64,000 nucleotides of DNA from the NCBI RefSeq assembly GCF_009690625.1, contig NZ_CP033878.1, forward strand, positions 2,294,001 through 2,358,000, in the 5' to 3' direction. The notes below the pieces were generated by a model. That model was given only the letters and a program-made list of their open reading frames with translations, made no database searches and was not told the DNA's origin. The DNA is from Halorhabdus sp. CBA1104. GTDB taxonomy: Archaea > Halobacteriota > Halobacteria > Halobacteriales > Haloarculaceae. A program made the translations under genes and the position numbers. Of the stretch, positions 1 through 64,000 are shown piece after piece; position 1 is the stretch's first letter, and each line of letters opens with the position of its first letter.

Positions 1-2
1 TC

Positions 3-890
3 GTCATCGGTGGCGGCCCGGCCGGTTGCTCGGCCGGCATATTCACCGCCAGGTACGGCCTCGACACGCTGGTGTTCGACCGCGGCCGCTCCTCGATCCG
101 GCGGTGTGCACATCTCGAAAACTATCCTGGCTTCCCCGCTGGCATCGACATCGAGACGTTCTACGGACGACTCCACGATCACATCCGTGAGGCCGGGTGT
201 GCCCTTCGTGAGGACCTCGTCGAGTCCGTCACGGCCCTTGAGACTCCCGCAGCAGGAGGGTTCGTCGTCGATCCACAGGAGGGAGAGCAGGTTACGGCCC
301 GTCGGGTAATCGCGGCGACGCGCTACGACGGGGAGTACCTCTGGCCCCTCGACGCCGACAGTGAGATGATCACCACCAGTGAGGACGATGGCGAGGAAAC
401 TGAACAGTTCAAGAGGGACTATCCCAACGCCGACGGCTCGACACCGATCGAGGGACTGTACGTCGCCACACCATCGGACGCTGACGAGCAAGCCATCATC
501 GCCGCCGGCCGCGGGGCGGCGACGGCACGCACGCTCCTGCGGGATCACCGCCGCGCGTCAGGAATCCCGGAGACGCTGGCCGACCACTACGATTGGGTCC
601 GCCGACGGGCACAACTGGACGAGGAGTGGCATGACCGCGAGACGTGGCGCGAGTATCTGGACGATCGCGTGGGGGAGGCGGCCGGTGAGACATGGACAGC
701 GGCAACCAGGACGACCGAGATCGATCGCATCCTCGGGAGTTACATCGACGACGACGAGATCGCAAACCGCCGCGAACGTGGCCAGGATCGCCTGCTCGAA
801 CACGTCGACGACGAGCGGGTCCTCGCCCGTGCCCGCGAGATCGAGGCCGCCCGTGATGCCGACACCGAACGTGATAACGGAGGCGGGTGA
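3..890 (+). CDS. FAD-dependent thioredoxin-reductase-like flavoprotein, 5' end outside window
   Basis: The frame is open at the left edge and starts inside an FAD-binding Rossmann motif (VIGGGPAG), followed by the conserved segment AHLENYPGFPAGID. A second FAD-type motif (IEGLYVATPSDADEQA) lies about 150 residues on. The NADPH domain and CxxC disulfide of true thioredoxin reductases are missing; instead there is a charged helical C-terminal tail of roughly 110 residues. It ends six bases before the permease start, so it is probably co-transcribed with the transporter. A paralogue lies at 5779-6516, on the other side of the same transporter. Its substrate is unknown. Release or reduction of imported metal chelate is inferred from the neighbourhood only. 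Confidence 0.8.
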   Translation, partial: VIGGGPAGCSAGIFTARYGLDTLVFDRGRSSIRRCAHLENYPGFPAGIDIETFYGRLHDHIREAGCALREDLVESVTALETPAAGGFVVDPQEGEQVTARRVIAATRYDGEYLWPLDADSEMITTSEDDGEETEQFKRDYPNADGSTPIEGLYVATPSDADEQAIIAAGRGAATARTLLRDHRRASGIPETLADHYDWVRRRAQLDEEWHDRETWREYLDDRVGEAAGETWTAATRTTEIDRILGSYIDDDEIANRRERGQDRLLEHVDDERVLARAREIEAARDADTERDNGGG

Positions 891-896
891 CTGACA

Positions 897-2072
897 ATGG
901 CGAGCGAATCAGCCACGGTCACGGATTCGATGTCCCGGCGCAATCGGGTGTTCGACTGGCTGTCGGGATCGCTATGGACGGTCGTCCTCGGCAGCCTCCT
1001 CGTCATCGCAGGGGGAACTCTGGTGCAGGTGAGTTACGGCGCGTTCTCGACGACGCCGATCGAAGCCTGGCGAGCCCTGTTCAATCCGGACGTTATCTTC
1101 ACCCTGCAAACCTGGGAATCGCTCCTGCTGGGCGCCGAACTACCGGAGATGAACCGGCGGAGTCTGATCGTCTGGCAGATGCGGTTACCCAGGGTGGTCG
1201 TCGCCGTCCTGGTGGGGATGAACCTGGCCGTTTCCGGGGCAATCTTCCAGGCGGTGACCCGCAACGAACTCGCGAGTCCGTTCATCCTGGGCGTCTCCTC
1301 GGGGGCGGGCCTGATGATCCTCCTCGTGCTCGTGGTCTTTTCGGGTGCGACGCTGGTGATCCCGTACGTCCTCGGGTCCCTGAGGCTGGGAATCTCGTCG
1401 TTGCTCCCGATCATCGCCGCGCTGGGCGGGATCGGCGCGTTCCTGCTCGTCTACGTCATCGCCTGGAAGAACGGCACCTCTCCGGTCCGCCTGGTGCTGG
1501 CGGGAGTCATCGTCGGCACCGTCTTTCAGAGCCTCCAGACGGGACTGTTCTTCTTTGCGAGTGATATCGGCGTGGTCCAGTCGGCCATCGCCTGGACGAC
1601 GGGATCACTCACCGGTGTCGAGTGGGAAGAGGTCAGGATGGTACTTCCCTGGACGATCCCCGTTGTCGTGTTCTCGGTGGTCAGTGCGAGACAGCTGAAC
1701 GTCTTGTTGTTAGGCGAAAGTACGGCGTCGTCGCTCGGGATGAACGTCGAGCGAATGCGCTTTGCCCTCTCGGCGGTCGCGGTCGTGGCTGCCGCGGCAG
1801 CCATCGCAGTGGCGGGCATCGTCGGCTTCGTCGGATTGATCGTCCCACACATGGTCCGCAACGTCGTTGGCAGCGACTACAGGCGACTCATCGTCGGCTG
1901 TCTGTTTGCCGGCCCGGCGTTGATGGTGGCCGCCGACGTCGGCGCCAGACTGGGCCTGATGGTGCTTGCAGGCAGCAGCGAGCAGATGCCCGTCGGCATC
2001 GTCACCGGGCTGCTCGGCGGCCCGTACTTCCTCTACCTGATGCGAAAACAGGACACGATGGGTGAGATCTGA
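897..2072 (+). CDS. FecCD/BtuC-type ABC transporter permease
   Basis: A 391-residue polytopic protein of the FecCD family, which forms the membrane channel for iron-siderophore, haem or cobalamin import. A short cytoplasmic head is followed by about nine or ten hydrophobic segments. Family-typical stretches are seen: RLPRVVVAVLVGMNLAVSGA, then NELASPFILGVSSGAG, and near the C-terminus GIVGFVGLIVPHMVRNVVG, the coupling region. The ATG has a purine-rich GGAGG about a dozen bases upstream. The stop overlaps the ATPase start by one base (TGATG), which implies translational coupling. Only one permease gene is present, so the channel is probably a homodimer. The substrate cannot be told from sequence; the downstream iron-type operators favour iron. 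Confidence 0.93.
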   Translation: MASESATVTDSMSRRNRVFDWLSGSLWTVVLGSLLVIAGGTLVQVSYGAFSTTPIEAWRALFNPDVIFTLQTWESLLLGAELPEMNRRSLIVWQMRLPRVVVAVLVGMNLAVSGAIFQAVTRNELASPFILGVSSGAGLMILLVLVVFSGATLVIPYVLGSLRLGISSLLPIIAALGGIGAFLLVYVIAWKNGTSPVRLVLAGVIVGTVFQSLQTGLFFFASDIGVVQSAIAWTTGSLTGVEWEEVRMVLPWTIPVVVFSVVSARQLNVLLLGESTASSLGMNVERMRFALSAVAVVAAAAAIAVAGIVGFVGLIVPHMVRNVVGSDYRRLIVGCLFAGPALMVAADVGARLGLMVLAGSSEQMPVGIVTGLLGGPYFLYLMRKQDTMGEI

Positions 2073-3016
2073 TGACCGAGGATACGACCCCGCGACCGGA
2101 TGGCGGTGCAAGCAAGGTGATCAGGGAACCGAAATCGCGAGAAAACGGCGAGACACCAGCTGATGGGGAGCAGACAGCCGACGGAAGTACCGACGGCAAG
2201 ACGACAGCGAGCGAGTTCCGGGGCGAGGGGCTGGTCATCGGCTATCCGTCGAGCGAACAGCCGGTCATCGATAGGGAGTCGATCACCGTCTCGCCCGGTG
2301 AAGTGACTGCCCTGGTTGGTCCGAACGGGAGCGGCAAGAGTACGCTCCTGAAAGGGCTGGCCGATCAGCTTGCACTGGAATCAGGCGTCGTTCGTCTCGA
2401 CGGGGCTGACATCCACGACATGGAGACCAAAGAACTCGCGCGGAAGCTCGGGTTGCTCTCCCAGGAGAGCGTCGCCCCGGACAGCATCACGGTGGAGCAG
2501 CTCGTCGAACACGGCCGGTACCCACATCGGGAGTTCTTTGACGGACTCTCGACGGCCGATCGGGAAGCGATCGACCGGGCAATCGAGCTGGCAGGGATCT
2601 CTCACTTGCGCGAGCGGCAGGTCGGACAGCTGAGTGGCGGACAACAACAGCTCGTCTGGATCGCCATGGTGTTGGCACAGGAGACGGATGTCCTGTTGCT
2701 CGACGAGCCGACAACGTTCCTCGACCTCCACCACCAACTCGAAGTGATGGAGATCGTCGAGGCGCTCCGGGACGACAGCGACATGACCATCGTGCTTGTC
2801 CTGCACGACATCCAGCAGGCTGCCCGGCACGCCGATCGCATGGTCGCACTCAAAGACGGCGAAATCAGGGCACGTGGGTCGCCCGAGGAGGTCATCACCG
2901 AAAAGCTCCTGGCGGAGGTCTTCGAGATCGACGCCGCGGTCGAGCGGACGCCCCGGGGACCACGGATCGAACCGCTCTGCCCCCGACACGAGGCTGATAG
3001 CGACGGTGAGACGTAA
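2072..3016 (+). CDS. FepC-type ABC transporter ATP-binding protein
   Basis: This 314-residue protein powers the adjacent permease. Walker A (GPNGSGKS) is at residues 83-90, the signature LSGGQQQ at 187-193, Walker B plus catalytic Glu (VLLLDEP) at 207-213, and the H-loop His at 245. The first 50 residues form an acidic, low-complexity leader absent from bacterial FepC or BtuD. It starts inside the permease stop codon. The following 190 bases up to the next gene hold a separate promoter with two palindromic operators, so the transporter core and the binding proteins probably have different transcripts. Confidence 0.95.
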   Translation: MTEDTTPRPDGGASKVIREPKSRENGETPADGEQTADGSTDGKTTASEFRGEGLVIGYPSSEQPVIDRESITVSPGEVTALVGPNGSGKSTLLKGLADQLALESGVVRLDGADIHDMETKELARKLGLLSQESVAPDSITVEQLVEHGRYPHREFFDGLSTADREAIDRAIELAGISHLRERQVGQLSGGQQQLVWIAMVLAQETDVLLLDEPTTFLDLHHQLEVMEIVEALRDDSDMTIVLVLHDIQQAARHADRMVALKDGEIRARGSPEEVITEKLLAEVFEIDAAVERTPRGPRIEPLCPRHEADSDGET

Positions 3017-3152
3017 TCGTCGAGCCCACCTGCCGGTCGGGCATCGACTGCCTCTCACCTCAGGCCGCCGGGACCGGATCGGGAGATCGATCGGCCGGTC
3101 CAGCCGAGCGCTGACAGAGTGGACCCAACAACCGGCTGTGAGTATTGCCTAT

Positions 3153-3169
3153 TTTTGGCTCGCCTAAAA
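3153..3169. promoter_or_regulatory. Upstream iron-box-like palindrome
   Basis: The sequence TTTTGGCTCGCCTAAAA is an imperfect palindrome of half-site TTTAGGC around a two-base centre. It matches the stronger palindrome 35 bases downstream except for one arm position. DtxR/IdeR-family repressors, which sense ferrous iron, bind related TTAGG-type dyads. That this site is read by a haloarchaeal DtxR protein is inferred. Confidence 0.6.
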
Positions 3170-3187
3170 TCAATAGCCTTTTCTTGG

Positions 3188-3203
3188 TTTAGGCTAGCCT
3201 AAA
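3188..3203. promoter_or_regulatory. Perfect iron-box palindrome at the transcript start
   Basis: TTTAGGCTAGCCTAAA is a perfect 16-base palindrome ending four bases before the ATG of the first binding protein. With the leaderless transcription common in haloarchaea it would cover the start site, and the pair of palindromes (centres 35 bases apart) would flank the core promoter. Occupancy by an iron-loaded DtxR-type regulator should block transcription, so the binding proteins should be induced by iron starvation. Confidence 0.75.
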
Positions 3204-3207
3204 ACCG

Positions 3208-4479
3208 ATGGCAGACGATTCGAGCCCCATAGCAGACGAACCCGTAAAACGCAAGACACCGACCCGACGGGAGGCGATCAAATACGGCGGTACGGCACTC
3301 GTTGGCGGCCTGTTGGCCGGCTGTTCGAGCACTGCTTCAGACGATACAACCACCACTGACAGTCCCACAGAGACTGCTTCAGATGGCAGTCCCACAGAGG
3401 CCGCCTCAGATGCGACAGAAACAGAGACTGCAACCGAATCGAACAGCTACAGCGCATCGATCGCCCCGATGGGGACGGTCAGCCTAGAGGAGCCCCCGGA
3501 GACGGTCTTCACCCGGCTCACGCATCATGCCGACATGGCCTTCGCGCTGGGTCGCGGTGACACCATCACCGCGATGCACGCGCCGGACTACTACGATCGG
3601 TTGTGGAACCAATTCGTCGAACGACTACCCGGCGTCACCCTCGACTGGGAGGGGCTGTACTCCTCGTGGCAGCCCAGCAAAGAGAAGCTCTACGAACTGG
3701 ATAGCGACATCCACCTCGCGGACCCAGCCTGGATCACGAAACAGGACAACTGGGATCCGGCCGACATCGCGGAGATCACGAGCGGTGTCTCGCCCTGGTT
3801 CGGGAACTCGCTAAGTGATACCCATCAGGAGCCCCCTGAGTCCTACGCCGAGGGCTACGAGTACTACACGCTGTGGGAGCAGTTCGAACGCGTCGCGCAA
3901 CTGTTCGGCGAAGAAGACCGGTATCAGGCACTCGCGACGGTGTACGATGACCTGACGGGAACCATCGACGAGAAGCTACCCGCAGAGTCCGAAAGACCCT
4001 CGGCCGTGATGATCGCCGCTCAGGACCTCGAGGAGATCTACGCCTACAGGCTCAGTGACCCCGGATACCTGACTTCACACACCCGCCCGTTCGGTGCCAG
4101 GGACGCCTTCGAGGGTGAAGTCGAGTCCGCGTCGGTCGTCGATTACGAGGTGTTGCTCGAGGCCGACCCGGACGTGATCTTGCACCTGGGTGGGTTCGAG
4201 CCGAACACGGACATCGCCGCGCGTCGTGAGGAGTTCCGGTCCGATCCAGTCGCCGGCGAGATCACCGCCGTCCAACAAGCCCGGGTCTACCCTCAGGGTG
4301 CCCGGTATCAGGGCCCCATCCTCAACCTCTTCCAGTTGGAGATGACGGCCAAGCAACTGTATCCTGACCAGTTCGGGGCCTGGCCCACCTACACTGAGGG
4401 CCCCTATCCCGAGATCGACCCCGAGGAGCAGCTGTTCGACCGCAAGCGGGTCGCTGACGCCATCAACGGAGACATCTGA
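3208..4479 (+). CDS. Iron-chelate ABC transporter substrate-binding lipoprotein 1
   Basis: A 423-residue extracellular binding protein. The leader carries twin arginines (R20-R21) and a lipobox LLAGC with Cys39, so it should be exported folded by Tat and anchored by a lipid. A Ser/Thr/Glu-rich linker follows to about residue 80. The rest resembles the two-lobe FepB/BtuF fold (Peripla_BP_2), with typical VLLEADPDVILHLGG and AVQQARVYPQG segments. The start is chosen because the operator ends four bases upstream. It is a tandem paralogue of the next gene, two bases away. The ligand is unknown; the operators suggest iron. Confidence 0.9.
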   Translation: MADDSSPIADEPVKRKTPTRREAIKYGGTALVGGLLAGCSSTASDDTTTTDSPTETASDGSPTEAASDATETETATESNSYSASIAPMGTVSLEEPPETVFTRLTHHADMAFALGRGDTITAMHAPDYYDRLWNQFVERLPGVTLDWEGLYSSWQPSKEKLYELDSDIHLADPAWITKQDNWDPADIAEITSGVSPWFGNSLSDTHQEPPESYAEGYEYYTLWEQFERVAQLFGEEDRYQALATVYDDLTGTIDEKLPAESERPSAVMIAAQDLEEIYAYRLSDPGYLTSHTRPFGARDAFEGEVESASVVDYEVLLEADPDVILHLGGFEPNTDIAARREEFRSDPVAGEITAVQQARVYPQGARYQGPILNLFQLEMTAKQLYPDQFGAWPTYTEGPYPEIDPEEQLFDRKRVADAINGDI

Positions 4480-4481
4480 GC

Positions 4482-5717
4482 ATGACTGAGAACAACGACA
4501 CGACCGACGCACCGACACGACGTGACTATTTGAAATACGGCCTGGCAGTCGGGACTGGCGGATTACTCGCGGGCTGTAGCAGTGGGGAGAGTACTGAGAC
4601 GACCGAACCGGCCGACAAGGACACGGCGACCGCAACGGCCACCGACACGGCGGCGGAGACGACCACCGAAACAACGACCCAGACGAGCACGGACACTCCC
4701 TACATGGTCTCGATGGCCCCCGCTGGCGAGGTGACCTTCGAATCGGTCCCGGAAACGTGGGCCGCATACAGCGGCGACTATGCCGATATGGCCGTCGCAC
4801 TCGGACAGGCCGACGGGATCACCGGGATCGGCGGCGCAGACCGCTACTACACCGGCATCTACGACGAACTACCAGGGGTCAATATCGACCGCAACACGGT
4901 CGAATCCAACCCCGAGATTCGGACGAAAGAACAGTTCTACGAACTCGAAAGCGATATCCACTTCTACGACCCGCAGATGCTGGTCAACTGGTTCGACTGG
5001 GATCCAGCAGACCTCGAAGAGATCCGCGAGAACGTGGCGCCATTCTTCGCGAACCTGATCTTCCGGCGGGAAGACGCCTGGCACGACTACCGCTACTACA
5101 CGCTCTATCAGGCCTTCGAGAAGGTCGCCGCTGCCTTCCAGCGCGAGGAGCGCTTCCGGGCGTTCGAGCAACTTCACGAGGCGTTCCTCGCGGATATCCA
5201 GTCCCGGATGCCGCCCGCGAGCGAGCGGCCGACCGTGATGCTCACTTACGAGGCGACCAACGAACCGTCGACGTTCTCGCCGTACCGGCTCAACGACCGT
5301 GGGACGAGCAAGAAGCAGTGGCGTGACCTGGGCGTCGGCGACGCCCTCGCGGGCACCGGCATCGACGGGCTCAGCACCACCGACCGGGGCGAACTCGACT
5401 ACGAGAACCTGCTGGAAGTCGATCCGGACGTGCTGTTGATCCGCGGCCACGAACGCAAAACTCCCCAAGAGTTCCGTGACACGGTGCTCGGATACATGGC
5501 AGAGCACTCGGTGGGGAGTCAGCTAACGGCCGTCCAGAACGGACAGGTCTACCGCGGTGGGTACCTCTACCAGGGCCCGATCCACAATCTCTTCCTGACC
5601 GAACGCGCCGCCAAACAGCTCTATCCCGAAACGTTCGGCGACGTGACCGTGGATGACGAATTGTTCGATCGCGACCGGCTGGCACGGATTATCACGGACG
5701 GTGCTGACTCGGGCTGA
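4482..5717 (+). CDS. Iron-chelate ABC transporter substrate-binding lipoprotein 2
   Basis: A 411-residue paralogue of the preceding protein, separated from it by two bases. The Tat motif is at R13-R14 and the lipobox LLAGC ends at Cys32, followed by a Thr/Glu linker. Shared segments include MAPAGEVTFESVPETW, the FYELESDIHFYDP region and LLEVDPDVLLIRG. A GGAG within the end of the first gene could serve as its ribosome site. Two binding proteins served by one permease/ATPase pair suggest a widened ligand range, for example different siderophores or a xenosiderophore plus haem. That is inference. Confidence 0.9.
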   Translation: MTENNDTTDAPTRRDYLKYGLAVGTGGLLAGCSSGESTETTEPADKDTATATATDTAAETTTETTTQTSTDTPYMVSMAPAGEVTFESVPETWAAYSGDYADMAVALGQADGITGIGGADRYYTGIYDELPGVNIDRNTVESNPEIRTKEQFYELESDIHFYDPQMLVNWFDWDPADLEEIRENVAPFFANLIFRREDAWHDYRYYTLYQAFEKVAAAFQREERFRAFEQLHEAFLADIQSRMPPASERPTVMLTYEATNEPSTFSPYRLNDRGTSKKQWRDLGVGDALAGTGIDGLSTTDRGELDYENLLEVDPDVLLIRGHERKTPQEFRDTVLGYMAEHSVGSQLTAVQNGQVYRGGYLYQGPIHNLFLTERAAKQLYPETFGDVTVDDELFDRDRLARIITDGADSG

Positions 5718-5778
5718 CGATGCGAACTGGACAACGGTATTGATGCACTGCGGGGACGGTAGAAGCGAATGATCCAAA

Positions 5779-6516
5779 ATGACTCATGAATCCACTGCGC
5801 AGTTCGACGTCATTGTCATCGGTGGTGGTGTGGCCGGTCTCTCGGCGGCACTGTTCACCGCTCGCCACGGACTGGAGACGCTCAGTATCGATGCTGGCGG
5901 GTCGATTCTCCGACGGAACGCCCACCTGGAAAACGTGCCAGGCTTCCCGGTTGGCGTGGACGGTCGGCGGTTTCTCGACCTGCTCAAAGAACAGGCCGAC
6001 CGGGCGGGCGCGTCGTATCAAGAGGGAACAGTCACCGGATTGGAGCGACTCGCGGACACCTTCGCCGTCGAGACTGACACAATGCAGTATCAGACTGAGT
6101 ATGCGATCGCGGCGACCAAGAACGAAGTCGACTATCTCGAAGACGTCGACGGCGTCGGCATCGTTGATCGTGGGAAAACGTTCGTCGACACTGACGAACG
6201 GGGTCGGACAGGGATTGCGGGACTCTATGCGGCGGGTCGACTCGCCGGGAAACCCCACCAAGCAGCCGTTTGCGCGGGGCACGGCGCCGAAGTGGGTGTG
6301 ACGATCCTCGAAGACCACGACCGGCCGTTCTACCACGACTGGGTTGCACCGGATGGGTATTTCACCGACCGTGGCCGCGACCTGCCGCCCGGCTGTGAGG
6401 AGATCGACGCGGCAGAGCGCGAACGGCGTGCTGAAGCATCACGAGCAGTGATGCAAGAGCACTTCGCCGAGCCCCATCCCGGCGAACAACTCACCCACCC
6501 CAGTCTCAGCGAGTGA
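5779..6516 (+). CDS. Minimal thioredoxin-reductase-like flavoprotein
   Basis: A 245-residue flavoprotein with an N-terminal FAD motif (VIGGGVAGLSAALFTARHGL), the family segment AHLENVPGFPVGVDG, and a C-terminal FAD motif (GIAGLYAAGRLAGKPHQAAV). The NADPH-binding domain that normally sits between these halves and the redox CxxC are absent, so electrons must come from elsewhere or the protein binds flavin for another purpose. It is paralogous to the partial gene at the left edge. It lies 61 bases after the second binding protein, where an AT-rich stretch near 5740 may give an extra promoter. A role in reductive metal release is plausible but unproven. Confidence 0.82.
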   Translation: MTHESTAQFDVIVIGGGVAGLSAALFTARHGLETLSIDAGGSILRRNAHLENVPGFPVGVDGRRFLDLLKEQADRAGASYQEGTVTGLERLADTFAVETDTMQYQTEYAIAATKNEVDYLEDVDGVGIVDRGKTFVDTDERGRTGIAGLYAAGRLAGKPHQAAVCAGHGAEVGVTILEDHDRPFYHDWVAPDGYFTDRGRDLPPGCEEIDAAERERRAEASRAVMQEHFAEPHPGEQLTHPSLSE

Positions 6517-6675
6517 CGGATACTGGCAAAGCGTTGGTGCTGTGTGAACCAGTTTGGTCGAAACCATCTTCGCAATGAGGGACAGCCATCCGGCGGATCC
6601 GCCGGCTCGGCGGGTCACTCGACCGGTTGCCATAGATTGATGTACGACCCCGCCGAAGTGATCAATGGTTGTACA

Positions 6676-7725
6676 ATGAAATCATTTGTTATGAGAGAAA
6701 TTGGCGAAACGGCCATCATCGAGAAAGAACGACCGGAACCCGGTCCGATGGACGCGATCGTCGAACCCACGGAAGGACTGATCTGTACGTCAGACTGCCA
6801 CACGGTACACGGTGCGATCGGCGAGCGTGAGGATCTGACGCTGGGTCACGAGGTCGTCGGCGTCGTCGAGTCCGTCGGCAGTGACGTCGAGCACTTCGAA
6901 CCCGGTGATCGGGTCGCTGTCGGCGCGATCACGCCCGACTGGAACTCCGTGGCTGCCCAAGACGGCCACCCCTCCCAGTCAAACGAAGCGCTCGGTGGCT
7001 GGAAGTTCGCCAACGTCAAGGATGGCACCTTCGCGGAGTACGTCCACGTCAACGATGCCGACGGCAACCTCGCGAAGATCCCCGAGGGCGTCACCGACCA
7101 CGAGGCGGCCTACGTCGCGGATATGCTCTCGACGGGCTTTGCGGGCGCGGAGAACGCCGATATCCCGATGGGCGGGACCGTCGCCGTCTTCGCGCAGGGT
7201 CCCGTCGGTCTGATGGCGACGAAAGGGGCCGAACTCCAGGGTGCCGGCCGGATCATCGCCGTCGAGACTGTCGAGAATCGGAAGGAACTCGCCCGTGAGT
7301 ACGGCGCAACGGACGTCGTCGACTTCGGTGAGGTCGACCCCGCCGAGGAGATCATGGAACTCACGGACGGCGAAGGTGTCGACGCCGCTATCGAGGCACT
7401 CGGCGCAGACGAGACACTGCAAGATTGCATCAAAGTAACCAAGCCCGGTGGCACCGTCTCGAACGTCGGCTATCACGGCGAGGGTGAGTTCCGGAAGATC
7501 CCACGCGCCGAATGGGGCGTCGGGATGGCCGAAATCGATATCGTCACAGACCTCTGTCCCGGCGGCCGCCTGCGCATCCAGCGTCTGCTGCGCCTCCTCG
7601 ATCAGGGGAAGGTCGATCCGACGAAGATGACCACCCACGAGTTCGAGTTCGACGAGATCCAGACGGCCTTCGAGATGATGGAGACCAAAGACGACGGGAT
7701 GATCAAGCCCCTGATCCACTTCTGA
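6676..7725 (+). CDS. Zinc-dependent secondary alcohol dehydrogenase (TbADH-like)
   Basis: This 349-residue medium-chain dehydrogenase should oxidise secondary alcohols to ketones with NAD(P). Nearly the whole length matches the layout of Thermoanaerobacter brockii ADH: GHEVVGVVESVG, ITPDW, GGWKFANVKDGTFAEY, DMLSTGF, and CPGGRLRIQRLL. Catalytic zinc ligands are C37, H58, E59 and D149; the structural-zinc cysteine lobe is missing, as in TbADH. The cofactor motif is AQGPVGLMA, followed by VETVENRKEL, where an acidic residue at the end of the second strand would favour NAD. The frame is open to 6544, but the ATG at 6676 matches the family N-terminus. The 160 bases before it include a perfect 16-base palindrome at 6590-6605 of unknown role. 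Confidence 0.92.
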   Translation: MKSFVMREIGETAIIEKERPEPGPMDAIVEPTEGLICTSDCHTVHGAIGEREDLTLGHEVVGVVESVGSDVEHFEPGDRVAVGAITPDWNSVAAQDGHPSQSNEALGGWKFANVKDGTFAEYVHVNDADGNLAKIPEGVTDHEAAYVADMLSTGFAGAENADIPMGGTVAVFAQGPVGLMATKGAELQGAGRIIAVETVENRKELAREYGATDVVDFGEVDPAEEIMELTDGEGVDAAIEALGADETLQDCIKVTKPGGTVSNVGYHGEGEFRKIPRAEWGVGMAEIDIVTDLCPGGRLRIQRLLRLLDQGKVDPTKMTTHEFEFDEIQTAFEMMETKDDGMIKPLIHF

Positions 7726-7866
7726 GGTGGGTCAGGACATGACGTGTCGCAGAGAGTAACACAGCCGTCTCTTATTCTCTGATCAGTCGAGACAGCATTC
7801 GGGGAACGTCGTCGCTGAAGGGGTGAATCGCCGTGTTTTTATGTCGGATCTCGAAGTGTCTGATGC

Positions 7867-8781
7867 ATGCCCTCCACCAAACGGCCCGCCAGAACCGCCC
7901 TCGTCGTTGGATTGCTCGTCCTCGTCGCGCTGTCCGGCTGTGTGGGCTTGTCGGATACCGACTCACCGACACCGACACCAGCCGAACCCACCACTCCGTC
8001 GCCGTCAGTGACACAGACGCCAACGCCGACCGCCGCCTCGCCAACGGCGACAGCGACGCCAACGCCGACTACGACCGCCTCCGATCGATTCTCCCCAGGA
8101 CTGACCGACACTGGCGTTCGTAACGTCACACAGCTACTCCGCACACACCAGGCACGGGCGATCGACACACCGGGTGTCCTGACCCATACGACGAACATGA
8201 CACTCCGGAATATCTCCCTGGTCACACCGGTGCGAGTGACAGCCGACGCGAACCTCACGCGGGTGCTGTACGCCTCACAGAGCCGGCGGACGACCGAAAA
8301 CACGACCCACAACAGCACGACGGTCCTTGCCGCCAACGGGACGGCTGTCAGGCAGTACACCGTCACCGATGGCAACGTTACGCTGGACAACAGACGGAAC
8401 CGAACCCAGCTGTTCGACCGGTCGCTCCGTGGTCTCTCGACGGCGACGAGTCCGCTCCGAGGGGCGCTCCGGCGCGGGAACTTCAGTATCGCTACTGTCG
8501 ACGATGGCGAGGATCCCAATACCGTGATACTTCGTGCCGACCGGTACGCAGGCGGGCAACTGTTCGACGCCCGGAACGTCGTGGCGTACAACGCAACGGT
8601 TCGAATCGGGGCCGACGGACTGATTCGCTCTGCCACCGAGCGTATCGTCGCCCAGCGGAACGGCACTGCAAACCGATACGAGTTCAGCTACGCGTTCGAA
8701 CCACGGGCGGTCGATCTCCCAGCAGTGCCAGAGGTCCCTGCGGACATTCGTAGCGACTCAGAGCAGTCCGGGAGCGAGTGA
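7867..8781 (+). CDS. Secreted haloarchaeal lipoprotein of unknown function
   Basis: A 304-residue protein with a Sec-type signal (residues 9-24), lipobox LSGC with Cys25, and a Thr/Pro-rich linker to about residue 75 that would lift the domain from the membrane. The remaining 220 residues are rich in NxT/S sequons and end with predicted beta segments, similar in style to haloarchaeal lipoproteins annotated with DUF numbers. I do not recognise the domain. A TATA box (TTTTTATG, 7835-7843) lies 24-32 bases before the ATG, fixing this start and pointing to a leaderless transcript. Confidence 0.8.
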   Translation: MPSTKRPARTALVVGLLVLVALSGCVGLSDTDSPTPTPAEPTTPSPSVTQTPTPTAASPTATATPTPTTTASDRFSPGLTDTGVRNVTQLLRTHQARAIDTPGVLTHTTNMTLRNISLVTPVRVTADANLTRVLYASQSRRTTENTTHNSTTVLAANGTAVRQYTVTDGNVTLDNRRNRTQLFDRSLRGLSTATSPLRGALRRGNFSIATVDDGEDPNTVILRADRYAGGQLFDARNVVAYNATVRIGADGLIRSATERIVAQRNGTANRYEFSYAFEPRAVDLPAVPEVPADIRSDSEQSGSE

Positions 8782-8929
8782 CGCCAGAGATTGGTGTCCT
8801 CGCTGGCAGTATCTCGACGGCGTGGCGCTTCGTGGCTCTGGATCTCTGGCCTGTAACTGCCGATATCGATGCCCTAAATCGCGAGTAAATCGAGCCGCTG
8901 CTCTCTGTCAGGCTTCTGTCTCGCCGGTC

Positions 8930-9022
8930 TTAGCCCGCAAGTGCGACGTTTACGATCAGCGCGACCGCAAGCAGCGCTGAGACCGCGACTGTCACCAGAA
9001 CGACCTTGGTTGCCGTGCTCAT
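8930..9022 (-). CDS. Thirty-residue single-span membrane protein
   Basis: A minus-strand ATG opens a 30-codon frame consisting of a short polar head (MSTATK) and one continuous hydrophobic span (from VVLVTVAVSALLAVALIVNV to the end), closing with TAA. The TATA element GTTTATG (9047-9053) sits 25-31 bases before the ATG, as expected for a leaderless haloarchaeal transcript. No partner is visible: the lipoprotein gene converges on it from the left. It may be a regulatory or structural micro-membrane protein. Function unknown. Confidence 0.55.
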   Translation of the reverse strand: MSTATKVVLVTVAVSALLAVALIVNVALAG

Positions 9023-9541
9023 GTCCAACAGGCCGACCGGCGGCCGCATAAACGTTCCCCGCGTGAAGGCGCTCGTCCCCTTTCGGAGTGCTGTCGGCCC
9101 GGCGGACGGTCGCCGCCACGATTCTGTCTCGGATCGGTCCGAACCCGCCCGAGCCGGCCCTTCTCGGGCTTTGTGGTCGCCCGCTCACTCGTCGGCCTAT
9201 CCGGCGCCCATTGAAACCACCCGTGTGTCTGACACTCGAACGCCAGCATCGCTCCCCCTCGAACCCCTTCGTTTCGGATCGAACGGTGGGCGTTACCATG
9301 CCAAAATATATCATTGGACCTGGAAACGACCGCCATACCGGCGACTACGCCCCAATTCACGCTCGACCGGTGTCGAACTTGCCAGAGCCAGTCACTTCGA
9401 CTTCCAGTGGAACTCCTGTTCCACTGGATCCACTCGAAACAGGGGTTGCGGATCGGCGCTGTCAATCGGATCTACAGGCGACATCCAGCCTCTCGTTCGA
9501 GATAGTAATCTATAGCGGGCGGGCGAGCCGAGATCCATCGG
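9023..9541. other. Intergenic stretch without a supported gene
   Basis: About 520 bases with frames open on both strands, but compositionally none looks coding. It holds the minus-strand promoter for the 30-residue gene at its left end, an isolated AT-rich element (AAAATATATCATT, about 9304-9316), a perfect 10-base inverted repeat with a six-base loop at 9403-9428, and at its right end the TATA-like AGTAATCTATAG (about 9505-9516) serving the gene at 9542. A decayed gene cannot be excluded. Confidence 0.5.
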
Positions 9542-10099
9542 ATGATCCACACTGACGACATGGACACGGACGCCGTACTCGACGAGGCACTCGACTACGC
9601 CCAGAGCGAGCCGATCGACGCGGTTTGTGTCGCCTCTACTTCTGGCCAGACGGGCACAAAGGCGGCCGAACGCTTCGGTGGGGATCTCGTCGTCGTCGGC
9701 CACTCGTATGGGTACGATGTGGCCAACGAGCAGGAACTGGCCGCCGACCACGTCGAGACGATCGAGGACGCTGGCGGCGAGGTCTTCACCGGGCCGATGG
9801 TGTTCAGCAACCTCGGGTCGGCCATCGCCCAAAAAGAGGGCTTCTCGTCACACGAACTCGTCGCCGACGTCCTGCGGCTGTTCGGTCAGGGAACGAAAGT
9901 CGCCGTCGAGTGCCCGCTGATGGCCTGTGACGCCGGCCTCGTCGATGCCGGCGATCGGGTACTCTCGATCGCGGGGACCGGCGAAGGTGCCGACACGATT
10001 CTGGTCGTCGAAGCGGTAAACAGCCGGGAGTTCTTCGACTCGCGCGTGCTCGAAGTGGTTGCCAAGCCCGCCGACGCCGAGAACCTCGTCTGGTGGTAA
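9542..10099 (+). CDS. Pyruvate-kinase C-terminal-domain-like protein (COG1751-type)
   Basis: A 185-residue protein resembling the stand-alone pyruvate kinase alpha/beta domain family, known structurally from Archaeoglobus AF0103 (from memory). Seen are a nucleotide-fold start (PIDAVCVASTSGQTGTKAAE), a DLVVVGHSYG strand, a Gly-rich GTGEGADTILVVEA and the C-terminal FFDSRVLEVVAKP. The catalytic pyruvate kinase barrel is absent, so it is not a pyruvate kinase; a regulatory or ligand-binding role is likely. The start is set by a TATA-like element about 28 bases upstream; an in-frame ATG at 9560 is the alternative. Confidence 0.78.
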   Translation: MIHTDDMDTDAVLDEALDYAQSEPIDAVCVASTSGQTGTKAAERFGGDLVVVGHSYGYDVANEQELAADHVETIEDAGGEVFTGPMVFSNLGSAIAQKEGFSSHELVADVLRLFGQGTKVAVECPLMACDAGLVDAGDRVLSIAGTGEGADTILVVEAVNSREFFDSRVLEVVAKPADAENLVWW

Positions 10100-10165
10100 C
10101 CACTCGCTCGCCGGCACTCGCCTCCGAGTCGATACCCTTTCGGCCGTTCCTGCCGAGGCCCACAC

Positions 10166-10981
10166 ATGGGCGAGATGGCGGAAGATCGGATCTACGCCGA
10201 CCGACGCGGAAAAAGTGACGTCTACGTCGGGGCTGGACTCGGCGTGACGCTCGTTGCGATCTCGGACGATCGCGTCGGCCGCTTCCGGTTGCTCCGACGG
10301 GGCCACGTACACGGCGTTGCTGCTGGCGACTCACAGGTGACGATCGCCACTGACGAGGGGGTCTTTCGAGCCAGTCACGGCGAGGACACCTTCGAGGATC
10401 TCGGCTTCGGTCCGGCGGTCGCGGTGGGTCTCGACGATGGCCCGATCGCGGCCAGCCCCGATGGCGACTTGGCGCGTTACGACGGCCAGGACTGGGAGAC
10501 GCTCGGCCAGATCGCCGACGTCCAGGCGATCGACGGTGCGTGGGTCGGGGCTCCCGACGGTGCGTATCGACTGACCGAATCGAGCGTCGAGCAGACAGGT
10601 CTCTCGGGCGTTCGGGACGTTGCGGCCGGTGACATCCCGCTGGCTGCGACCGACAACGGTCTCTACGCCTACGCAGACGGCAACTGGGCTCGCGAGCACG
10701 ACGGTGCGTTCACCGCTGTCGCCACTGACGGCACTCGGGCACACGCTGTCGGCGAGACGGGCCTGGTCGAGCGTCGCGACGGCGCGTGGCACGGCCGATC
10801 GCTCCCGGTCGATGAGTCTCTCGTCGACGTGGAGTACGCCCAGGGACCAGTCGTCGTCACCGCTGCCGGAACGATGCTGGTCGATCCGCCGGCCGCCAAA
10901 GACGGCGCGACGGGGTGGCGATCGCGATCGTTGGGTCTGGCTGACGTCACTGGTCTGGCGGTCGCTGGATCGACGGCCTGA
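10166..10981 (+). CDS. Beta-propeller-like protein next to prs
   Basis: A 271-residue protein made of repeated short strands with Asp/Gly turns (VTIATDEGVFRAS, PIAASPDGDLARYDGQDWE, PLAATDNGLYAYADGNWA, TMLVDPP), which suggests a propeller of about six blades. No signal or membrane segment, so cytoplasmic. It corresponds to the haloarchaeal HVO_0234 type that I recall lying beside prs in Haloferax. The downstream prs starts 41 bases later with its own TATA. Function unknown; the conserved adjacency hints at nucleotide metabolism. Confidence 0.75.
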   Translation: MGEMAEDRIYADRRGKSDVYVGAGLGVTLVAISDDRVGRFRLLRRGHVHGVAAGDSQVTIATDEGVFRASHGEDTFEDLGFGPAVAVGLDDGPIAASPDGDLARYDGQDWETLGQIADVQAIDGAWVGAPDGAYRLTESSVEQTGLSGVRDVAAGDIPLAATDNGLYAYADGNWAREHDGAFTAVATDGTRAHAVGETGLVERRDGAWHGRSLPVDESLVDVEYAQGPVVVTAAGTMLVDPPAAKDGATGWRSRSLGLADVTGLAVAGSTA

Positions 10982-11022
10982 AAACCGAAAACGGGTTTAC
11001 CAGCCGCCGCTACCGAACGTAT

Positions 11023-11871
11023 ATGATCCTCAGCGGGTCGGCTTCCCAGACGCTGGCGGCCAGAATCGCCGCGGCAACCGGCGAACCGCTCGGCGCTGCC
11101 GAGGTGAAGTATTTCCCCGATGGCGAACTGAACGTACAGGTTACCGAATCGATCGACGGTCGGGCGATCGTCGTCATTTCGACGGTCTCGAACGATGCCC
11201 ATATCGAGGCGCTTCTCTTACAGGACGCCGCCCGTCAGGCCGGCGCTGAGGAAGTCATCACAGTTGTCCCCTACCCGGGCTATGCCCGTCAAAACCGGAA
11301 GTATCGGCCGGGCGATATCGTCTCGCTGTCGACCGTCGCGGGGGCGCTCTCGCCCGGGACGGACCGAGTTATCACTGTCAACCCCCACGAGAAAAACGCC
11401 ACGTCGATGTTCGACGTGCCGGCGACGGCTATCGACGCCTCCGGCCGGCTGGCCGAACCGCTGCCTTCTGGGCTCGTCGACCCACTTTTCGTTGGGACCG
11501 ACGAGCAAGCGTTCCCACTGGCCGAGGCCGTCAGGGACGGCCACGGCACCGGTGTGGCTGACTACCTGGACCCGGCCGCCGGGACTGGGACGCCTGCGAC
11601 GATCGCACCTGCCGAAACGAGTGTCGACGGACGGGACGTCGTTCTCGTCGACGACTTCGTTGCGACTGGCGCAACGATGGCAACCGCCGCGGCGGCGGTC
11701 GACGACCGCGGTGCCCAACGCATCTTCGCGACCTGTGTCCACCCACTACTTGCCAGTGGAGCCTGGAGTAAACTCCTCCGGGCGGGCGTCGACGAGATGT
11801 ACGCCACGGACACCTTAGAGCGGATCGTCAGTGACGTCAGCGTCGCGCCCGTTATCGCCGACGCGTTGTGA
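11023..11871 (+). CDS. prs: Ribose-phosphate pyrophosphokinase
   Basis: Makes PRPP from ribose 5-phosphate and ATP for purine, pyrimidine, His and Trp synthesis. The 282-residue protein shows the N-terminal EVKYFPDGELNVQV segment, the flexible-loop region YPGYARQNRKYRPGD, the ribose-phosphate loop TVNPHEKN and the PRPP-binding signature VVLVDDFVATGATM. It is slightly short compared with bacterial Prs (about 315), as usual for archaeal forms. The TATA element GGTTTAC at 10994-11000 lies 23-29 bases before the ATG, supporting this start. Confidence 0.95.
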   Translation: MILSGSASQTLAARIAAATGEPLGAAEVKYFPDGELNVQVTESIDGRAIVVISTVSNDAHIEALLLQDAARQAGAEEVITVVPYPGYARQNRKYRPGDIVSLSTVAGALSPGTDRVITVNPHEKNATSMFDVPATAIDASGRLAEPLPSGLVDPLFVGTDEQAFPLAEAVRDGHGTGVADYLDPAAGTGTPATIAPAETSVDGRDVVLVDDFVATGATMATAAAAVDDRGAQRIFATCVHPLLASGAWSKLLRAGVDEMYATDTLERIVSDVSVAPVIADAL

Positions 11872-11928
11872 TTACTGGACGGGATAGCCCACTCCACTGA
11901 CCGCTTCATAGTGATCGTTGCCGGGTGG

Positions 11929-11980
11929 GTAGCCCGCTGATCGCGGGCGATCGTAGCGAACACGGTCGCTGTTGGGCTAC
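11929..11980 (+). ncRNA. Candidate three-way-junction RNA downstream of prs
   Basis: Within 52 bases an outer seven-base stem (GTAGCCC with GGGCTAC) encloses two hairpins, GATCG-CGGG-CGATC and AGCGA-ACACGG-TCGCT. That is three complementary pairs in correct nested order, 58 bases after the prs stop. It could be a small RNA, a 3'-UTR structure or a transcription terminator platform. The same strand fold on the minus strand would be equally stable, so strand is uncertain. No C/D or ACA box is convincing. Confidence 0.35.
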
Positions 11981-12143
11981 TGATAACGAATGCCAATCGC
12001 TCGCTGCCAGTCTCCTTCGGAGTCGTCGTGCCCACTGTCACACTGTCATCTAGCCGGTGTTCAGAGAAGGGCCGAAACGTGAGGCGCGCCGTTTTCGACG
12101 TGTCTATGCCAACCGTTAATATCGGACGGCCGTGCCTTTGCTT

Positions 12144-12566
12144 ATGCCCATCGTCAGTGTCTCGATGCCCGAAACCCTGGTCGAGCGTCTCGATCAGTTC
12201 GCCGAGGAACACGGCTACAGCGGTCGCAGCGAAGTCATCCGGGACGCCGGCCGGGACTTACTCGACGAATTCGACGACGAATCTCTGGAGGGTCGACGAC
12301 TCCTGGCAACGGTGACTGTCCTGTTCGAGTATCAGGCCGGCAGCGTCGAGTCCGAAATGATGGAAATACGTCACGCATTCGACGATGTCGTCGAATCGAA
12401 CTTTCACACCCACGTCGGTGATAACTTCTGTCTCGAACTGTTCGTTCTCGATGGCTCGCTCGACGCGATCTCGACGGTCGTCGGTTCGATCCGGGCGACA
12501 CAAGACATCCAGACGGTCAGTTACTCCGTGCTGCCAATGGACGACGGCCAAGTCCGCGCCGAGTAA
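12144..12566 (+). CDS. nikR: NikR-type nickel-responsive transcription regulator
   Basis: A 140-residue regulator with an N-terminal ribbon-helix-helix ([20 protein letters not shown], then [15 protein letters not shown]) and a C-terminal ACT-like metal domain. The four nickel ligands of E. coli NikR have counterparts: His in MEIRHAFDD, the two His of NFHTHVGD, and Cys in NFCLEL, with the same 11-residue spacing between the first two His positions. Start at ATG 12144 because GTTAATATC (12115-12123) forms a TATA box 21-29 bases upstream; an in-frame GTG at 12132 is less likely. No nickel transporter or nickel enzyme lies nearby, so its targets are elsewhere. Confidence 0.9.
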
Positions 12567-12890
12567 CGGCGACGGGTCCCGGGGGACTCTTCTCTACGTC
12601 GTCACTCCACGATGGTGCCTCGCCCCGTCCTCACCGTCGCCTCGGTCTTCTCGACGGGGTGTGGGGCCAGCGACGACACTCTGTGACGCCATCGAACGGT
12701 GGCCACACTGTCGCTCTCTGGGACGTCGAGTGGACGGGTTTCCGGCAGTACGGTCGGTGTGACTGTCGCACTCGCGCTCGGTGACTGGCGGTCAGTGGTG
12801 CCGTCTCTGTTCTCGGGGCAGTGCTATGGCCCTCCTTTCGCGTAGCGTCTCTGTCAGCGACGTTGGTAGCCGGTTCCGACGTTCGAGACG
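12567..12890. other. Intergenic stretch, no gene seen
   Basis: About 320 bases between nikR and the convergent methyltransferase. All six frames were read for short proteins, zinc-finger motifs, tRNA and strong hairpins; nothing convincing was found. Since G/C run errors occur in this sequence, a frame-broken small gene cannot be ruled out. Confidence 0.5.
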
Positions 12891-13528
12891 TCAAAGAACT
12901 CGGAACGCGCGGATCGTGTCTCGGTTGGTCGGTTCACAGAACAACTGCACAGCGCCCAGGTCGGTAAAGACAGCCTTCCAGTCGCGGTGATAGAGCGGAA
13001 ACTCGTCGTGGACAGCCGACACTTCCGCCCCGGATCGGCCCCGGTCGGGCGCGTTACCCTCGTTTTCGGCCGTGAGCAGCAAATCGTCGGTCACTCGCAG
13101 CACTTCCTCGAAGACGGCCGTCTCCTCGGGTGGACGTGCTGGAGTGTCTCGACGGAGTAGACCACTTCGAAGGCACCCGTCTCGAACTCGGGGAGGAGGT
13201 CTTCGATCGCGCCGATGTGGAAGGTCCCCGTCTCAGCGGTCCGGGGAAAGTACTCGGCCATCACGTCCAGTGCGTCGGCGTTGAGGTCGACCCCAGTCAG
13301 GTTCTCATAGCCGGCCTGCCGGAGGGCTTCGAGATGTCGGCCCGAGCTACACCCCAGTTCCAGAATCCGGGCGTCCGCTGTGGCGTAATACGACAGCGCG
13401 TCGACGAGTGTCTCGCTGACCTCGTTGGGGCCGATCTCGGCGTAGTACTCCGGGGAGAACGCCCCCTCCCGCTCGGCCCACTGACGGCGGTTTGCATCCG
13501 GGTTCCAGTCGCCGTCTCTTCCGGTCAT
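12891..13528 (-). CDS. Class I SAM-dependent methyltransferase, one frameshift
   Basis: The first frame, from ATG 13528, carries the SAM motif ARILELGCSSGRHLEALRQA, the acidic post-motif GVDLNADALDVMAEYF, IGAIEDLLPEFE and EVVYSVETLQHVHP. It then breaks, and a second frame gives EETAVFEEVLRVTDDLLLTA and the C-terminus to 12891. Adding one G to the GGG at 13128-13130 (a C on the coding strand) joins them into 212 residues, a normal length. The substrate is unknown; the fold is of the Methyltransf_11/25 kind. I treat the break as a likely sequencing error, not decay, because both halves keep good codon structure. Confidence 0.72.
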
Positions 13529-13607
13529 AGACCGGCGTTGGCCGGGCGTGTCCAAAAGGCCAGCGACCCGCGACGATCGACGGAATCTCCACGCCCCGAA
13601 ACGACGA

Positions 13608-14861
13608 TTACCAGGGCTGTCTGGAGAACTCACAGGACGGCAACGCCAGGTAGATCCCTGCTGCGCCACCGGTCAGGCCGGCCAGCAGGAGGATCGCGCC
13701 GTCGAACAGGCCGATGTCAGCCAGCAAGCCGACGACCGTCGAGGCGACGGAACTCACCACGAACAAGGCGGTCCTGACTGCTCCCCAAGCCGTGCCTTCG
13801 ACGTCGGCCGGAAGGTGGTCGATGATGAACGCGTTCGAAACCGGTGCAAAGCCCATCCGAACGCCGATCAGGAGTGTACTCGCTGCCACGAGGAGTCGGT
13901 GTTCGAAGACGACCAGTCCGACCAGCGGGAGGACACTCACCGCGGCGATGGCCGCGAGGACGCGGGCCGACCGCCGCCGCTGGGCGACTCTCCCGGCCAG
14001 CCACTGAGACAGTGCGCCGACGACGAACAGGCCCCCGAACAGTACGCCCGCACTGGACTGGGCGAATCCCTTCTCCGTGATGAGGTAGGTCGTCGCCAGG
14101 GCGGTGACGCCCTGATAGCCAAAGTACATGATGATCGCCGCGAGGACCGCGAGCCCAGTCCGATAGCGACAGACTGACTGTCCCGCGATTTTGATCGCAC
14201 TCAGGACCGACGGGCCGTCTTCGGCGGCGCTCGAACCGCCGTCCGCTCGTTTCTCGTCGGGCTTGCTGTCGAGTCTGTGCGTGCTCCGATAGACGAGCAG
14301 TGCAGCGACGACGAATCCGGGTATGGTGAGTCCAAGCATCGTCCGCCAGCCTAGCCCTTCGACGAGTAACGCCGCCAGCGCCGGGAGGACAGCTGCACCC
14401 AGGCTCCCGGCGGCCAGCGTTGCACCGAGTGCCCGATCGGCCCGTTCGTCGAACACTCGCGTGAGTAAGGTTCCCCGCGGCGGGCCGTACAGACCGGTCG
14501 CGGCCCCGAACAGTCCCATCGCGAGCACGAACAGCGAATAGGTCGGTGTCACGGAGAACGCGAGCACGCTAACAGCCGAAAGCAGCAGGCTCGCTGTCAG
14601 GACCCGTCCTTCACCGATCCGATCGGCGGTGATCCCCGCTGGGAACTGCAAGACGCCGTAAGCGGCCCACAGGACCGTAACTGCGATCCCAGCTTGGGTC
14701 TCGGTCGTCGCCGGGAACGACGCCGTTATCGTCGGCAAGATGGCCTGGAGGACGAATCGCAACCCAAGTGCGAGAAACCAGCCCGCGGCGACACTCACCA
14801 GTAGCGTCCCGCTGTTCCCCGATACCACCCCCTCTCGATCGGCCTCCCGGTTGCTCGTCAC
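13608..14861 (-). CDS. MFS transporter
   Basis: A polytopic protein of about 417 residues with some twelve hydrophobic segments in two halves joined by a charged loop (RSTHRLDSKPDEKRADGG). The typical MFS loop after the second helix reads GITADRIGEGRVL, and its echo in the second half is LAGRVAQRRRSARVL. The family includes sugar, drug and organic-anion carriers; the substrate cannot be named. The frame stays open far upstream (to 15674) but that part is antisense to the pilin gene, so I take the GTG at 14861 (VTSNREADREG) as start. Divergent from the pilin gene. Confidence 0.85.
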   Translation of the reverse strand: MTSNREADREGVVSGNSGTLLVSVAAGWFLALGLRFVLQAILPTITASFPATTETQAGIAVTVLWAAYGVLQFPAGITADRIGEGRVLTASLLLSAVSVLAFSVTPTYSLFVLAMGLFGAATGLYGPPRGTLLTRVFDERADRALGATLAAGSLGAAVLPALAALLVEGLGWRTMLGLTIPGFVVAALLVYRSTHRLDSKPDEKRADGGSSAAEDGPSVLSAIKIAGQSVCRYRTGLAVLAAIIMYFGYQGVTALATTYLITEKGFAQSSAGVLFGGLFVVGALSQWLAGRVAQRRRSARVLAAIAAVSVLPLVGLVVFEHRLLVAASTLLIGVRMGFAPVSNAFIIDHLPADVEGTAWGAVRTALFVVSSVASTVVGLLADIGLFDGAILLLAGLTGGAAGIYLALPSCEFSRQPW

Positions 14862-14978
14862 CTGTATCGGTATTCCTCTCAGAGAGGCGGTAAAGTCTTC
14901 CGACACTCGCTTTAGCCTGTCTTTTGTCCCGCCGTCGTCGCACCCAATTACTTTGGGGGTGGTTGCGTAAGTCAGGCT

Positions 14979-16415
14979 ATGCCAACCGGTGGTGCGTGGA
15001 CCGTTTTCTCGGGCGACACTGACGAGTCTGCCTCTCGCGACGACAGTCCTCCCTCGCGACGGCCAGACGAGGCTGGGAGCGATCGGGGCATGACGCCCGT
15101 CGTGGCCAACGTCCTGTTGGTCGCGATTGCCATCGTCCTCGGGGTCACGGTCACTATTTTTGCCCTCGGTCTCGCCGAGCCGTTCGAAGCCGAGCCACCG
15201 ACAGCGTCCTTCGAGACGGACTATACTGCCGCTAATGGACTCTTCGTCCGCCACCAGCACGGCGATGGTATCGACGCCGATCGACTGTCCGTCCGACTCG
15301 ACGGCCGGTCGTACCCGGTCTCGGCGTTCGTCGACGACCAGCGCCTCACTGCCGGGACCCAGATCGGTCCGCTGTATCCGGCCGCGTCCCGGGAGGCCCA
15401 CCTCGTCTGGGAGCAGGGTGATACGTCTTCGATCGTGTACACAGCCACGCCGCCCCGAGAGGGGACCGTCCCCGCCTATCTTCGATTCGACGAGCGGTCC
15501 CTCAGATCGTACGGCGGCGGGCAGGACGCCGATGCCGAGTTCACGTCCACGACGGGGGCCAGAGCGGTGACCCTCGAGAACAACACCTGGAAGCTGCTCG
15601 ATTTCGAGTACAACGTCACTGCCCAAACGGTCCTGGAATTTGACTTTCGCGCGACGAACGCCGGGGAAATCCACGGGATCGGCTTCGAGACCGACGACAG
15701 CATCTCCAGTGACCGGATTTTCAAGCTGCTTGGCTCACAGCCTTGGGGCATCGAGTACGGCGAGTACGAGACCGGTGATGGCTGGGTCCACTACGAGATC
15801 CCTGTCGGGGAACTCTACGGGTCATCACTGCACGGCCAGACCTCCTCTCTCGCCCTCGTCAACGACGTCGACAACGACACCAAGCGGCCGAGTGACTCTC
15901 AGTTCCGGAACATCCGCGCGTATGAATCACCACCGGAGGATTCGTCGATACAGTTCGAATTCAGCGCCGACGGGGCCACTGTCACCGAACCCGTTCAAAG
16001 CTACGGCAGCCAGGACAAGGACTTTGGCGTGGCGGTCAGCGACGACAACGCGATGCTGACTCTCTCGGAGAACACCTGGGCGTACGTGCCGATCGACGAA
16101 TCTGTCACCGACGACACCGTGCTTGTGGTCGAATTCAACGCATCGAGCCAGGGTGAGATCCACGGTGTCGGCCTGGAAACCGACAACTCGGAGACAGAAT
16201 CACGGTTCGTCCGTTTTAACGGCACTCAGTCCTGGGCCACGAAAGTCACCCCCGTCTCTTCGGGCGACGACGGCTGGGAGCGCTACGAGATCGACGTCAC
16301 CTCACTGCTTGCGTCCAGTGGTGAAACTGTCTCCCGTCTCGTGTTCGTCAACGACGACGACACCGGTGGAAACGGTGTCTCACAGTTCCGGAACGTGACG
16401 ATATACGACGAATAG
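14979..16415 (+). CDS. Type IV pilin-like surface protein with two repeated beta domains
   Basis: A 478-residue protein. A polar leader of 37 residues ends SDRG, followed by MTPVVANVLLVAIAIVLGV: the class III signal cleaved by the prepilin peptidase PibD between G37 and M38, with the hydrophobic assembly helix at about 41-66. Residues 73-165 match the small domain usual in archaeal pilins (DUF1628 type). Then come two homologous units, about 178-315 and 342-477, sharing TLxxNTW, VLxFxxxAxxxGEIHGxGxETD and FRNxxxYE, which look like carbohydrate-binding jelly rolls. Most haloarchaeal pilins stop near 150-200 residues. An adhesive pilin that binds polysaccharide is my inference. Promoter region near 14946-14955. 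Confidence 0.78.
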   Translation: MPTGGAWTVFSGDTDESASRDDSPPSRRPDEAGSDRGMTPVVANVLLVAIAIVLGVTVTIFALGLAEPFEAEPPTASFETDYTAANGLFVRHQHGDGIDADRLSVRLDGRSYPVSAFVDDQRLTAGTQIGPLYPAASREAHLVWEQGDTSSIVYTATPPREGTVPAYLRFDERSLRSYGGGQDADAEFTSTTGARAVTLENNTWKLLDFEYNVTAQTVLEFDFRATNAGEIHGIGFETDDSISSDRIFKLLGSQPWGIEYGEYETGDGWVHYEIPVGELYGSSLHGQTSSLALVNDVDNDTKRPSDSQFRNIRAYESPPEDSSIQFEFSADGATVTEPVQSYGSQDKDFGVAVSDDNAMLTLSENTWAYVPIDESVTDDTVLVVEFNASSQGEIHGVGLETDNSETESRFVRFNGTQSWATKVTPVSSGDDGWERYEIDVTSLLASSGETVSRLVFVNDDDTGGNGVSQFRNVTIYDE

Positions 16416-16451
16416 ATAGCCTCGGGCTTCCCGACACAGTGGACGGCTATT

Positions 16452-16798
16452 AGACTTTCTTGACCGCGATCTCGGCCTCGATACCCTCGATCCCGCCACC
16501 ACCTTTTTGTTCGTCGGGTGTGCTCGCGACGCTCACGGCTACACCGCTCGCGTTCGAGGTTCGTCACTGCGTTCGAACCTCGCGACGCTCGCACACCGCT
16601 CTCACGGCGTCGCCGTTCGAGCGCTCGGCGGCCTCGTCCCACTCGGCCGCCCACTCCTCGAAAAAGCTGGACCAAAAAGGCGGAGTCTCGCGTCTTCGCT
16701 GCTCGACTCCGTTGAAACGCGGCCGCCGGCCGCGTATGCTCTTCAGCCGTCGGAATCAGACTTCTTCGACCGCGATCTCGGCCTCGATACCCTCGATC
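16452..16798 (-). repeat. Direct duplication of the ileS 3' end around a hairpin-rich block
   Basis: The last codons of ileS occur twice in the same orientation: 16758-16798 (true end, reading IEGIEAEIAVEEV then stop) and 16452-16492 (IEGIEAEIAVKKV then stop). The 31 bases at 16462-16492 and 16768-16798 are identical. The 265 bases between them are not coding, contain inverted repeats (CGAGGTTCG at 16555-16563 with CGAACCTCG at 16574-16582, and a GGCCGCCGGCCG cluster), and include a run resembling TGGACCAAAAAGG. It looks like an inserted or expanded repetitive element that copied the gene end, or an ileS tail displaced by an insertion. Confidence 0.7.
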
Positions 16799-19700
16799 TC
16801 CCAGGTCTTGCGGTAGCCCTCTTCAACCGACCCGAACGCGTCGGCCCGCACTTCCTCGGCGATGAGTTCCTCGTGGTCGGCGACGAGATCGGCCACGCGA
16901 TCGTCGTCGATCTCGTACTCGACGCGAATGCGAGCGTCCATCTCTAGGTCGAGATCCTTGCGCATCTCCTGGACGCGGCGGACGACCTCGCGGGCGTAGC
17001 CCTCGCTCTCGATGTCCTCGGTCAACGTGGTGTCGACGTAGACGACGCCACCGCCATCTACGGCCTCGAACTCGGTGCTGGCGATCCCTTCGGGGGTGTT
17101 GCGGACGAACTCGACCATCTCTGCCTCAAGATCGACGGCGCGGTCGAGATCGCTCGTGACCGCCGACTCCAGGGCCGCGACCGACGGTTCGGCGACGCTG
17201 GCGTCGTTGAGCGCGTTCATGATCTGCCCAGCGTCGTCGCCAAAGGCGGGGCCGAGTTTGCTCATGTCGGCCTCGGCGCTGTAGGTGAGTTCGCCCCACG
17301 CCTCGTCGGGACCGACGACCTCGATCGCACGGGCGTTCAATCGGTCGGCAAGCAGATCCGCCTGGAGTTCGACCGAACCGCCGACCGCCTGATCGTCGAC
17401 GTCGACGACGACGCGCTTGACTGGCCAGCGGAGCTTGCGTTCGGCCTGCTGGCGGGCGTTCGAGCCCGCTTCCTCGACAGCGCGGACGACGCTGATCTCG
17501 TCTTCGAGGCCGACGTCACGCAGGTCGTCGTCGGGTTCGGGCCAGTCGCACATGTGTACGGTGTCGTGACCAGCGTCGCCGGTGAGATACTGATAGATTT
17601 CTTCGGCGACGAAGGGGGTAAAGGGCGCCAGCAGCGCGACGGTCTCCTCCAGGACGCGGTACAGCGTCGCGTAGGCGGCGTCCTTCGAGGCGCTCTCGCC
17701 CTCCTCCCAGACGCGATCCCGGACGGCCTGGACGTAGAACCGGGAGACGTCCTCGACGATAAAGTCCATCAGCGTCTCGATGGCCCGGTCTTGACGGCGA
17801 TCCTCGAAGGCCGCGCCCATCTCGGCTTCGACGGTCTGGAGCCGCGAGAGCACCCACTCGTCGACTTCTTCGAGGGAGACGTTCTCGACGGTCGTTTCCC
17901 CGGGGCTGAAACCATCCATCCGCATATACGGCAGCGGGAACCGGAAGACGTTCCAGAGGATGTTGAGGTTGCGGCCCATCGAGTCCATCCCGTCCCAGGA
18001 AAAGCGCATGTCCTCGCCCTGGGGGTTTTGAGAGAGCAGGAACGCCCGCATCGGGTCCGCGCCACCTTCCTCGATGGCTTCCTGGGGCTCGACGGTGATG
18101 CCTTTGGATTTGGACATCCCGCGGCCATCTGGCATCAGCGCGTAGCCGTGCATCAACACCTCGTCGTAGGGGATCTCCCCGACAGCGGCCGTCCCCATCC
18201 CGAGCTGAGACCAGAACCAGCCGCGGGTCTGGTCGTGGGCTTCCATGATGAGATCGGCGGGCCATAGGTCCTCGAAGTCCTCGGTCTGTTCGGGATAATC
18301 GAGCGTGCCCCAGGAGGCGACCGAGGAGTCGAGCCACACGTCGAAAACGTCCGGGACGCGCTTGTAGGTCCGGCCGTCCTCGGTGATCGTCAACTCGTCG
18401 ACGGTCCCTTTGTGGAGGTCGACGGCCTCGGGATCGATGTCCTGATCGACGCGTGCGGCGAGTTCCTCGCGGTCGCCGACGACGATAGCCTCGTCCATCG
18501 AGCCGTTCCAGCCGTCGGCGGCGTTGCCGCCTCCGTTCGCCGACGAGTCCGCGCTACCTTCAGGAAGCCAAATCGGCAGGGGATTCCCCAGTAGCGTTGC
18601 CGGGAGACGTTCCAGTCTGGGGCCTCCTCGACGAAGTCCCGGAAACGATTGTCCCGTGCCCACTCGGGGTGCCACTGGCTGTCCTCGATGTTCTCGAGCA
18701 TCTCCTCTTTGATGTCCGTGACCGTGATGAACCACTGATCGGTGACGATCTGGATGATCCCCGTGTCACAGCGCCAGCAGTGGCCGTAGCTGTGGTGGGT
18801 CGTCCCTCGCGAGAGGAGGTTGCCGTTGGCCGCCAGATCGTCCATGATCGCCTCGTCGGCGTCCTTGACGAACTCGCCGGCGTATTTGCCTGCGGTGTCC
18901 TCGTAGACACCGTCGCCACCGACCGGACAGAACACGTCAAGACCCAATTCCTGGCCGCGCTCGAAGTCTTCCTCACCGTGGCCCGGCGCGGAGTGGACCA
19001 GTCCCGTCCGATCGGCCTCGACGTACTCGGCGGTATAGACCTGGAGTGCGTCCTCGCCCTCGGGTGCGTCGGGGACCGCCTCGCGCAGTGGGTGCTCGTA
19101 GCTCCAGCCGACCATCTCCTCGCCCGTGGCTTCGTCGACGACTTCGTAGTCGCCGTACCGTCCCTTCGAGAGAACGTCCTCGACGCAGGATTCGGCGATC
19201 CACAGCACCTCTGTCTGGCCGTCCTTTTCGGCCTCGACGGCCTGGTAGGTCAGATCGTCGTCGACGGCGACGAAGGTGTTGGCGGGGATCGTCCAGGGCG
19301 TGGTCGTCCAGATGACGAGGCTGCCTTCCCGATCTGCAAGGGAGAACTTCACGTAGATCGATGGGTCGGAGACGTCCTCGTACTCGACTTCGTTGTTGGC
19401 GATAGCGGTCTCACACCGCGGGCACTGTGAGATCGATCGCTTGCCCTGCTCGACCAATCCCTTCTCGTGGGCCTGGGAAAAGCCCCACCAGGCGGCCTCC
19501 ATGTACTCCGGGGAGACCGTCTTGTAGGGGTTGTCCCAGTCCATCCAGACGCCAAAGGACTCGAAGTCCTCCTGGAGGCCACGGAGTTGCTCCTCGGCGA
19601 AGTCCTTACACTCCTCGATGAACGCCTGCTCGCCGAACTCTTCGATGTCTTTCTTGTTCTGAAAGTCGAGTTTTTCCTCGACTTTGGTCTCGATGGGCAG

Positions 19701-20006
19701 GCCGTGCATGTCGTAGCCCGGCCGGTCGGTGACGTTGTACCCCTGCATGCGGAGCTGGCGGATGTAGGCGTCTTTCAGGGTCTTGTTCCAGGTCGTCCCC
19801 ATGTGAGCCGCTCCGGAGGTGTAGGGCGGGCCGTCGACGAAGAAGAAGTCCTCGCCGTCGGCTCGGTGGGCTTTGGTCTGCTCGTAGGCATCGACGGCGT
19901 CCCAGTAGGTGAACACCCGCTGCCGGACGCTGTCGGGGTCGTACTGCTCGGCCACGTCGCCGAACCGGTCGTACGTCGGCGGATCGCGGTCCTCGGCGTC
20001 GGTCAT
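16756..20006 (-). CDS. ileS: Isoleucyl-tRNA synthetase, one frameshift
   Basis: Charges tRNA(Ile). The class I HIGH-type motif is in PPYTSGAAHMGTTW, the editing domain has WTTTPWTIPANTFVAV, and the KMSKS loop is GRGMSKSKGI. A long anticodon-binding C-terminus follows, ending IEGIEAEIAVEEV. Two overlapping frames carry the halves; they join if one G is added to the GGGG run at 18579-18582, giving IPLPIWLPEGSADSS and a 1083-residue product, normal for archaea. An essential single gene should be intact, so I infer a base-calling error. Start at 20006 (MTDAEDRD), with TATA-like CATTTAATG about 25 bases upstream; an ATG at 20030 is the alternative. Divergent from the aldo/keto reductase. Confidence 0.95.
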
Positions 20007-20123
20007 ACCCGTTTCCACTATCGCCGGCATTAAATGAGAATCGATCCCACGCGCCCCCGGCCGTCCCAGTGTGCTGTCCAAAACGACCCCGGCTTTTTCG
20101 CGTCGGCCCCCGACCGTCCACGC

Positions 20124-21113
20124 ATGGAGTATCGCACACTCGGTTCGACCCACCGCGACGTCTCGGCGATCGGGCTGGGCACGTGGAACGTCGGCCCTTC
20201 CTGGGCATCGGTTAGTGACGAACAGGCCAGCGAGGCGATCCGGACCGCCCTCGATGCGGGTGTCAACCTGATCGACACGGCTGAAGTGTACGGCGACGGC
20301 CGCGCCGAACGCCTCATCGGCGAGGTACTGGACGAGCGCGGCCGGGAGGACGTTTTCGTCCCGACGAAGGCCGCCCCCGACCCGGACGGCGGTCACTCGG
20401 AAGACGGGCTTCGGGACTCGATCGCCGGCTCGAAAGAGCGCCTGGGCGTCGAGACACTCGATCTCGTCCAGTTGCACTGCCCGGAGACGCAGGCGTTCTA
20501 CGACCCCAGTACGTTCGAGACGCTGGAGCAACTCCGCGAGGAGGATGAGATCGCCCACGCCGGGGTCAGTGTCGAAAAAGTCGAACAGGCGGACAAGGCC
20601 ATCGAGTACCCCGTCGTCGAGACGGTCCAGCTCATCTTCAACCCGTTCCGCCATCGCCCCGCAGAACGGTTCTTCGAGCGGGCTGCCGCCCAAGACGTCG
20701 GTATCATCGTGCGCGTCCCGCTGGCCTCTGGACTGCTCGCAGACGCTTTCGAGGGCGTCCAAGACTTCGGCGAGGACGACCATCGTCGAACGGCTGCCGA
20801 GGACGGTGTCGATGCGGGGATCGGTCGCGCTGGCGGTGAGACCTTCGCCGGCGTCCCCTTCCAAGCGGGACTGGACGCCGTCGAAGCACTGCGCCCGTCC
20901 GTCCCCGAGGGAATGACGATGGCTCAGTTCACGCTCCGATGGATTCTCGACTTCGACGCCGTCTCGACGGTGATCCCCGGCTCGACGACGCCCGCACACG
21001 TCGAGCAAAACGCCGCGGCAGCGGACTTCGAGCCACTCTCACACGAAACCCACGGCACAGTCAGGGACGTCTACGAGGCCCACCTCTACGATCACGTCCA
21101 CCATCGCTGGTAA
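20124..21113 (+). CDS. Aldo/keto reductase
   Basis: A 329-residue (alpha/beta)8 oxidoreductase using NADPH. The catalytic tetrad is visible: D51 and Y56 in LIDTAEVYG, K82 in VPTKAA, H118 in VQLHC. The cofactor-binding C-terminal segment VSTVIPGSTTPAHVEQNAAA is typical. The start is the ATG at 20124, where family homology begins (MEYRTLGSTHRDVSAIGLG); the frame is open further upstream but would overlap the ileS promoter. Substrate unknown. Confidence 0.92.
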   Translation: MEYRTLGSTHRDVSAIGLGTWNVGPSWASVSDEQASEAIRTALDAGVNLIDTAEVYGDGRAERLIGEVLDERGREDVFVPTKAAPDPDGGHSEDGLRDSIAGSKERLGVETLDLVQLHCPETQAFYDPSTFETLEQLREEDEIAHAGVSVEKVEQADKAIEYPVVETVQLIFNPFRHRPAERFFERAAAQDVGIIVRVPLASGLLADAFEGVQDFGEDDHRRTAAEDGVDAGIGRAGGETFAGVPFQAGLDAVEALRPSVPEGMTMAQFTLRWILDFDAVSTVIPGSTTPAHVEQNAAAADFEPLSHETHGTVRDVYEAHLYDHVHHRW

Positions 21114-21163
21114 CCCAGGAGTCACGAAAACGACCCGTCCAGTGTTGCAGCCACACGCTCGAT

Positions 21164-21385
21164 TCAGACGTCAGAAAACTCGACCAGCACCTTCTCACGG
21201 ATCAGTTTCACGCCGGCGACGAGCAACAGGACCCCGACGACTGCTTCCCAGGCGCCCAGGGCACTTTGCCCGGCCATGAGCGTGTCGATACCCGCAGATT
21301 CGACCAGAAAGCCGCCGACGCTCAGGAGACCGGCGATGACTGCGTAGACGATCGTCGAAAGCTGTTCGAGTACCATGTCGATCAT
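21164..21385 (-). CDS. Small membrane protein with two spans
   Basis: A 73-residue protein with two hydrophobic segments (about residues 8-28 and 42-62) and a short charged end (REKVLVEFSDV). No motif recognised. It converges on the aldo/keto reductase and diverges from the next small membrane gene; an AT-poor gap of about 90 bases separates the two starts. Function unknown. Confidence 0.6.
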   Translation of the reverse strand: MIDMVLEQLSTIVYAVIAGLLSVGGFLVESAGIDTLMAGQSALGAWEAVVGVLLLVAGVKLIREKVLVEFSDV

Positions 21386-21472
21386 AGGTACGCTCTCGTA
21401 GGGACTGCTATGATCTTTTCTGTTCGCCGCTGTGACGAAACGCTTTTTACCAGCGTTATAAAAACTGAAACG

Positions 21473-21700
21473 ATGTCACCGACACGGAATCTGAATTATC
21501 CTTCCCTGGCACGACGCGGCTTCATTCTGGGGGCAGCGCTGTTCCTGATCGGCGGTCTCGGCCACGTTGTCGGCCCGGCCATCGTCGGTTCTCTGCCCGG
21601 CTGGGAAGCGGCACTGTTGCTCGACTTGGAAATCGCGGGTATCTTGATCGGCTTGTTCGCGCCGCTAATTTTCGGGATCGTGCTCCCGTTGACGGAGTGA
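21473..21700 (+). CDS. Small membrane protein with two spans, positively charged N-terminus
   Basis: A 75-residue protein beginning MSPTRNLNYPSLARRGF, followed by two hydrophobic segments (about 17-40 and 48-72). The sequence style is that of a conserved haloarchaeal small-membrane family, but I cannot name it. Upstream lie CTTTTTAC at 21443-21450 (23-30 bases before the ATG, a fitting TATA) and TTATAAAA closer in. A frame open upstream to 20939 is not used. Confidence 0.6.
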   Translation: MSPTRNLNYPSLARRGFILGAALFLIGGLGHVVGPAIVGSLPGWEAALLLDLEIAGILIGLFAPLIFGIVLPLTE

Positions 21701-21727
21701 GTGGCGATCGAGGCGCGTTCTTGAACC

Positions 21728-22735
21728 TTAGAGGAATTCGGCGGCCGCTGGTGCGTACTGTTCGGGCGGGACGTCCACGACGCTCTCGTCGTGGAGTGTG
21801 ACGAAGAACGGCGAGTCCGACCAGTAGTACTGCTCGAACACCGAGCGGGCAACCAGATCGACGACGGGTGGGTTGGCGGGGTCGTCGTCTTGTAGCGTTA
21901 CTGCGAGGTTGAAGCTATTGTGGCCGGCCGAGGCGTAGTACTCGAGTATCGAGACGATCCCCGCTGCCAGATCCTCGACGACGGAATCGCCCGGATCGGG
22001 AACGGTCGCCTCCGGGGCGACGCCACGAACGTGGCGGTGGTGTTTTGGTGCGTAGGGCGCGATCCACTCGACCCCTCCTGTCGCTCCGATATGGCGATCG
22101 CCGTCCGCCGTCTCCGCGAGGAGGGTCTCCCAGTAAGACTCGCCGTGTTCGTCCCGGTAGGCACGGGCCGCCTCGGCGCGTTCGGCCTGGCGGTTCGTCC
22201 CGCACTCATCGACCAAGGTCTGCATGTGCGGGTGGATGATACTGCTGCCGGCCGGCCGGAGGAAGTTCATGTTGATCGATGCGTACTCGTCGGCGGCGTC
22301 TGATTCGAAGGCGACGTCGACGAACTCCAGGGCGGCCGCCAGCCCGTCGGCGAACTGCCCGACCGTGAACTCATCGATTGGCACGTAGTGGTCCTCGGTG
22401 AGGACGACGACGTTCGAGTGATCGCCATAGGGGTTGAGATTCGGGAACGACGTGGCTTCACCCCACGATCCACGCTCGAAGCCCACCCAGTCTGGATAGG
22501 TCGGGGTCGCGTCGGTCACCATCTCGGGGCAGAAGAAACAGCCCTCGTCGTCGTTGAGGACAGTCTCGATCTCCGGTTCGCCCTCCGGGCGGACGAAGTT
22601 CTCCGAGACGATTCGACTCTGTCGGCCGGTGAGTGGATCCCGGCGGACTTCCGTCTCGACAGATACCTCCTCGAAGTCCTCTAAGGGACTGTGAAACCAC
22701 GTCGCCTGGACCTCGGGATCGAACTGGAACGACAT
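21728..22735 (-). CDS. GalT-like HIT-superfamily nucleotidyltransferase
   Basis: A 335-residue protein with the layout of galactose-1-phosphate uridylyltransferase: a zinc-type CFFC (C66, C69), the NPYGDHSNVVV strand, and the active-site HPH at 168-170 within SSIIHPHMQTL. The second half repeats the HIT-like fold (EWIAPYAPKHHRHVRG). GalT moves UMP between UDP-glucose and galactose-1-phosphate, but sequence divergence and the absence of Leloir genes nearby leave the true substrate open. It is divergent, across 82 bases, from another HIT-superfamily gene. Confidence 0.8.
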   Translation of the reverse strand: MSFQFDPEVQATWFHSPLEDFEEVSVETEVRRDPLTGRQSRIVSENFVRPEGEPEIETVLNDDEGCFFCPEMVTDATPTYPDWVGFERGSWGEATSFPNLNPYGDHSNVVVLTEDHYVPIDEFTVGQFADGLAAALEFVDVAFESDAADEYASINMNFLRPAGSSIIHPHMQTLVDECGTNRQAERAEAARAYRDEHGESYWETLLAETADGDRHIGATGGVEWIAPYAPKHHRHVRGVAPEATVPDPGDSVVEDLAAGIVSILEYYASAGHNSFNLAVTLQDDDPANPPVVDLVARSVFEQYYWSDSPFFVTLHDESVVDVPPEQYAPAAAEFL

Positions 22736-22817
22736 GCTGGGTCAACCTTCACAGAGGCCGCTAAAAAACCTAGGCGGGACCCGGCGGTTTTTGGGCCACC
22801 ACCTCTACCCCCCTACC

Positions 22818-23240
22818 ATGACCGACTGCGTGTTCTGTGCAATCGTCGCCGAGGAGCTGCCCAGTCACACTGTCTTCGAAACCGAGGACGCCCTGGCGTT
22901 TCTGGATACGAATCCGCTCGCCGAGGGCCATACGCTCGTCGTCCCCAAGACACACTACGAACAACTCGACGACGTTCCCGCCGAAACGGCGACGGAATTC
23001 TACGCGGCCCTCCACGATGTCGTTCCGGCTGTCGAAGCGGCCGTGGATGCACCGGCCACGACCGTCGCTGTCAACAACGGCGAGGCCGCTGGCCAGGAAG
23101 TACCACACGTCCACGCCCACGTCGTCCCACGGTTCGAAGACGACGCTGCTGGGCCGGTCCACGCGCTGTTTCGTGGCCGCCCGACTGTCACCGAGGACGC
23201 GCAAACGGAACTGGCCGATGCGATCGCCGCCCGTCTCTAA
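22818..23240 (+). CDS. HIT-family nucleotide hydrolase
   Basis: A 140-residue histidine-triad protein. Zinc-type C4 and C7 (CVFC) at the N-terminus, LAEGHTLVVPKTHY in the middle, and the triad HVHAHVVPR with H97, H99 and H101. Such proteins hydrolyse AMP-linked substrates such as adenosine phosphoramidates or dinucleoside polyphosphates. Start at ATG 22818 because the HIT fold begins directly with MTDCVFC; the frame is open upstream but would overlap the divergent promoter. Confidence 0.92.
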   Translation: MTDCVFCAIVAEELPSHTVFETEDALAFLDTNPLAEGHTLVVPKTHYEQLDDVPAETATEFYAALHDVVPAVEAAVDAPATTVAVNNGEAAGQEVPHVHAHVVPRFEDDAAGPVHALFRGRPTVTEDAQTELADAIAARL

Positions 23241-23303
23241 ACATTCGTTTGGGGAAATAATATCAATAGATTAATTACCTTCAGTTTACTCTTCTCGCCC
23301 ACT

Positions 23304-24221
23304 GTGCGCCCTCCACGCTCGACCGGGCAGTGCCCGGAATGTGACGGTGGACTGTTGCGTCGCGACCGCGAAACGATCTGTACCGACTGCGGACTGGTCG
23401 TCGACGAGTCACGCATCGACCCCGGTCCCGAATGGCGAACCTTCGAGGCAGACGACGGCCAGCAGCGTCGCCGAACCGGTCCCCCGCTCACGCGTGCCAG
23501 ACACGATCGGGGCTTCTCGACTCGCATTGGTCGGGATAGCGCCGGCCCACCGCGACGACGACGCCGCATGGCTCGCCTTCGCCGCCAGCACCGTCGCTCT
23601 CGGACAGCTTCGAAGGCCGATCGCAACCGCATGTACGGCATGATGGAGATTCGGCGGATCGTCGACCGGCTGTCTCTCACTGAGAGCTTTCGGGACGATG
23701 CCTGTGTCCTCTTCGAGGCCGGGCAGGACGCCGGACTGTTGCACGGTCGGACGATCGAAGGCATGGCGGCCGCGGCTGTTTATGCTGTCTGTCGGACTGC
23801 GGATGTCTCGCGGATGGTCGAGGAAGTGACGGCCGTCGCCCAGGCCAGCAGCGACGAGTTGACGGTCGCCTACGCCGCGCTCAATCAGGAACTCGGCCTC
23901 GAAACGGGGCCGATCGACCCGCGTGAGTACCTGCCCCGCTTTGCCGACCAGTTGGATCTCACTCCGGCGATCGAACGCCGCGCGACCGAGTTCGCGGCGA
24001 TCGTCGTAGACCGAACCCTCGCTGGTGGCCGCGCACCGAGTGGCGTCGCTGCCGCCTGTCTGTACACTGCTGGCCGCGAACACGGGGCCGACGTGACCCA
24101 GCAACAAGCCGCCGCTGTCGCCGGTGTCGCACCAGCGACGCTCCGCTCGACGTATCAGGATATCCGCGACGCAGCCATCGGACAGGCCGACACCACTACC
24201 GCAAACGCGGGCGCCGATTGA
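23304..24221 (+). CDS. tfb: Divergent transcription initiation factor B (TFB)
   Basis: A 305-residue archaeal TFIIB homologue that bridges TBP and RNA polymerase. The zinc ribbon has C10, C13, C26 and C29, and two cyclin folds follow (about residues 110-200 and 205-295; VAAACLYTAGREHGADVTQQQ in the second). The B-reader/linker region, normally well conserved (GSPMTxxxHDKGL), is changed to TGPPLTRARHDRGFSTRIGR and then an unusually Arg-rich stretch (RRRRRMARLRRQHRRSR). It is probably one of several TFBs, with altered promoter preference. It starts at GTG 23304; AGATTAATTA at 23268-23277 is the likely TATA. Confidence 0.92.
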   Translation: MRPPRSTGQCPECDGGLLRRDRETICTDCGLVVDESRIDPGPEWRTFEADDGQQRRRTGPPLTRARHDRGFSTRIGRDSAGPPRRRRRMARLRRQHRRSRTASKADRNRMYGMMEIRRIVDRLSLTESFRDDACVLFEAGQDAGLLHGRTIEGMAAAAVYAVCRTADVSRMVEEVTAVAQASSDELTVAYAALNQELGLETGPIDPREYLPRFADQLDLTPAIERRATEFAAIVVDRTLAGGRAPSGVAAACLYTAGREHGADVTQQQAAAVAGVAPATLRSTYQDIRDAAIGQADTTTANAGAD

Positions 24222-24241
24222 CCGTCACGGGCCGCTTCCGA

Positions 24242-27200
24242 TCACGTCGTCCGCAGGTGGTCGGTCCGGGGTTCGTAGACTTCCCCTTGCTGTTTGAGTT
24301 TCTCGATCTCGTGTTCGGCCTTGCTGGCCTCCATGCCGACTTCCTCGGCGCGTTCGATCACGACGTCGACAGGTGCCCCTTCGTCGTACTCTTCTTCGAT
24401 GTCCGAAATGATCCCACGGATGTTCTTGATCCGATCGCGCTGGGATTTGGAGGTCCCTGTCTCGACGACGTCGGCGTCGAGTTCACCCGTCTCGGGATCG
24501 ATCCCGATATCTTCCAGTGAGGACCGGACGATCCCGATAACCCGCTCTGCGTCTTCCGCCTCGACGGTATCCGAGAGTCGCACGCGGGCGCTCGCCTCGG
24601 CGAGACGCACCAGCGCCTCCAGTTTTCGTGCCGTGACGGGAACTGGCGCGTCCTCGCCTGACCCCTTCGTCCGCAACTCGACGTAGAAGTCCCGGATGGC
24701 CGCCTTGGCCTCCTCGGTCATCGTCGGGAAGCAACTCCGCTTTGCGTAGGCGACGTATTTCCGGAGGAGTTCGGGGTCGATCTCCGGGGCGACCGTTTCG
24801 GTGACGTTGTCGACTTCCTCGGCACTGTAATCGGGCGTACTGTTCTGCTGGCGGTGGGTGTTGAGTTCGCCCGCGTAGTTGGTCCGCAGGATGTGTTCGG
24901 CCAGTTTGGCGTCTTCCTCCTCGTCTGGCTGATCGGTGACGGTGAAGATGAGGTCGAAGCGCGAGATCAGCGCGGGCTCGAGGTCGATCTGCTCGCCGAT
25001 GGGCTCGTACTGATCGAAGCGGCCGTACTTGGGGTTTGCCGCGCCAAGGAGTGAGCAGCGGGACTTGAGGGTCGCATTTATTCCAGCCTTAGATATGCTG
25101 ATCGAATTGTGCAGGATGACACCCTGACTCACGAAGGTGTTGGTCGGTTCGACCGTCACGTCGTAGACCCAGTCGGTGGCGTGCTCGCCTTCGTTGGGGA
25201 GCGTTTCGACGTCGGTTATCGTTTCCGTCCCGATCCCGGTCGCGGAACCGGGACTTTGCGCAACTGCACCGCCGTCGACGGCGACCGGAACCGGAACGGG
25301 AGTGCCGGCCGATGTTTCACTGGCAGGGACCGTATCCCACTCGTCATCGCTCTCGACAAACATCGGGTGTTCCGGCGTGACGACGACCTCTCGTCCGTTC
25401 GAGAACGAAACACGGACGAACTCCTCGGGAGCCTCGTGGCGACTGACCCGATCCACAGAGAGCTTCTGTACGTCGTTGTCGTCCAGATCAGCGGAATGAA
25501 CCCGCACGTCCTCAACAGGCAGGATTTCACAATCGACGCCGTCGATCACATCATCGGAACGTTCAGCCATCCGCTCATCAACAAAGTCACCGATCTCGAC
25601 GCGTCGGCCGTCTGCGAGGAGGAGTTCAGAATCGGGATGGTAGGACTGCTGCTCGAGCGCTTCGTGCATGGCCGAGCGATCTTCGGAGTTATGGACGACC
25701 ATCCCGTTGGCAAGGAAATTGTGGGTGCCTTCGACAGTCAGATCGTACACCTTCGACTTTTGGGCCGTTTCGACCTCAGCCAGCAACCGCTCAGCTTCGT
25801 CGCGTATGGCTTCGATCCTCGTTCGTGCGACCGTGCAGACCTCGTCGAAGCTGTCAGTTTCAACCGTGCCGTTGAACCACCGGGAGACTGTCGACTGGTC
25901 GACGCCGAGGTCGCGAGCCAGTTCGGAATGGGAGACGCCGGATCGGTCCAGTTCCTCCTGCAGTTGGCTCCAGTTCTCGGTGGACAGTTTCGTGGCGAGC
26001 AGATCGTGGGCACGGTCGACAGCGTCCCTCGGCGGACAGTTCAAGAGATCGGCAAGCTCTCCACGATAGAGATTGACCGTATCGGACGGCACTCCAGGCA
26101 CGTCGGACTCGACCGCGTCGACCCGCCGCCACCGAACGTCGCCGCGAACCAGTGTCCGGAATGGTTCTATCTGAGTATCTTCGACAGCGCGTACCATCTC
26201 GAAAAGACGGTTGGCGACTATCCTACGAAGCTCGTCGCTTTCGCCCCACTCGCGCGATATCCGCTGTTGTGTGTATCGTGTCCCGTCAGCGATTTCGGCC
26301 TGTGAGACGTGATAGCGTGCCTTGATCTCAGTCAAGCGTTCCCAAGTGGGGTCCGACGCCAAGGTTTCGCTGTCCGTAGCCGCACGTTCCGTTCGCTCCT
26401 CGAAGGCGGCCAGAATTTGCTTGCTCAGGCGAATGGAAACGTTCGCGTCGCCGTTCTCGAAGTTGCAGTAAGTCGCGTCGTCGATCCCACACTCCGATTG
26501 GTGGAGTCGAAGTGATTCTCGGATGTCGGCCAGCAGATCGCCACACTCCGGAATCACGTCGAGAATCGTTCTCTCTCCCGAAACCTCCTCACAGACCTCG
26601 TCCAGAGCGGCCCGTTTCCTGTCGAGCGTGAAGCCGACATGGCGGGCAAAGGCCGCAAGCGAGTCCGCCGCCGTGATAGCCAAAATGTAGAGATCACGCT
26701 TTCCCGCCCGCTCACGAGTCTGGATCTGACTCGACACACCGAACTCCTGGAGGAGCTGCTTTGTTCCGAGAAGGAGTTCATAGCTTGCAGAGAAGATCCT
26801 CACGTTTCCGGTCGACGTGTCGACGTTCCCCTCGCTATCGGCCAGGGCCCGGACGAATGCAGCTTTCGCATCAGCCGACCCCTCGGTCACGCCGTCGGGG
26901 AACGCCTTCTCGTCGTACGTTTCCAGATTCATCCCGGCATCAACGACGGCGTCGGCATACTCCTGCCCCGGCACCCGGACAGTCTCGACTCCGTCGTCCC
27001 GCTGTTCGCTCGGGGGCCGCGTCGGTTCGACGTCGAACGCTTCTCGACAGTTCCGTTCGAAATCAGCAAGGAGTTGTTCTTCCTTGTTCGTAAACCGGAT
27101 CCCGTAGACGCCTGCCTGTCGGTCGTAGTAGACGTTCCCGTCGCCGGAGAGGTATCCGAGTACCGCGGCTAACGCCGGTGAAGGCGTTCCCGTATCGCGT

Positions 27201-30200
27201 TCCGTCGAAACTGGACTCGCAGCAACACCCCCGTCAGTCACCGATGTCGGAATCGACCGAGGGACGTACACCCAATCGCCGGGTTCGAGATCTGCTGCTG
27301 GCTTCTCGATCCGTTCACCGTTTTCGAACGCGAAGAACGGATGATCGCGTGTCGCGGTCAGTTCCTCGCCTGATTCGAGTGTCACGGTCGCGAGGTCGTC
27401 AGGAGCCTCGTATTCGTGGATGGCCGTCACTGGACGTTTCGCGAGCCGTCCATCGTCCGTCATCGTCCAGGCTTCGAAGTCCACGTCCCGAATCGTCCGG
27501 CCATTTGCGTGTGGTTCGATTTCGCCGTCGATCGCGGCTTCGCGCGCAAGTTCCCGAATGCGAGAAATCCGGCCATTGCCAAGGCGGACGAGGGTATTGC
27601 CCGTCACGCAACGCATCTTGTCGAGTTCGTCGACAGCGGCGATCCCGCGATCGGCAAGCACCAGCGCACCCGCTTCCAGCGTCCACTGCTGGCCGTCGCC
27701 GAAGTCATCCCTCACAGCCGCAGCGGTGTTGTGCGTGACCAGCCCGTTGCCGAGGAAGTTGTGCGTCCCCGGGACGGTCAGGTCGAAGACTTCCTTCTCG
27801 CCGGTATCGACGGCAGCGACGACCTCCTCCCACCGGAGATCGGCCTCGACGGCCTCCTCGACGAGCGGTTCGACCGGCCCGAGGTCGATGTCCGCGAGCA
27901 TCGACCTGGCGCGAGCACGCCCCGGATCGTCGCCGCGATTGACGTTCTGATAGTAGTCGCCGGCGACGCCCTCGACGGCGGCGAGCGCCGACCCGACCGG
28001 GATCTTCTCGCGCTGGCGTCGCTCCTCACGAACGATCTCCTCGAGGGCGGTCGCCTTCTCGACGCTCTCGAAACCGATCGCCTCGGCGTAGCGGTCGATC
28101 TCGGCTCCGTACATCTCCACGTAGTACTGGACGTGGCTGGATTCGATCTCGTGGCCGTTGGCCAACTCGAATGTCCCGCGCCGATCGCGCTCCCGGAGTC
28201 GGGCTTTCACGCCGTAGGACTCCAACATGAGTTGGACCTGCTCGCCCAGCGTCTCGCTGATCGTCGACAGCAGGACGCTCGACCCGCCTTTCTCTCCACG
28301 GACCGAAACCGAGCCATCGGCGTCCATCAGTCCGCGGAGGAAGGCATCCCCGTGTTCGGCGACGGTGAGTTCGGGGGCGAGCGCGAGGCCCTCTTTCGGA
28401 CTCTCCATGCCAGCGTTTTCGAACAGCCGGGCGATGGTGACGCTGTTGACCCGAATGCACGGCACGCGATCGTCCTGGCGTTCGATCTCCGGGCGCTTGT
28501 CGAACTTCGCTTCGAAGATGTCGGCGGCCCGTTCGAGCAACCGTTCGTTCCCGTTGGAGATCCGGACCATCCCACGATTGCCGTCGCGGCGGTCCAGCGA
28601 GATGTCGCCGTCGCCGAAGACGAGCCCAAGTAGGTACATGAGATCCGCGTCGAACGTCTCCGGGACCGTGATGCTGTCGCCGTGACGCACCATCAGGCGC
28701 TCGAAGTCGACATCCGAACGCGTCGCGTCGATGGCCTCGAGCATTCGATCGAGTTTCTCCAGCGGGACGTGTCGGTTCTTCAGGTGTGCGTAGATGAAGT
28801 CCTCCGAGAGGTCGAGTGTAGCGGCCGCGTCCCGGAGGGTGCCGAATTCCTCAGTGAGTTCCGTCCGGAGGAACTCGATGGACTCCTCCGTGAGTTTCAC
28901 TTTCTCCGTCGAAAGCGTCAGAAACTCCCTGACGTCGACTTCAGACCGGTCGAGATCTCCAAAGCGCGGCGCTGCGATGTAATCGCCAGCCTCGATCTCC
29001 GAGATTTCGGTCCACTCGATGCCCTCGTCCCCGCAGGTCAACACCGGCGTGTTCACCGAGGCCTCGAGTTCTTTGCCGTACTCGGTCTCGATCCGGCGAG
29101 TCGGCTTCTCGGGCATCCGCCAGACGTGACTCGACGCCCGGGCATCTATCTCGCCGTCCTCCCGATCGAAGGTCTGGACGTCGATCGCTCGCTCGGCTGC
29201 CGTTTCGGTGGCGACTGGTTCCGGGAGTTCTTCCGTCACGAGATCCCGAATCTGTCTGAATCCGTCTTCGGTCTGAATCCGCGTGTCTCCAGTGACGCAC
29301 AACCCCGCCGAACTGGATCCCTTCCCCGACGTGAACACTGATCGCGGTGCGATGTGGCGAATGTACTGGAGAATCTGGGAGTTATGGGAGACGACGCCGT
29401 TGGAAACGTAGCTGTGGGTTCCCTCGACTTCGAGGTCGTACACCCACTCGTCGTCAGGCTCGACCATTTCGATCGACGCAATGCGATCCCAGCGAACATC
29501 GTTCGTAGCCAGGTCGCCCAATCGGTCGACAGTCGATTCGACGGCGAGCGCTTCCTCGAGTCGGTCACGAACGACCGCGCTGGCGGCGACCGTCTCACCG
29601 CCGTCGGGTGCGACCTCGTTGCGCTCGTAGTAGCTGACCGCCGTCTGGGTAACGTCCATCCCGTCGGCGAGCGATTGCTGTGAAATGCCGAGTTCGTCCC
29701 GCAGTTCGACGATCGTCTCCCAGTCCTCGCCAGCCAGCCCTTCCCGCTGGTCTTTCAGCCACGCCAGTCGCTCCTCGAATGCATCGACGACGGCTCGAAG
29801 GGACTCGCGACTCGGGTTTCGGTCGCCGCGCTCGTAATGCTGGTAGGTGGTTCTGGGGACATTGCAGTCCGTTTGTGTGAGCGCGAGCGATTCCCGCACC
29901 TCACGCAACGTATCGCCGGAGATGGGGACGACATCACGGTTCGTATTCCCGGTCGTCCCTTCGTAGGACTCCGCGGCGAGTTGTTTCCGGTCGGTGACGA
30001 AGCCTACTTCTGAGATATAATCGCCGAAGTCGTCTCCACTGATGCGGAGACGGTAGCTCCCATTGACGCGTTCGTGGATGCTTGCGTCGATACCGAACGA
30101 GGTGAGAAGCCCACGCACGTCTTCGAGGAGCGCTTCGCTCATCGAGGCGACCGTGAGCTCGCGTTCGGACGCGGCAACGTGGCCTTCCCCTTCGACGTAG

Positions 30201-31957
30201 GCCCGAAGGAAGGCCCGACGGATGGGGTCGCTCGCTCGTTTGATCTCTTCCGGGACGCGTTGCTGTGCCGAGTTTTCGAGGATCGCTGGCTCGATAGATT
30301 CGAGGAAGCTGACGAACTCGCTCGAATGGCAACGAAGACGAGTGACACCGGATTCCTCTCGCACGTCCTCGGAGTGGGGTAAGTCGAGGGCCTCGAAGGC
30401 CGCTCGGGCGTCTTCCAGAACTGGGTCGTCCTCGTTCGTGATACGGAGGTCAGCGGTATTGTCCGCCCGGTACTGGACGTGTCCCTCCGCGACGACGTAT
30501 CCGACGAGTCGAGCAAGTGACGGCGTCCACGTCTCGGGGGCCGAAAACCGCACCGCGTTGGGTGACTGTGACTCGCGATGGTCTACTTCGATTCGATCGT
30601 CCCCTGCCGTCGGAACTGATCGGGGGGTCGCGACGAACTGTTCTTCCTCAAGCTTTTCAGCTTCCATCGCCGTCGGCTGCCCGTTCTGCTGGACGAACAA
30701 CGGATGGGATGGCGTCACATCGAGTTCCCTGCCGCTCTCGGTCCGGATCCGATACAGATGGTCGGGAGCCTCCCGCTTCCAGACTTTGGTCGCTTCGGCC
30801 GTCGAGAGCGTCCCGTCAGGCGCGAGCGTCGGGAGCGGGATCGATGCGTGATCCCAGACGCCGTCGTCGACGGGTTTCGGATCGTCGAGGTTCGCCTCCA
30901 CAAGTTCGCCGATCGCTTTCGTAGTCCCATCGGCGAGTCGAACGTTAGTGTCAAATTTAACACACTTTCCCGTACCAGGGTCCCCGATCAGGAGCACGTG
31001 GAGGTCGCCCCGGATCCGGGATTCATCAGGCAAGTGCTTTGTCACACCGGAGAATAGTTGGAGTGCGATCGCGAGCTTCTCTTGGTCGTAGCCGTAGATC
31101 GAGGGGGCGATGGAGGCGGTCATCTGCTCGTAGATGTCTTGTTCCTCCGAGAGGGCGACGATCTCCTTTTTGTCGTCCTCGTCGATGTCCATCTCTTCGA
31201 ACTCCTCGTCCTCGATCTCGACGTCGACGCCGTCCATGTAGACGTCGAACATCGGTGACTGCTCGCGGTCGTTGCCCCGCTGATCGAGCTTCAGGATCCC
31301 CGTCACCCGGACGTGATCGCCGGCGGTGACCTCCCCCGTGATGTCGTCCTCGATGTTGACGTCGATGTTCTGTGGCGTCTCGCCGCCGCGGAGTCCCTCA
31401 GGTGACTCCTGGACACGGAGCTTCTGGGCGTCGATGAACTCCGATTGATCGAAGTTGATCCGGAAGGGGCCCTGGCGTTCACACCCCTGGCACTCGTGGG
31501 GTTCCTGGAAGTCGCCAGTCGACTGTGGGATGCGGGTCAGAGTCCCACACCGCTGGCACTCGAAGGCGGCGTCGGTGATCTTCGGCCGGACCTCGGTTGC
31601 CTTCCGAATGATACCCTGGATGCTGACGAGTTGGCCGCGATGGTCGGCCCGGATCTCCCGGATGTCCGTCGATTCGGGCAGGTTGGTCATCCGGACGTGG
31701 GCCTGGCCAAGTTTCACGTCGATCGGCAGGTCAAACAGGCGCAGGGCTTCCTCAGCGTACTCCTGGAGCTGTTCGGGTTTGTTGCGGTAGTCCCCAGCCA
31801 GGTCGGGGTCGAATCGATAGAGATCCTGGTAGTCGACGAACAGGGACTTACGCTCGTTGGGGTACTTCTGGGCGAGGTCTCCGATCTCGTTGCGGTAGTA
31901 GTCCCGGTAAAACTCCTCGAAGAGATCGATGAACTCAGTGTTCTCCGCGCGAGCCAT
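24242..31957 (-). CDS. mcm: Replicative DNA helicase MCM, interrupted by four inteins
   Basis: A single 2571-codon frame. Removing the four inteins leaves a 698-residue MCM, the ring helicase that unwinds DNA at forks. Extein parts: residues 1-331 with a zinc ribbon (CQRCG and CQGC), then pieces of 27, 39 and 14 residues, and a 287-residue C-terminal part. Intein sites are GDPGTGK/SQ in Walker A, SSAGL/TAAAVRDD, Walker B region DELDKMR/SEDRSAM, and EALEQQ/SISISKAG. The arginine finger ISRFDLIF and the C-terminal winged helix (VVIERAEEVGMEASKAEHEI) are intact. Start at MARAENTEF; eight further in-frame codons upstream lie in the promoter. Correct splicing at all four sites is needed for a working protein. 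Confidence 0.97.
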   Translation of the reverse strand: MARAENTEFIDLFEEFYRDYYRNEIGDLAQKYPNERKSLFVDYQDLYRFDPDLAGDYRNKPEQLQEYAEEALRLFDLPIDVKLGQAHVRMTNLPESTDIREIRADHRGQLVSIQGIIRKATEVRPKITDAAFECQRCGTLTRIPQSTGDFQEPHECQGCERQGPFRINFDQSEFIDAQKLRVQESPEGLRGGETPQNIDVNIEDDITGEVTAGDHVRVTGILKLDQRGNDREQSPMFDVYMDGVDVEIEDEEFEEMDIDEDDKKEIVALSEEQDIYEQMTASIAPSIYGYDQEKLAIALQLFSGVTKHLPDESRIRGDLHVLLIGDPGTGKCVKFDTNVRLADGTTKAIGELVEANLDDPKPVDDGVWDHASIPLPTLAPDGTLSTAEATKVWKREAPDHLYRIRTESGRELDVTPSHPLFVQQNGQPTAMEAEKLEEEQFVATPRSVPTAGDDRIEVDHRESQSPNAVRFSAPETWTPSLARLVGYVVAEGHVQYRADNTADLRITNEDDPVLEDARAAFEALDLPHSEDVREESGVTRLRCHSSEFVSFLESIEPAILENSAQQRVPEEIKRASDPIRRAFLRAYVEGEGHVAASERELTVASMSEALLEDVRGLLTSFGIDASIHERVNGSYRLRISGDDFGDYISEVGFVTDRKQLAAESYEGTTGNTNRDVVPISGDTLREVRESLALTQTDCNVPRTTYQHYERGDRNPSRESLRAVVDAFEERLAWLKDQREGLAGEDWETIVELRDELGISQQSLADGMDVTQTAVSYYERNEVAPDGGETVAASAVVRDRLEEALAVESTVDRLGDLATNDVRWDRIASIEMVEPDDEWVYDLEVEGTHSYVSNGVVSHNSQILQYIRHIAPRSVFTSGKGSSSAGLCVTGDTRIQTEDGFRQIRDLVTEELPEPVATETAAERAIDVQTFDREDGEIDARASSHVWRMPEKPTRRIETEYGKELEASVNTPVLTCGDEGIEWTEISEIEAGDYIAAPRFGDLDRSEVDVREFLTLSTEKVKLTEESIEFLRTELTEEFGTLRDAAATLDLSEDFIYAHLKNRHVPLEKLDRMLEAIDATRSDVDFERLMVRHGDSITVPETFDADLMYLLGLVFGDGDISLDRRDGNRGMVRISNGNERLLERAADIFEAKFDKRPEIERQDDRVPCIRVNSVTIARLFENAGMESPKEGLALAPELTVAEHGDAFLRGLMDADGSVSVRGEKGGSSVLLSTISETLGEQVQLMLESYGVKARLRERDRRGTFELANGHEIESSHVQYYVEMYGAEIDRYAEAIGFESVEKATALEEIVREERRQREKIPVGSALAAVEGVAGDYYQNVNRGDDPGRARARSMLADIDLGPVEPLVEEAVEADLRWEEVVAAVDTGEKEVFDLTVPGTHNFLGNGLVTHNTAAAVRDDFGDGQQWTLEAGALVLADRGIAAVDELDKMRCVTGNTLVRLGNGRISRIRELAREAAIDGEIEPHANGRTIRDVDFEAWTMTDDGRLAKRPVTAIHEYEAPDDLATVTLESGEELTATRDHPFFAFENGERIEKPAADLEPGDWVYVPRSIPTSVTDGGVAASPVSTERDTGTPSPALAAVLGYLSGDGNVYYDRQAGVYGIRFTNKEEQLLADFERNCREAFDVEPTRPPSEQRDDGVETVRVPGQEYADAVVDAGMNLETYDEKAFPDGVTEGSADAKAAFVRALADSEGNVDTSTGNVRIFSASYELLLGTKQLLQEFGVSSQIQTRERAGKRDLYILAITAADSLAAFARHVGFTLDRKRAALDEVCEEVSGERTILDVIPECGDLLADIRESLRLHQSECGIDDATYCNFENGDANVSIRLSKQILAAFEERTERAATDSETLASDPTWERLTEIKARYHVSQAEIADGTRYTQQRISREWGESDELRRIVANRLFEMVRAVEDTQIEPFRTLVRGDVRWRRVDAVESDVPGVPSDTVNLYRGELADLLNCPPRDAVDRAHDLLATKLSTENWSQLQEELDRSGVSHSELARDLGVDQSTVSRWFNGTVETDSFDEVCTVARTRIEAIRDEAERLLAEVETAQKSKVYDLTVEGTHNFLANGMVVHNSEDRSAMHEALEQQSYHPDSELLLADGRRVEIGDFVDERMAERSDDVIDGVDCEILPVEDVRVHSADLDDNDVQKLSVDRVSRHEAPEEFVRVSFSNGREVVVTPEHPMFVESDDEWDTVPASETSAGTPVPVPVAVDGGAVAQSPGSATGIGTETITDVETLPNEGEHATDWVYDVTVEPTNTFVSQGVILHNSISISKAGINATLKSRCSLLGAANPKYGRFDQYEPIGEQIDLEPALISRFDLIFTVTDQPDEEEDAKLAEHILRTNYAGELNTHRQQNSTPDYSAEEVDNVTETVAPEIDPELLRKYVAYAKRSCFPTMTEEAKAAIRDFYVELRTKGSGEDAPVPVTARKLEALVRLAEASARVRLSDTVEAEDAERVIGIVRSSLEDIGIDPETGELDADVVETGTSKSQRDRIKNIRGIISDIEEEYDEGAPVDVVIERAEEVGMEASKAEHEIEKLKQQGEVYEPRTDHLRTT
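25106..25645 (-). other. MCM intein 4, Ser1 mini-intein
   Basis: A 180-residue intein between EALEQQ and SISISKAG. It has no endonuclease. The first residue is Ser (SYHPDSELLLADG), not Cys; block B is TPEHP (90-94), block F DWVYDVTVEPTNTF, block G VILHN followed by extein Ser. It is separated from intein 3 by only 14 extein residues. Without an endonuclease it cannot home on its own. Confidence 0.93.
25688..27610 (-). other. MCM intein 3, Walker B site, LAGLIDADG plus three HTH units
   Basis: A 641-residue intein between DELDKMR and Ser, the largest of the set. Cys1, block B TRDHP (87-91) and terminal VVHN are intact. Endonuclease motifs are VLGYLSGDGN (150-159) and FVRALADSEG (252-261). Three HTH units follow: about 358-405, 424-475 (YHVSQAEIADGTRYTQQRIS) and 545-600 (GVSHSELARDLGVDQSTVSR). 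The first is clearly homologous to the first HTH of intein 1. The third seems inserted between the DVRWRRV segment, which normally leads straight into block F, and block F itself (VYDLTVEGTH). Confidence 0.95.
27728..29299 (-). other. MCM intein 2, LAGLIDADG endonuclease, atypical block B
   Basis: A 524-residue intein inserted after GSSSAGL and before Thr. It has Cys1, ends GLVTHN with extein Thr as +1 residue. Endonuclease motifs: LLGLVFGDGD (223-232) and LRGLMDADGS (321-330), both apparently catalytic. A helical, HTH-like unit (about 150-195, DAAATLDLSEDFIYAHLKNR) sits before the first endonuclease motif. At block B, where a TxxH motif is expected, it reads ASVNTPVLT, so the usual histidine seems replaced by Thr. 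Confidence 0.93.
29381..30964 (-). other. MCM intein 1, Walker A site, LAGLIDADG plus two HTH units
   Basis: A 528-residue intein between GDPGTGK and Ser. It starts with Cys1, has block B TPSHP (residues 84-88), and ends VVSHN followed by extein Ser, so all splicing residues are present. The two endonuclease motifs are LVGYVVAEGH (153-162) and FLRAYVEGEGH (252-262), both with acidic residues. Between endonuclease and block F lie two Xre-like helix-turn-helix units: about 351-400 (ESLALTQTDC, TTYQHYERGDRNPS) and 415-475 (ELGISQQSLADGMDVTQTAV). The helices probably extend DNA recognition of the homing enzyme. Confidence 0.95.
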
Positions 31958-32068
31958 TCTGGTAGCTTCTATTGTGCACACTGCCTCAAGAAGGTTCCCA
32001 AACCGGGGTGAACGTGGGGCGAGACCGTGGGCCGCGCGTTCTGCCGATTCGTCGCCGCGACCGCCCGT

Positions 32069-33409
32069 TCACTCGATCGTTTCGAACCAATCCTCGACGC
32101 GTCCGAGGGGGGCTTGGGCGGCGTCGGCGACCGATTCGGCATCGGCCCCGGCCAGGTCGGCGACCGTCTCGATGCCGGCTGCCTGCAGTCGTTCTGCGTA
32201 GGTCGGGCCGATGCCATCGACCGTCTCGACGCCCGGCGAGGTCTCGGCCGTTTCAGCTTCGCTCTCGTCTGTCTCGGCCGATTCGTCGGCCTCGTCCGCC
32301 TCGACCTGTGACCGTTCACTGAACCACTCGGCGACTTCGGGCCAGACGTCTTCGTGGGTACTCGAAGACACCGAGAGGCCGATGTGGCCGGTCGAATACT
32401 CGATGAGGTGGGTGTCCTCGCTCGGGATCACGTCGTTGAACGGCTTGCTCGCCGCCGGGGGCACGAGGTGGTCGTACTCCCCCACAATCTGGATGACGGG
32501 CATGTCGATGTTCTCGATGTCGACGTGCTCGCCGTCGAGGTGCAACTCGTTCTCGTAGAGGTTGTTCCCCTGATAGATCTCTTCGAGGAACTGGGTGTAG
32601 GTCGTCCCGGCAACGTCGATACCCTCGTCGAGCCACTGCTCCATACGGGCGAAGTTCTTCACGAAGTCCTCGTCGTCGACGTTCTCGGCAAAGCGGACGT
32701 ACTTCGTGACGTAGTTGTCGATCGGGTCCATCATCGCGAACCCGACATCGAGGAAGTCCGCAGGAACGTTTCCGAAGGCGTCGGTCACGGCCGACGGATC
32801 GTAGTACTCCTCTTCGCCCCACATCTCTAAGACGCCGCCCGACTCCTCGAAGTACAGGCCGGCCGCCAGCAGGCCGAGCGTATTGACCTTCTCGGGGTTG
32901 AGCGCGCTGTACATCGTACTCATCGTGCCGCCCATACAGTACCCCAGGAGGTTGATCGCGTCCTGGCCCGAGCGCTCACGAACCACGTCGACGCTGTTCT
33001 CGATGTACCGGTTGACGTAATCGTCCAGTGTGAGGTGCTGGTCGAGCCGTGAGGGCTCGTTCCAGTCGATCATGTAGACGTCGTGGCCCGCTTCGAGCAG
33101 CCGACGCACTACCGACCGGTCTGGCTGTAAGTCCAGAATGTAGGGCTTGTTGATCAGCGCGAACACCAGCAGGATCGGTACCTCTTCCTGTTCGTCTTCG
33201 GGCACGTCGATGCCGGCGGCCTCGGCGTCGTAGTGGAGGAGTTCGAGCTTGTTCTCCTCGTAGACGACGTCGGCCGGCGTCTGCCCCACCTCGACGTCGC
33301 CCATCGTTTCGAGGCGTTCGTCGAGGACTGCGCCCGTCTCGGTGGCGTCGGTCATCTCTTCGAGGGCCCGACGCTGGATGTCCAGCGCGGCACTCATTGG
33401 GTCGGACAT
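32069..33409 (-). CDS. phaC: Class III PHA synthase catalytic subunit with C-terminal helix-hairpin-helix
   Basis: Polymerises (R)-3-hydroxyacyl-CoA into polyhydroxyalkanoate on the granule surface, together with PhaE. Of 446 residues, the first 365 form the alpha/beta hydrolase; the lipase-box-like GYCMGG places the nucleophile at C158, with D313 (GEYDHLVPP) and H342 (STGHIGL) completing the triad. After an acidic Glu/Ser linker comes a helix-hairpin-helix-like domain (about 396-435, [20 protein letters not shown]), an extension of the kind often involved in DNA or protein contacts. Start at ATG 33409, five bases after the phaE stop; a GTG at 33418 would overlap phaE. Confidence 0.95.
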
Positions 33410-33414
33410 ACTGA

Positions 33415-33963
33415 TCACTCCTCGACGGCCTCGAGGATCCGGTCGAGTTTTTCCTCGACGTCCTGTTGGCGCCGTTCGAGCTCGATCAGGCGCTCACCGA
33501 CTTCTTCGACGTCACCTCGCGTCGGGAAGCCGAGTTCGGCAATCGTCTCCTGGGTGACGTCGTCGGCCTGCTGGCGCATCTCCATCATGGACTCGATAAG
33601 CTGGCCGTTCGTGGCCGCGAACGCGCTGGTGCCCATAATCTCCTTGAAGGCCTCGTTGGCCGATTGTAGCCAGATATCCCGGAACTCCGTGGGATCGACG
33701 TCCTCGCCCTGGGCGGCGTCCGCCGAGCGCTCGAACATCCGCTCGGCTGCGTCCATCCAAACCTCGTAGGCCTGGTTGTATCCTTCGACTCCCTCGGCAA
33801 GCTCGTCGTCTTCGGGCACTGAATCCGATAGCGCCTCCGTCCAGGATTCGACGAACGCAGCCTGGGCCTGCATGTTCTGCTCCATGGACTCGGCCACTGC
33901 GTCGTTCATCTGTTCGACCATCCCACTCCACTCCTCTTGTACGTCTGTGTTCTTGTCGCTCAT
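33415..33963 (-). CDS. phaE: Class III PHA synthase subunit PhaE
   Basis: A 182-residue, strongly acidic, largely helical partner that activates PhaC. It shows W-containing amphipathic helices ([30 protein letters not shown]), the [19 protein letters not shown] segment typical of haloarchaeal PhaE, and a C-terminal coiled coil ([17 protein letters not shown]). It is about half the size of bacterial PhaE, as known for haloarchaea. Located directly before phaC and 43 bases after phaP, so part of one operon. Confidence 0.93.
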
Positions 33964-34006
33964 GGGTAGAATCGCGCGTGCATGCGAGAAAAAACTACGG
34001 GACGAT

Positions 34007-34558
34007 TCAGGCCTCGACCGCTTGGGCGGCCTGTTCCTGGACGTCTTGGACCTGCTCTTGGACTTCTTCGACCTGCTGTTGGAGGTCTTCGACCTGGTTT
34101 GCCATGTCTTCGACGACGTCGACCGACTGGGCTTCGACGTCCTCGTGGGCCTCGATCAACATCGAGAGCTGCTCGTCTAAGGCGTCGAGGGAGTCTGCCG
34201 ACAGCTCGTCGTAGGACTCGACGCCCTCGCTGAGTTCCTCTTCGACTGCATCGAAGGCTTCGGCGTGGTTCTCAAGCAGGAACTCGAACTGCTCGTCGAC
34301 GGTGCTGCGGAGCTCTTCGACGGCCGGCTCGACGCCGGGCATGCTCGATTCGAGCGTGTCGAGATACGTGTGGATGGCCGTCTGGCTCAGCTCGACACTC
34401 CGCCGTTGGACGGATTCCTGGCTCTCCAGGCTGCCCAGCATGGCCTGGCTCATGTGCTGCTGGAACTGGACGCCCTGTTCGAGGGCGGACTGTCCCTGTT
34501 CGATCGATGCGCGCTGTAGTTCGAAGGCGGTCGTGATTGGTGCGGTGTAGTCTGCCAT
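34007..34558 (-). CDS. phaP: Phasin-like PHA granule protein
   Basis: A 183-residue acidic, almost wholly helical protein with heptad-like Gln/Glu repeats at the C-terminus (VEDLQQQVEEVQEQVQDVQE). Position between the AbrB regulator and phaE matches the phaR-phaP-phaE-phaC order I recall from Haloferax mediterranei, where PhaP coats granules. Three bases separate it from the regulator stop. No membrane segment. Identification relies on composition and context, since phasins diverge quickly. Confidence 0.8.
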   Translation of the reverse strand: MADYTAPITTAFELQRASIEQGQSALEQGVQFQQHMSQAMLGSLESQESVQRRSVELSQTAIHTYLDTLESSMPGVEPAVEELRSTVDEQFEFLLENHAEAFDAVEEELSEGVESYDELSADSLDALDEQLSMLIEAHEDVEAQSVDVVEDMANQVEDLQQQVEEVQEQVQDVQEQAAQAVEA

Positions 34559-34561
34559 AAT

Positions 34562-34852
34562 TTACTCACTCCGGTTGCGTTTGACCGGGAGGACGACGGC
34601 CTGGACGATGTCTCCCTCTTCGATGTCCAGCGCCTCGCGCTCGGCATCGGGGATGCTAATCCGGCCGCCACTTTGCACACGGGTCTTGAAATTCGCCAGC
34701 TGGCTCATCGTCCCGAGCTGGTTCATATCCAGCCCGGACGCTCCCCCTCCCATCATCTGGCGAAGGAACTCCTGCTGTTGTTCGAGCGCCTGCTCGCTCG
34801 CTTCCGTGAACATCGCGGGCGGCCATTGGAAGCCATCGTCCTCGTCTGTCAT
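34562..34852 (-). CDS. phaR: AbrB-type PHA regulator
   Basis: A 96-residue protein. Residues 1-50 form a helical, Met/Gln-rich segment (EASEQALEQQQEFLRQMMGG) suited to granule or phasin binding; residues 55-95 form an AbrB/SpoVT swapped-hairpin DNA-binding domain (TRVQSGGRISIPDAEREALD, EGDIVQAVVLPVKRN). In Haloferax mediterranei a similar protein binds both PHA granules and its own promoter and so couples phasin synthesis to polymer. First gene of the operon. Confidence 0.85.
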   Translation of the reverse strand: MTDEDDGFQWPPAMFTEASEQALEQQQEFLRQMMGGGASGLDMNQLGTMSQLANFKTRVQSGGRISIPDAEREALDIEEGDIVQAVVLPVKRNRSE

Positions 34853-34861
34853 CGGTCAACT

Positions 34862-34885
34862 GTACATACACCCTACAAGTACATA
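34862..34885. promoter_or_regulatory. phaR operon promoter with paired GTACATA elements
   Basis: GTACATA occurs twice, at 34862-34868 and 34879-34885, 17 bases apart, directly before the phaR ATG. On the coding strand the distal copy reads TATGTAC within AACTTATGTACTT, about 28 bases before the ATG, and so may overlap the TATA box. Autoregulation by PhaR through this repeat is inferred from the known behaviour of the haloarchaeal system. Confidence 0.5.
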
Positions 34886-35070
34886 AGTTTTCCTCTGAGA
34901 ACCATTCAGCCCCATCTGATACCATCTTTCACCTATTAGCTGGGTGTTTTGGTTCCCACGAAGGCACTGGGCCGCGTCGTCGGGTGGTTTTCGTTCAGTC
35001 CGTGGCCGGTGTGGCTGGACCATCCGGTCACCCTACAGTTTAGTAACCGGCCGCCGAACGATCGACTGCA

Positions 35071-35547
35071 ATGAGCGACAATCCGAAGCCGACAGTCGAG
35101 GGCGGGAGCGACCTCCCGGGGTGGGAGTGGGATCGAACCGTCGAGGACAGCGACGCCGTGGCGGTCGGGGATCGCGTCACCTTCAGCAAAGACATCACTG
35201 ACGAGGACGTCATGCACTTTGCCGAAGCCAGCGGCGACACCAATCCGCTCCACATCGAGGACGACTACGCCGCCGAGACCCGATTCGGTGGTCGCATCGC
35301 TCACGGAATGCTCGTCGGCGGGCTCATCAGCGCCGCACTGGCCCGCTTCCCTGGTACTGTCGTCTACCTCTCTCAGGACTTCGAGTTCAAAGGCCCCGTC
35401 CGCATCGGCGACCGGGCAACGGCCGCCGTCGAGGTAGCCGATACCCTCGAAGGCGGGCGCTACCAGCTCTCGACGCAGGTTCTCGTCGACGAGGAGGTCG
35501 TCATCGACGGCCAAGCGGTTGTCCTGATCGACGAGGAGCCTGCCTGA
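35071..35547 (+). CDS. phaJ: MaoC-type (R)-specific enoyl-CoA hydratase
   Basis: A 158-residue single hot-dog protein. The hydratase-2 motif is complete: FAEASGDTNPLHIEDDYAAE with the catalytic Asp and His, followed by GGRIAHGMLVGGLISAAL. Such enzymes hydrate trans-2-enoyl-CoA to (R)-3-hydroxyacyl-CoA, the PHA monomer. Divergent from the phaR operon across 218 bases; GTTTAGTAA at 35038-35046 is the TATA, 25-33 bases before the ATG. The gene symbol rests on this context. Confidence 0.88.
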   Translation: MSDNPKPTVEGGSDLPGWEWDRTVEDSDAVAVGDRVTFSKDITDEDVMHFAEASGDTNPLHIEDDYAAETRFGGRIAHGMLVGGLISAALARFPGTVVYLSQDFEFKGPVRIGDRATAAVEVADTLEGGRYQLSTQVLVDEEVVIDGQAVVLIDEEPA

Positions 35548-35577
35548 CTGGCAGTCGGCATGTTGACAGCAGCGTCG

Positions 35578-36114
35578 CTACTTTTCGACGACCAACATCG
35601 CGACGCGTTCGAGCACTAGCTCCGAGAGCGTTGCATCGGTTGCGGCTCGCTCGGCGTCTGCAATGTCGAAAAACGCCGCGACCAGATCGGGATCGGCTGC
35701 CCCGAGGGTGTCGGCTCGGTCGAGACACTCCATCGCTTCGACGACCTCGCCGGCTGCCCGTTCGCGTTCACTCACGTTTTCGTCACCGTCTCCATTCTGT
35801 CGGTCGCCCACTGCGTGACAGACGATGACTGCCGGCTGTTGGCCCTGAGAGACGCCCATCGCCAAGGCGTCCTGGATCTGCCGGCGGCCCGCCGCGTACA
35901 GCAGGATCTCGACTTCGGGATCGTGTGCGATCATCTCCTCGCGTGCGTGTGCGCGATCAGCTAGCTTGCAGGCCCGTCGGAGGTGTTCCCGGCCGGTGAC
36001 GTATCGGGCGTCGAACGCCTGGATTGCCACGTCGTGCTCGGCTCCGATCGCGCCCAGTCGCTCCAAGACGGCATCGAGATCGTCAACTTCGAGGTGGCCC
36101 TCAACGACCTCCAT
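35578..36114 (-). CDS. cgi121: KEOPS complex subunit Cgi121
   Basis: A 178-residue protein of the Cgi121/TPRKB family, which binds Bud32 and tRNA in the KEOPS complex that makes the t6A37 modification. Typical features are the start strand VVEGHLEVDDLDAVLERLG, the helix REHLRRACKLADRAHARE with EILLYAAGRRQIQDALAMGV, and the C-terminal DATLSELVLERVAMLVVEK. The start ATG overlaps the hel308 stop by one base, so the two are coupled; this pairing recurs in haloarchaea. Confidence 0.9.
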   Translation of the reverse strand: MEVVEGHLEVDDLDAVLERLGAIGAEHDVAIQAFDARYVTGREHLRRACKLADRAHAREEMIAHDPEVEILLYAAGRRQIQDALAMGVSQGQQPAVIVCHAVGDRQNGDGDENVSERERAAGEVVEAMECLDRADTLGAADPDLVAAFFDIADAERAATDATLSELVLERVAMLVVEK

Positions 36115-38567
36115 CAGAAATCACCCAGACTGGATTGGTCGGCCGACTCGTCGGCCTCCTCGCCAGTGTCTCTACTGGTCTCGTTTGTAGCCGTCTGCTC
36201 ACTCTCCGTTGCTGCTGGCGCTTCGTCCGGTTCGATCACTGAGACACCATCCATCGATGGATCACGGTGGCCGGCGTTTTCCAGAATATTCTGGGCCGTT
36301 TTCTCCCGACCGCGTAAGGCCCCCAACACGACCCCCTTCTCGGCTTCTCGGAGGTCTTCGCGGGATTCGATCCCAGCCGCATAGAGGCGGCGAGCGCGTT
36401 TGCGACCCACACCGCCCACGCCCGCCAGATCGACCAGTTCCGAGCGCACCCCGTGTTCGACGCGCACGCGTGCCTCTCGGATGGCTGGCGTCACGTCGAG
36501 CCCGACCTCCCCAGCCAGGCGCTCGGCGGCGTTGAGGAGCCAACTCGCCGTTTCCACTTTTCCGCGGATGTCGCCCGGCCCGATATCGTATCGGTCCGTA
36601 ATCACTCCCTCCTCACACTCGTCCGCCCAGTCTTCGAGTAGCCGGGCTGTCTTCAACGCCGACAGCCAGTCCTCGAAGCGATCGTCCTCGAACTCGCTTG
36701 GCATCGCTCCGAGAAACTCGCTTTCACGCTCGTAGGCCTCCATGGAGTACTCCTCTTCGTCACCCGAGCGGAGGTATAGCTCGTACATATCGGGCGTCCG
36801 GGAAACGAGGTGGTACAGCCCCATCGCGGTCGGGTCGGGGCTGTCGTCGGTCCCGTCGACTTCGGCCGAGGCCAGTTCGCTGGCAGTCTCGAAGCCCGGC
36901 GGCTCGCCATCCGTGGTTGTCTGTCCGTCGTGGGGCGATCGAGTTCTCTGTTGGCTGGCTGTCTGCTCGAACTCTCTCAGCCCGTCGAGCATCTCCGCGG
37001 CGCTCATCGGATCCAGATAGAGCCGCGAGACCGTCTGGCCGATCGAGGTGGCACGCAGGTGGTCGTCTCCGTCCGAACGCGTGAGGAAATCGTTCGCTTC
37101 TAGATAGGCGATCACTTCGTCGACGACTGTCTCCAGACGGCCACTCCCTGTCGTCTGGCTCGCATACAGTGTCGCTTCGAGAAACTCCAGCAGTCCTGCC
37201 CGGGAGTTGGCAAACCCCGAAGCGACCGTCGAGAGGATGTGGGTCCGCAGCGCCGGTTCGGCAGCGAGTTTCGAGCGCACTGGCTCGGGATCAGCCCAGA
37301 CGTATCGCTCGAACAGTTCGTCGAGTTCGTCGTGGCTGCTGGCGAGCAGGAGTGCCTCGCCATAGGGGTCGAGTCCGGGCCGGCCCGCCCGCCCCATCAT
37401 CTGGTGGACCTCAAGAACCGAGAGGGGTTGCATGCCGCCGGCGGTCCCGTCGTAGCGTCGCCAGTCCCTGACGACGACGCGCCGTGATGGGGTGTTGACC
37501 CCGGCTGCGAGCGTCGGCGTCGCCGAGATAACTTTCACGAGTCGCTCCTGGAAGGCCTCTTCGACGAGCGACCGATGCTCCCGCGAGAGACCCGCGTGAT
37601 GGAAGGCTGCCCCGTCTTCGACGGCCGCTGCCAGATCGTCGCTGGTCTCCGTATCGCTAACTTCCCGGATCTCGGTCGCGATCTCTCTGAGCCGCTCTCG
37701 CTCTTCGTCTCCGAGGTGTGGCTCGGTCGTCGACGCGAGTCGGCGGGCCGCTGCTTCGGCGTTTCGCCGCGAATTCACGAACACGAGCGTCGAGCCGTCG
37801 TCTTCGAGCGTGTCCCGGACGATGGCCGCTGTCTGCTTTTCGCTGTCCCTGACTGGCAGTCGGGTCTGGCTCCCGTCTTCGAGATGGAGAGCCTGCCCGT
37901 AGTGGACGCCTTTTTTGAGGTCGATTGGCCGCCACGTCGAGTCGACCAGTTCCGCATCGAGCCACGTCGCCAGCGCCTCAGCGTTGCCGATCGTCGCCGA
38001 CAGCGCCACTGTCTGGAGATCCGAGTTTCGCTTCCGGAGCTTTGCGAGGGTCACTTCCAGCGTCGGGCCACGCTCGCCATCGTCGACGAGGTGGACCTCG
38101 TCGGCCACGACACAATCGAGGTTGTCGATCCACGGCGCGTCGTTTCGCACGAGGGAATCGACCTTCTCGCTGGTCGCGACGACGACGTCCTTGTCGCCGA
38201 GCCACCCGCCGTCGCTCTCGTAGTTGCCCGTCGAGACGCCCACGTCCAGTCCATAGGCCTCGAACTGTTCGAACTCCGTGCGTTTTTCGCTGGCGAGCGC
38301 CCGCAACGGGACGATATACAGCGCCGTCCCGTCGGTTTCGTCACCGTCGTCCCCACTGTCTTTGCCGTCCGTGATCGCCGAGAACATCGCGAGTTCGGCG
38401 ATCAGGGTCTTCCCGCTGGCTGTGGGCACGCTGGCCACCAGGTTCTCGCCGTCGGTGACCCCGCGCTCGACGGCCTCGGCTTGGGGTGGATAGAGCTCTT
38501 CGATGTCCTGCTCGCGGAGGTGTGCTGGTACCCACGACGGGACCCCCGGAATGTCCGCAACGTCCAT
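36114..38567 (-). CDS. hel308: Hel308 family ATP-dependent DNA helicase
   Basis: A 817-residue superfamily 2 helicase acting on stalled forks. Q-motif region YPPQAEAVE, Walker [11 protein letters not shown] (45-54), DEVH box (156-159), motif [19 protein letters not shown], then winged helix, ratchet and the C-terminal HhH ([20 protein letters not shown]). An acidic Ser/Asp insert between motifs (about residues 540-580) is haloarchaeal. Minus-strand TATA CCTTAAACC at 38592-38600 lies 25-33 bases before the ATG. Followed by cgi121 with one-base overlap. Confidence 0.96.
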
Positions 38568-38661
38568 TGGAGGTAGGTAGGGTCGTCCCCCGGTTTAAGG
38601 GTTCGCTCGCGGGCCGAGCCGGTGGGCGGCGTTTATACATCGCCGGGTCGAGAGGAGACGT

Positions 38662-38907
38662 ATGCGAGTCGAATTCGACCGGGATACCTGTATCGGGATG
38701 TTCCAGTGTGTCGCCGAGTGGGACGGCTTCGAGCGCGACGAAGCACACGGCAAGGCGGTGCTCGTTGACGGCGACGCAATCGAGGACGGTCTCGTTTCAT
38801 TGGCTGTCCCCGACGGCGAAGAACTCGACGCGAAGTTCGCTGCCCGCACGTGTCCGGTAGACGCGATTCGAGTGCTCGACGACGACGGCGAGCAACTGGT
38901 GCCTTGA
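38662..38907 (+). CDS. Single-cluster ferredoxin
   Basis: An 81-residue acidic ferredoxin. C10 and C16 (TCIGMFQC) plus C64 (RTCPVDAI) can ligate one cluster; the fourth ligand position is Met13, so a [3Fe-4S] cluster is likely. Similar proteins pass electrons to cytochrome P450 or other oxygenases, but none lies nearby. TATA TTTATACAT at 38632-38640, 22-30 bases before the ATG, supports the start. Divergent from hel308. Confidence 0.88.
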   Translation: MRVEFDRDTCIGMFQCVAEWDGFERDEAHGKAVLVDGDAIEDGLVSLAVPDGEELDAKFAARTCPVDAIRVLDDDGEQLVP

Positions 38908-39051
38908 GCGGTTCAGTTCGTCGTCACGTCTGGGTCGTGTTCAGCCATCGTCGATCTTTCCGGGCGTTCGGCCGGCGGGAACTGCACTGTGACGGCCATC
39001 CTAGCCGACTCAGAACGGAGACGGTGCGAGGGGGCGGATCTGTGGCCCCGC

Positions 39052-40839
39052 TCAGAAGATCGCAATCGGGTGGTGGGTTGCCGTCCCGGCGACGATGACC
39101 CAGGTGACCAACAGCGCGTTCGTGAACGCACCCGTCCAAATGCGGCCCGTCTTGCGGAAGAAGTACGTCGAGACCAGCGGCGCGATCGAGAGCAACACGA
39201 GGAACTGGAAGGCGAGGATCGTCAGCAGCTCCACGCCGGCCGTCAGGAAGTTGTCCATCAGGTAGCCAGTCGTCAACAGCGTCCCGTACTGGACGACAAG
39301 CAACAAGACGAACGGCCCGCCGACCAGTGCCCAGTTGGTTGCCATCTCCTTTCGGAACGACGTGTAGCCTCCCTGGGGTCGCAATTCACCGTGCAGCAGG
39401 ACGCCCAGCGCGACGAAGAACACGGTGAAGGGAATCAGGTACCGGAGGAAGATCCAGAACTGGAACGTCTCGAGCGGGCGGATGCCGAACACCCAGAAGC
39501 GAAATCCTTGCCCGGTCAGGTACTCCGTGACCGACAACAGGAGGTACAAGCCACCGACGATCCCGATGCTCGTTAGTGCTGCCCGTCCGATCGTCCGGAA
39601 GCCGTCGTCGGTCCCGAGGCCGTAGGACGCCCGAAGGTCGGCGAACGACCCCTCGTTTCTGTAGTGGAACGCGGCAAAGCCAACCACGATCACGAGTGCG
39701 TTGAACGTCGCCCACACTGCGACGCCGGTCGTAATCTCCTGTGGCAGGAGCGCACTCGCCGCGACGGTGCTCTGGCCCCACTCCTGGAGGTGGTAGTAGG
39801 TCACGAGCGGCACGAAGAACGCGATCAGTGCCGTCCCGATCCGAGCCACGCCCGTGAGGCCGAGTGAGTCGGGCCGGTCTCGACGAAATCCGGTCGATCG
39901 ATCGTATCGCTCGACCAGTAGCGATCCCAGCGGGAACATGAACAGGACTCCCCCGAGCATCGCGAGCAACGTCCCCAGTTCTTTGAAATACCAGGTCTGG
40001 TTGCCCGGCGGTAGTGGATCCTCACCGTCTAAAGTTCGCTGGAACCACTCGATCGAGTCGGCGGTCGCGGTCGGTGAGAGGTGCAGGCCCGCGTGGGTTC
40101 GACTCGGTGTGTACAGCTGCCGTGCCGTCCCCTCGTCGATCGACCCATAGGTCTCGCCCTCTTGGATCGTCGAGTCCGTCCCGAAGACGTTCTGTAGCTT
40201 CGCACTGTCCGGGACGTTCCGGGCTTGCTCGACGGCCCACATGTACCGGAACTCCTCGTACTCGCCGTAGATCACCGCGAGGTTCCGCGGGAACTCGGGT
40301 GACCCTGGCGGGGCACCGAACGACCCCGTCGAGGAGCCTGCAAGCACCATCGACTCGTAGCCGTCAGGATAGACAGCCGCCGCGACGACGCTTGCCCAGC
40401 CACCCATCGAGTGGCCTTCGAGGCCGACGTTGTCCGTATCGACCATCGATAACGACCGGAGGTACGAAAGCGCAGGCGGACCGCCGAACCCGTTGGCGAA
40501 CGCCGGTGGGTCTGACCCCCCGTGACCCGCCTGATCGACTGCCAGCGTGACGAACCCTCGTCTGGCGTACTCGATGGCAAACGGCGATTGGGTCTCGTGA
40601 TAGTTGATATAGCCGTGAGTCGCGAGAATCGCCGGTGCGGGATCGGCCGTCGAGGCACCTGGTGGGATGTACAACTCCCCGCTCATCATGGTCCCGTTGG
40701 TCGCTTCGAACTGCACGTCCCGGACTTCCACTGTCTGTCCGTTCGTTTCTACCCAATAGGCTGTTCCACTGCCGACTACCACCAGCACAAGTGCAACAAC
40801 GAACAGTACCGTTCGCGTATTTATATCCGTAAGCGCCAT
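39052..40839 (-). CDS. Membrane-anchored alpha/beta hydrolase with polytopic C-terminus
   Basis: A 595-residue protein. One N-terminal span (about 10-30), then an alpha/beta hydrolase with oxyanion region ILATHGYINY and nucleophile elbow GHSMGG (S144), placed outside the cell by the span. The half after about residue 285 holds seven or eight hydrophobic segments (ELGTLLAMLGGVLFMFPLGS onward) without homology that I recognise. The combination suggests a secreted esterase or peptidase tied to a membrane module. Start at 40839 because TATA GTTATATAATGG lies 22-33 bases upstream; the seven earlier codons are unlikely. Confidence 0.8.
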   Translation of the reverse strand: MALTDINTRTVLFVVALVLVVVGSGTAYWVETNGQTVEVRDVQFEATNGTMMSGELYIPPGASTADPAPAILATHGYINYHETQSPFAIEYARRGFVTLAVDQAGHGGSDPPAFANGFGGPPALSYLRSLSMVDTDNVGLEGHSMGGWASVVAAAVYPDGYESMVLAGSSTGSFGAPPGSPEFPRNLAVIYGEYEEFRYMWAVEQARNVPDSAKLQNVFGTDSTIQEGETYGSIDEGTARQLYTPSRTHAGLHLSPTATADSIEWFQRTLDGEDPLPPGNQTWYFKELGTLLAMLGGVLFMFPLGSLLVERYDRSTGFRRDRPDSLGLTGVARIGTALIAFFVPLVTYYHLQEWGQSTVAASALLPQEITTGVAVWATFNALVIVVGFAAFHYRNEGSFADLRASYGLGTDDGFRTIGRAALTSIGIVGGLYLLLSVTEYLTGQGFRFWVFGIRPLETFQFWIFLRYLIPFTVFFVALGVLLHGELRPQGGYTSFRKEMATNWALVGGPFVLLLVVQYGTLLTTGYLMDNFLTAGVELLTILAFQFLVLLSIAPLVSTYFFRKTGRIWTGAFTNALLVTWVIVAGTATHHPIAIF

Positions 40840-40860
40840 CCTCACCCTCACTTCACACAC

Positions 40861-40872
40861 CCATTATATAAC
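40861..40872 (-). promoter_or_regulatory. TATA box of the membrane hydrolase gene
   Basis: Minus-strand GTTATATAATGG is preceded by an A-rich, BRE-like run (CAAAAATA). Its centre lies about 27-30 bases from ATG 40839, which predicts a leaderless or nearly leaderless transcript. Confidence 0.65.
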
Positions 40873-41012
40873 TATTTTTGTGGTTGTTTTGGGTCCGTTG
40901 CCCTCTGAGTCTTTCACTCGGTTGGAATTCGTTGCTTCTGGCGATCGACGATTGTAGATCACTTCGAGATAGGAAGGCATTTTTCGGACGATAAGCTACG
41001 ACCTACTACTTC

Positions 41013-42509
41013 GTGTCTGGTCTCCGTTCGGCAGTCAGTCGGGCCGCCCAGTCGCTCAAGCGTGCCGGTGCTCGCGCGAACCCGGTCCGTGGCGTCATTC
41101 TCCTGATCGGACTCGGACTCGCTCGCCTCGGAGTGGTCGACCGCGCTCGGGCACGCCGAGCGACGGATCTTTCCTGGCCGCGTGTCGTCACCGGCATCGC
41201 TCGCATGTCGAAAAACGCCGCTGACGTTGCCATGGTCGGGGCCGCGTCGGGGCTCGTTGCCAACGACGCCATCTCGGGTGTCGGTCTCGCCGGTCCGTTT
41301 TGGGGGCTGGCATTCGCCTTTGGCGGCGGTTTCGCCGCTGGGACGATCGCACTCGTCTCTCAGCGTTTCGGTGCCGAGGAGTTCACTCAACTCGGCCAGG
41401 CCGTCCGCGCGAGTTTCGTCGTCGTCGTCGCGGTCACTATCCCCGTCGGCGCGGCGTTCTGGTTCGTTCCCGAGTGGCTCATCGGCCTGCTGAACAGCAA
41501 CGACCAAGTCGTCGCCTACGGTGCGACCTACCTCAAGATCCTGGGCCTCGGTGTGCCCTTCGCTGGGTTGAACCTCGTTGCGAGTCGCGTCCTCATCGGG
41601 GCCGACAACGCACAGATCCCGATGCTCCTTCGGGGCGGTGGTGCCGTCCTGAATATCGTGCTCAACGGCGTGTTCATCTTCGTCTTCGGGATGGGCGTGG
41701 CCGGTGCCGCCTGGGGAACGGTCGCGGCAAACGCCCTCGTTACCGGCTTGTTTATCGCTGGGTTGATCGCGGGCCGGCTTCCCGGGATCGGCCAGTTCCC
41801 GGTCTCAGTTTCGCCGCGCGGGACGTACTTTCACTGGGGTGATATTACTGACGTCGTCTCGATCGGGACGCCGGTCGTCGGTCGGAACATGACCTGGACG
41901 GTCGCGCGATTCCCAATGCTCGTGTTCGTTGGCATGTTCGGGACGGCGACACTTACGGCCTACACTATCACCCGACGGCTCTGGGGGCTGATGAACGTCC
42001 CCGGGTGGGGCTTTGGGCTCGCTGCTTCCAGTCTCGTCGGTCAGCACCTCGGCGAGGACGACGAGGAGACGGCCGCCGTTTACGGTCGTGAAATCACCCT
42101 CATGGCAGTTGCGACCTACACCGTCTCGGCGGCTATCGTCGCGGTCCTTGCCCACCCTGCTGTCGTTGCTTTCGGTGCCGAGGCCGATGCGGTCCCGATC
42201 GCCGTCGGGATGGTGCTGGCGGCGACCATTGCGATCATCCCACAGGGAATCAAAGGGACTGCTGCCGGGGCCCTCGATGCTACCGGCGACACGAACTGGC
42301 CGTTCATCTACCAGGTCCTCGGTATGTTTGCCGTTTCGCTCCCGGCTGCCTATCTGGGTGCGACGACGCTCATCGGCGTCTGGGGAATCTATATCGCGTT
42401 CCTCGGCGAGACGCTCGTCCCGGCCGTGGGTAACTACTACCGCTTTTCGACGGGTAAGTGGAAGGCGATCAGCCGGGAGTACCGCCCCGAGGCTGCGCTG
42501 GACGATTAA
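41013..42509 (+). CDS. MATE family efflux transporter
   Basis: A 498-residue protein with about twelve hydrophobic segments in two similar halves. Family-like segments include DVAMVGAASGLVANDAISGV, FAFGGGFAAGTIALVSQRFG and, in the second half, YTITRRLWGLMNVPGWGFGL. MATE proteins expel cationic drugs or metabolites using sodium or proton gradients. An N-terminal basic stretch precedes the first span. It starts at GTG 41013; no ATG fits between it and the homology. Downstream, 248 bases up to pheS hold no gene that I can support. Confidence 0.9.
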   Translation: MSGLRSAVSRAAQSLKRAGARANPVRGVILLIGLGLARLGVVDRARARRATDLSWPRVVTGIARMSKNAADVAMVGAASGLVANDAISGVGLAGPFWGLAFAFGGGFAAGTIALVSQRFGAEEFTQLGQAVRASFVVVVAVTIPVGAAFWFVPEWLIGLLNSNDQVVAYGATYLKILGLGVPFAGLNLVASRVLIGADNAQIPMLLRGGGAVLNIVLNGVFIFVFGMGVAGAAWGTVAANALVTGLFIAGLIAGRLPGIGQFPVSVSPRGTYFHWGDITDVVSIGTPVVGRNMTWTVARFPMLVFVGMFGTATLTAYTITRRLWGLMNVPGWGFGLAASSLVGQHLGEDDEETAAVYGREITLMAVATYTVSAAIVAVLAHPAVVAFGAEADAVPIAVGMVLAATIAIIPQGIKGTAAGALDATGDTNWPFIYQVLGMFAVSLPAAYLGATTLIGVWGIYIAFLGETLVPAVGNYYRFSTGKWKAISREYRPEAALDD

Positions 42510-42757
42510 CTCCCAACGCTTTTCTGTGATGGCTTGACAACCCACGGGTATGTCACTGAACGCCCATCGTCGGTGGATCGCCAGTCAGTCTCGTCTCAGC
42601 CGGGCGTTCGCCCTCTTTGATGCGTTCTGACGATCGGTGGACTTCCCGGCCCCAATGCGATCGGGCCGGTAACGAAACTGATCATCTAGGCTCGTTCACC
42701 TGCAAGGACGAGTGAGAACCGTTAACTGAGCAACCCCAGTGTATCCGACAACAACTG

Positions 42758-44263
42758 ATGGAACTCCCGAGCAACCAACTCGCGGTCCTCGAAGCCGCGA
42801 GCGCCGACGACCGACGCACCGTTGCCCAACTGAGCGAGGACACAGGCCTGGCCACAGCGGCGGTGACCCGTGCCGCCTTCGAACTCGAAGACGAGGGGCT
42901 GGTCACTGTCACCGAGACAACCGAGGAATCCGTCTCGCTGACCGACGAGGGACTGTCCTATCTCGACGCTGACTTGCCCGAACACCGCCTCTACCGTGTC
43001 GCCGTCGAGCAAGGGGCCGACGAGGCCAGCGCCCCTATGGGCCAAGTCATCGGAGCTGCCGATCTGGACGGTGAGGCCGTCGACATCGCCCTCTCGAATT
43101 TCGCCCGGAAAGGGTACGGCACGATTGATGCCGGTGAGATCACCGCCGAACCCGACGTGGATCTCGACGCCGATCCGGAAGCGGCTGCCCTCGAGGCCAT
43201 CGACGCCGGGGAACCAGTCGCTGACGACGATATTCTCGATCAACTGGACCGACGTGGGCTTCTCGAGCGCGACGAGCGAACTGTCCGCTCGATCGAACTC
43301 ACCGACGCGGGCGTCACAGAACTGATGGCTGGGATTGAGGAAGCCCAGCGGGTCGACCGACTGACGCCCGACCTGCTCACCAGCGGCGAGTGGGAGCGTG
43401 TCGAGTTCGCCGACTACAACGTCGAAGCCGACGCCCCCGCCGTTGACGGCGGGAAAGCGCACCCACTTCGATCAATGGCCGAGCGCGTCACGGAGGTCCT
43501 CGTGGGCATGGGTTTCGAGGAGATGGACGGCCCCCACGCCGACGCGGAGTTCTGGATCAACGACGCGCTGTTCATGCCACAGGATCATCCCGCGCGCACG
43601 CACTGGGACCAGTTCGCCCTCGACGTGCCCCCGATGGACGATCTCCCTAGTGACGTCCGCGAGGCGGTCGAACGCGCTCATCGCGAGGGCGTTGGCCCGG
43701 ACGGCGAGGGCTATCACTCACCGTGGGGCGAGGAGATGGCCCGCAAGGTCGATCTTCGGGGTCACACCACGTCGCTGTCGGCCCGCCACCTCGCTGGCGT
43801 CGCGAAAGGCGACCTCGAACCGCCCCAGCGCTTTTTCTCCGTCGAGAAGGCCTACCGCAACGACGAGATCGATGCGACTCACTTGCTCGAGTTCTTCCAG
43901 ATCGAGGGCTGGGTGATGGCCGAAGACCTTTCGGTCCGGGATCTGATGGGGACGTTCACGGAGTTCTACGAACAGTTCGGTATCACCGACTTGGAATTCA
44001 AGCCGACGTACAACCCCTACACGGAGCCCAGCTTCGAGCTGTTCGGCGAACACCCGGTTACTGGCGAAGTCGTCGAGATCGGCAACTCCGGGATTTTCCG
44101 GCCAGAAATGCTCGACCCGCTCGGCGTCGACTGTGACGTGATGGCCTGGGGGCTGGCCCTGGAACGGCTGATGATGCTCGTTACTGGCGCCGAGGACATC
44201 CGTGACGTCCACGGAACGCTGGTCGATCTGGACTACCTGCGCAACGAGGAGGTGCGTTACTGA
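42758..44263 (+). CDS. pheS: Phenylalanyl-tRNA synthetase alpha subunit
   Basis: A 501-residue class II synthetase subunit. The N-terminal third holds the winged-helix tRNA-binding repeats typical of archaeal/eukaryotic PheS (VAQLSEDTGLATAAVTRAAF). The catalytic core shows motif 2 around RFFSVEKAYRNDEIDATH and motif 3 EIGNSGIFRPEMLDPLG with GLALERLMML. Its stop overlaps the pheT start (TGATG), giving coupled synthesis of the alpha2-beta2 enzyme. Confidence 0.96.
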   Translation: MELPSNQLAVLEAASADDRRTVAQLSEDTGLATAAVTRAAFELEDEGLVTVTETTEESVSLTDEGLSYLDADLPEHRLYRVAVEQGADEASAPMGQVIGAADLDGEAVDIALSNFARKGYGTIDAGEITAEPDVDLDADPEAAALEAIDAGEPVADDDILDQLDRRGLLERDERTVRSIELTDAGVTELMAGIEEAQRVDRLTPDLLTSGEWERVEFADYNVEADAPAVDGGKAHPLRSMAERVTEVLVGMGFEEMDGPHADAEFWINDALFMPQDHPARTHWDQFALDVPPMDDLPSDVREAVERAHREGVGPDGEGYHSPWGEEMARKVDLRGHTTSLSARHLAGVAKGDLEPPQRFFSVEKAYRNDEIDATHLLEFFQIEGWVMAEDLSVRDLMGTFTEFYEQFGITDLEFKPTYNPYTEPSFELFGEHPVTGEVVEIGNSGIFRPEMLDPLGVDCDVMAWGLALERLMMLVTGAEDIRDVHGTLVDLDYLRNEEVRY

Positions 44264-45991
44264 TGCCCACCGTCGATATCGACACTGACGAACTCCGGAC
44301 GCTAACCGGCCACGACGAAAAGAGCGACGACGACTTGCGGGCCGATCTGTTCGAACTCGGCCTAGAGTACGAGGGTGAAACTGAGGACGGCGAGTTACGT
44401 TTCGAGTTCGAACCCGACCGACTCGATCGCCTCTCCGTTGAGGGGGTCGCCCGCTCGCTGCGCTACCAGTACGGCGACGATCGGGGCGTCTACGTTCCCT
44501 CGACGAACGATCCTGACTGGACGATCCAGGTCGAAGGCGTGCCCGACGAGCGCCCGTACGTCACTGGCGCCGTCGTCCGTGGCCTCGATCTCGACGAGGC
44601 ATCGCTGGATTCGCTGATCCAGCTACAGGAGAAACTCCACGCCACGATGGGCCGCAAGCGCGCGAAAGGCGCCATCGGGGTCCACGATCTGACGATGTTG
44701 AAAGGCGGGGAAGCCGCCGACGATGGCGAGGGCAAGTCCCTTCGCTACACCGGTATCGAACCCGACGGTGACACGTTCGTGCCCCTGGAGGGCGATGCCG
44801 AACTGGCGCCCGAAGAGGTTCTCGAGGAACACCATATCGGCGAGGAGTACGCCGATCTCGTCGCCGCCTACGACACCGTCCCGGCAATCTACGACTCGAT
44901 TGGTCTGTTCTCGTTCCCGCCGGTGGTCAACGGTCGCCGGACCGAGGTTTCGACCGACTCTCGGGATCTGTTCATCGAGATGACCGGGACCGATCAGTGG
45001 ACGATCGATCACATGCTCAACGTCGTCTGCTATGCGCTTGACGCCCGCGGTGGGACGATCGAAGAAGTTCGCGTCGAGTACGAGAATCCCCCTCGGAGTA
45101 CGGTGCCGAGTTGATTCGGCCGGACTTTGCAACCAAGACCAAGACAGTGGCTCACGACCGCATCGAGCGCACGCTTGGGATCGATCTTGCCCAAGAGGAC
45201 GTGATCGACCTACTCGAACGATCCGGGCTAGACGGTGACGTCACAGCGTTGGACGGCGGGCCGGCTTACGACGTGACGGTCCCGCCGTATCGCGTCGACG
45301 TGCTCCACCCGGTCGACGTGATTGACGACGTCGGGCGAGCCTACGGCTTCAACGAACTCGACCCGCGCTATCCCACGGTCGGAACGATCGGCGGGCGTCA
45401 CGAGCGCGCCCGATTGGCGGCGGCCGTCCGGACGGCCCTGATTGGGCTTGGGTTTCAGGATCTGTTGAACTTCCACCTGACGAGCGCGGACGAACTCCTC
45501 GGACGGATGCGCCTCGATACCGAGGCAGATATCCTGGGGCCAGCGAACCCGTCAGCGTCACGAACCCGTACAGTGAGGACTACACAGTCGTCCGGACGTG
45601 GCTTCTCCCTTCGATCATGCAGGTTCTCGAGAACAATACCCACCGCCGTTACCCACAGGACCTTGCGGAGGTCGGGTTCGTTGCCCAGCGCGACGACGGA
45701 GATCCTACCGGGGTCAGCGAGAAGCGTCACCTCGCGGGCGCGCTCGCGCGCCACGACGTATCCTACGAAGACGCAAAGGCCCGACTTCAGGCTCTCGTCG
45801 CGGATTTCAACGTCGATCTTGCGACCCCACCGACTGAGCACCCCTCGTTCATCGAGGGCCGGGTCGCGACTGTGGAGATCGATGGCGATGCCGTCGGCGT
45901 GATCGGTGAACTCCATCCGGCAGTCCTCATCGAGCACGAGCTAGAATTACCGGTTGTGGCCTTCGAGTTTGATCTAGCAGCGCTGCAGTAG
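44263..45991 (+). CDS. pheT: Phenylalanyl-tRNA synthetase beta subunit, two frameshifts
   Basis: Three consecutive frames together spell one PheT. The first covers MPTVDIDTDELRTLTGHDEK to RVEYENPP, the second LIRPDFATKTKTVAHDRIER to LDTEADILG, the third EPVSVTNPYSEDYTVVRTWL to the end (ELPVVAFEFDLAALQ). Adding one C to the run at 45088-45092 and one G to the run at 45536-45539 restores 576 residues, the normal archaeal length. The B3/B4 editing-like domain and the catalytic-like fold without active residues are all represented. Essential and single-copy, so I infer base-calling errors. Confidence 0.95.
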
Positions 45992-46215
45992 CGGCTCTCC
46001 CGGTTGCCGTGGTCATCTGTCTCTCGCCGAAGCGAGAGTTCCAGTGCGCATCTGAATTTTCTTCCCCGCATTTGGCATTCATACCCTCTATTTTCCTCGA
46101 GATTACCATCAATATACACGTATTTATAATAATTATCGGCGGGTTTGGTCAGTATTACCGCTTCGCGTCGGTATATGCCTCTCGCTCACATACAATATGC
46201 TAGGAGCGACATTCG

Positions 46216-46437
46216 ATGTCTTCGACCGACGACACGAGTCCGGAATCGACGTTCGAGCTTCCCGCCGTTCAGACGGCCGAGGCAGACCCGTCGTCACGGC
46301 TCGATCGAGCGTTCGACGACCGCGAGGACCCCTCGACACTCACTGTCTTCCCGGCTGACGCTGAATGGCCAGAGATCGGTACGACCTGGATTAGCGTCGA
46401 CGTTGCCCACGCTGTCACCGTAACGGACTGTCGATAA
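46216..46437 (+). CDS. Small haloarchaeal protein (DUF7511-like)
   Basis: A 73-residue acidic protein: disordered N-terminus, then the conserved-looking core SRLDRAFDDREDPSTLTVFP and TTWISVDVAHAVTVTDCR. I associate it from memory with a short haloarchaeal family (DUF7511), unverified. The upstream 200 bases are AT-rich with TATTTATAATAATT (46121-46134). GGAG lies 10-13 bases before the ATG. Function unknown. Confidence 0.65.
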   Translation: MSSTDDTSPESTFELPAVQTAEADPSSRLDRAFDDREDPSTLTVFPADAEWPEIGTTWISVDVAHAVTVTDCR

Positions 46438-46463
46438 TTCTCTTTTCGCCACCCTTGGCACGC

Positions 46464-47516
46464 TCAGAGATCAACGCCGACTGCGTCTTCGACGCTATCG
46501 AATCCGTCCCGTTCGAGCAACGTCACCAAGCCGCGATTGATATCGCGGGCAATGGTCGGCCCGCGATAGACAAAGCCCGTGTAAACCTGCACCATGCTCG
46601 CGCCGGCCCTGATCTTCCGGTAGGCGTCGGCAGCCGTAAATACGCCACCGACGCCGACTACTGGGACGTCGGTCCGCTCGGCGACGAATCTGACCAGCTC
46701 GGTCGCTTGTCCTTCGAGTGGCTTTCCCGACAGTCCGCCCTCTTCGACGCGATCCGGGCTAGATAGGGTGTCGGGGCGATCCGTCGTCGTATTCGTCGCA
46801 ACGACCCCATCGAGGTCGTACTCCGCGACCAATTCGAGTGCGTCTTCGATCGCCCCTTCCGAGAGGTCGGGTGATAATTTGACCAAGAGTGGGCTCGCGC
46901 CGGCCTCGGTCAACGTCTCGAAGATATCTGCCATCGGCTCCCGGCTCTGTAACTCACGGAACCCTGGCGAGTTCGGACAGGAAACGTTGACGACGAAAAA
47001 GTCCCCGCCCGTTGCAACCTGCTCGTAGGTATACCGGTAGTCTTTGGCCGCCTCATCCAGTGGAACACCTTCGGACTTGCCGAGGTTCACACCCACGGGA
47101 TAGGCGACGTCTGTCTCGGCTAGACGTGGGCCAACGTCGTCCGCACCAGGATTGTTCAGTCCCATCCGGTTGACGATCGCTCTGTCCTCAACAAGTCTGA
47201 ACACGCGCGGGCGCGCGTTCCCCGCCTGTGCCTGGGCGGTGACGCCTCCCACTTCGACGTGTCCGAATCCCATCGATCGCAACGCGCCAGGAACCTCGGC
47301 TGTTTTGTCGAAGCCGGCAGCCACACCGACTGGGTTCGGAAAGTCACAGCCGAACGCCGAGACTGCCAGACGCTCGTCTTCGACGACAAATGATCGCTCA
47401 AGTAGTGTGGCAAGCGGTGTTCCCTCTACTACTCCCAGCCCCCTATGGGCGAGACTGTGTGCGGTTTCTGGTGACAGTTTGAACAACAGCGGCTTTGTGA
47501 TATCGTATACGCTCAT
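46464..47516 (-). CDS. pyrD: Dihydroorotate dehydrogenase, quinone-linked type with active-site Cys
   Basis: Oxidises dihydroorotate to orotate in pyrimidine synthesis. The 350-residue length, the N-terminal membrane-associating helices (ITKPLLFKLSPETAHSLAHR) and segments AAGFDKTAEV, NRMGLNNPG and VYTGFVYRGP are of class 2, which passes electrons to quinone. At the catalytic base the sequence reads VVNVSCPNSPGF with C180 where class 2 enzymes have Ser; Cys is the class 1 residue. Start at ATG 47516, 53 bases after the small AbrB gene, probably one operon. Confidence 0.93.
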   Translation of the reverse strand: MSVYDITKPLLFKLSPETAHSLAHRGLGVVEGTPLATLLERSFVVEDERLAVSAFGCDFPNPVGVAAGFDKTAEVPGALRSMGFGHVEVGGVTAQAQAGNARPRVFRLVEDRAIVNRMGLNNPGADDVGPRLAETDVAYPVGVNLGKSEGVPLDEAAKDYRYTYEQVATGGDFFVVNVSCPNSPGFRELQSREPMADIFETLTEAGASPLLVKLSPDLSEGAIEDALELVAEYDLDGVVATNTTTDRPDTLSSPDRVEEGGLSGKPLEGQATELVRFVAERTDVPVVGVGGVFTAADAYRKIRAGASMVQVYTGFVYRGPTIARDINRGLVTLLERDGFDSVEDAVGVDL

Positions 47517-47568
47517 TTGTGCTGGTCTCTTCTGCCTATTCTCCGGGTGTCGCCCTGACGATAGTGCA

Positions 47569-47766
47569 TCAGAATTCGTGCTCGACGTCGTCTGGGTTTG
47601 CTTGTTGTATAATGATCTTATTGTCTCGGACTCGGACAAAGACCTCGTCGCCGATTTCCATCCCGGCGACGGCCAACTCGTCTTCGTGGAGATTGATGTG
47701 GACGTTGTGATACTCGCCGTCCTCGTCTTTTGCGCCACTCGGGCTAAGCTTCTTCTTTCGCACCAT
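47569..47766 (-). CDS. Small AbrB/SpoVT-like DNA-binding protein
   Basis: A 65-residue protein with a lysine-rich N-terminus (MVRKKKLSPSGAK) and a beta-hairpin domain (NVHINLHEDELAVAGMEIGD, EVFVRVRDNKIIIQQA) like AbrB-type swapped-hairpin proteins. It is upstream of pyrD in the same direction and may regulate it. Minus-strand GCTTAAGTG near 47804-47812 could be its TATA, with a short leader. Confidence 0.75.
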   Translation of the reverse strand: MVRKKKLSPSGAKDEDGEYHNVHINLHEDELAVAGMEIGDEVFVRVRDNKIIIQQANPDDVEHEF

Positions 47767-47972
47767 CGCGGTATCTCACCCTGAGCATCGCCGGACCACA
47801 CACTTAAGCTTACCGTGCCTGGATCTCGGCATGCTGGGATACAGGAACGCTGCGCTCTGTTTAGCGCGCGCGCCAGTATTTCAGCCTATATTGCCTCGAT
47901 TTGTCCCGCATATCGCAAGGCCTCGGACCTCCACTTATATATTTTGTGCCGTCCCCCCTTCGATCCGGGGGT

Positions 47973-47982
47973 ATTTTTATAA
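47973..47982 (+). promoter_or_regulatory. TATA box of the MC1 gene
   Basis: TTTTTATAAT follows GGGGGTA and lies about 38-47 bases before ATG 48020, so the transcript would carry a leader of about a dozen bases. A second AT-rich element, ACTTATATATTTTG, lies at 47933-47946. Confidence 0.55.
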
Positions 47983-48019
47983 TGGGTCATGTGCTGGGTT
48001 GGCATGGAGCGTCGAAACC

Positions 48020-48331
48020 ATGGCACGTGATACGGACAAACGAAACTTCGCGCTACGCGAAGACGACGGTACCGAGTCAAGCGTCTTCTCGGGGGGCACC
48101 CCTCGACAAGCAGCTCTGAAAGCGGCACGTCGGCTCGAACCGGCACCGAGTGAAGACGAAGCTGACCCGGAGCCACTTCGGCTCCGCGAGAAAGGCACGA
48201 AGAAAGTCCACGTCTATGAAGGCTGGGCGTGGGAGGAATCTGCGCCAGACGACAAACCTGACTGGATGCCCGGTGATATCACCAAAGGCAACGTCTCGAA
48301 GCAGGGCGTCGAGCACCTCGACGAGATCTAA
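48020..48331 (+). CDS. MC1-type chromosomal protein
   Basis: A 103-residue architectural DNA-binding protein. It begins MARDTDKRNFALREDDGTES, then SVFSGGTPRQAALKAARRLEP and KKVHVYEGWAWEE, the classic MC1 fold that bends DNA sharply. The haloarchaeal acidic insert SEDEADPEP sits in the middle. It lies just before the rRNA promoters. The frame extends upstream, but the TATA at 47973 and family N-terminus fix the start. Confidence 0.93.
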   Translation: MARDTDKRNFALREDDGTESSVFSGGTPRQAALKAARRLEPAPSEDEADPEPLRLREKGTKKVHVYEGWAWEESAPDDKPDWMPGDITKGNVSKQGVEHLDEI

Positions 48332-48595
48332 CCTGGTCGGTTCACTTCTAGATTCCTTTCGGTAGTCCCACCACGAAGTCGATAGTCTCTCGGTCGCGCA
48401 CGTACTAGCCTCCAGTGCGCGGCATCCACTCGGCAGTGACCGACGTGCAATAAGCGCGGCATGAACTGTCGGCCTCCAGCCGCGCAGCATTCCCCCTCGA
48501 TATTCTGGCCTCCTCCAACACGGTTCTCTCTCTATACCCCATGTCAAGAGAAGACATGCCGAAACGCTTGTAATCGCATGACGTGGCGGGTCTCC
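48332..48595. other. Leader region before the rRNA promoters
   Basis: About 260 bases between MC1 and the first recognisable rRNA promoter. No gene is supported. A pyrimidine-rich run (TTCTCTCTCTATACC) near 48524-48538 and the inverted pair CATGTCAAGAG/AAGACATG at about 48540-48557 are the only visible structures; further rRNA promoters may hide here. Confidence 0.45.
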
Positions 48596-48618
48596 TTCGA
48601 CGGGCTTAAGTATTAACC
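48596..48618 (+). promoter_or_regulatory. rRNA promoter P1
   Basis: TTCGACGGGCTTAAGTATTA resembles the haloarchaeal rRNA promoter layout, a TTCGACGG-type upstream element followed by an A/T box (CTTAAGTATTAA). About 400 bases before the 16S start. Confidence 0.6.
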
Positions 48619-48694
48619 TCCCATCTGAAGAAATACGCAGCGACGAAGGGCGATCGGCGCCCCTCCGGTCGCGTCGTGCCACTCGCGTGGTGCG

Positions 48695-48740
48695 ATTCGA
48701 TCCGATGCCCTTAAGTGTAACAGGGCACTTCGGATTGAAT
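48695..48740 (+). promoter_or_regulatory. rRNA promoter P2 inside a long palindrome
   Basis: The box CCCTTAAGTGTAAC sits in the centre of an inverted repeat: ATTCGATCCGATGCCC on the left pairs with GGGCA-CT-TCGGATTGAAT on the right, with one mismatch. A closely similar sequence recurs in the 16S-23S spacer at 50671-50720, which supports a promoter rather than chance. Confidence 0.65.
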
Positions 48741-48903
48741 ACGAACGCGGCTCGGACGGGGCTTGATTTGCCCCGGTCGCGACGGACCATCCGAACGTCG
48801 GTTCGGGGCCAACTCGAAGGGTTTATGACCCTTCCTGGCCTACGATCTGGTCCGGAAGACATGAGGATTCCACCCCTGCGGTCCGCCGTATAGATGGGAT
48901 CTG

Positions 48904-48954
48904 ATGTTAGCCTTGGTAGTTCGGTGACACCCGACTGGGTGTCAGCGAACGTGC
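48904..48954 (+). other. 16S rRNA processing stem, 5' strand
   Basis: ATGTTAGCCTTGGTAGTTC and, after an interrupted stretch, CGAACGTGC pair with the complement at 50524-50574 downstream of 16S. The interruptions around the centre give the bulge-helix-bulge shape cut by the archaeal splicing endonuclease to release pre-16S. Confidence 0.8.
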
Positions 48955-48966
48955 TACGATAGCGAT

Positions 48967-49014
48967 CACACCCTTTTGGGTGTGTTCCCGCCTAACCCTC
49001 CCCATTATGGGGAG
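48967..49014 (+). other. Two tandem hairpins just before 16S rRNA
   Basis: CACACCC-TTTT-GGGTGTG (48967-48984) and CTCCCCA-TTA-TGGGGAG (48998-49014) are perfect seven-base stems; the second ends two bases before the mature 16S 5' end. They probably help 5' maturation or folding of the leader. Confidence 0.6.
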
Positions 49015-49016
49015 AC

Positions 49017-50488
<1,472 letters not shown>

Positions 50489-50523
50489 ACTGACCGGGAT
50501 CGGGGCGTTGCCCCGACCCACCT

Positions 50524-50574
50524 GCACGTTCGCCGACAGCCAGTCGGGCACCTATGAACTACCAAGGCTAACAT
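50524..50574 (+). other. 16S rRNA processing stem, 3' strand
   Basis: Complement of 48904-48954: GCACGTTCG on the 5' side and GAACTACCAAGGCTAACAT on the 3' side. Lies between 16S and tRNA(Ala). Confidence 0.8.
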
Positions 50575-50586
50575 TGTACGGCGGAA

Positions 50587-50658
50587 GGGCCCATAGCTCA
50601 GCGGTAGAGTGCCTCCTTTGCAAGGAGGATGCCCTGGGTTCAAATCCCAGTGGGTCCA
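50587..50658 (+). tRNA. tRNA-Ala (TGC) in the 16S-23S spacer
   Basis: A 72-base cloverleaf. Acceptor GGGCCCA pairs with TGGGTCC (one G-T), anticodon stem CCTCC-TTTGCAA-GGAGG gives anticodon TGC, T arm has GGTTCAAATCC. CCA is not encoded. Its place in the spacer is the standard archaeal arrangement. Confidence 0.97.
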
Positions 50659-50670
50659 TAGCTCGTGTCC

Positions 50671-50720
50671 GATCGAATCCGTGTCCCTTAAGTGTGGGAC
50701 GGCGCTTCGATTGGGTACGG
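50671..50720 (+). promoter_or_regulatory. Internal rRNA promoter P3 in the 16S-23S spacer
   Basis: GATCGAATCCGTGTCCCTTA, followed by AGTGTGGGACGGCGCTTCGA, repeats the P2 sequence with a few changes, including CCCTTAAGTGTG. It would allow extra transcription of 23S-5S independent of 16S. Confidence 0.6.
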
Positions 50721-50808
50721 ACGACCGATGCACCATCCCGCGTCAACGCGGGGATGGGAAGGGTTGATGCACGCACCGCCACCGACGGGCGTGTATATGA
50801 TACCGTGT

Positions 50809-50854
50809 GTACGTGCGATCCAGGCGTCCACTGGACGCGTTGCGTCGAGTTCAC
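50809..50854 (+). other. 23S rRNA processing stem, 5' strand
   Basis: GTACGTGCGATCCAG, CTGGACGCG and GCGTCGAGTTCAC pair with 53797-53842 (GTGAACGCGACGC, CGCGTCCAG, CTGGATCGCACGTAC). The offsets around the central helix make the bulge-helix-bulge site for pre-23S release. Confidence 0.8.
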
Positions 50855-50874
50855 ACTCGGCGCTTGAAGTGAAG

Positions 50875-53787
<2,913 letters not shown>

Positions 53788-53899
53788 ATACCGCATGTGA
53801 ACGCGACGCATCGCGTCCAGGCGCAAACTGGATCGCACGTACAACAGTATCGCATCAACCGATCGCTGGCCAAGCGCGGTTCGATTCCGCGGATCGGCG

Positions 53900-54021
53900 T
53901 TAAGGCGGCCATAGCGGCGGGGTCTACACCCGTACCCATTCCGAACACGGAAGTTAAGCCCGCCTGCGTTCCGGCGAGTACTGGAGTACGAGAGTCTCTG
54001 GGAAATCCGGTTCGCCGCCTC
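53900..54021 (+). rRNA. 5S ribosomal RNA
   Basis: About 122 bases: TTAAGGCGGCCATAGCGGCG at the start, ACCCGTACCCATTCCGAACA in loop B/C, and the closing complement GCCGCCTCC. It follows 23S by about 110 bases. Ends approximate. Confidence 0.95.
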
Positions 54022-54038
54022 CACTTATACCATATTCA

Positions 54039-54079
54039 ACCCATCCGAGAGAGACATCCTTCTCTCGGGTGGGTTTTTA
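54039..54079 (+). terminator. Terminator after 5S rRNA
   Basis: The hairpin ACCCATCCGAGAGA / TCTCTCGGGTGGGT with a short loop is followed by five T. It closes the rRNA transcript before tRNA(Cys), which has its own promoter. Confidence 0.75.
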
Positions 54080-54173
54080 TCGTTATGTAGTGCGCTTCAT
54101 TTACCGTGAGTGGCAACACTCTTGAAAAGCCGACAAAAATACTCTAAAGACCGGAGACAGGCTCTACAGGTAG

Positions 54174-54386
54174 TTATGCACCTTGTGGCGGCGACTCCGC
54201 GTTACCGATCGCGATGAAGAGGCTACCAGCAATCGTTAGCAATAGTGTGCCGAGGCCACCTGGGATGTCGCCGTTACTCAGCAGCCAGCTGGACAATCCT
54301 AGACTGGCCACGACTAAGACGGCGCCGATCGTGAGCAGATGCCATGTGCTGTCTTTCTGGGAGGCAGGTTGGTTAAGTGTCGACAT
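54174..54386 (-). CDS. Small membrane protein with two spans
   Basis: A 70-residue protein starting MSTLNQPASQKDSTWHLL with two hydrophobic stretches (about 17-36 and 43-62) and a short polar tail. The frame is open to 54458, but a minus-strand TATTTATC near 54434-54441 fits a transcript starting about 54410, so the ATG at 54386 is preferred. It is opposite to the rRNA operon and the tRNA. No family recognised. Confidence 0.6.
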   Translation of the reverse strand: MSTLNQPASQKDSTWHLLTIGAVLVVASLGLSSWLLSNGDIPGGLGTLLLTIAGSLFIAIGNAESPPQGA

Positions 54387-54582
54387 CTGCGTACAAGTAT
54401 CAGGAGGGCACGCAAGAACGTTTTTACATCTTGATAAATATGCGTAGATAGTATACAATTATTGGGTATTTGACTAGGCGGCGTATTGGGGTAATCTCCA
54501 TTTCAGTCGTTGGATCGTGACTCCGTTCTCGGCGGCCACCACTCGTAAAACATAAATCGACGGACTGGCGAGTGTCTATTGT

Positions 54583-54658
54583 GCCAAGGTGGCAGAGTCC
54601 GGCCTAACGCAGCGGCCTGCAGAGCCGCCCATCGCCGGTTCAAATCCGGCCCTTGGCT
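54583..54658 (+). tRNA. tRNA-Cys (GCA)
   Basis: A 76-base cloverleaf: acceptor GCCAAGG with CCTTGGC, discriminator T, anticodon loop CCTGCAG (anticodon GCA), T arm CCGGTTCAAATCCGG. CCA not encoded. TATA-like AAAACATAAATC at 54547-54558 lies 25-36 bases upstream, so it is transcribed separately from the rRNA operon. The DNA after it becomes AT-richer and accessory. Confidence 0.95.
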
Positions 54659-54935
54659 CTCACACTATACCCTAAAGCCAAAGACGACTATCCGTTAGTA
54701 TCCTCTTCGTCATTCTACAAACTATCAGAATATTGGGGTAGATTCCCCCTCTCATCTACATGTAGAGAATTAAATTGATAGAGTGTATGGCTTAGCACTC
54801 GCGCTCACGGCCCATCATATTCTCTGTTCAAATCTATCAAATAGCAATATGTGGGATTATCTTAGAATGACTTTGGCTCAGACAACACGGTAGGTAGCCG
54901 TGCCAGCCAGTAGTTAAGCCATTCCTCTACTAACT
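54659..54935. other. AT-rich junction between tRNA-Cys and the accessory genes
   Basis: About 277 bases with no gene seen. It holds a perfect 12-base palindrome TCTACATGTAGA (54755-54766) followed by AGAATTAAATTGATA. Base composition drops sharply relative to the rRNA side, as expected at the edge of transferred DNA. No integrase or copy of the tRNA 3' end was found in the window. Confidence 0.5.
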
Positions 54936-54941
54936 ATGGCT

Positions 54942-56035
54942 ATGGGATTGTTCAACCGGTTATTCGGTGGGGGGACGACTCAGGTTCAGATTCAAAAAAT
55001 AACCCCGGATCAGAACCGGATGTTGTGATAGACGACCCATTAGACGCAGATTTTGTCCATGGACAATTTCAGGGTGAACGAATTACGTTCTCGTCAGTAT
55101 CCTCGCCAAATGGCAACTGGAGATGCCTGTATGGTCGAACTGCAGCAAATCTAGGTACTCCAGTTGTCTTGATAAATGAGAATGAAGAGGTTCAACACGC
55201 CTTTGCTGTGACTCGGGCACAAGACGTTAGGATTGCAAACGATGGTCACGTTGCTGTTACTGATATTGGAGATCCCGATGACCAAGACCTCAGTGGAACA
55301 TTTAATGTCGTCGCTCCTGCTGGCACTCCTGTAATTGAATACGAGTTTGATGCGAACATTTGGGAGTGTTCGATTACCGAAAACGGACGATACGCTGCTA
55401 CAGCAACACACAATCCCGACAGGTCGGCATACATTTTTAATATCGAGTCCGGAGACCTCGTCACTAAATTTGAGACGCCAAATCTTAATGCTCCGACTCA
55501 GGAATTCGGGACAATTGACGGCGAGATAGTTCTGTATCTCCTAGACGGTGATGAGCGGTACCGAGCCATCGACCTTGATGGAAATACAGTCTGGAAGAGC
55601 AGAGACCTTCAGAAACAGGACCGTATTGACCAGTTATTGGATAGTAGCGAACGGGCTGATTTAGAGGAGGCTATTGATCTTCTTGAGGAGGTGTACGAAC
55701 TGTCCGACGATCAAAACAGAAAGAAATCGATTGCGAATCGATTAGCAGACACTCATTGGCGGCTGTCGAAGAACATTCGCAAGGATGAGGGTGATACTGA
55801 CGCATGGTGGTCTCACCTCAACCAGGCGAAACAGTACTACTACGAAATTGTGTCCTGGTACGATGGCAAGAAAGGGGTCGCCAAAGTCGAGCGGAAACAG
55901 GCGAAATACCACCTGAAAGAAGGAAATGAGGAGGCTGCGCTCCAACTTTTAGAGAGTATCTCTGAACTCGAAGACGAGTACGATGTTCAGCTACTCACCG
56001 ATGCGGACAAGAAGAAAATAGAGAACCTTTCTTAG
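54942..56035 (+). CDS. Propeller-plus-helical-repeat protein of unknown function, one frameshift
   Basis: The body (from 55025) has WD-like beta strands (DVRIANDGHVAVTDIG, ENGRYAATATHNPDRSAYIF, EIVLYLLDGDERYRAIDLDG) and, from about residue 210, TPR-like helices (ADLEEAIDLLEEVYELSDDQ, EGNEEAALQLLESI). A start MGLFNRLFGGG at 54942 (or MAM at 54936) is cut off by a frame break on the G run 54969-54974; adding one G gives MGLFNRLFGGGDDSGSDS leading straight into the main frame, 364 residues. Without repair, GTG 55025 would start a 336-residue protein. The codon use is AT-richer than in the left part of the window. I do not recognise the family; a scaffold role is possible. Confidence 0.65.
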
Positions 56036-56078
56036 TTCCCTGATTCCACTCTACAGGTGTTCCAACAGAGCCACTGGC

Positions 56079-58973
56079 TTAGTTGCCAGACATGGATTGC
56101 ATACCGCCTTCGCGAACAATCGACTGCAACTCCTCAAGTGAGAGCGGTTCAATCTGTTCCCGTATTCCATCAGTTGTATAGAACAGACTCGTCGTGACGT
56201 CTTTCTCGGCGAACCACTCAGAGAGGACGTGATAGTATACACTGAGTTGCTTTCGATACTCCGGCTGTGCGTGTCGCGTACTGTCCGTCTTGTAGTCGAT
56301 GATGTCAACCCGATCAGCGGTGACGTGAACAAGATCGACGATTCCAGAGATAGTTATCCGCTGGTCTTCGACCTCAATCGGGAGCGTAACCGGTTCTTCA
56401 ACGTGCAACTCGCCCGGCAGGTCGTCGACGAACTCAACGACCCGTTGCTCGTGGGGATTCGACGGCGTGACGTCATCCTCCAGTGCGTATGCCTCGGCGA
56501 AATCGTGGACTCGTGACCCGAAGTCCACTCCTCGAGTCTCTGGTTCAGTCTCGGGACTGGATTCCATCCGCTCACCGATCTCTTCGAAGACTGTCTCGTC
56601 CATTAGCGAATGCGGCGTATGACCGATCGGTCCATCCGGCGTGGTTACTGCGAACGGTAGCTCCGCATCAGCGCTCCCGTCGCGATCAAGTCCTTCGACA
56701 GTCACATCGATTTCTTCGACAGCGACTGGCAGCTCTTCGATGAACGTGTTTGGCTCCTCTCCAGCCGCGAATACGACGTGATTCTCCGCGCGCGTAACCG
56801 CGACATAGAGTAACCGGCGTTCCTCGTCATACTCTTGAGGCAGACACCGTCGAAGGACGTCATGCCGCCAGTTGTCGTAGATGTGAGGATAGACACGTTC
56901 CTCTGAGTAGAGTTTTCGCTGTCGGAGGCCAACCGGGTCTTGATACTGGATGACGCTTGAACCACCAGCGCGTGGCGGGAAACTTCCCTCGTTCATGTTC
57001 GCCAGAATGACGATCGGATATTCGAGCCCCTTGGCCGTGTGAATCGTCTGGACGGTCACCGCGTTATCGCCCGCGTTTGCGCGGACGTCAACCGTACTCC
57101 CGTTCTCGATGCCACGCTCGATGAACTGGATCAACTCACCGCGAGTGACCGTCGTCGAATCGTAGACTGACTGGGTCGTGTGGAGAAGGACATCTCCCGT
57201 ATCGCCCGTGAATCCGTAGCGATCAAGGACTCGACGTGCAACTGCGCCGACTGACTCCAATCCACGAAGCTCATCACGGAACGCAACCGGATCCGGCGGA
57301 TACGCCTCTGTCTCCAGCATATGCTCGATCTCGTCGAACGTATACCCAATCCGTTCGAGAACGACCCCCCAGCCGCGGTCGGCATCCGACTCGAGAATTC
57401 GGAGCCACGCGAGCAACAGTTTGGCCGGATCGGTCCGGAAAAGTTCGATTCCGCCATCGTAGGCCATCGGGAAATCGTACTCGTCAGCGACGTCAAGCAG
57501 TTCCCGACCGTAATCCCGTGTCCGAGTGAACACGGCGATATCACGGTATTCCGGTGGGCGCGGATTGCCGTCCTCGTCCTCAACGGCGTAGTCGTCATTG
57601 CCGACGATATCCTGAACCGTCGAGAGTACGGCCTCGTGTTCGTCCCCATGCTGGATGCCCTCGATGACCGTGTTGTCGAAAGCAGCGTTCGAGGACAGTT
57701 CGACGACATCGTCGAGAGTGGTATCGACATCCTCACCGCTTGAGGCCGGCGTTACGATGGCCTGCTCGGAGAGGTCGATGATCGACTCCGTCGACCGATA
57801 ATTCTCCTGGAGTTCGATCCGAGTTAGATCACCCGTGTCGAAATCAATCCGGTCGGCATCGCTGTTGAGGTCTGCCGTGAATCGTTCCAGCCGGTCCTCG
57901 AAGTCGAGAATGTTCTGAACGTCCGCGTACTGGAAGGAGTAGATACTCTGTTTCCAGTCCCCGACTGCACAGAAGTTGTCCGTCCCGGACAGCAGCAGCG
58001 CGAGTTTGAACTGTATCTCGCTGGTGTCCTGGAACTCGTCAACCATGACGTACTCGAACTGTGCCGTCTGTCGGACGCGCTGATCCTCACAGAGCAGCAC
58101 GAACGCGAACAACTGGAGGAATCCGAAGTTGAGAGAGTTGCGACCCAATGCGAATTGGAGATACTCGATGTAGACGTCGTGAACGAACGCTTTGAGATCC
58201 TCACGCTCTTCGTAGAAGACGTCACTCGCCACATCATCGTCTAGCTGTTTCGTACCGCGGCCGCCCCGTAATTCGGACTTCGATGGCGCGTCCGAAAGAT
58301 AGGTCTTGTTCCGTCCGAAGCGGCTCAAGTCGTCGCGTAGCTCTGACTGCTTCCGACCGTCGTTCCGGGGCTGGTTGACTGCGTCGAACCGCTCCTTGAA
58401 CGCCTCGAAGTCCCCGTCGAGATGCGACTCGCCGTCTCGATACCACCCGTCGACAGTCGGGAAGATACCTTTCGACGCGAGTTCCTTGATCAGTTCGAGT
58501 AGCTCGTCCTGCTCTGAGAGTACCCGGTAGAACTCCGTGTATTCCGGATAATCGTCGCGGAATCCGCTGAAGAACTCCCGGAATCGTTCAGCTTCGATCA
58601 GCTCATCGTCGATAATCTGCGTCGAGCCGGTTATCCGTTCGTCCAGACCGAGATGTGTCGGAGCAGCGTAGCCGTGTTCTCTAAGGATATCGTGGCAATG
58701 GGAATGGAACGTCTGGATCGGGGCGTCGGCCAGTTCTCGCAGCCCATACGAACTGTGGTCGACGATCCGTTCTTTCATCTCTGCTGCGGCGCTCCGCGTG
58801 AAGGTCATCAGTAGGATGTCTTCGGGTTCGACATCGGGCTGGTCAACGATCGTCCCGTATCGACGGGTAATGGCGAACGTCTTGCCCGTTCCAGGACCGG
58901 CATCGACTAGGTACAACCCCTCTGTACCCTCGATGAGATCCTTTTGTCTATCGTTCGGTGACGGCTCAGTCAT
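56079..58973 (-). CDS. AddA/RecB-like helicase-nuclease
   Basis: A 964-residue superfamily 1 helicase fused to a nuclease. Q-motif NDRQKDLIEG, Walker A DAGPGTGKT (24-32), motif Ia TFTRSAAAEM, motif II VMVDEFQDTS, motif V VQTIHTAKGLEYPIVI, and motif VI LLYVAVTRAENH are all intact. The C-terminal PD-(D/E)XK domain shows FGSRVHDFAEAY, GIVDLVH and the catalytic VDIIDYKTDS. It overlaps the preceding gene by eight bases, so the two are translated together as in addBA operons. Works on DNA ends: repair, recombination, or degradation of foreign DNA. Confidence 0.92.
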   Translation of the reverse strand: MTEPSPNDRQKDLIEGTEGLYLVDAGPGTGKTFAITRRYGTIVDQPDVEPEDILLMTFTRSAAAEMKERIVDHSSYGLRELADAPIQTFHSHCHDILREHGYAAPTHLGLDERITGSTQIIDDELIEAERFREFFSGFRDDYPEYTEFYRVLSEQDELLELIKELASKGIFPTVDGWYRDGESHLDGDFEAFKERFDAVNQPRNDGRKQSELRDDLSRFGRNKTYLSDAPSKSELRGGRGTKQLDDDVASDVFYEEREDLKAFVHDVYIEYLQFALGRNSLNFGFLQLFAFVLLCEDQRVRQTAQFEYVMVDEFQDTSEIQFKLALLLSGTDNFCAVGDWKQSIYSFQYADVQNILDFEDRLERFTADLNSDADRIDFDTGDLTRIELQENYRSTESIIDLSEQAIVTPASSGEDVDTTLDDVVELSSNAAFDNTVIEGIQHGDEHEAVLSTVQDIVGNDDYAVEDEDGNPRPPEYRDIAVFTRTRDYGRELLDVADEYDFPMAYDGGIELFRTDPAKLLLAWLRILESDADRGWGVVLERIGYTFDEIEHMLETEAYPPDPVAFRDELRGLESVGAVARRVLDRYGFTGDTGDVLLHTTQSVYDSTTVTRGELIQFIERGIENGSTVDVRANAGDNAVTVQTIHTAKGLEYPIVILANMNEGSFPPRAGGSSVIQYQDPVGLRQRKLYSEERVYPHIYDNWRHDVLRRCLPQEYDEERRLLYVAVTRAENHVVFAAGEEPNTFIEELPVAVEEIDVTVEGLDRDGSADAELPFAVTTPDGPIGHTPHSLMDETVFEEIGERMESSPETEPETRGVDFGSRVHDFAEAYALEDDVTPSNPHEQRVVEFVDDLPGELHVEEPVTLPIEVEDQRITISGIVDLVHVTADRVDIIDYKTDSTRHAQPEYRKQLSVYYHVLSEWFAEKDVTTSLFYTTDGIREQIEPLSLEELQSIVREGGMQSMSGN

Positions 58974-61569
58974 CGCTCTCGCCCTCCAGCAGGAGATCCC
59001 GATTATCTATCCGCCGGTAGTTCGGCTCGCCCGCAAGCCCGTCGACCGGGAAGCGCTCCTTGCCCGCTCGCCTATCGTTGAGTTCTTCAAGACGCTCATC
59101 GACGAACGATTCGAACGCATCCAGATCCTCACGGAAGAAGGTTCGCCGGCGGACGCCGTTGAGCTCCCGTATTGCTTGGTCTGCGCCTTTTTCGGCGTCG
59201 ACGTCCTCGGATGTCCCGACGTCGACAGCGGTTGTGAACTCCTCGGCGAACTCGGAGGCACGAAGTTCGTCCCGGTCGGTCGTTTCGGGGAACGTCAGTT
59301 GATCCATAATGTCGCTGTAGGCCGGATAACCGAGATCACCAAACGTCTCTTGGCAGTCGTTGTATCCGTCCAGGAGCACCTCGTAGGTATCCCGTGAGCT
59401 GACGTACTCATCGAACGTGAACGGATAGTACGAGACGGTCGTCAGTGCGTCATCGAGATTAGCGTCGCCTGCGATTACGTCATCCATCGATTCAAGGAAG
59501 TGGAAGAACGTGAACTCCAACGGCTCTTCCGGCTGAATTGTCCGGTAGTAGGTGAGATACAAAGCCGCCTGAAAGTTCGGTGTATCCGCCGGCGGGTCGA
59601 TTGCCGCACGCTTGACGATTTGAGAGGTGCGCTTCTTGCTTCCGCTTTTGTAATCGAGAAGGTGATCCGGCGCTTTCACGAGGTCAATCTTCCCATTAAC
59701 GCCGAGCGAATGGTCTTCGAACCAACGTTCAGTAAGCGGCGAGTCGACTGGCCTGTCGAAATACTCCACGAAGAAATTGTCTCCCCACCCCGACGTCGCT
59801 GTGAGAAAGTCATCTGACTCCGGTCCATAGTCGTCCAGATAGTCCATAATCAACTCTAGCCCGATGCGGTACTTCCGGCGACGAAGCGCCTCGTCTGCAC
59901 TCGAAAAGAAGGCCTCCGCCTCCCCGAGCATAGCGTCGACGAGTTCTGTTATATCGACATCTGCGATAACATCAGGATGGTTCACATAGAACTCCGCGAA
60001 GTCGTGGAAGAGGGTCCCTTCGACGAACCGTTCCTGTTCGGGGGAATCGAGAAGCTTTCCGAAAAGGTAGTCCCGAGGACTGTTTACGTAGCTGTTGAGA
60101 CTGGACTGGCTGACTGTCTCGATTGTCTCGGACTCAATGTCAAGCGGATGGCGATCGAAGCCGACGCCGTTCGATTGCGGTCGTCGTCGGTGTTCAACTG
60201 ACTCGAGATCACTGAACCGTTCGAAGTCGTCATCAAGAAGATCTCCGAAGTAAAGACAAGGCGTGATCGGCTCCCCACCAGCCGTGTCCTGAACGAGATA
60301 GTACTGCTGGTCGCCGCTCTGAAGCAGGCGCTGGAAGTTACCGATGTAGCGTTCGAACTGCGTCTCAGTATCGACCCACGGTCGCTGTGGAGCCGAATGC
60401 GTCCAGTCCTGTCCCATTCCGAGATGGAAAACGACGGGACGATCAACGTAGGCAGAGGACTTCGCATCAGCGAGGAGAACACCCTCGTTGTCCCTGTCGA
60501 CAGGGACCTCGTAGGTCTGGAGGTAGTAGGCTAACCGGTCAACGCCCTCGGTGGTCAGAAGTTCATCACTGAGACTGAGGGTTTGCAATTCCTCCTCGAA
60601 GAGCGTTAGCTCGATGCCGGTTTTACTCGTATATGTATCCAGAGCATCCGCAAACGTTTGTTCTCCGATGGAGGAGCAGAATTCCTGCAACCACTCAATA
60701 TCCGGGCTGTCGACTGTCTCTAGACGCTTTTGGTGATATTTGACTGAAATATCGAAATCCATCTGCGTGAGCAGCGGTTGGACGTCACCAACGGTTGTTT
60801 CGGAACCGCGGAATCCGACACGGAGGAGTCGAACGAACGCTCGGTGGTGCGGATCATCGATGAATCCTGGGCCACCATAAAATGGGATGTCTGCCGCTTC
60901 GAGCGCGGACTCGACGAGCGACGAGTACTGACTCCCACTATCGAGGACGACCGCGACATGTTCAGCGTTGTGTGCCGAAATCGTATCGAGAAGCGCACTG
61001 ACGATATCAGTCGCCGACTCGAAGACGTGGAACTCCGGATAGTCGAACACCTCGTCAGTGAACAGATCGACACGATCGAACGCTTCCGGCAGGATGCTAC
61101 GCTCCAAGTTGGTCAGCTGCTCATAACCAACGACAGCAACTGACTGATCGTCGTCGATTGTATGTTCGGTGAGCCGTTTCGAGGTTGTCCGGAGATTTTG
61201 CATTATCTCGACGACTTCTCGGGTCGTCTCGTCGACGTAGGCGTCGTAGTCGAGAATGGCGTCAAGGCGACCCTGATGTTCCCAGCACTGGAGGACATTC
61301 CCGATAGCGTATGCGACTGCTTTCCAATCGTGGTCAGTCTGCTCGATAACCTCGAGAAAGGCGACGCGGTCTTCTGCTTGTTCGCGTCGGCCAGCTGCGA
61401 GACGACGCGGGGTAGTCGCAAACGTTCCGAAGTGAGGGCGGTCGAGACGGCGGTTGATCGCACTCGCAAACGGGGCGTCAGGAGTGACAACCAGGTCGTA
61501 ATCTTGGACTTCCGCGTAAAGTGATTCTGCAGTTTTCGCTCTGCGAATAGGCACGAATATGAGAAACAC
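58966..61569 (-). CDS. AddB-like PD-(D/E)XK nuclease subunit
   Basis: An 867-residue partner of the helicase-nuclease. The N-terminal half resembles a helicase fold without a P-loop (FVPIRRAKTAESLYAE, VTPDAPFASAINRRLD). The C-terminal nuclease shows GTLFHDFAEFYVNHP, NGKIDLVKAPDHLLDYKSGS and FQAALYLTYYR, which supply the H, D, DxK and Q positions. The cysteines that hold the iron-sulfur cluster in bacterial AddB are not present: the corresponding SYVNSPRDYLFGKL has Ser where Cys is expected. Start at GTG 61569. Related helicase-nuclease pairs occur in repair and in defence islands. Confidence 0.85.
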   Translation of the reverse strand: MFLIFVPIRRAKTAESLYAEVQDYDLVVTPDAPFASAINRRLDRPHFGTFATTPRRLAAGRREQAEDRVAFLEVIEQTDHDWKAVAYAIGNVLQCWEHQGRLDAILDYDAYVDETTREVVEIMQNLRTTSKRLTEHTIDDDQSVAVVGYEQLTNLERSILPEAFDRVDLFTDEVFDYPEFHVFESATDIVSALLDTISAHNAEHVAVVLDSGSQYSSLVESALEAADIPFYGGPGFIDDPHHRAFVRLLRVGFRGSETTVGDVQPLLTQMDFDISVKYHQKRLETVDSPDIEWLQEFCSSIGEQTFADALDTYTSKTGIELTLFEEELQTLSLSDELLTTEGVDRLAYYLQTYEVPVDRDNEGVLLADAKSSAYVDRPVVFHLGMGQDWTHSAPQRPWVDTETQFERYIGNFQRLLQSGDQQYYLVQDTAGGEPITPCLYFGDLLDDDFERFSDLESVEHRRRPQSNGVGFDRHPLDIESETIETVSQSSLNSYVNSPRDYLFGKLLDSPEQERFVEGTLFHDFAEFYVNHPDVIADVDITELVDAMLGEAEAFFSSADEALRRRKYRIGLELIMDYLDDYGPESDDFLTATSGWGDNFFVEYFDRPVDSPLTERWFEDHSLGVNGKIDLVKAPDHLLDYKSGSKKRTSQIVKRAAIDPPADTPNFQAALYLTYYRTIQPEEPLEFTFFHFLESMDDVIAGDANLDDALTTVSYYPFTFDEYVSSRDTYEVLLDGYNDCQETFGDLGYPAYSDIMDQLTFPETTDRDELRASEFAEEFTTAVDVGTSEDVDAEKGADQAIRELNGVRRRTFFREDLDAFESFVDERLEELNDRRAGKERFPVDGLAGEPNYRRIDNRDLLLEGESDD

Positions 61570-61765
61570 ATACCAATCACAAAAACATAATGACGCCTGT
61601 ACTTTCTACAAGCATGTGCATATCCTACCAAGGTGTCTGTTCTTCCGAATCAGACCATTCGCTTAACGAATAGCACTCGAACTGACAAGGCGGAATAATC
61701 GTGGTCTAACTGTTCTATTCGTAATTGAACCGTATCACTCGGTAAACTACTACCTTTAATGGCGC
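61570..61765. other. AT-rich gap between the SNF2 and AddB-like genes
   Basis: About 196 bases, with AT-rich runs such as AATCACAAAAACATAATGAC. No gene. On the minus strand it may hold a promoter for the addB-addA pair, so the SNF2 gene may or may not be in the same transcript. Confidence 0.45.
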
Positions 61766-64000
61766 TTATTGTATCGTTGTTTGAGAAAACAGAGACGGAC
61801 TATTGTTGTCTTTATCTGTTTGTTCAGGAGCGACAGCCATCCAGCAGATTAGTTTGACCTCTTCTTCCCGGATTGGCGGAAGCGGCTCGGGTGCGTCGTA
61901 CGGTTGTAGGCCAAGATCATCCGCCTTCTCAGCGATTCGGCGGGCTTTCTCTTCCCCATCCAAGTTCTCATCGCGAACGATCTCTCGCATCTCACGCTCG
62001 TACTGCTGTGGCCACGGTGCACCCAGCGCGTCAATTAGCTCCTCCTGCCGGTTCTGCGTCAGGTCTGACGGCCAGTAATCCCGCACGTGCTCAATCGCTT
62101 CGCGGAATGCCTTCGGGACGTCTGGTTGGACAGCCCGTGGGTCCGTCTGTTCCTGCCACTGGTGCCAGATGTCCTCTTTCGCGTCCTCCCACGCACCGTA
62201 AACCCCCTCTTTGAAATCGGTCGGGAGTTCGCGGTCGGTATCGCGGTCACAGTCGATCCGCTGGAGGCAAGTGAGCGTGTCGTCGATTATCTCGCTCTCA
62301 TCGTCGTTGGGGACGAATCGCATGAATGCTTCTTCCCCACCCGAGCACAGAAGAAGTAGCCAGGGTTCTCACCGCGGAATCCAGACCCTGCTGCCCACGG
62401 GAGCGAGGTGATTTGTTCCTCTCTGTCTTCCAGACCCTCCCGAAGTTCCTGGCGGTACTCCTCACCTGAGTACGCCGCTGCTTGGCCACCGCCCTTCTCG
62501 TAGACCTCTTCGTCTTCATCGCGAATCGATTCGATGTCCTCGACCCGGTCAGAGAAGTTCTGCTGCATCGTGTCCATGTCCGGGATGACTTGGCTGTCTA
62601 AGCCAACAGACCGGGCCGCCTGGGTCACCTTTTGACGAACTCGAAGTTCGAGTTCGAGCAGGTCGTCGAGGCGGTCTTCGGGGAAGAACGTCATCGGGAA
62701 TATCTCGGGATGTGGCGAGTTGATGCGGTCGATTCGACCGTTTCGCTGAACGACACGCATTGGGTTCCACGGCAGGTCGTAGTTGATGACGTTCCGGGCT
62801 TGCTGGAGGTTGACACCCTGGCCGAGCACGTCGGTCGTGACGAGAATGTCGTACTGGTCCTCGACGCCCGCAGGCGCATCTGCTGAATCAGGAGCGAAGC
62901 CGTGGACTGCGTCTTCTCTCGTGATTCCACGTACTGAGCCGTCGCCAGTGACACCAGCGATCCGGCCCTCGTAGCAGGAGAGCGTCTCGTCGTTCTGGAC
63001 GCGCTCTTCCAAGTAGTCCAGGATCCACTCGACTGTGTCGGCGTAGTAGGAGAAAATGACGACCTTCCGGTTCTCTCGGAATGCTTCTTCCTTCTCGAGT
63101 TCAGGGTCTGTCTCGGCATCCTCTTCGGCGTCCTCGGCGATGTCGACGAGCGTCTCGCCCAGGGTATCGAGTTTTTCGTCGTCGTCCTGCGTAACGACGC
63201 TGACGCGCTCGTACCAGCCCTGTAGGATCTCCAAGTCAGTTTCGAGATCCTGACGGAATTCTTCGACTTCCGCTTCCGTCGCACCAAGGTTGTATACGGT
63301 ATTGTCGTCGGCTTGATTGAAGGCGTCGTCAAGTGCCTCGTCGCTATCGGCTTCGACCCACTCATCTATAGCGTCCGGCTTGGGGAACATCCCGTTGTCG
63401 AGCAGATCCAGTGCAGCGCGGTTCTGGTTGATCATCCGCTCTAACGTGTTTGCGAACGCTTTGCTCGAGGACTCGAAGCGCTTCAGTAGGCCAGTCCTGA
63501 GCAGACCGACAAGCGACAGTTCCGAGGCGTCTTCTTCCCCTTCGAGGTAGTACGACGGTCGGTACCGAGCGAGTGTGAGGTCTGACTCGTCGCGATCTCC
63601 AGCTGCCAACCCTTCTGCGACGTCGTCGAAGAACGTATCCCCGAACGTGTCGCTGAAGTCGTAGTCGATACGGCGCGGCTTGGACTCGGGGAACGTGATT
63701 CTGACTTCGCCACCCTCGCCGTCTGGAAGGGTCGCGTTCTCGTAGTGTTCCCGGATGAACCGCCGAGTCCGTCGAACAGTTGTCTCGTCGAGGACGTCGA
63801 ACAGGAGGTCGGGACTCAGGTCGGATGGGTCCTCGGACTGCGCATGCTTGAACCGATCGCGTAGCGATCGAATCCCTTCCGAGGCGAACGCTCCGTCGTT
63901 CTTGATGAAGTAGTACAGGAGGTAGTAGAGGTCCCACAGCGAGTTGTTCACTGGCGTCGCCGTGAGCATCACGACGTCTTTTGGCGGGTCATCACGCAGG
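61766..64000 (-). CDS. SNF2-family helicase C-terminal part, one frameshift, 5' end outside window
   Basis: The frame is open at the right edge with SNF2 motif III (VVMLTATPVNNSLWDLYYLL). Then come motif IV KVVIFSYYADTVEWILDYL, motif V ILVTTDVLGQGVNLQQA, and motif VI VVQRNGRIDR. It breaks after GYFFCARVG; adding one C (coding-strand G) to the run at 62335-62338 continues as EEAFMRFVPNDDESEIIDDT to the stop at 61766. The tail of about 170 residues is helical and acidic. This type, with a long insert between motifs III and IV, is common in phage-defence islands. The partners of the complete system must lie to the right of the window. Confidence 0.85.

Follow-up and report, generated by a model that had tools for sequence, protein, structure and literature searches.

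The gene at positions 14979-16415 of the window (the whole 64,000-nucleotide stretch of Halorhabdus sp. CBA1104 DNA that we analyzed) raises the question of whether its product is a type IV pilus subunit and, if so, what the two repeated units in its C-terminal part are for. The original prediction was of a PibD-type pilin whose class III signal and assembly helix are joined to two tandem carbohydrate-binding-like units. On balance we lean toward reading the protein as a modular minor type IV pilin that is cut by PibD, incorporated into the pilus, and carries jelly-roll modules at or near the tip; their ligand there is most likely a glycan.

Anatomy of the gene and its surroundings

The pilin part of the original prediction holds up well. 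The class III signal, ...SDRG/MTPVVANVLLVAIAIVLG, conforms to the archaeal motif and should be cleaved after G37; the sequence after the SDRG of the leader, MTPVVANVLLVAIAIVLGVTV, agrees with the archaeal class III cleavage pattern, and the corresponding motifs across Halorhabdus orthologs are DRG/MTPVV, DRA/MTPVV, and DRA/VTPVV. Pfam assigns residues 37-110 to Pilin_N (PF07790; E 5.9e-10, 40.3 bits for a cut-off of 25.2), NCBIfam recognizes the archaellin/pilin N-terminal domain TIGR02537 (29.3 bits, cut-off 20), and among PDB sequences the top match is 8fj5, a solved 145-residue Pilin_N pilin aligned over residues 34-132 (E 2.5e-11). Because both the Pilin_N and the 8fj5 matches run well past the hydrophobic helix, we take the pilin part to be helix plus beta-module; the latter (residues ~66-160, between helix and repeats) was absent from the original prediction, and contains an HxxGD motif common to other carriers of the gene.

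Table 1. Features of the modular pilin gene, in window coordinates
Feature	Coordinates	Strand	Basis or detail
Whole gene, modular type IV pilin	14979..16415	+	ORF, 478 aa; stop TAG at 16413-16415
Leader, residues 1-37, long and hydrophilic	14979..15089	+	Class III signal ending DRG; sequence
Pilin assembly helix, hydrophobic, residues 38-65, MTPVVANVLLVAIAIVLG...	15090..15173	+	Pilin_N and TIGR02537 matches
Pilin beta-module, residues 66-160	15174..15458	+	Pilin_N match 37-110; 8fj5 alignment; strands in low-confidence model
Predicted jelly-roll module 1, residues 168-316	15480..15926	+	Core GEIHGIGFETDD at 15663-15698
Predicted jelly-roll module 2, residues 324-477	15948..16409	+	Core GEIHGVGLETDN at 16152-16187

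The two tandem units are indeed homologous (40% identity over 144 columns, E 1e-27) and each contains the predicted GEIHG-type core, although they are about 150 rather than about 135 residues long. A full-length model is of low confidence (pLDDT 62.8), too poor for domain packing or a fold search. Haloarchaeal pilins are, as had been supposed, usually short: other Pilin_N frames in the genome are 153-190 residues long with one exception of 546, and among the matches listed the best-scoring Pilin_N frames in 57 genomes of the family are nearly all ~130-300 residues. The same genome also encodes a second modular pilin (L024, G000:C1:1162377; open frame of 546 residues) with Pilin_N (E 7.4e-11) and Laminin_G_3 (E 2.4e-16) matches; like the pilin studied here it bears a C-terminal lectin-class beta-sandwich on an archaeal pilin, but the grafted domain is a different, ConA-like one and the GEIHG motif is absent. 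A second such protein in the same genome makes the modular-pilin reading of 14979-16415 more natural.

The pilin gene stands alone in the window, with an MFS transporter gene diverging from it on one side and ileS converging on it from the other. The ileS neighborhood is kept in the other three module-carrying Halorhabdus genomes; in several other genera a single-module gene lies near adenosylhomocysteinase-like or amidohydrolase-like genes (named by eye). No pilus assembly genes (PilB/PilC) adjoin the module-pilin gene in the loci viewed; elsewhere the Halorhabdus genome encodes a single prepilin peptidase, and PilB-type ATPases are represented by four matches above the family cut-off.

Other features of these neighborhoods may be recorded here. 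A 44-nucleotide direct repeat (91%; window 16449-16492 and 16755-16798, the second copy at the 3′ end of ileS) flanks ~260 bp downstream of the pilin gene, in the gap before ileS, which looks like the trace of a partial duplication or insertion; between the corresponding two genes in another Halorhabdus (G005; L110 6458-7208) lies a VapB/VapC-like toxin-antitoxin pair, recognized by eye. A secreted low-complexity protein often adjoins the single-module gene, as in three genera where it is secreted-looking and acidic (L112 3021-3923, L113 5332-6156, L116 4521-5342); these proteins share no Pfam family, nor does any of the three have a convincing one, and they are possibly partner proteins of the single-module pilins.

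Distribution, selection, and the case for a pilus subunit

In surveys of 195 relatives and of 391 genomes of the class, the module turned up in 23 proteins from as many distinct haloarchaeal genomes, which belong to four families; the copies total 28. Every one of the 23 proteins also carries Pilin_N (E up to 0.01), the G415 match falling slightly below the curated cut-off (24.4 bits, cut-off 25.2), and at least two have PKD domains. Two modules are present in five genomes (four Halorhabdus and G151) and a single module in the rest. A contig scan with one relative as query returned a sole match, in Halorhabdus salina, with 90% identity in module 1. Since the haloarchaeal module is found only on Pilin_N pilins, it probably forms a sticky tip borne on the pilus.

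Bacterial copies occur in other kinds of protein. A thin survey of plasmid and viral-contig collections yielded eight distinct, profile-confirmed copies: i) in the cyanobacterium Gloeothece, a protein that combines a cadherin-like domain with a putative TIM barrel; ii) in Glaciecola, a YD-repeat protein; iii) in Rhizobium, giant proteins, one with CBM35 and CBM6 domains; iv) in Salipiger, a giant protein near a type I secretion system; and v) on contigs classed as viral, three metalloproteases. No pilin module was found in the five of the eight that were scanned, and the grafted module thus also occurs outside pilins, as is characteristic of modular pilins. A single copy adjoins what may be a TIM-barrel enzyme (L029; recognized by eye from its motifs, with no PDB or Pfam match); the bacterial copies reside mostly in large secreted proteins or metalloproteases. 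Module-bearing metalloproteases on IMG/VR contigs (L039, L062, L063, L088) are mostly M12B-type (two by Pfam) with Bacteroidota-type C-termini, and one of the module-bearing IMG/VR contigs is 132 kb long. A phage origin of the module was also considered, and tblastn against phage records gave no match.

In a tree of the modules, each of the two Halorhabdus modules forms a well-supported group of its own, placing the duplication before the split of the four Halorhabdus species; the bacterial sequences sit on long branches and inner nodes are poorly supported, so that the tree neither roots nor dates a transfer. Nei-Gojobori comparisons between Halorhabdus orthologs give dN/dS of 0.15-0.21 for the pilin module, 0.13-0.22 for module 1, and 0.14-0.43 for module 2 (0.13-0.27 for the folded modules against H. 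salina), whereas the leader is weakly constrained (mostly 0.5-0.9); every folded module is under purifying selection. W204, G252, Q254, D296, and D298 are invariant in all 36 copies, archaeal and bacterial, and N202, N311, T217, and I231 are nearly so. As a kind of archaeal modular pilin, the protein is real and conserved.

Must such a protein enter a pilus at all? The pilin-like N-terminus might instead be a PibD-processed anchor for an unpolymerized surface receptor, as in the Sulfolobus "bindosome". Class III signals do occur on sugar-binding proteins in Sulfolobus, which sets a precedent, and the separation of our gene from pilus assembly genes would suit a receptor. Bindosome proteins are, however, ABC-transporter receptors, and no such receptor domain is seen in the 14979-16415 protein; moreover, an anchor alone would not need the beta part of Pilin_N, yet the full domain is retained in 23/23 carriers and is constrained in Halorhabdus (dN/dS 0.15-0.21). 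We therefore consider an anchored receptor unlikely; the product is very probably a pilus subunit. Stand-alone pilin genes are common in archaea, and the bindosome has itself been named as a type IV pilus system (PMC4858521).

As a modular pilin, the precursor would be translocated by Sec and then cleaved after G37 by PibD, the prepilin peptidase; helix and beta-module together would allow entry into a type IV pilus; the grafted pair of C-terminal modules, too bulky for the shaft, would be displayed at or near the tip, a position that the protein probably does occupy; and the modules would bind a ligand there, most likely a glycan of neighboring cells, of the biofilm matrix, or of a particle, with two modules raising avidity.

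Predicted fold of the modules and probable nature of the ligand

Searches of Pfam, NCBIfam, and PDB sequences gave no match to the modules (Pfam was searched with 14 domain sequences, PDB with a profile of the 14), and no Pfam CBM match emerged for the 14 domains up to E 5. A partial, out-of-register match to CBM_4_9 in the relative G415 (E 0.0064) was set aside because it falls below threshold and pairs the profile's C-terminal part with the start of the module. An AlphaFold2 model of module 1 built with six relatives (pLDDT 83.6, pTM 0.83) is nearly all beta and predicts a jelly-roll beta-sandwich as in CBM4, 11, 29, and 30. A Foldseek search of the PDB with this model ranks CBM30 first (E 2.6e-5, TM 0.45-0.5), followed by CBM4-2, endo-beta-N-acetylglucosaminidase (endoglycosidase beta-domains), CBM11, CBM29, CBM16, and CBM61, with TM-scores of about 0.4-0.55 overall; VIA-align gives Z 9.7-10.6 for a putative glycosyl hydrolase, CBM30, a porphyran CBM, a family 8 CBM, CBM29, and CBM86. 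Thus CBM30, CBM29, CBM4, CBM11, and the porphyran CBM 8xmz resemble the modules in predicted fold (CBM4 and CBM11 through the Foldseek list; Z ~10 for CBM30, CBM29, and 8xmz) but not in sequence, where identity is ~8-20%.

The original prediction of a carbohydrate-binding-like rather than an immunoglobulin fold is therefore favored by the model, the closest structures being mainly CBMs; the immunoglobulin fold is absent from the top structural matches of Foldseek and VIA-align. Nor, for the most part, is the repeat confined to unrelated adhesins, the other outcome named as refuting the prediction: bacterial copies also lie beside CBM35 and CBM6 domains or a putative TIM barrel. The predicted fold is compatible with sugar binding and is no proof of that function; VIA-align gives meprin, MAM, and ephrin-receptor domains similar Z, not all of them sugar binders, and among BFVD matches of the module are many tail and fiber proteins of the same fold class, likewise not all sugar-binding. 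It is reasonable to suppose that the modules bind a partner of some kind.

Could that partner be a protein? The modules might mediate adhesion to the S-layer, another pilin, or another cell, or might cap or stabilize the pilus with no sugar involved, as the MAM and ephrin-receptor domains of the same fold class would allow, and as might be thought from the bacterial copies, whose host proteins are for the most part metalloproteases or giant secreted proteins and not glycoside hydrolases. The top Foldseek ranks, however, are CBMs and endoglycosidase accessory domains, and the W, Q, and paired D that never vary among archaeal and bacterial copies point to a specific site for a small ligand or a metal; we accordingly give little credence to a role in protein-protein contacts. 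If the protein is a pilus subunit, the ligand of its modules is probably a glycan.

Which glycan is another matter. The original prediction had cells anchored to polysaccharide, with cellulose, chitin, xylan, and alginate named as test substrates. Read as attachment to a food source, this would fit the CBM-like predicted fold; H. utahensis and H. tiamatea, of the same genus, are predicted to be cellulotrophs (PMC10267330), and in each of two Halorhabdus carriers there are 8 GH5 matches. This part of the prediction found no support, for the Halorhabdus genome studied here contains no match to GH5, GH10, or GH18, and carriers of the module are not enriched in GH5 or GH18 (GH5 in 4 of 23 carriers vs 13 of 35 non-carriers, GH18 in 4 of 23 vs 6 of 35; 58 genomes, kinship ignored). 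A link of the module with polysaccharide degradation, sought through these three families, was thus not found, and attachment to a food polysaccharide seems an improbable account of the protein. Glycans of cells or of the biofilm matrix are equally likely as ligands, and for Sulfolobales a link between pilus recognition and S-layer glycosylation has been described (PMC7064770). One might even speculate, with much reserve, that the modules represent a new CBM family on haloarchaeal modular pilins, through which pili mediate glycan-specific recognition of haloarchaeal or nanohaloarchaeal cells.

Comparison with known pilins and adhesins

We wish to stress what a modular minor pilin of this kind would mean: the modular-pilin principle, worked out in Streptococcus, is extended to archaea; a binding-type domain absent from public family libraries is common to archaeal pilins and bacterial secreted proteins; and the protein, whose module is a small soluble domain, becomes a concrete candidate for how haloarchaeal pili select what they adhere to. 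Our literature search turned up no description of haloarchaeal type IV pilins with carbohydrate-binding modules.

Among known pilins, 8fj5 is similar in sequence over residues 34-132 but is only 145 residues long and lacks grafted modules. Tapirins, bacterial pilus-linked cellulose adhesins, likewise tie adhesive proteins to pili and polysaccharide binding, but are separate proteins and not pilins; PMC10267330 mentions them. Raynaud et al. (2021) catalogued >1,200 modular pilins of bacteria, in 264 architectures, and argued a tip location on steric grounds (PMC8179133); they searched with IPR012902, a bacterial signature, and "archaea" as a word is absent from the main text (PMC8179133). The closest parallels are Streptococcus sanguinis PilC (Ig-like plus ConA-like lectin) and PilB (vWA), which share with our protein a small N-terminal pilin module, a short linker, and bulky C-terminal binding modules (PMC9934059, PMC8179133). 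They differ in that the S. sanguinis pilin modules are IPR012902-type rather than archaeal Pilin_N, and in that the graft is ConA-like or vWA, not of our jelly-roll family. PilC, for which Shahin et al. (2023) showed glycan binding (PMC9934059), has a proven glycan-binding module and is modeled at the pilus tip (PMC9934059, PMC8179133).
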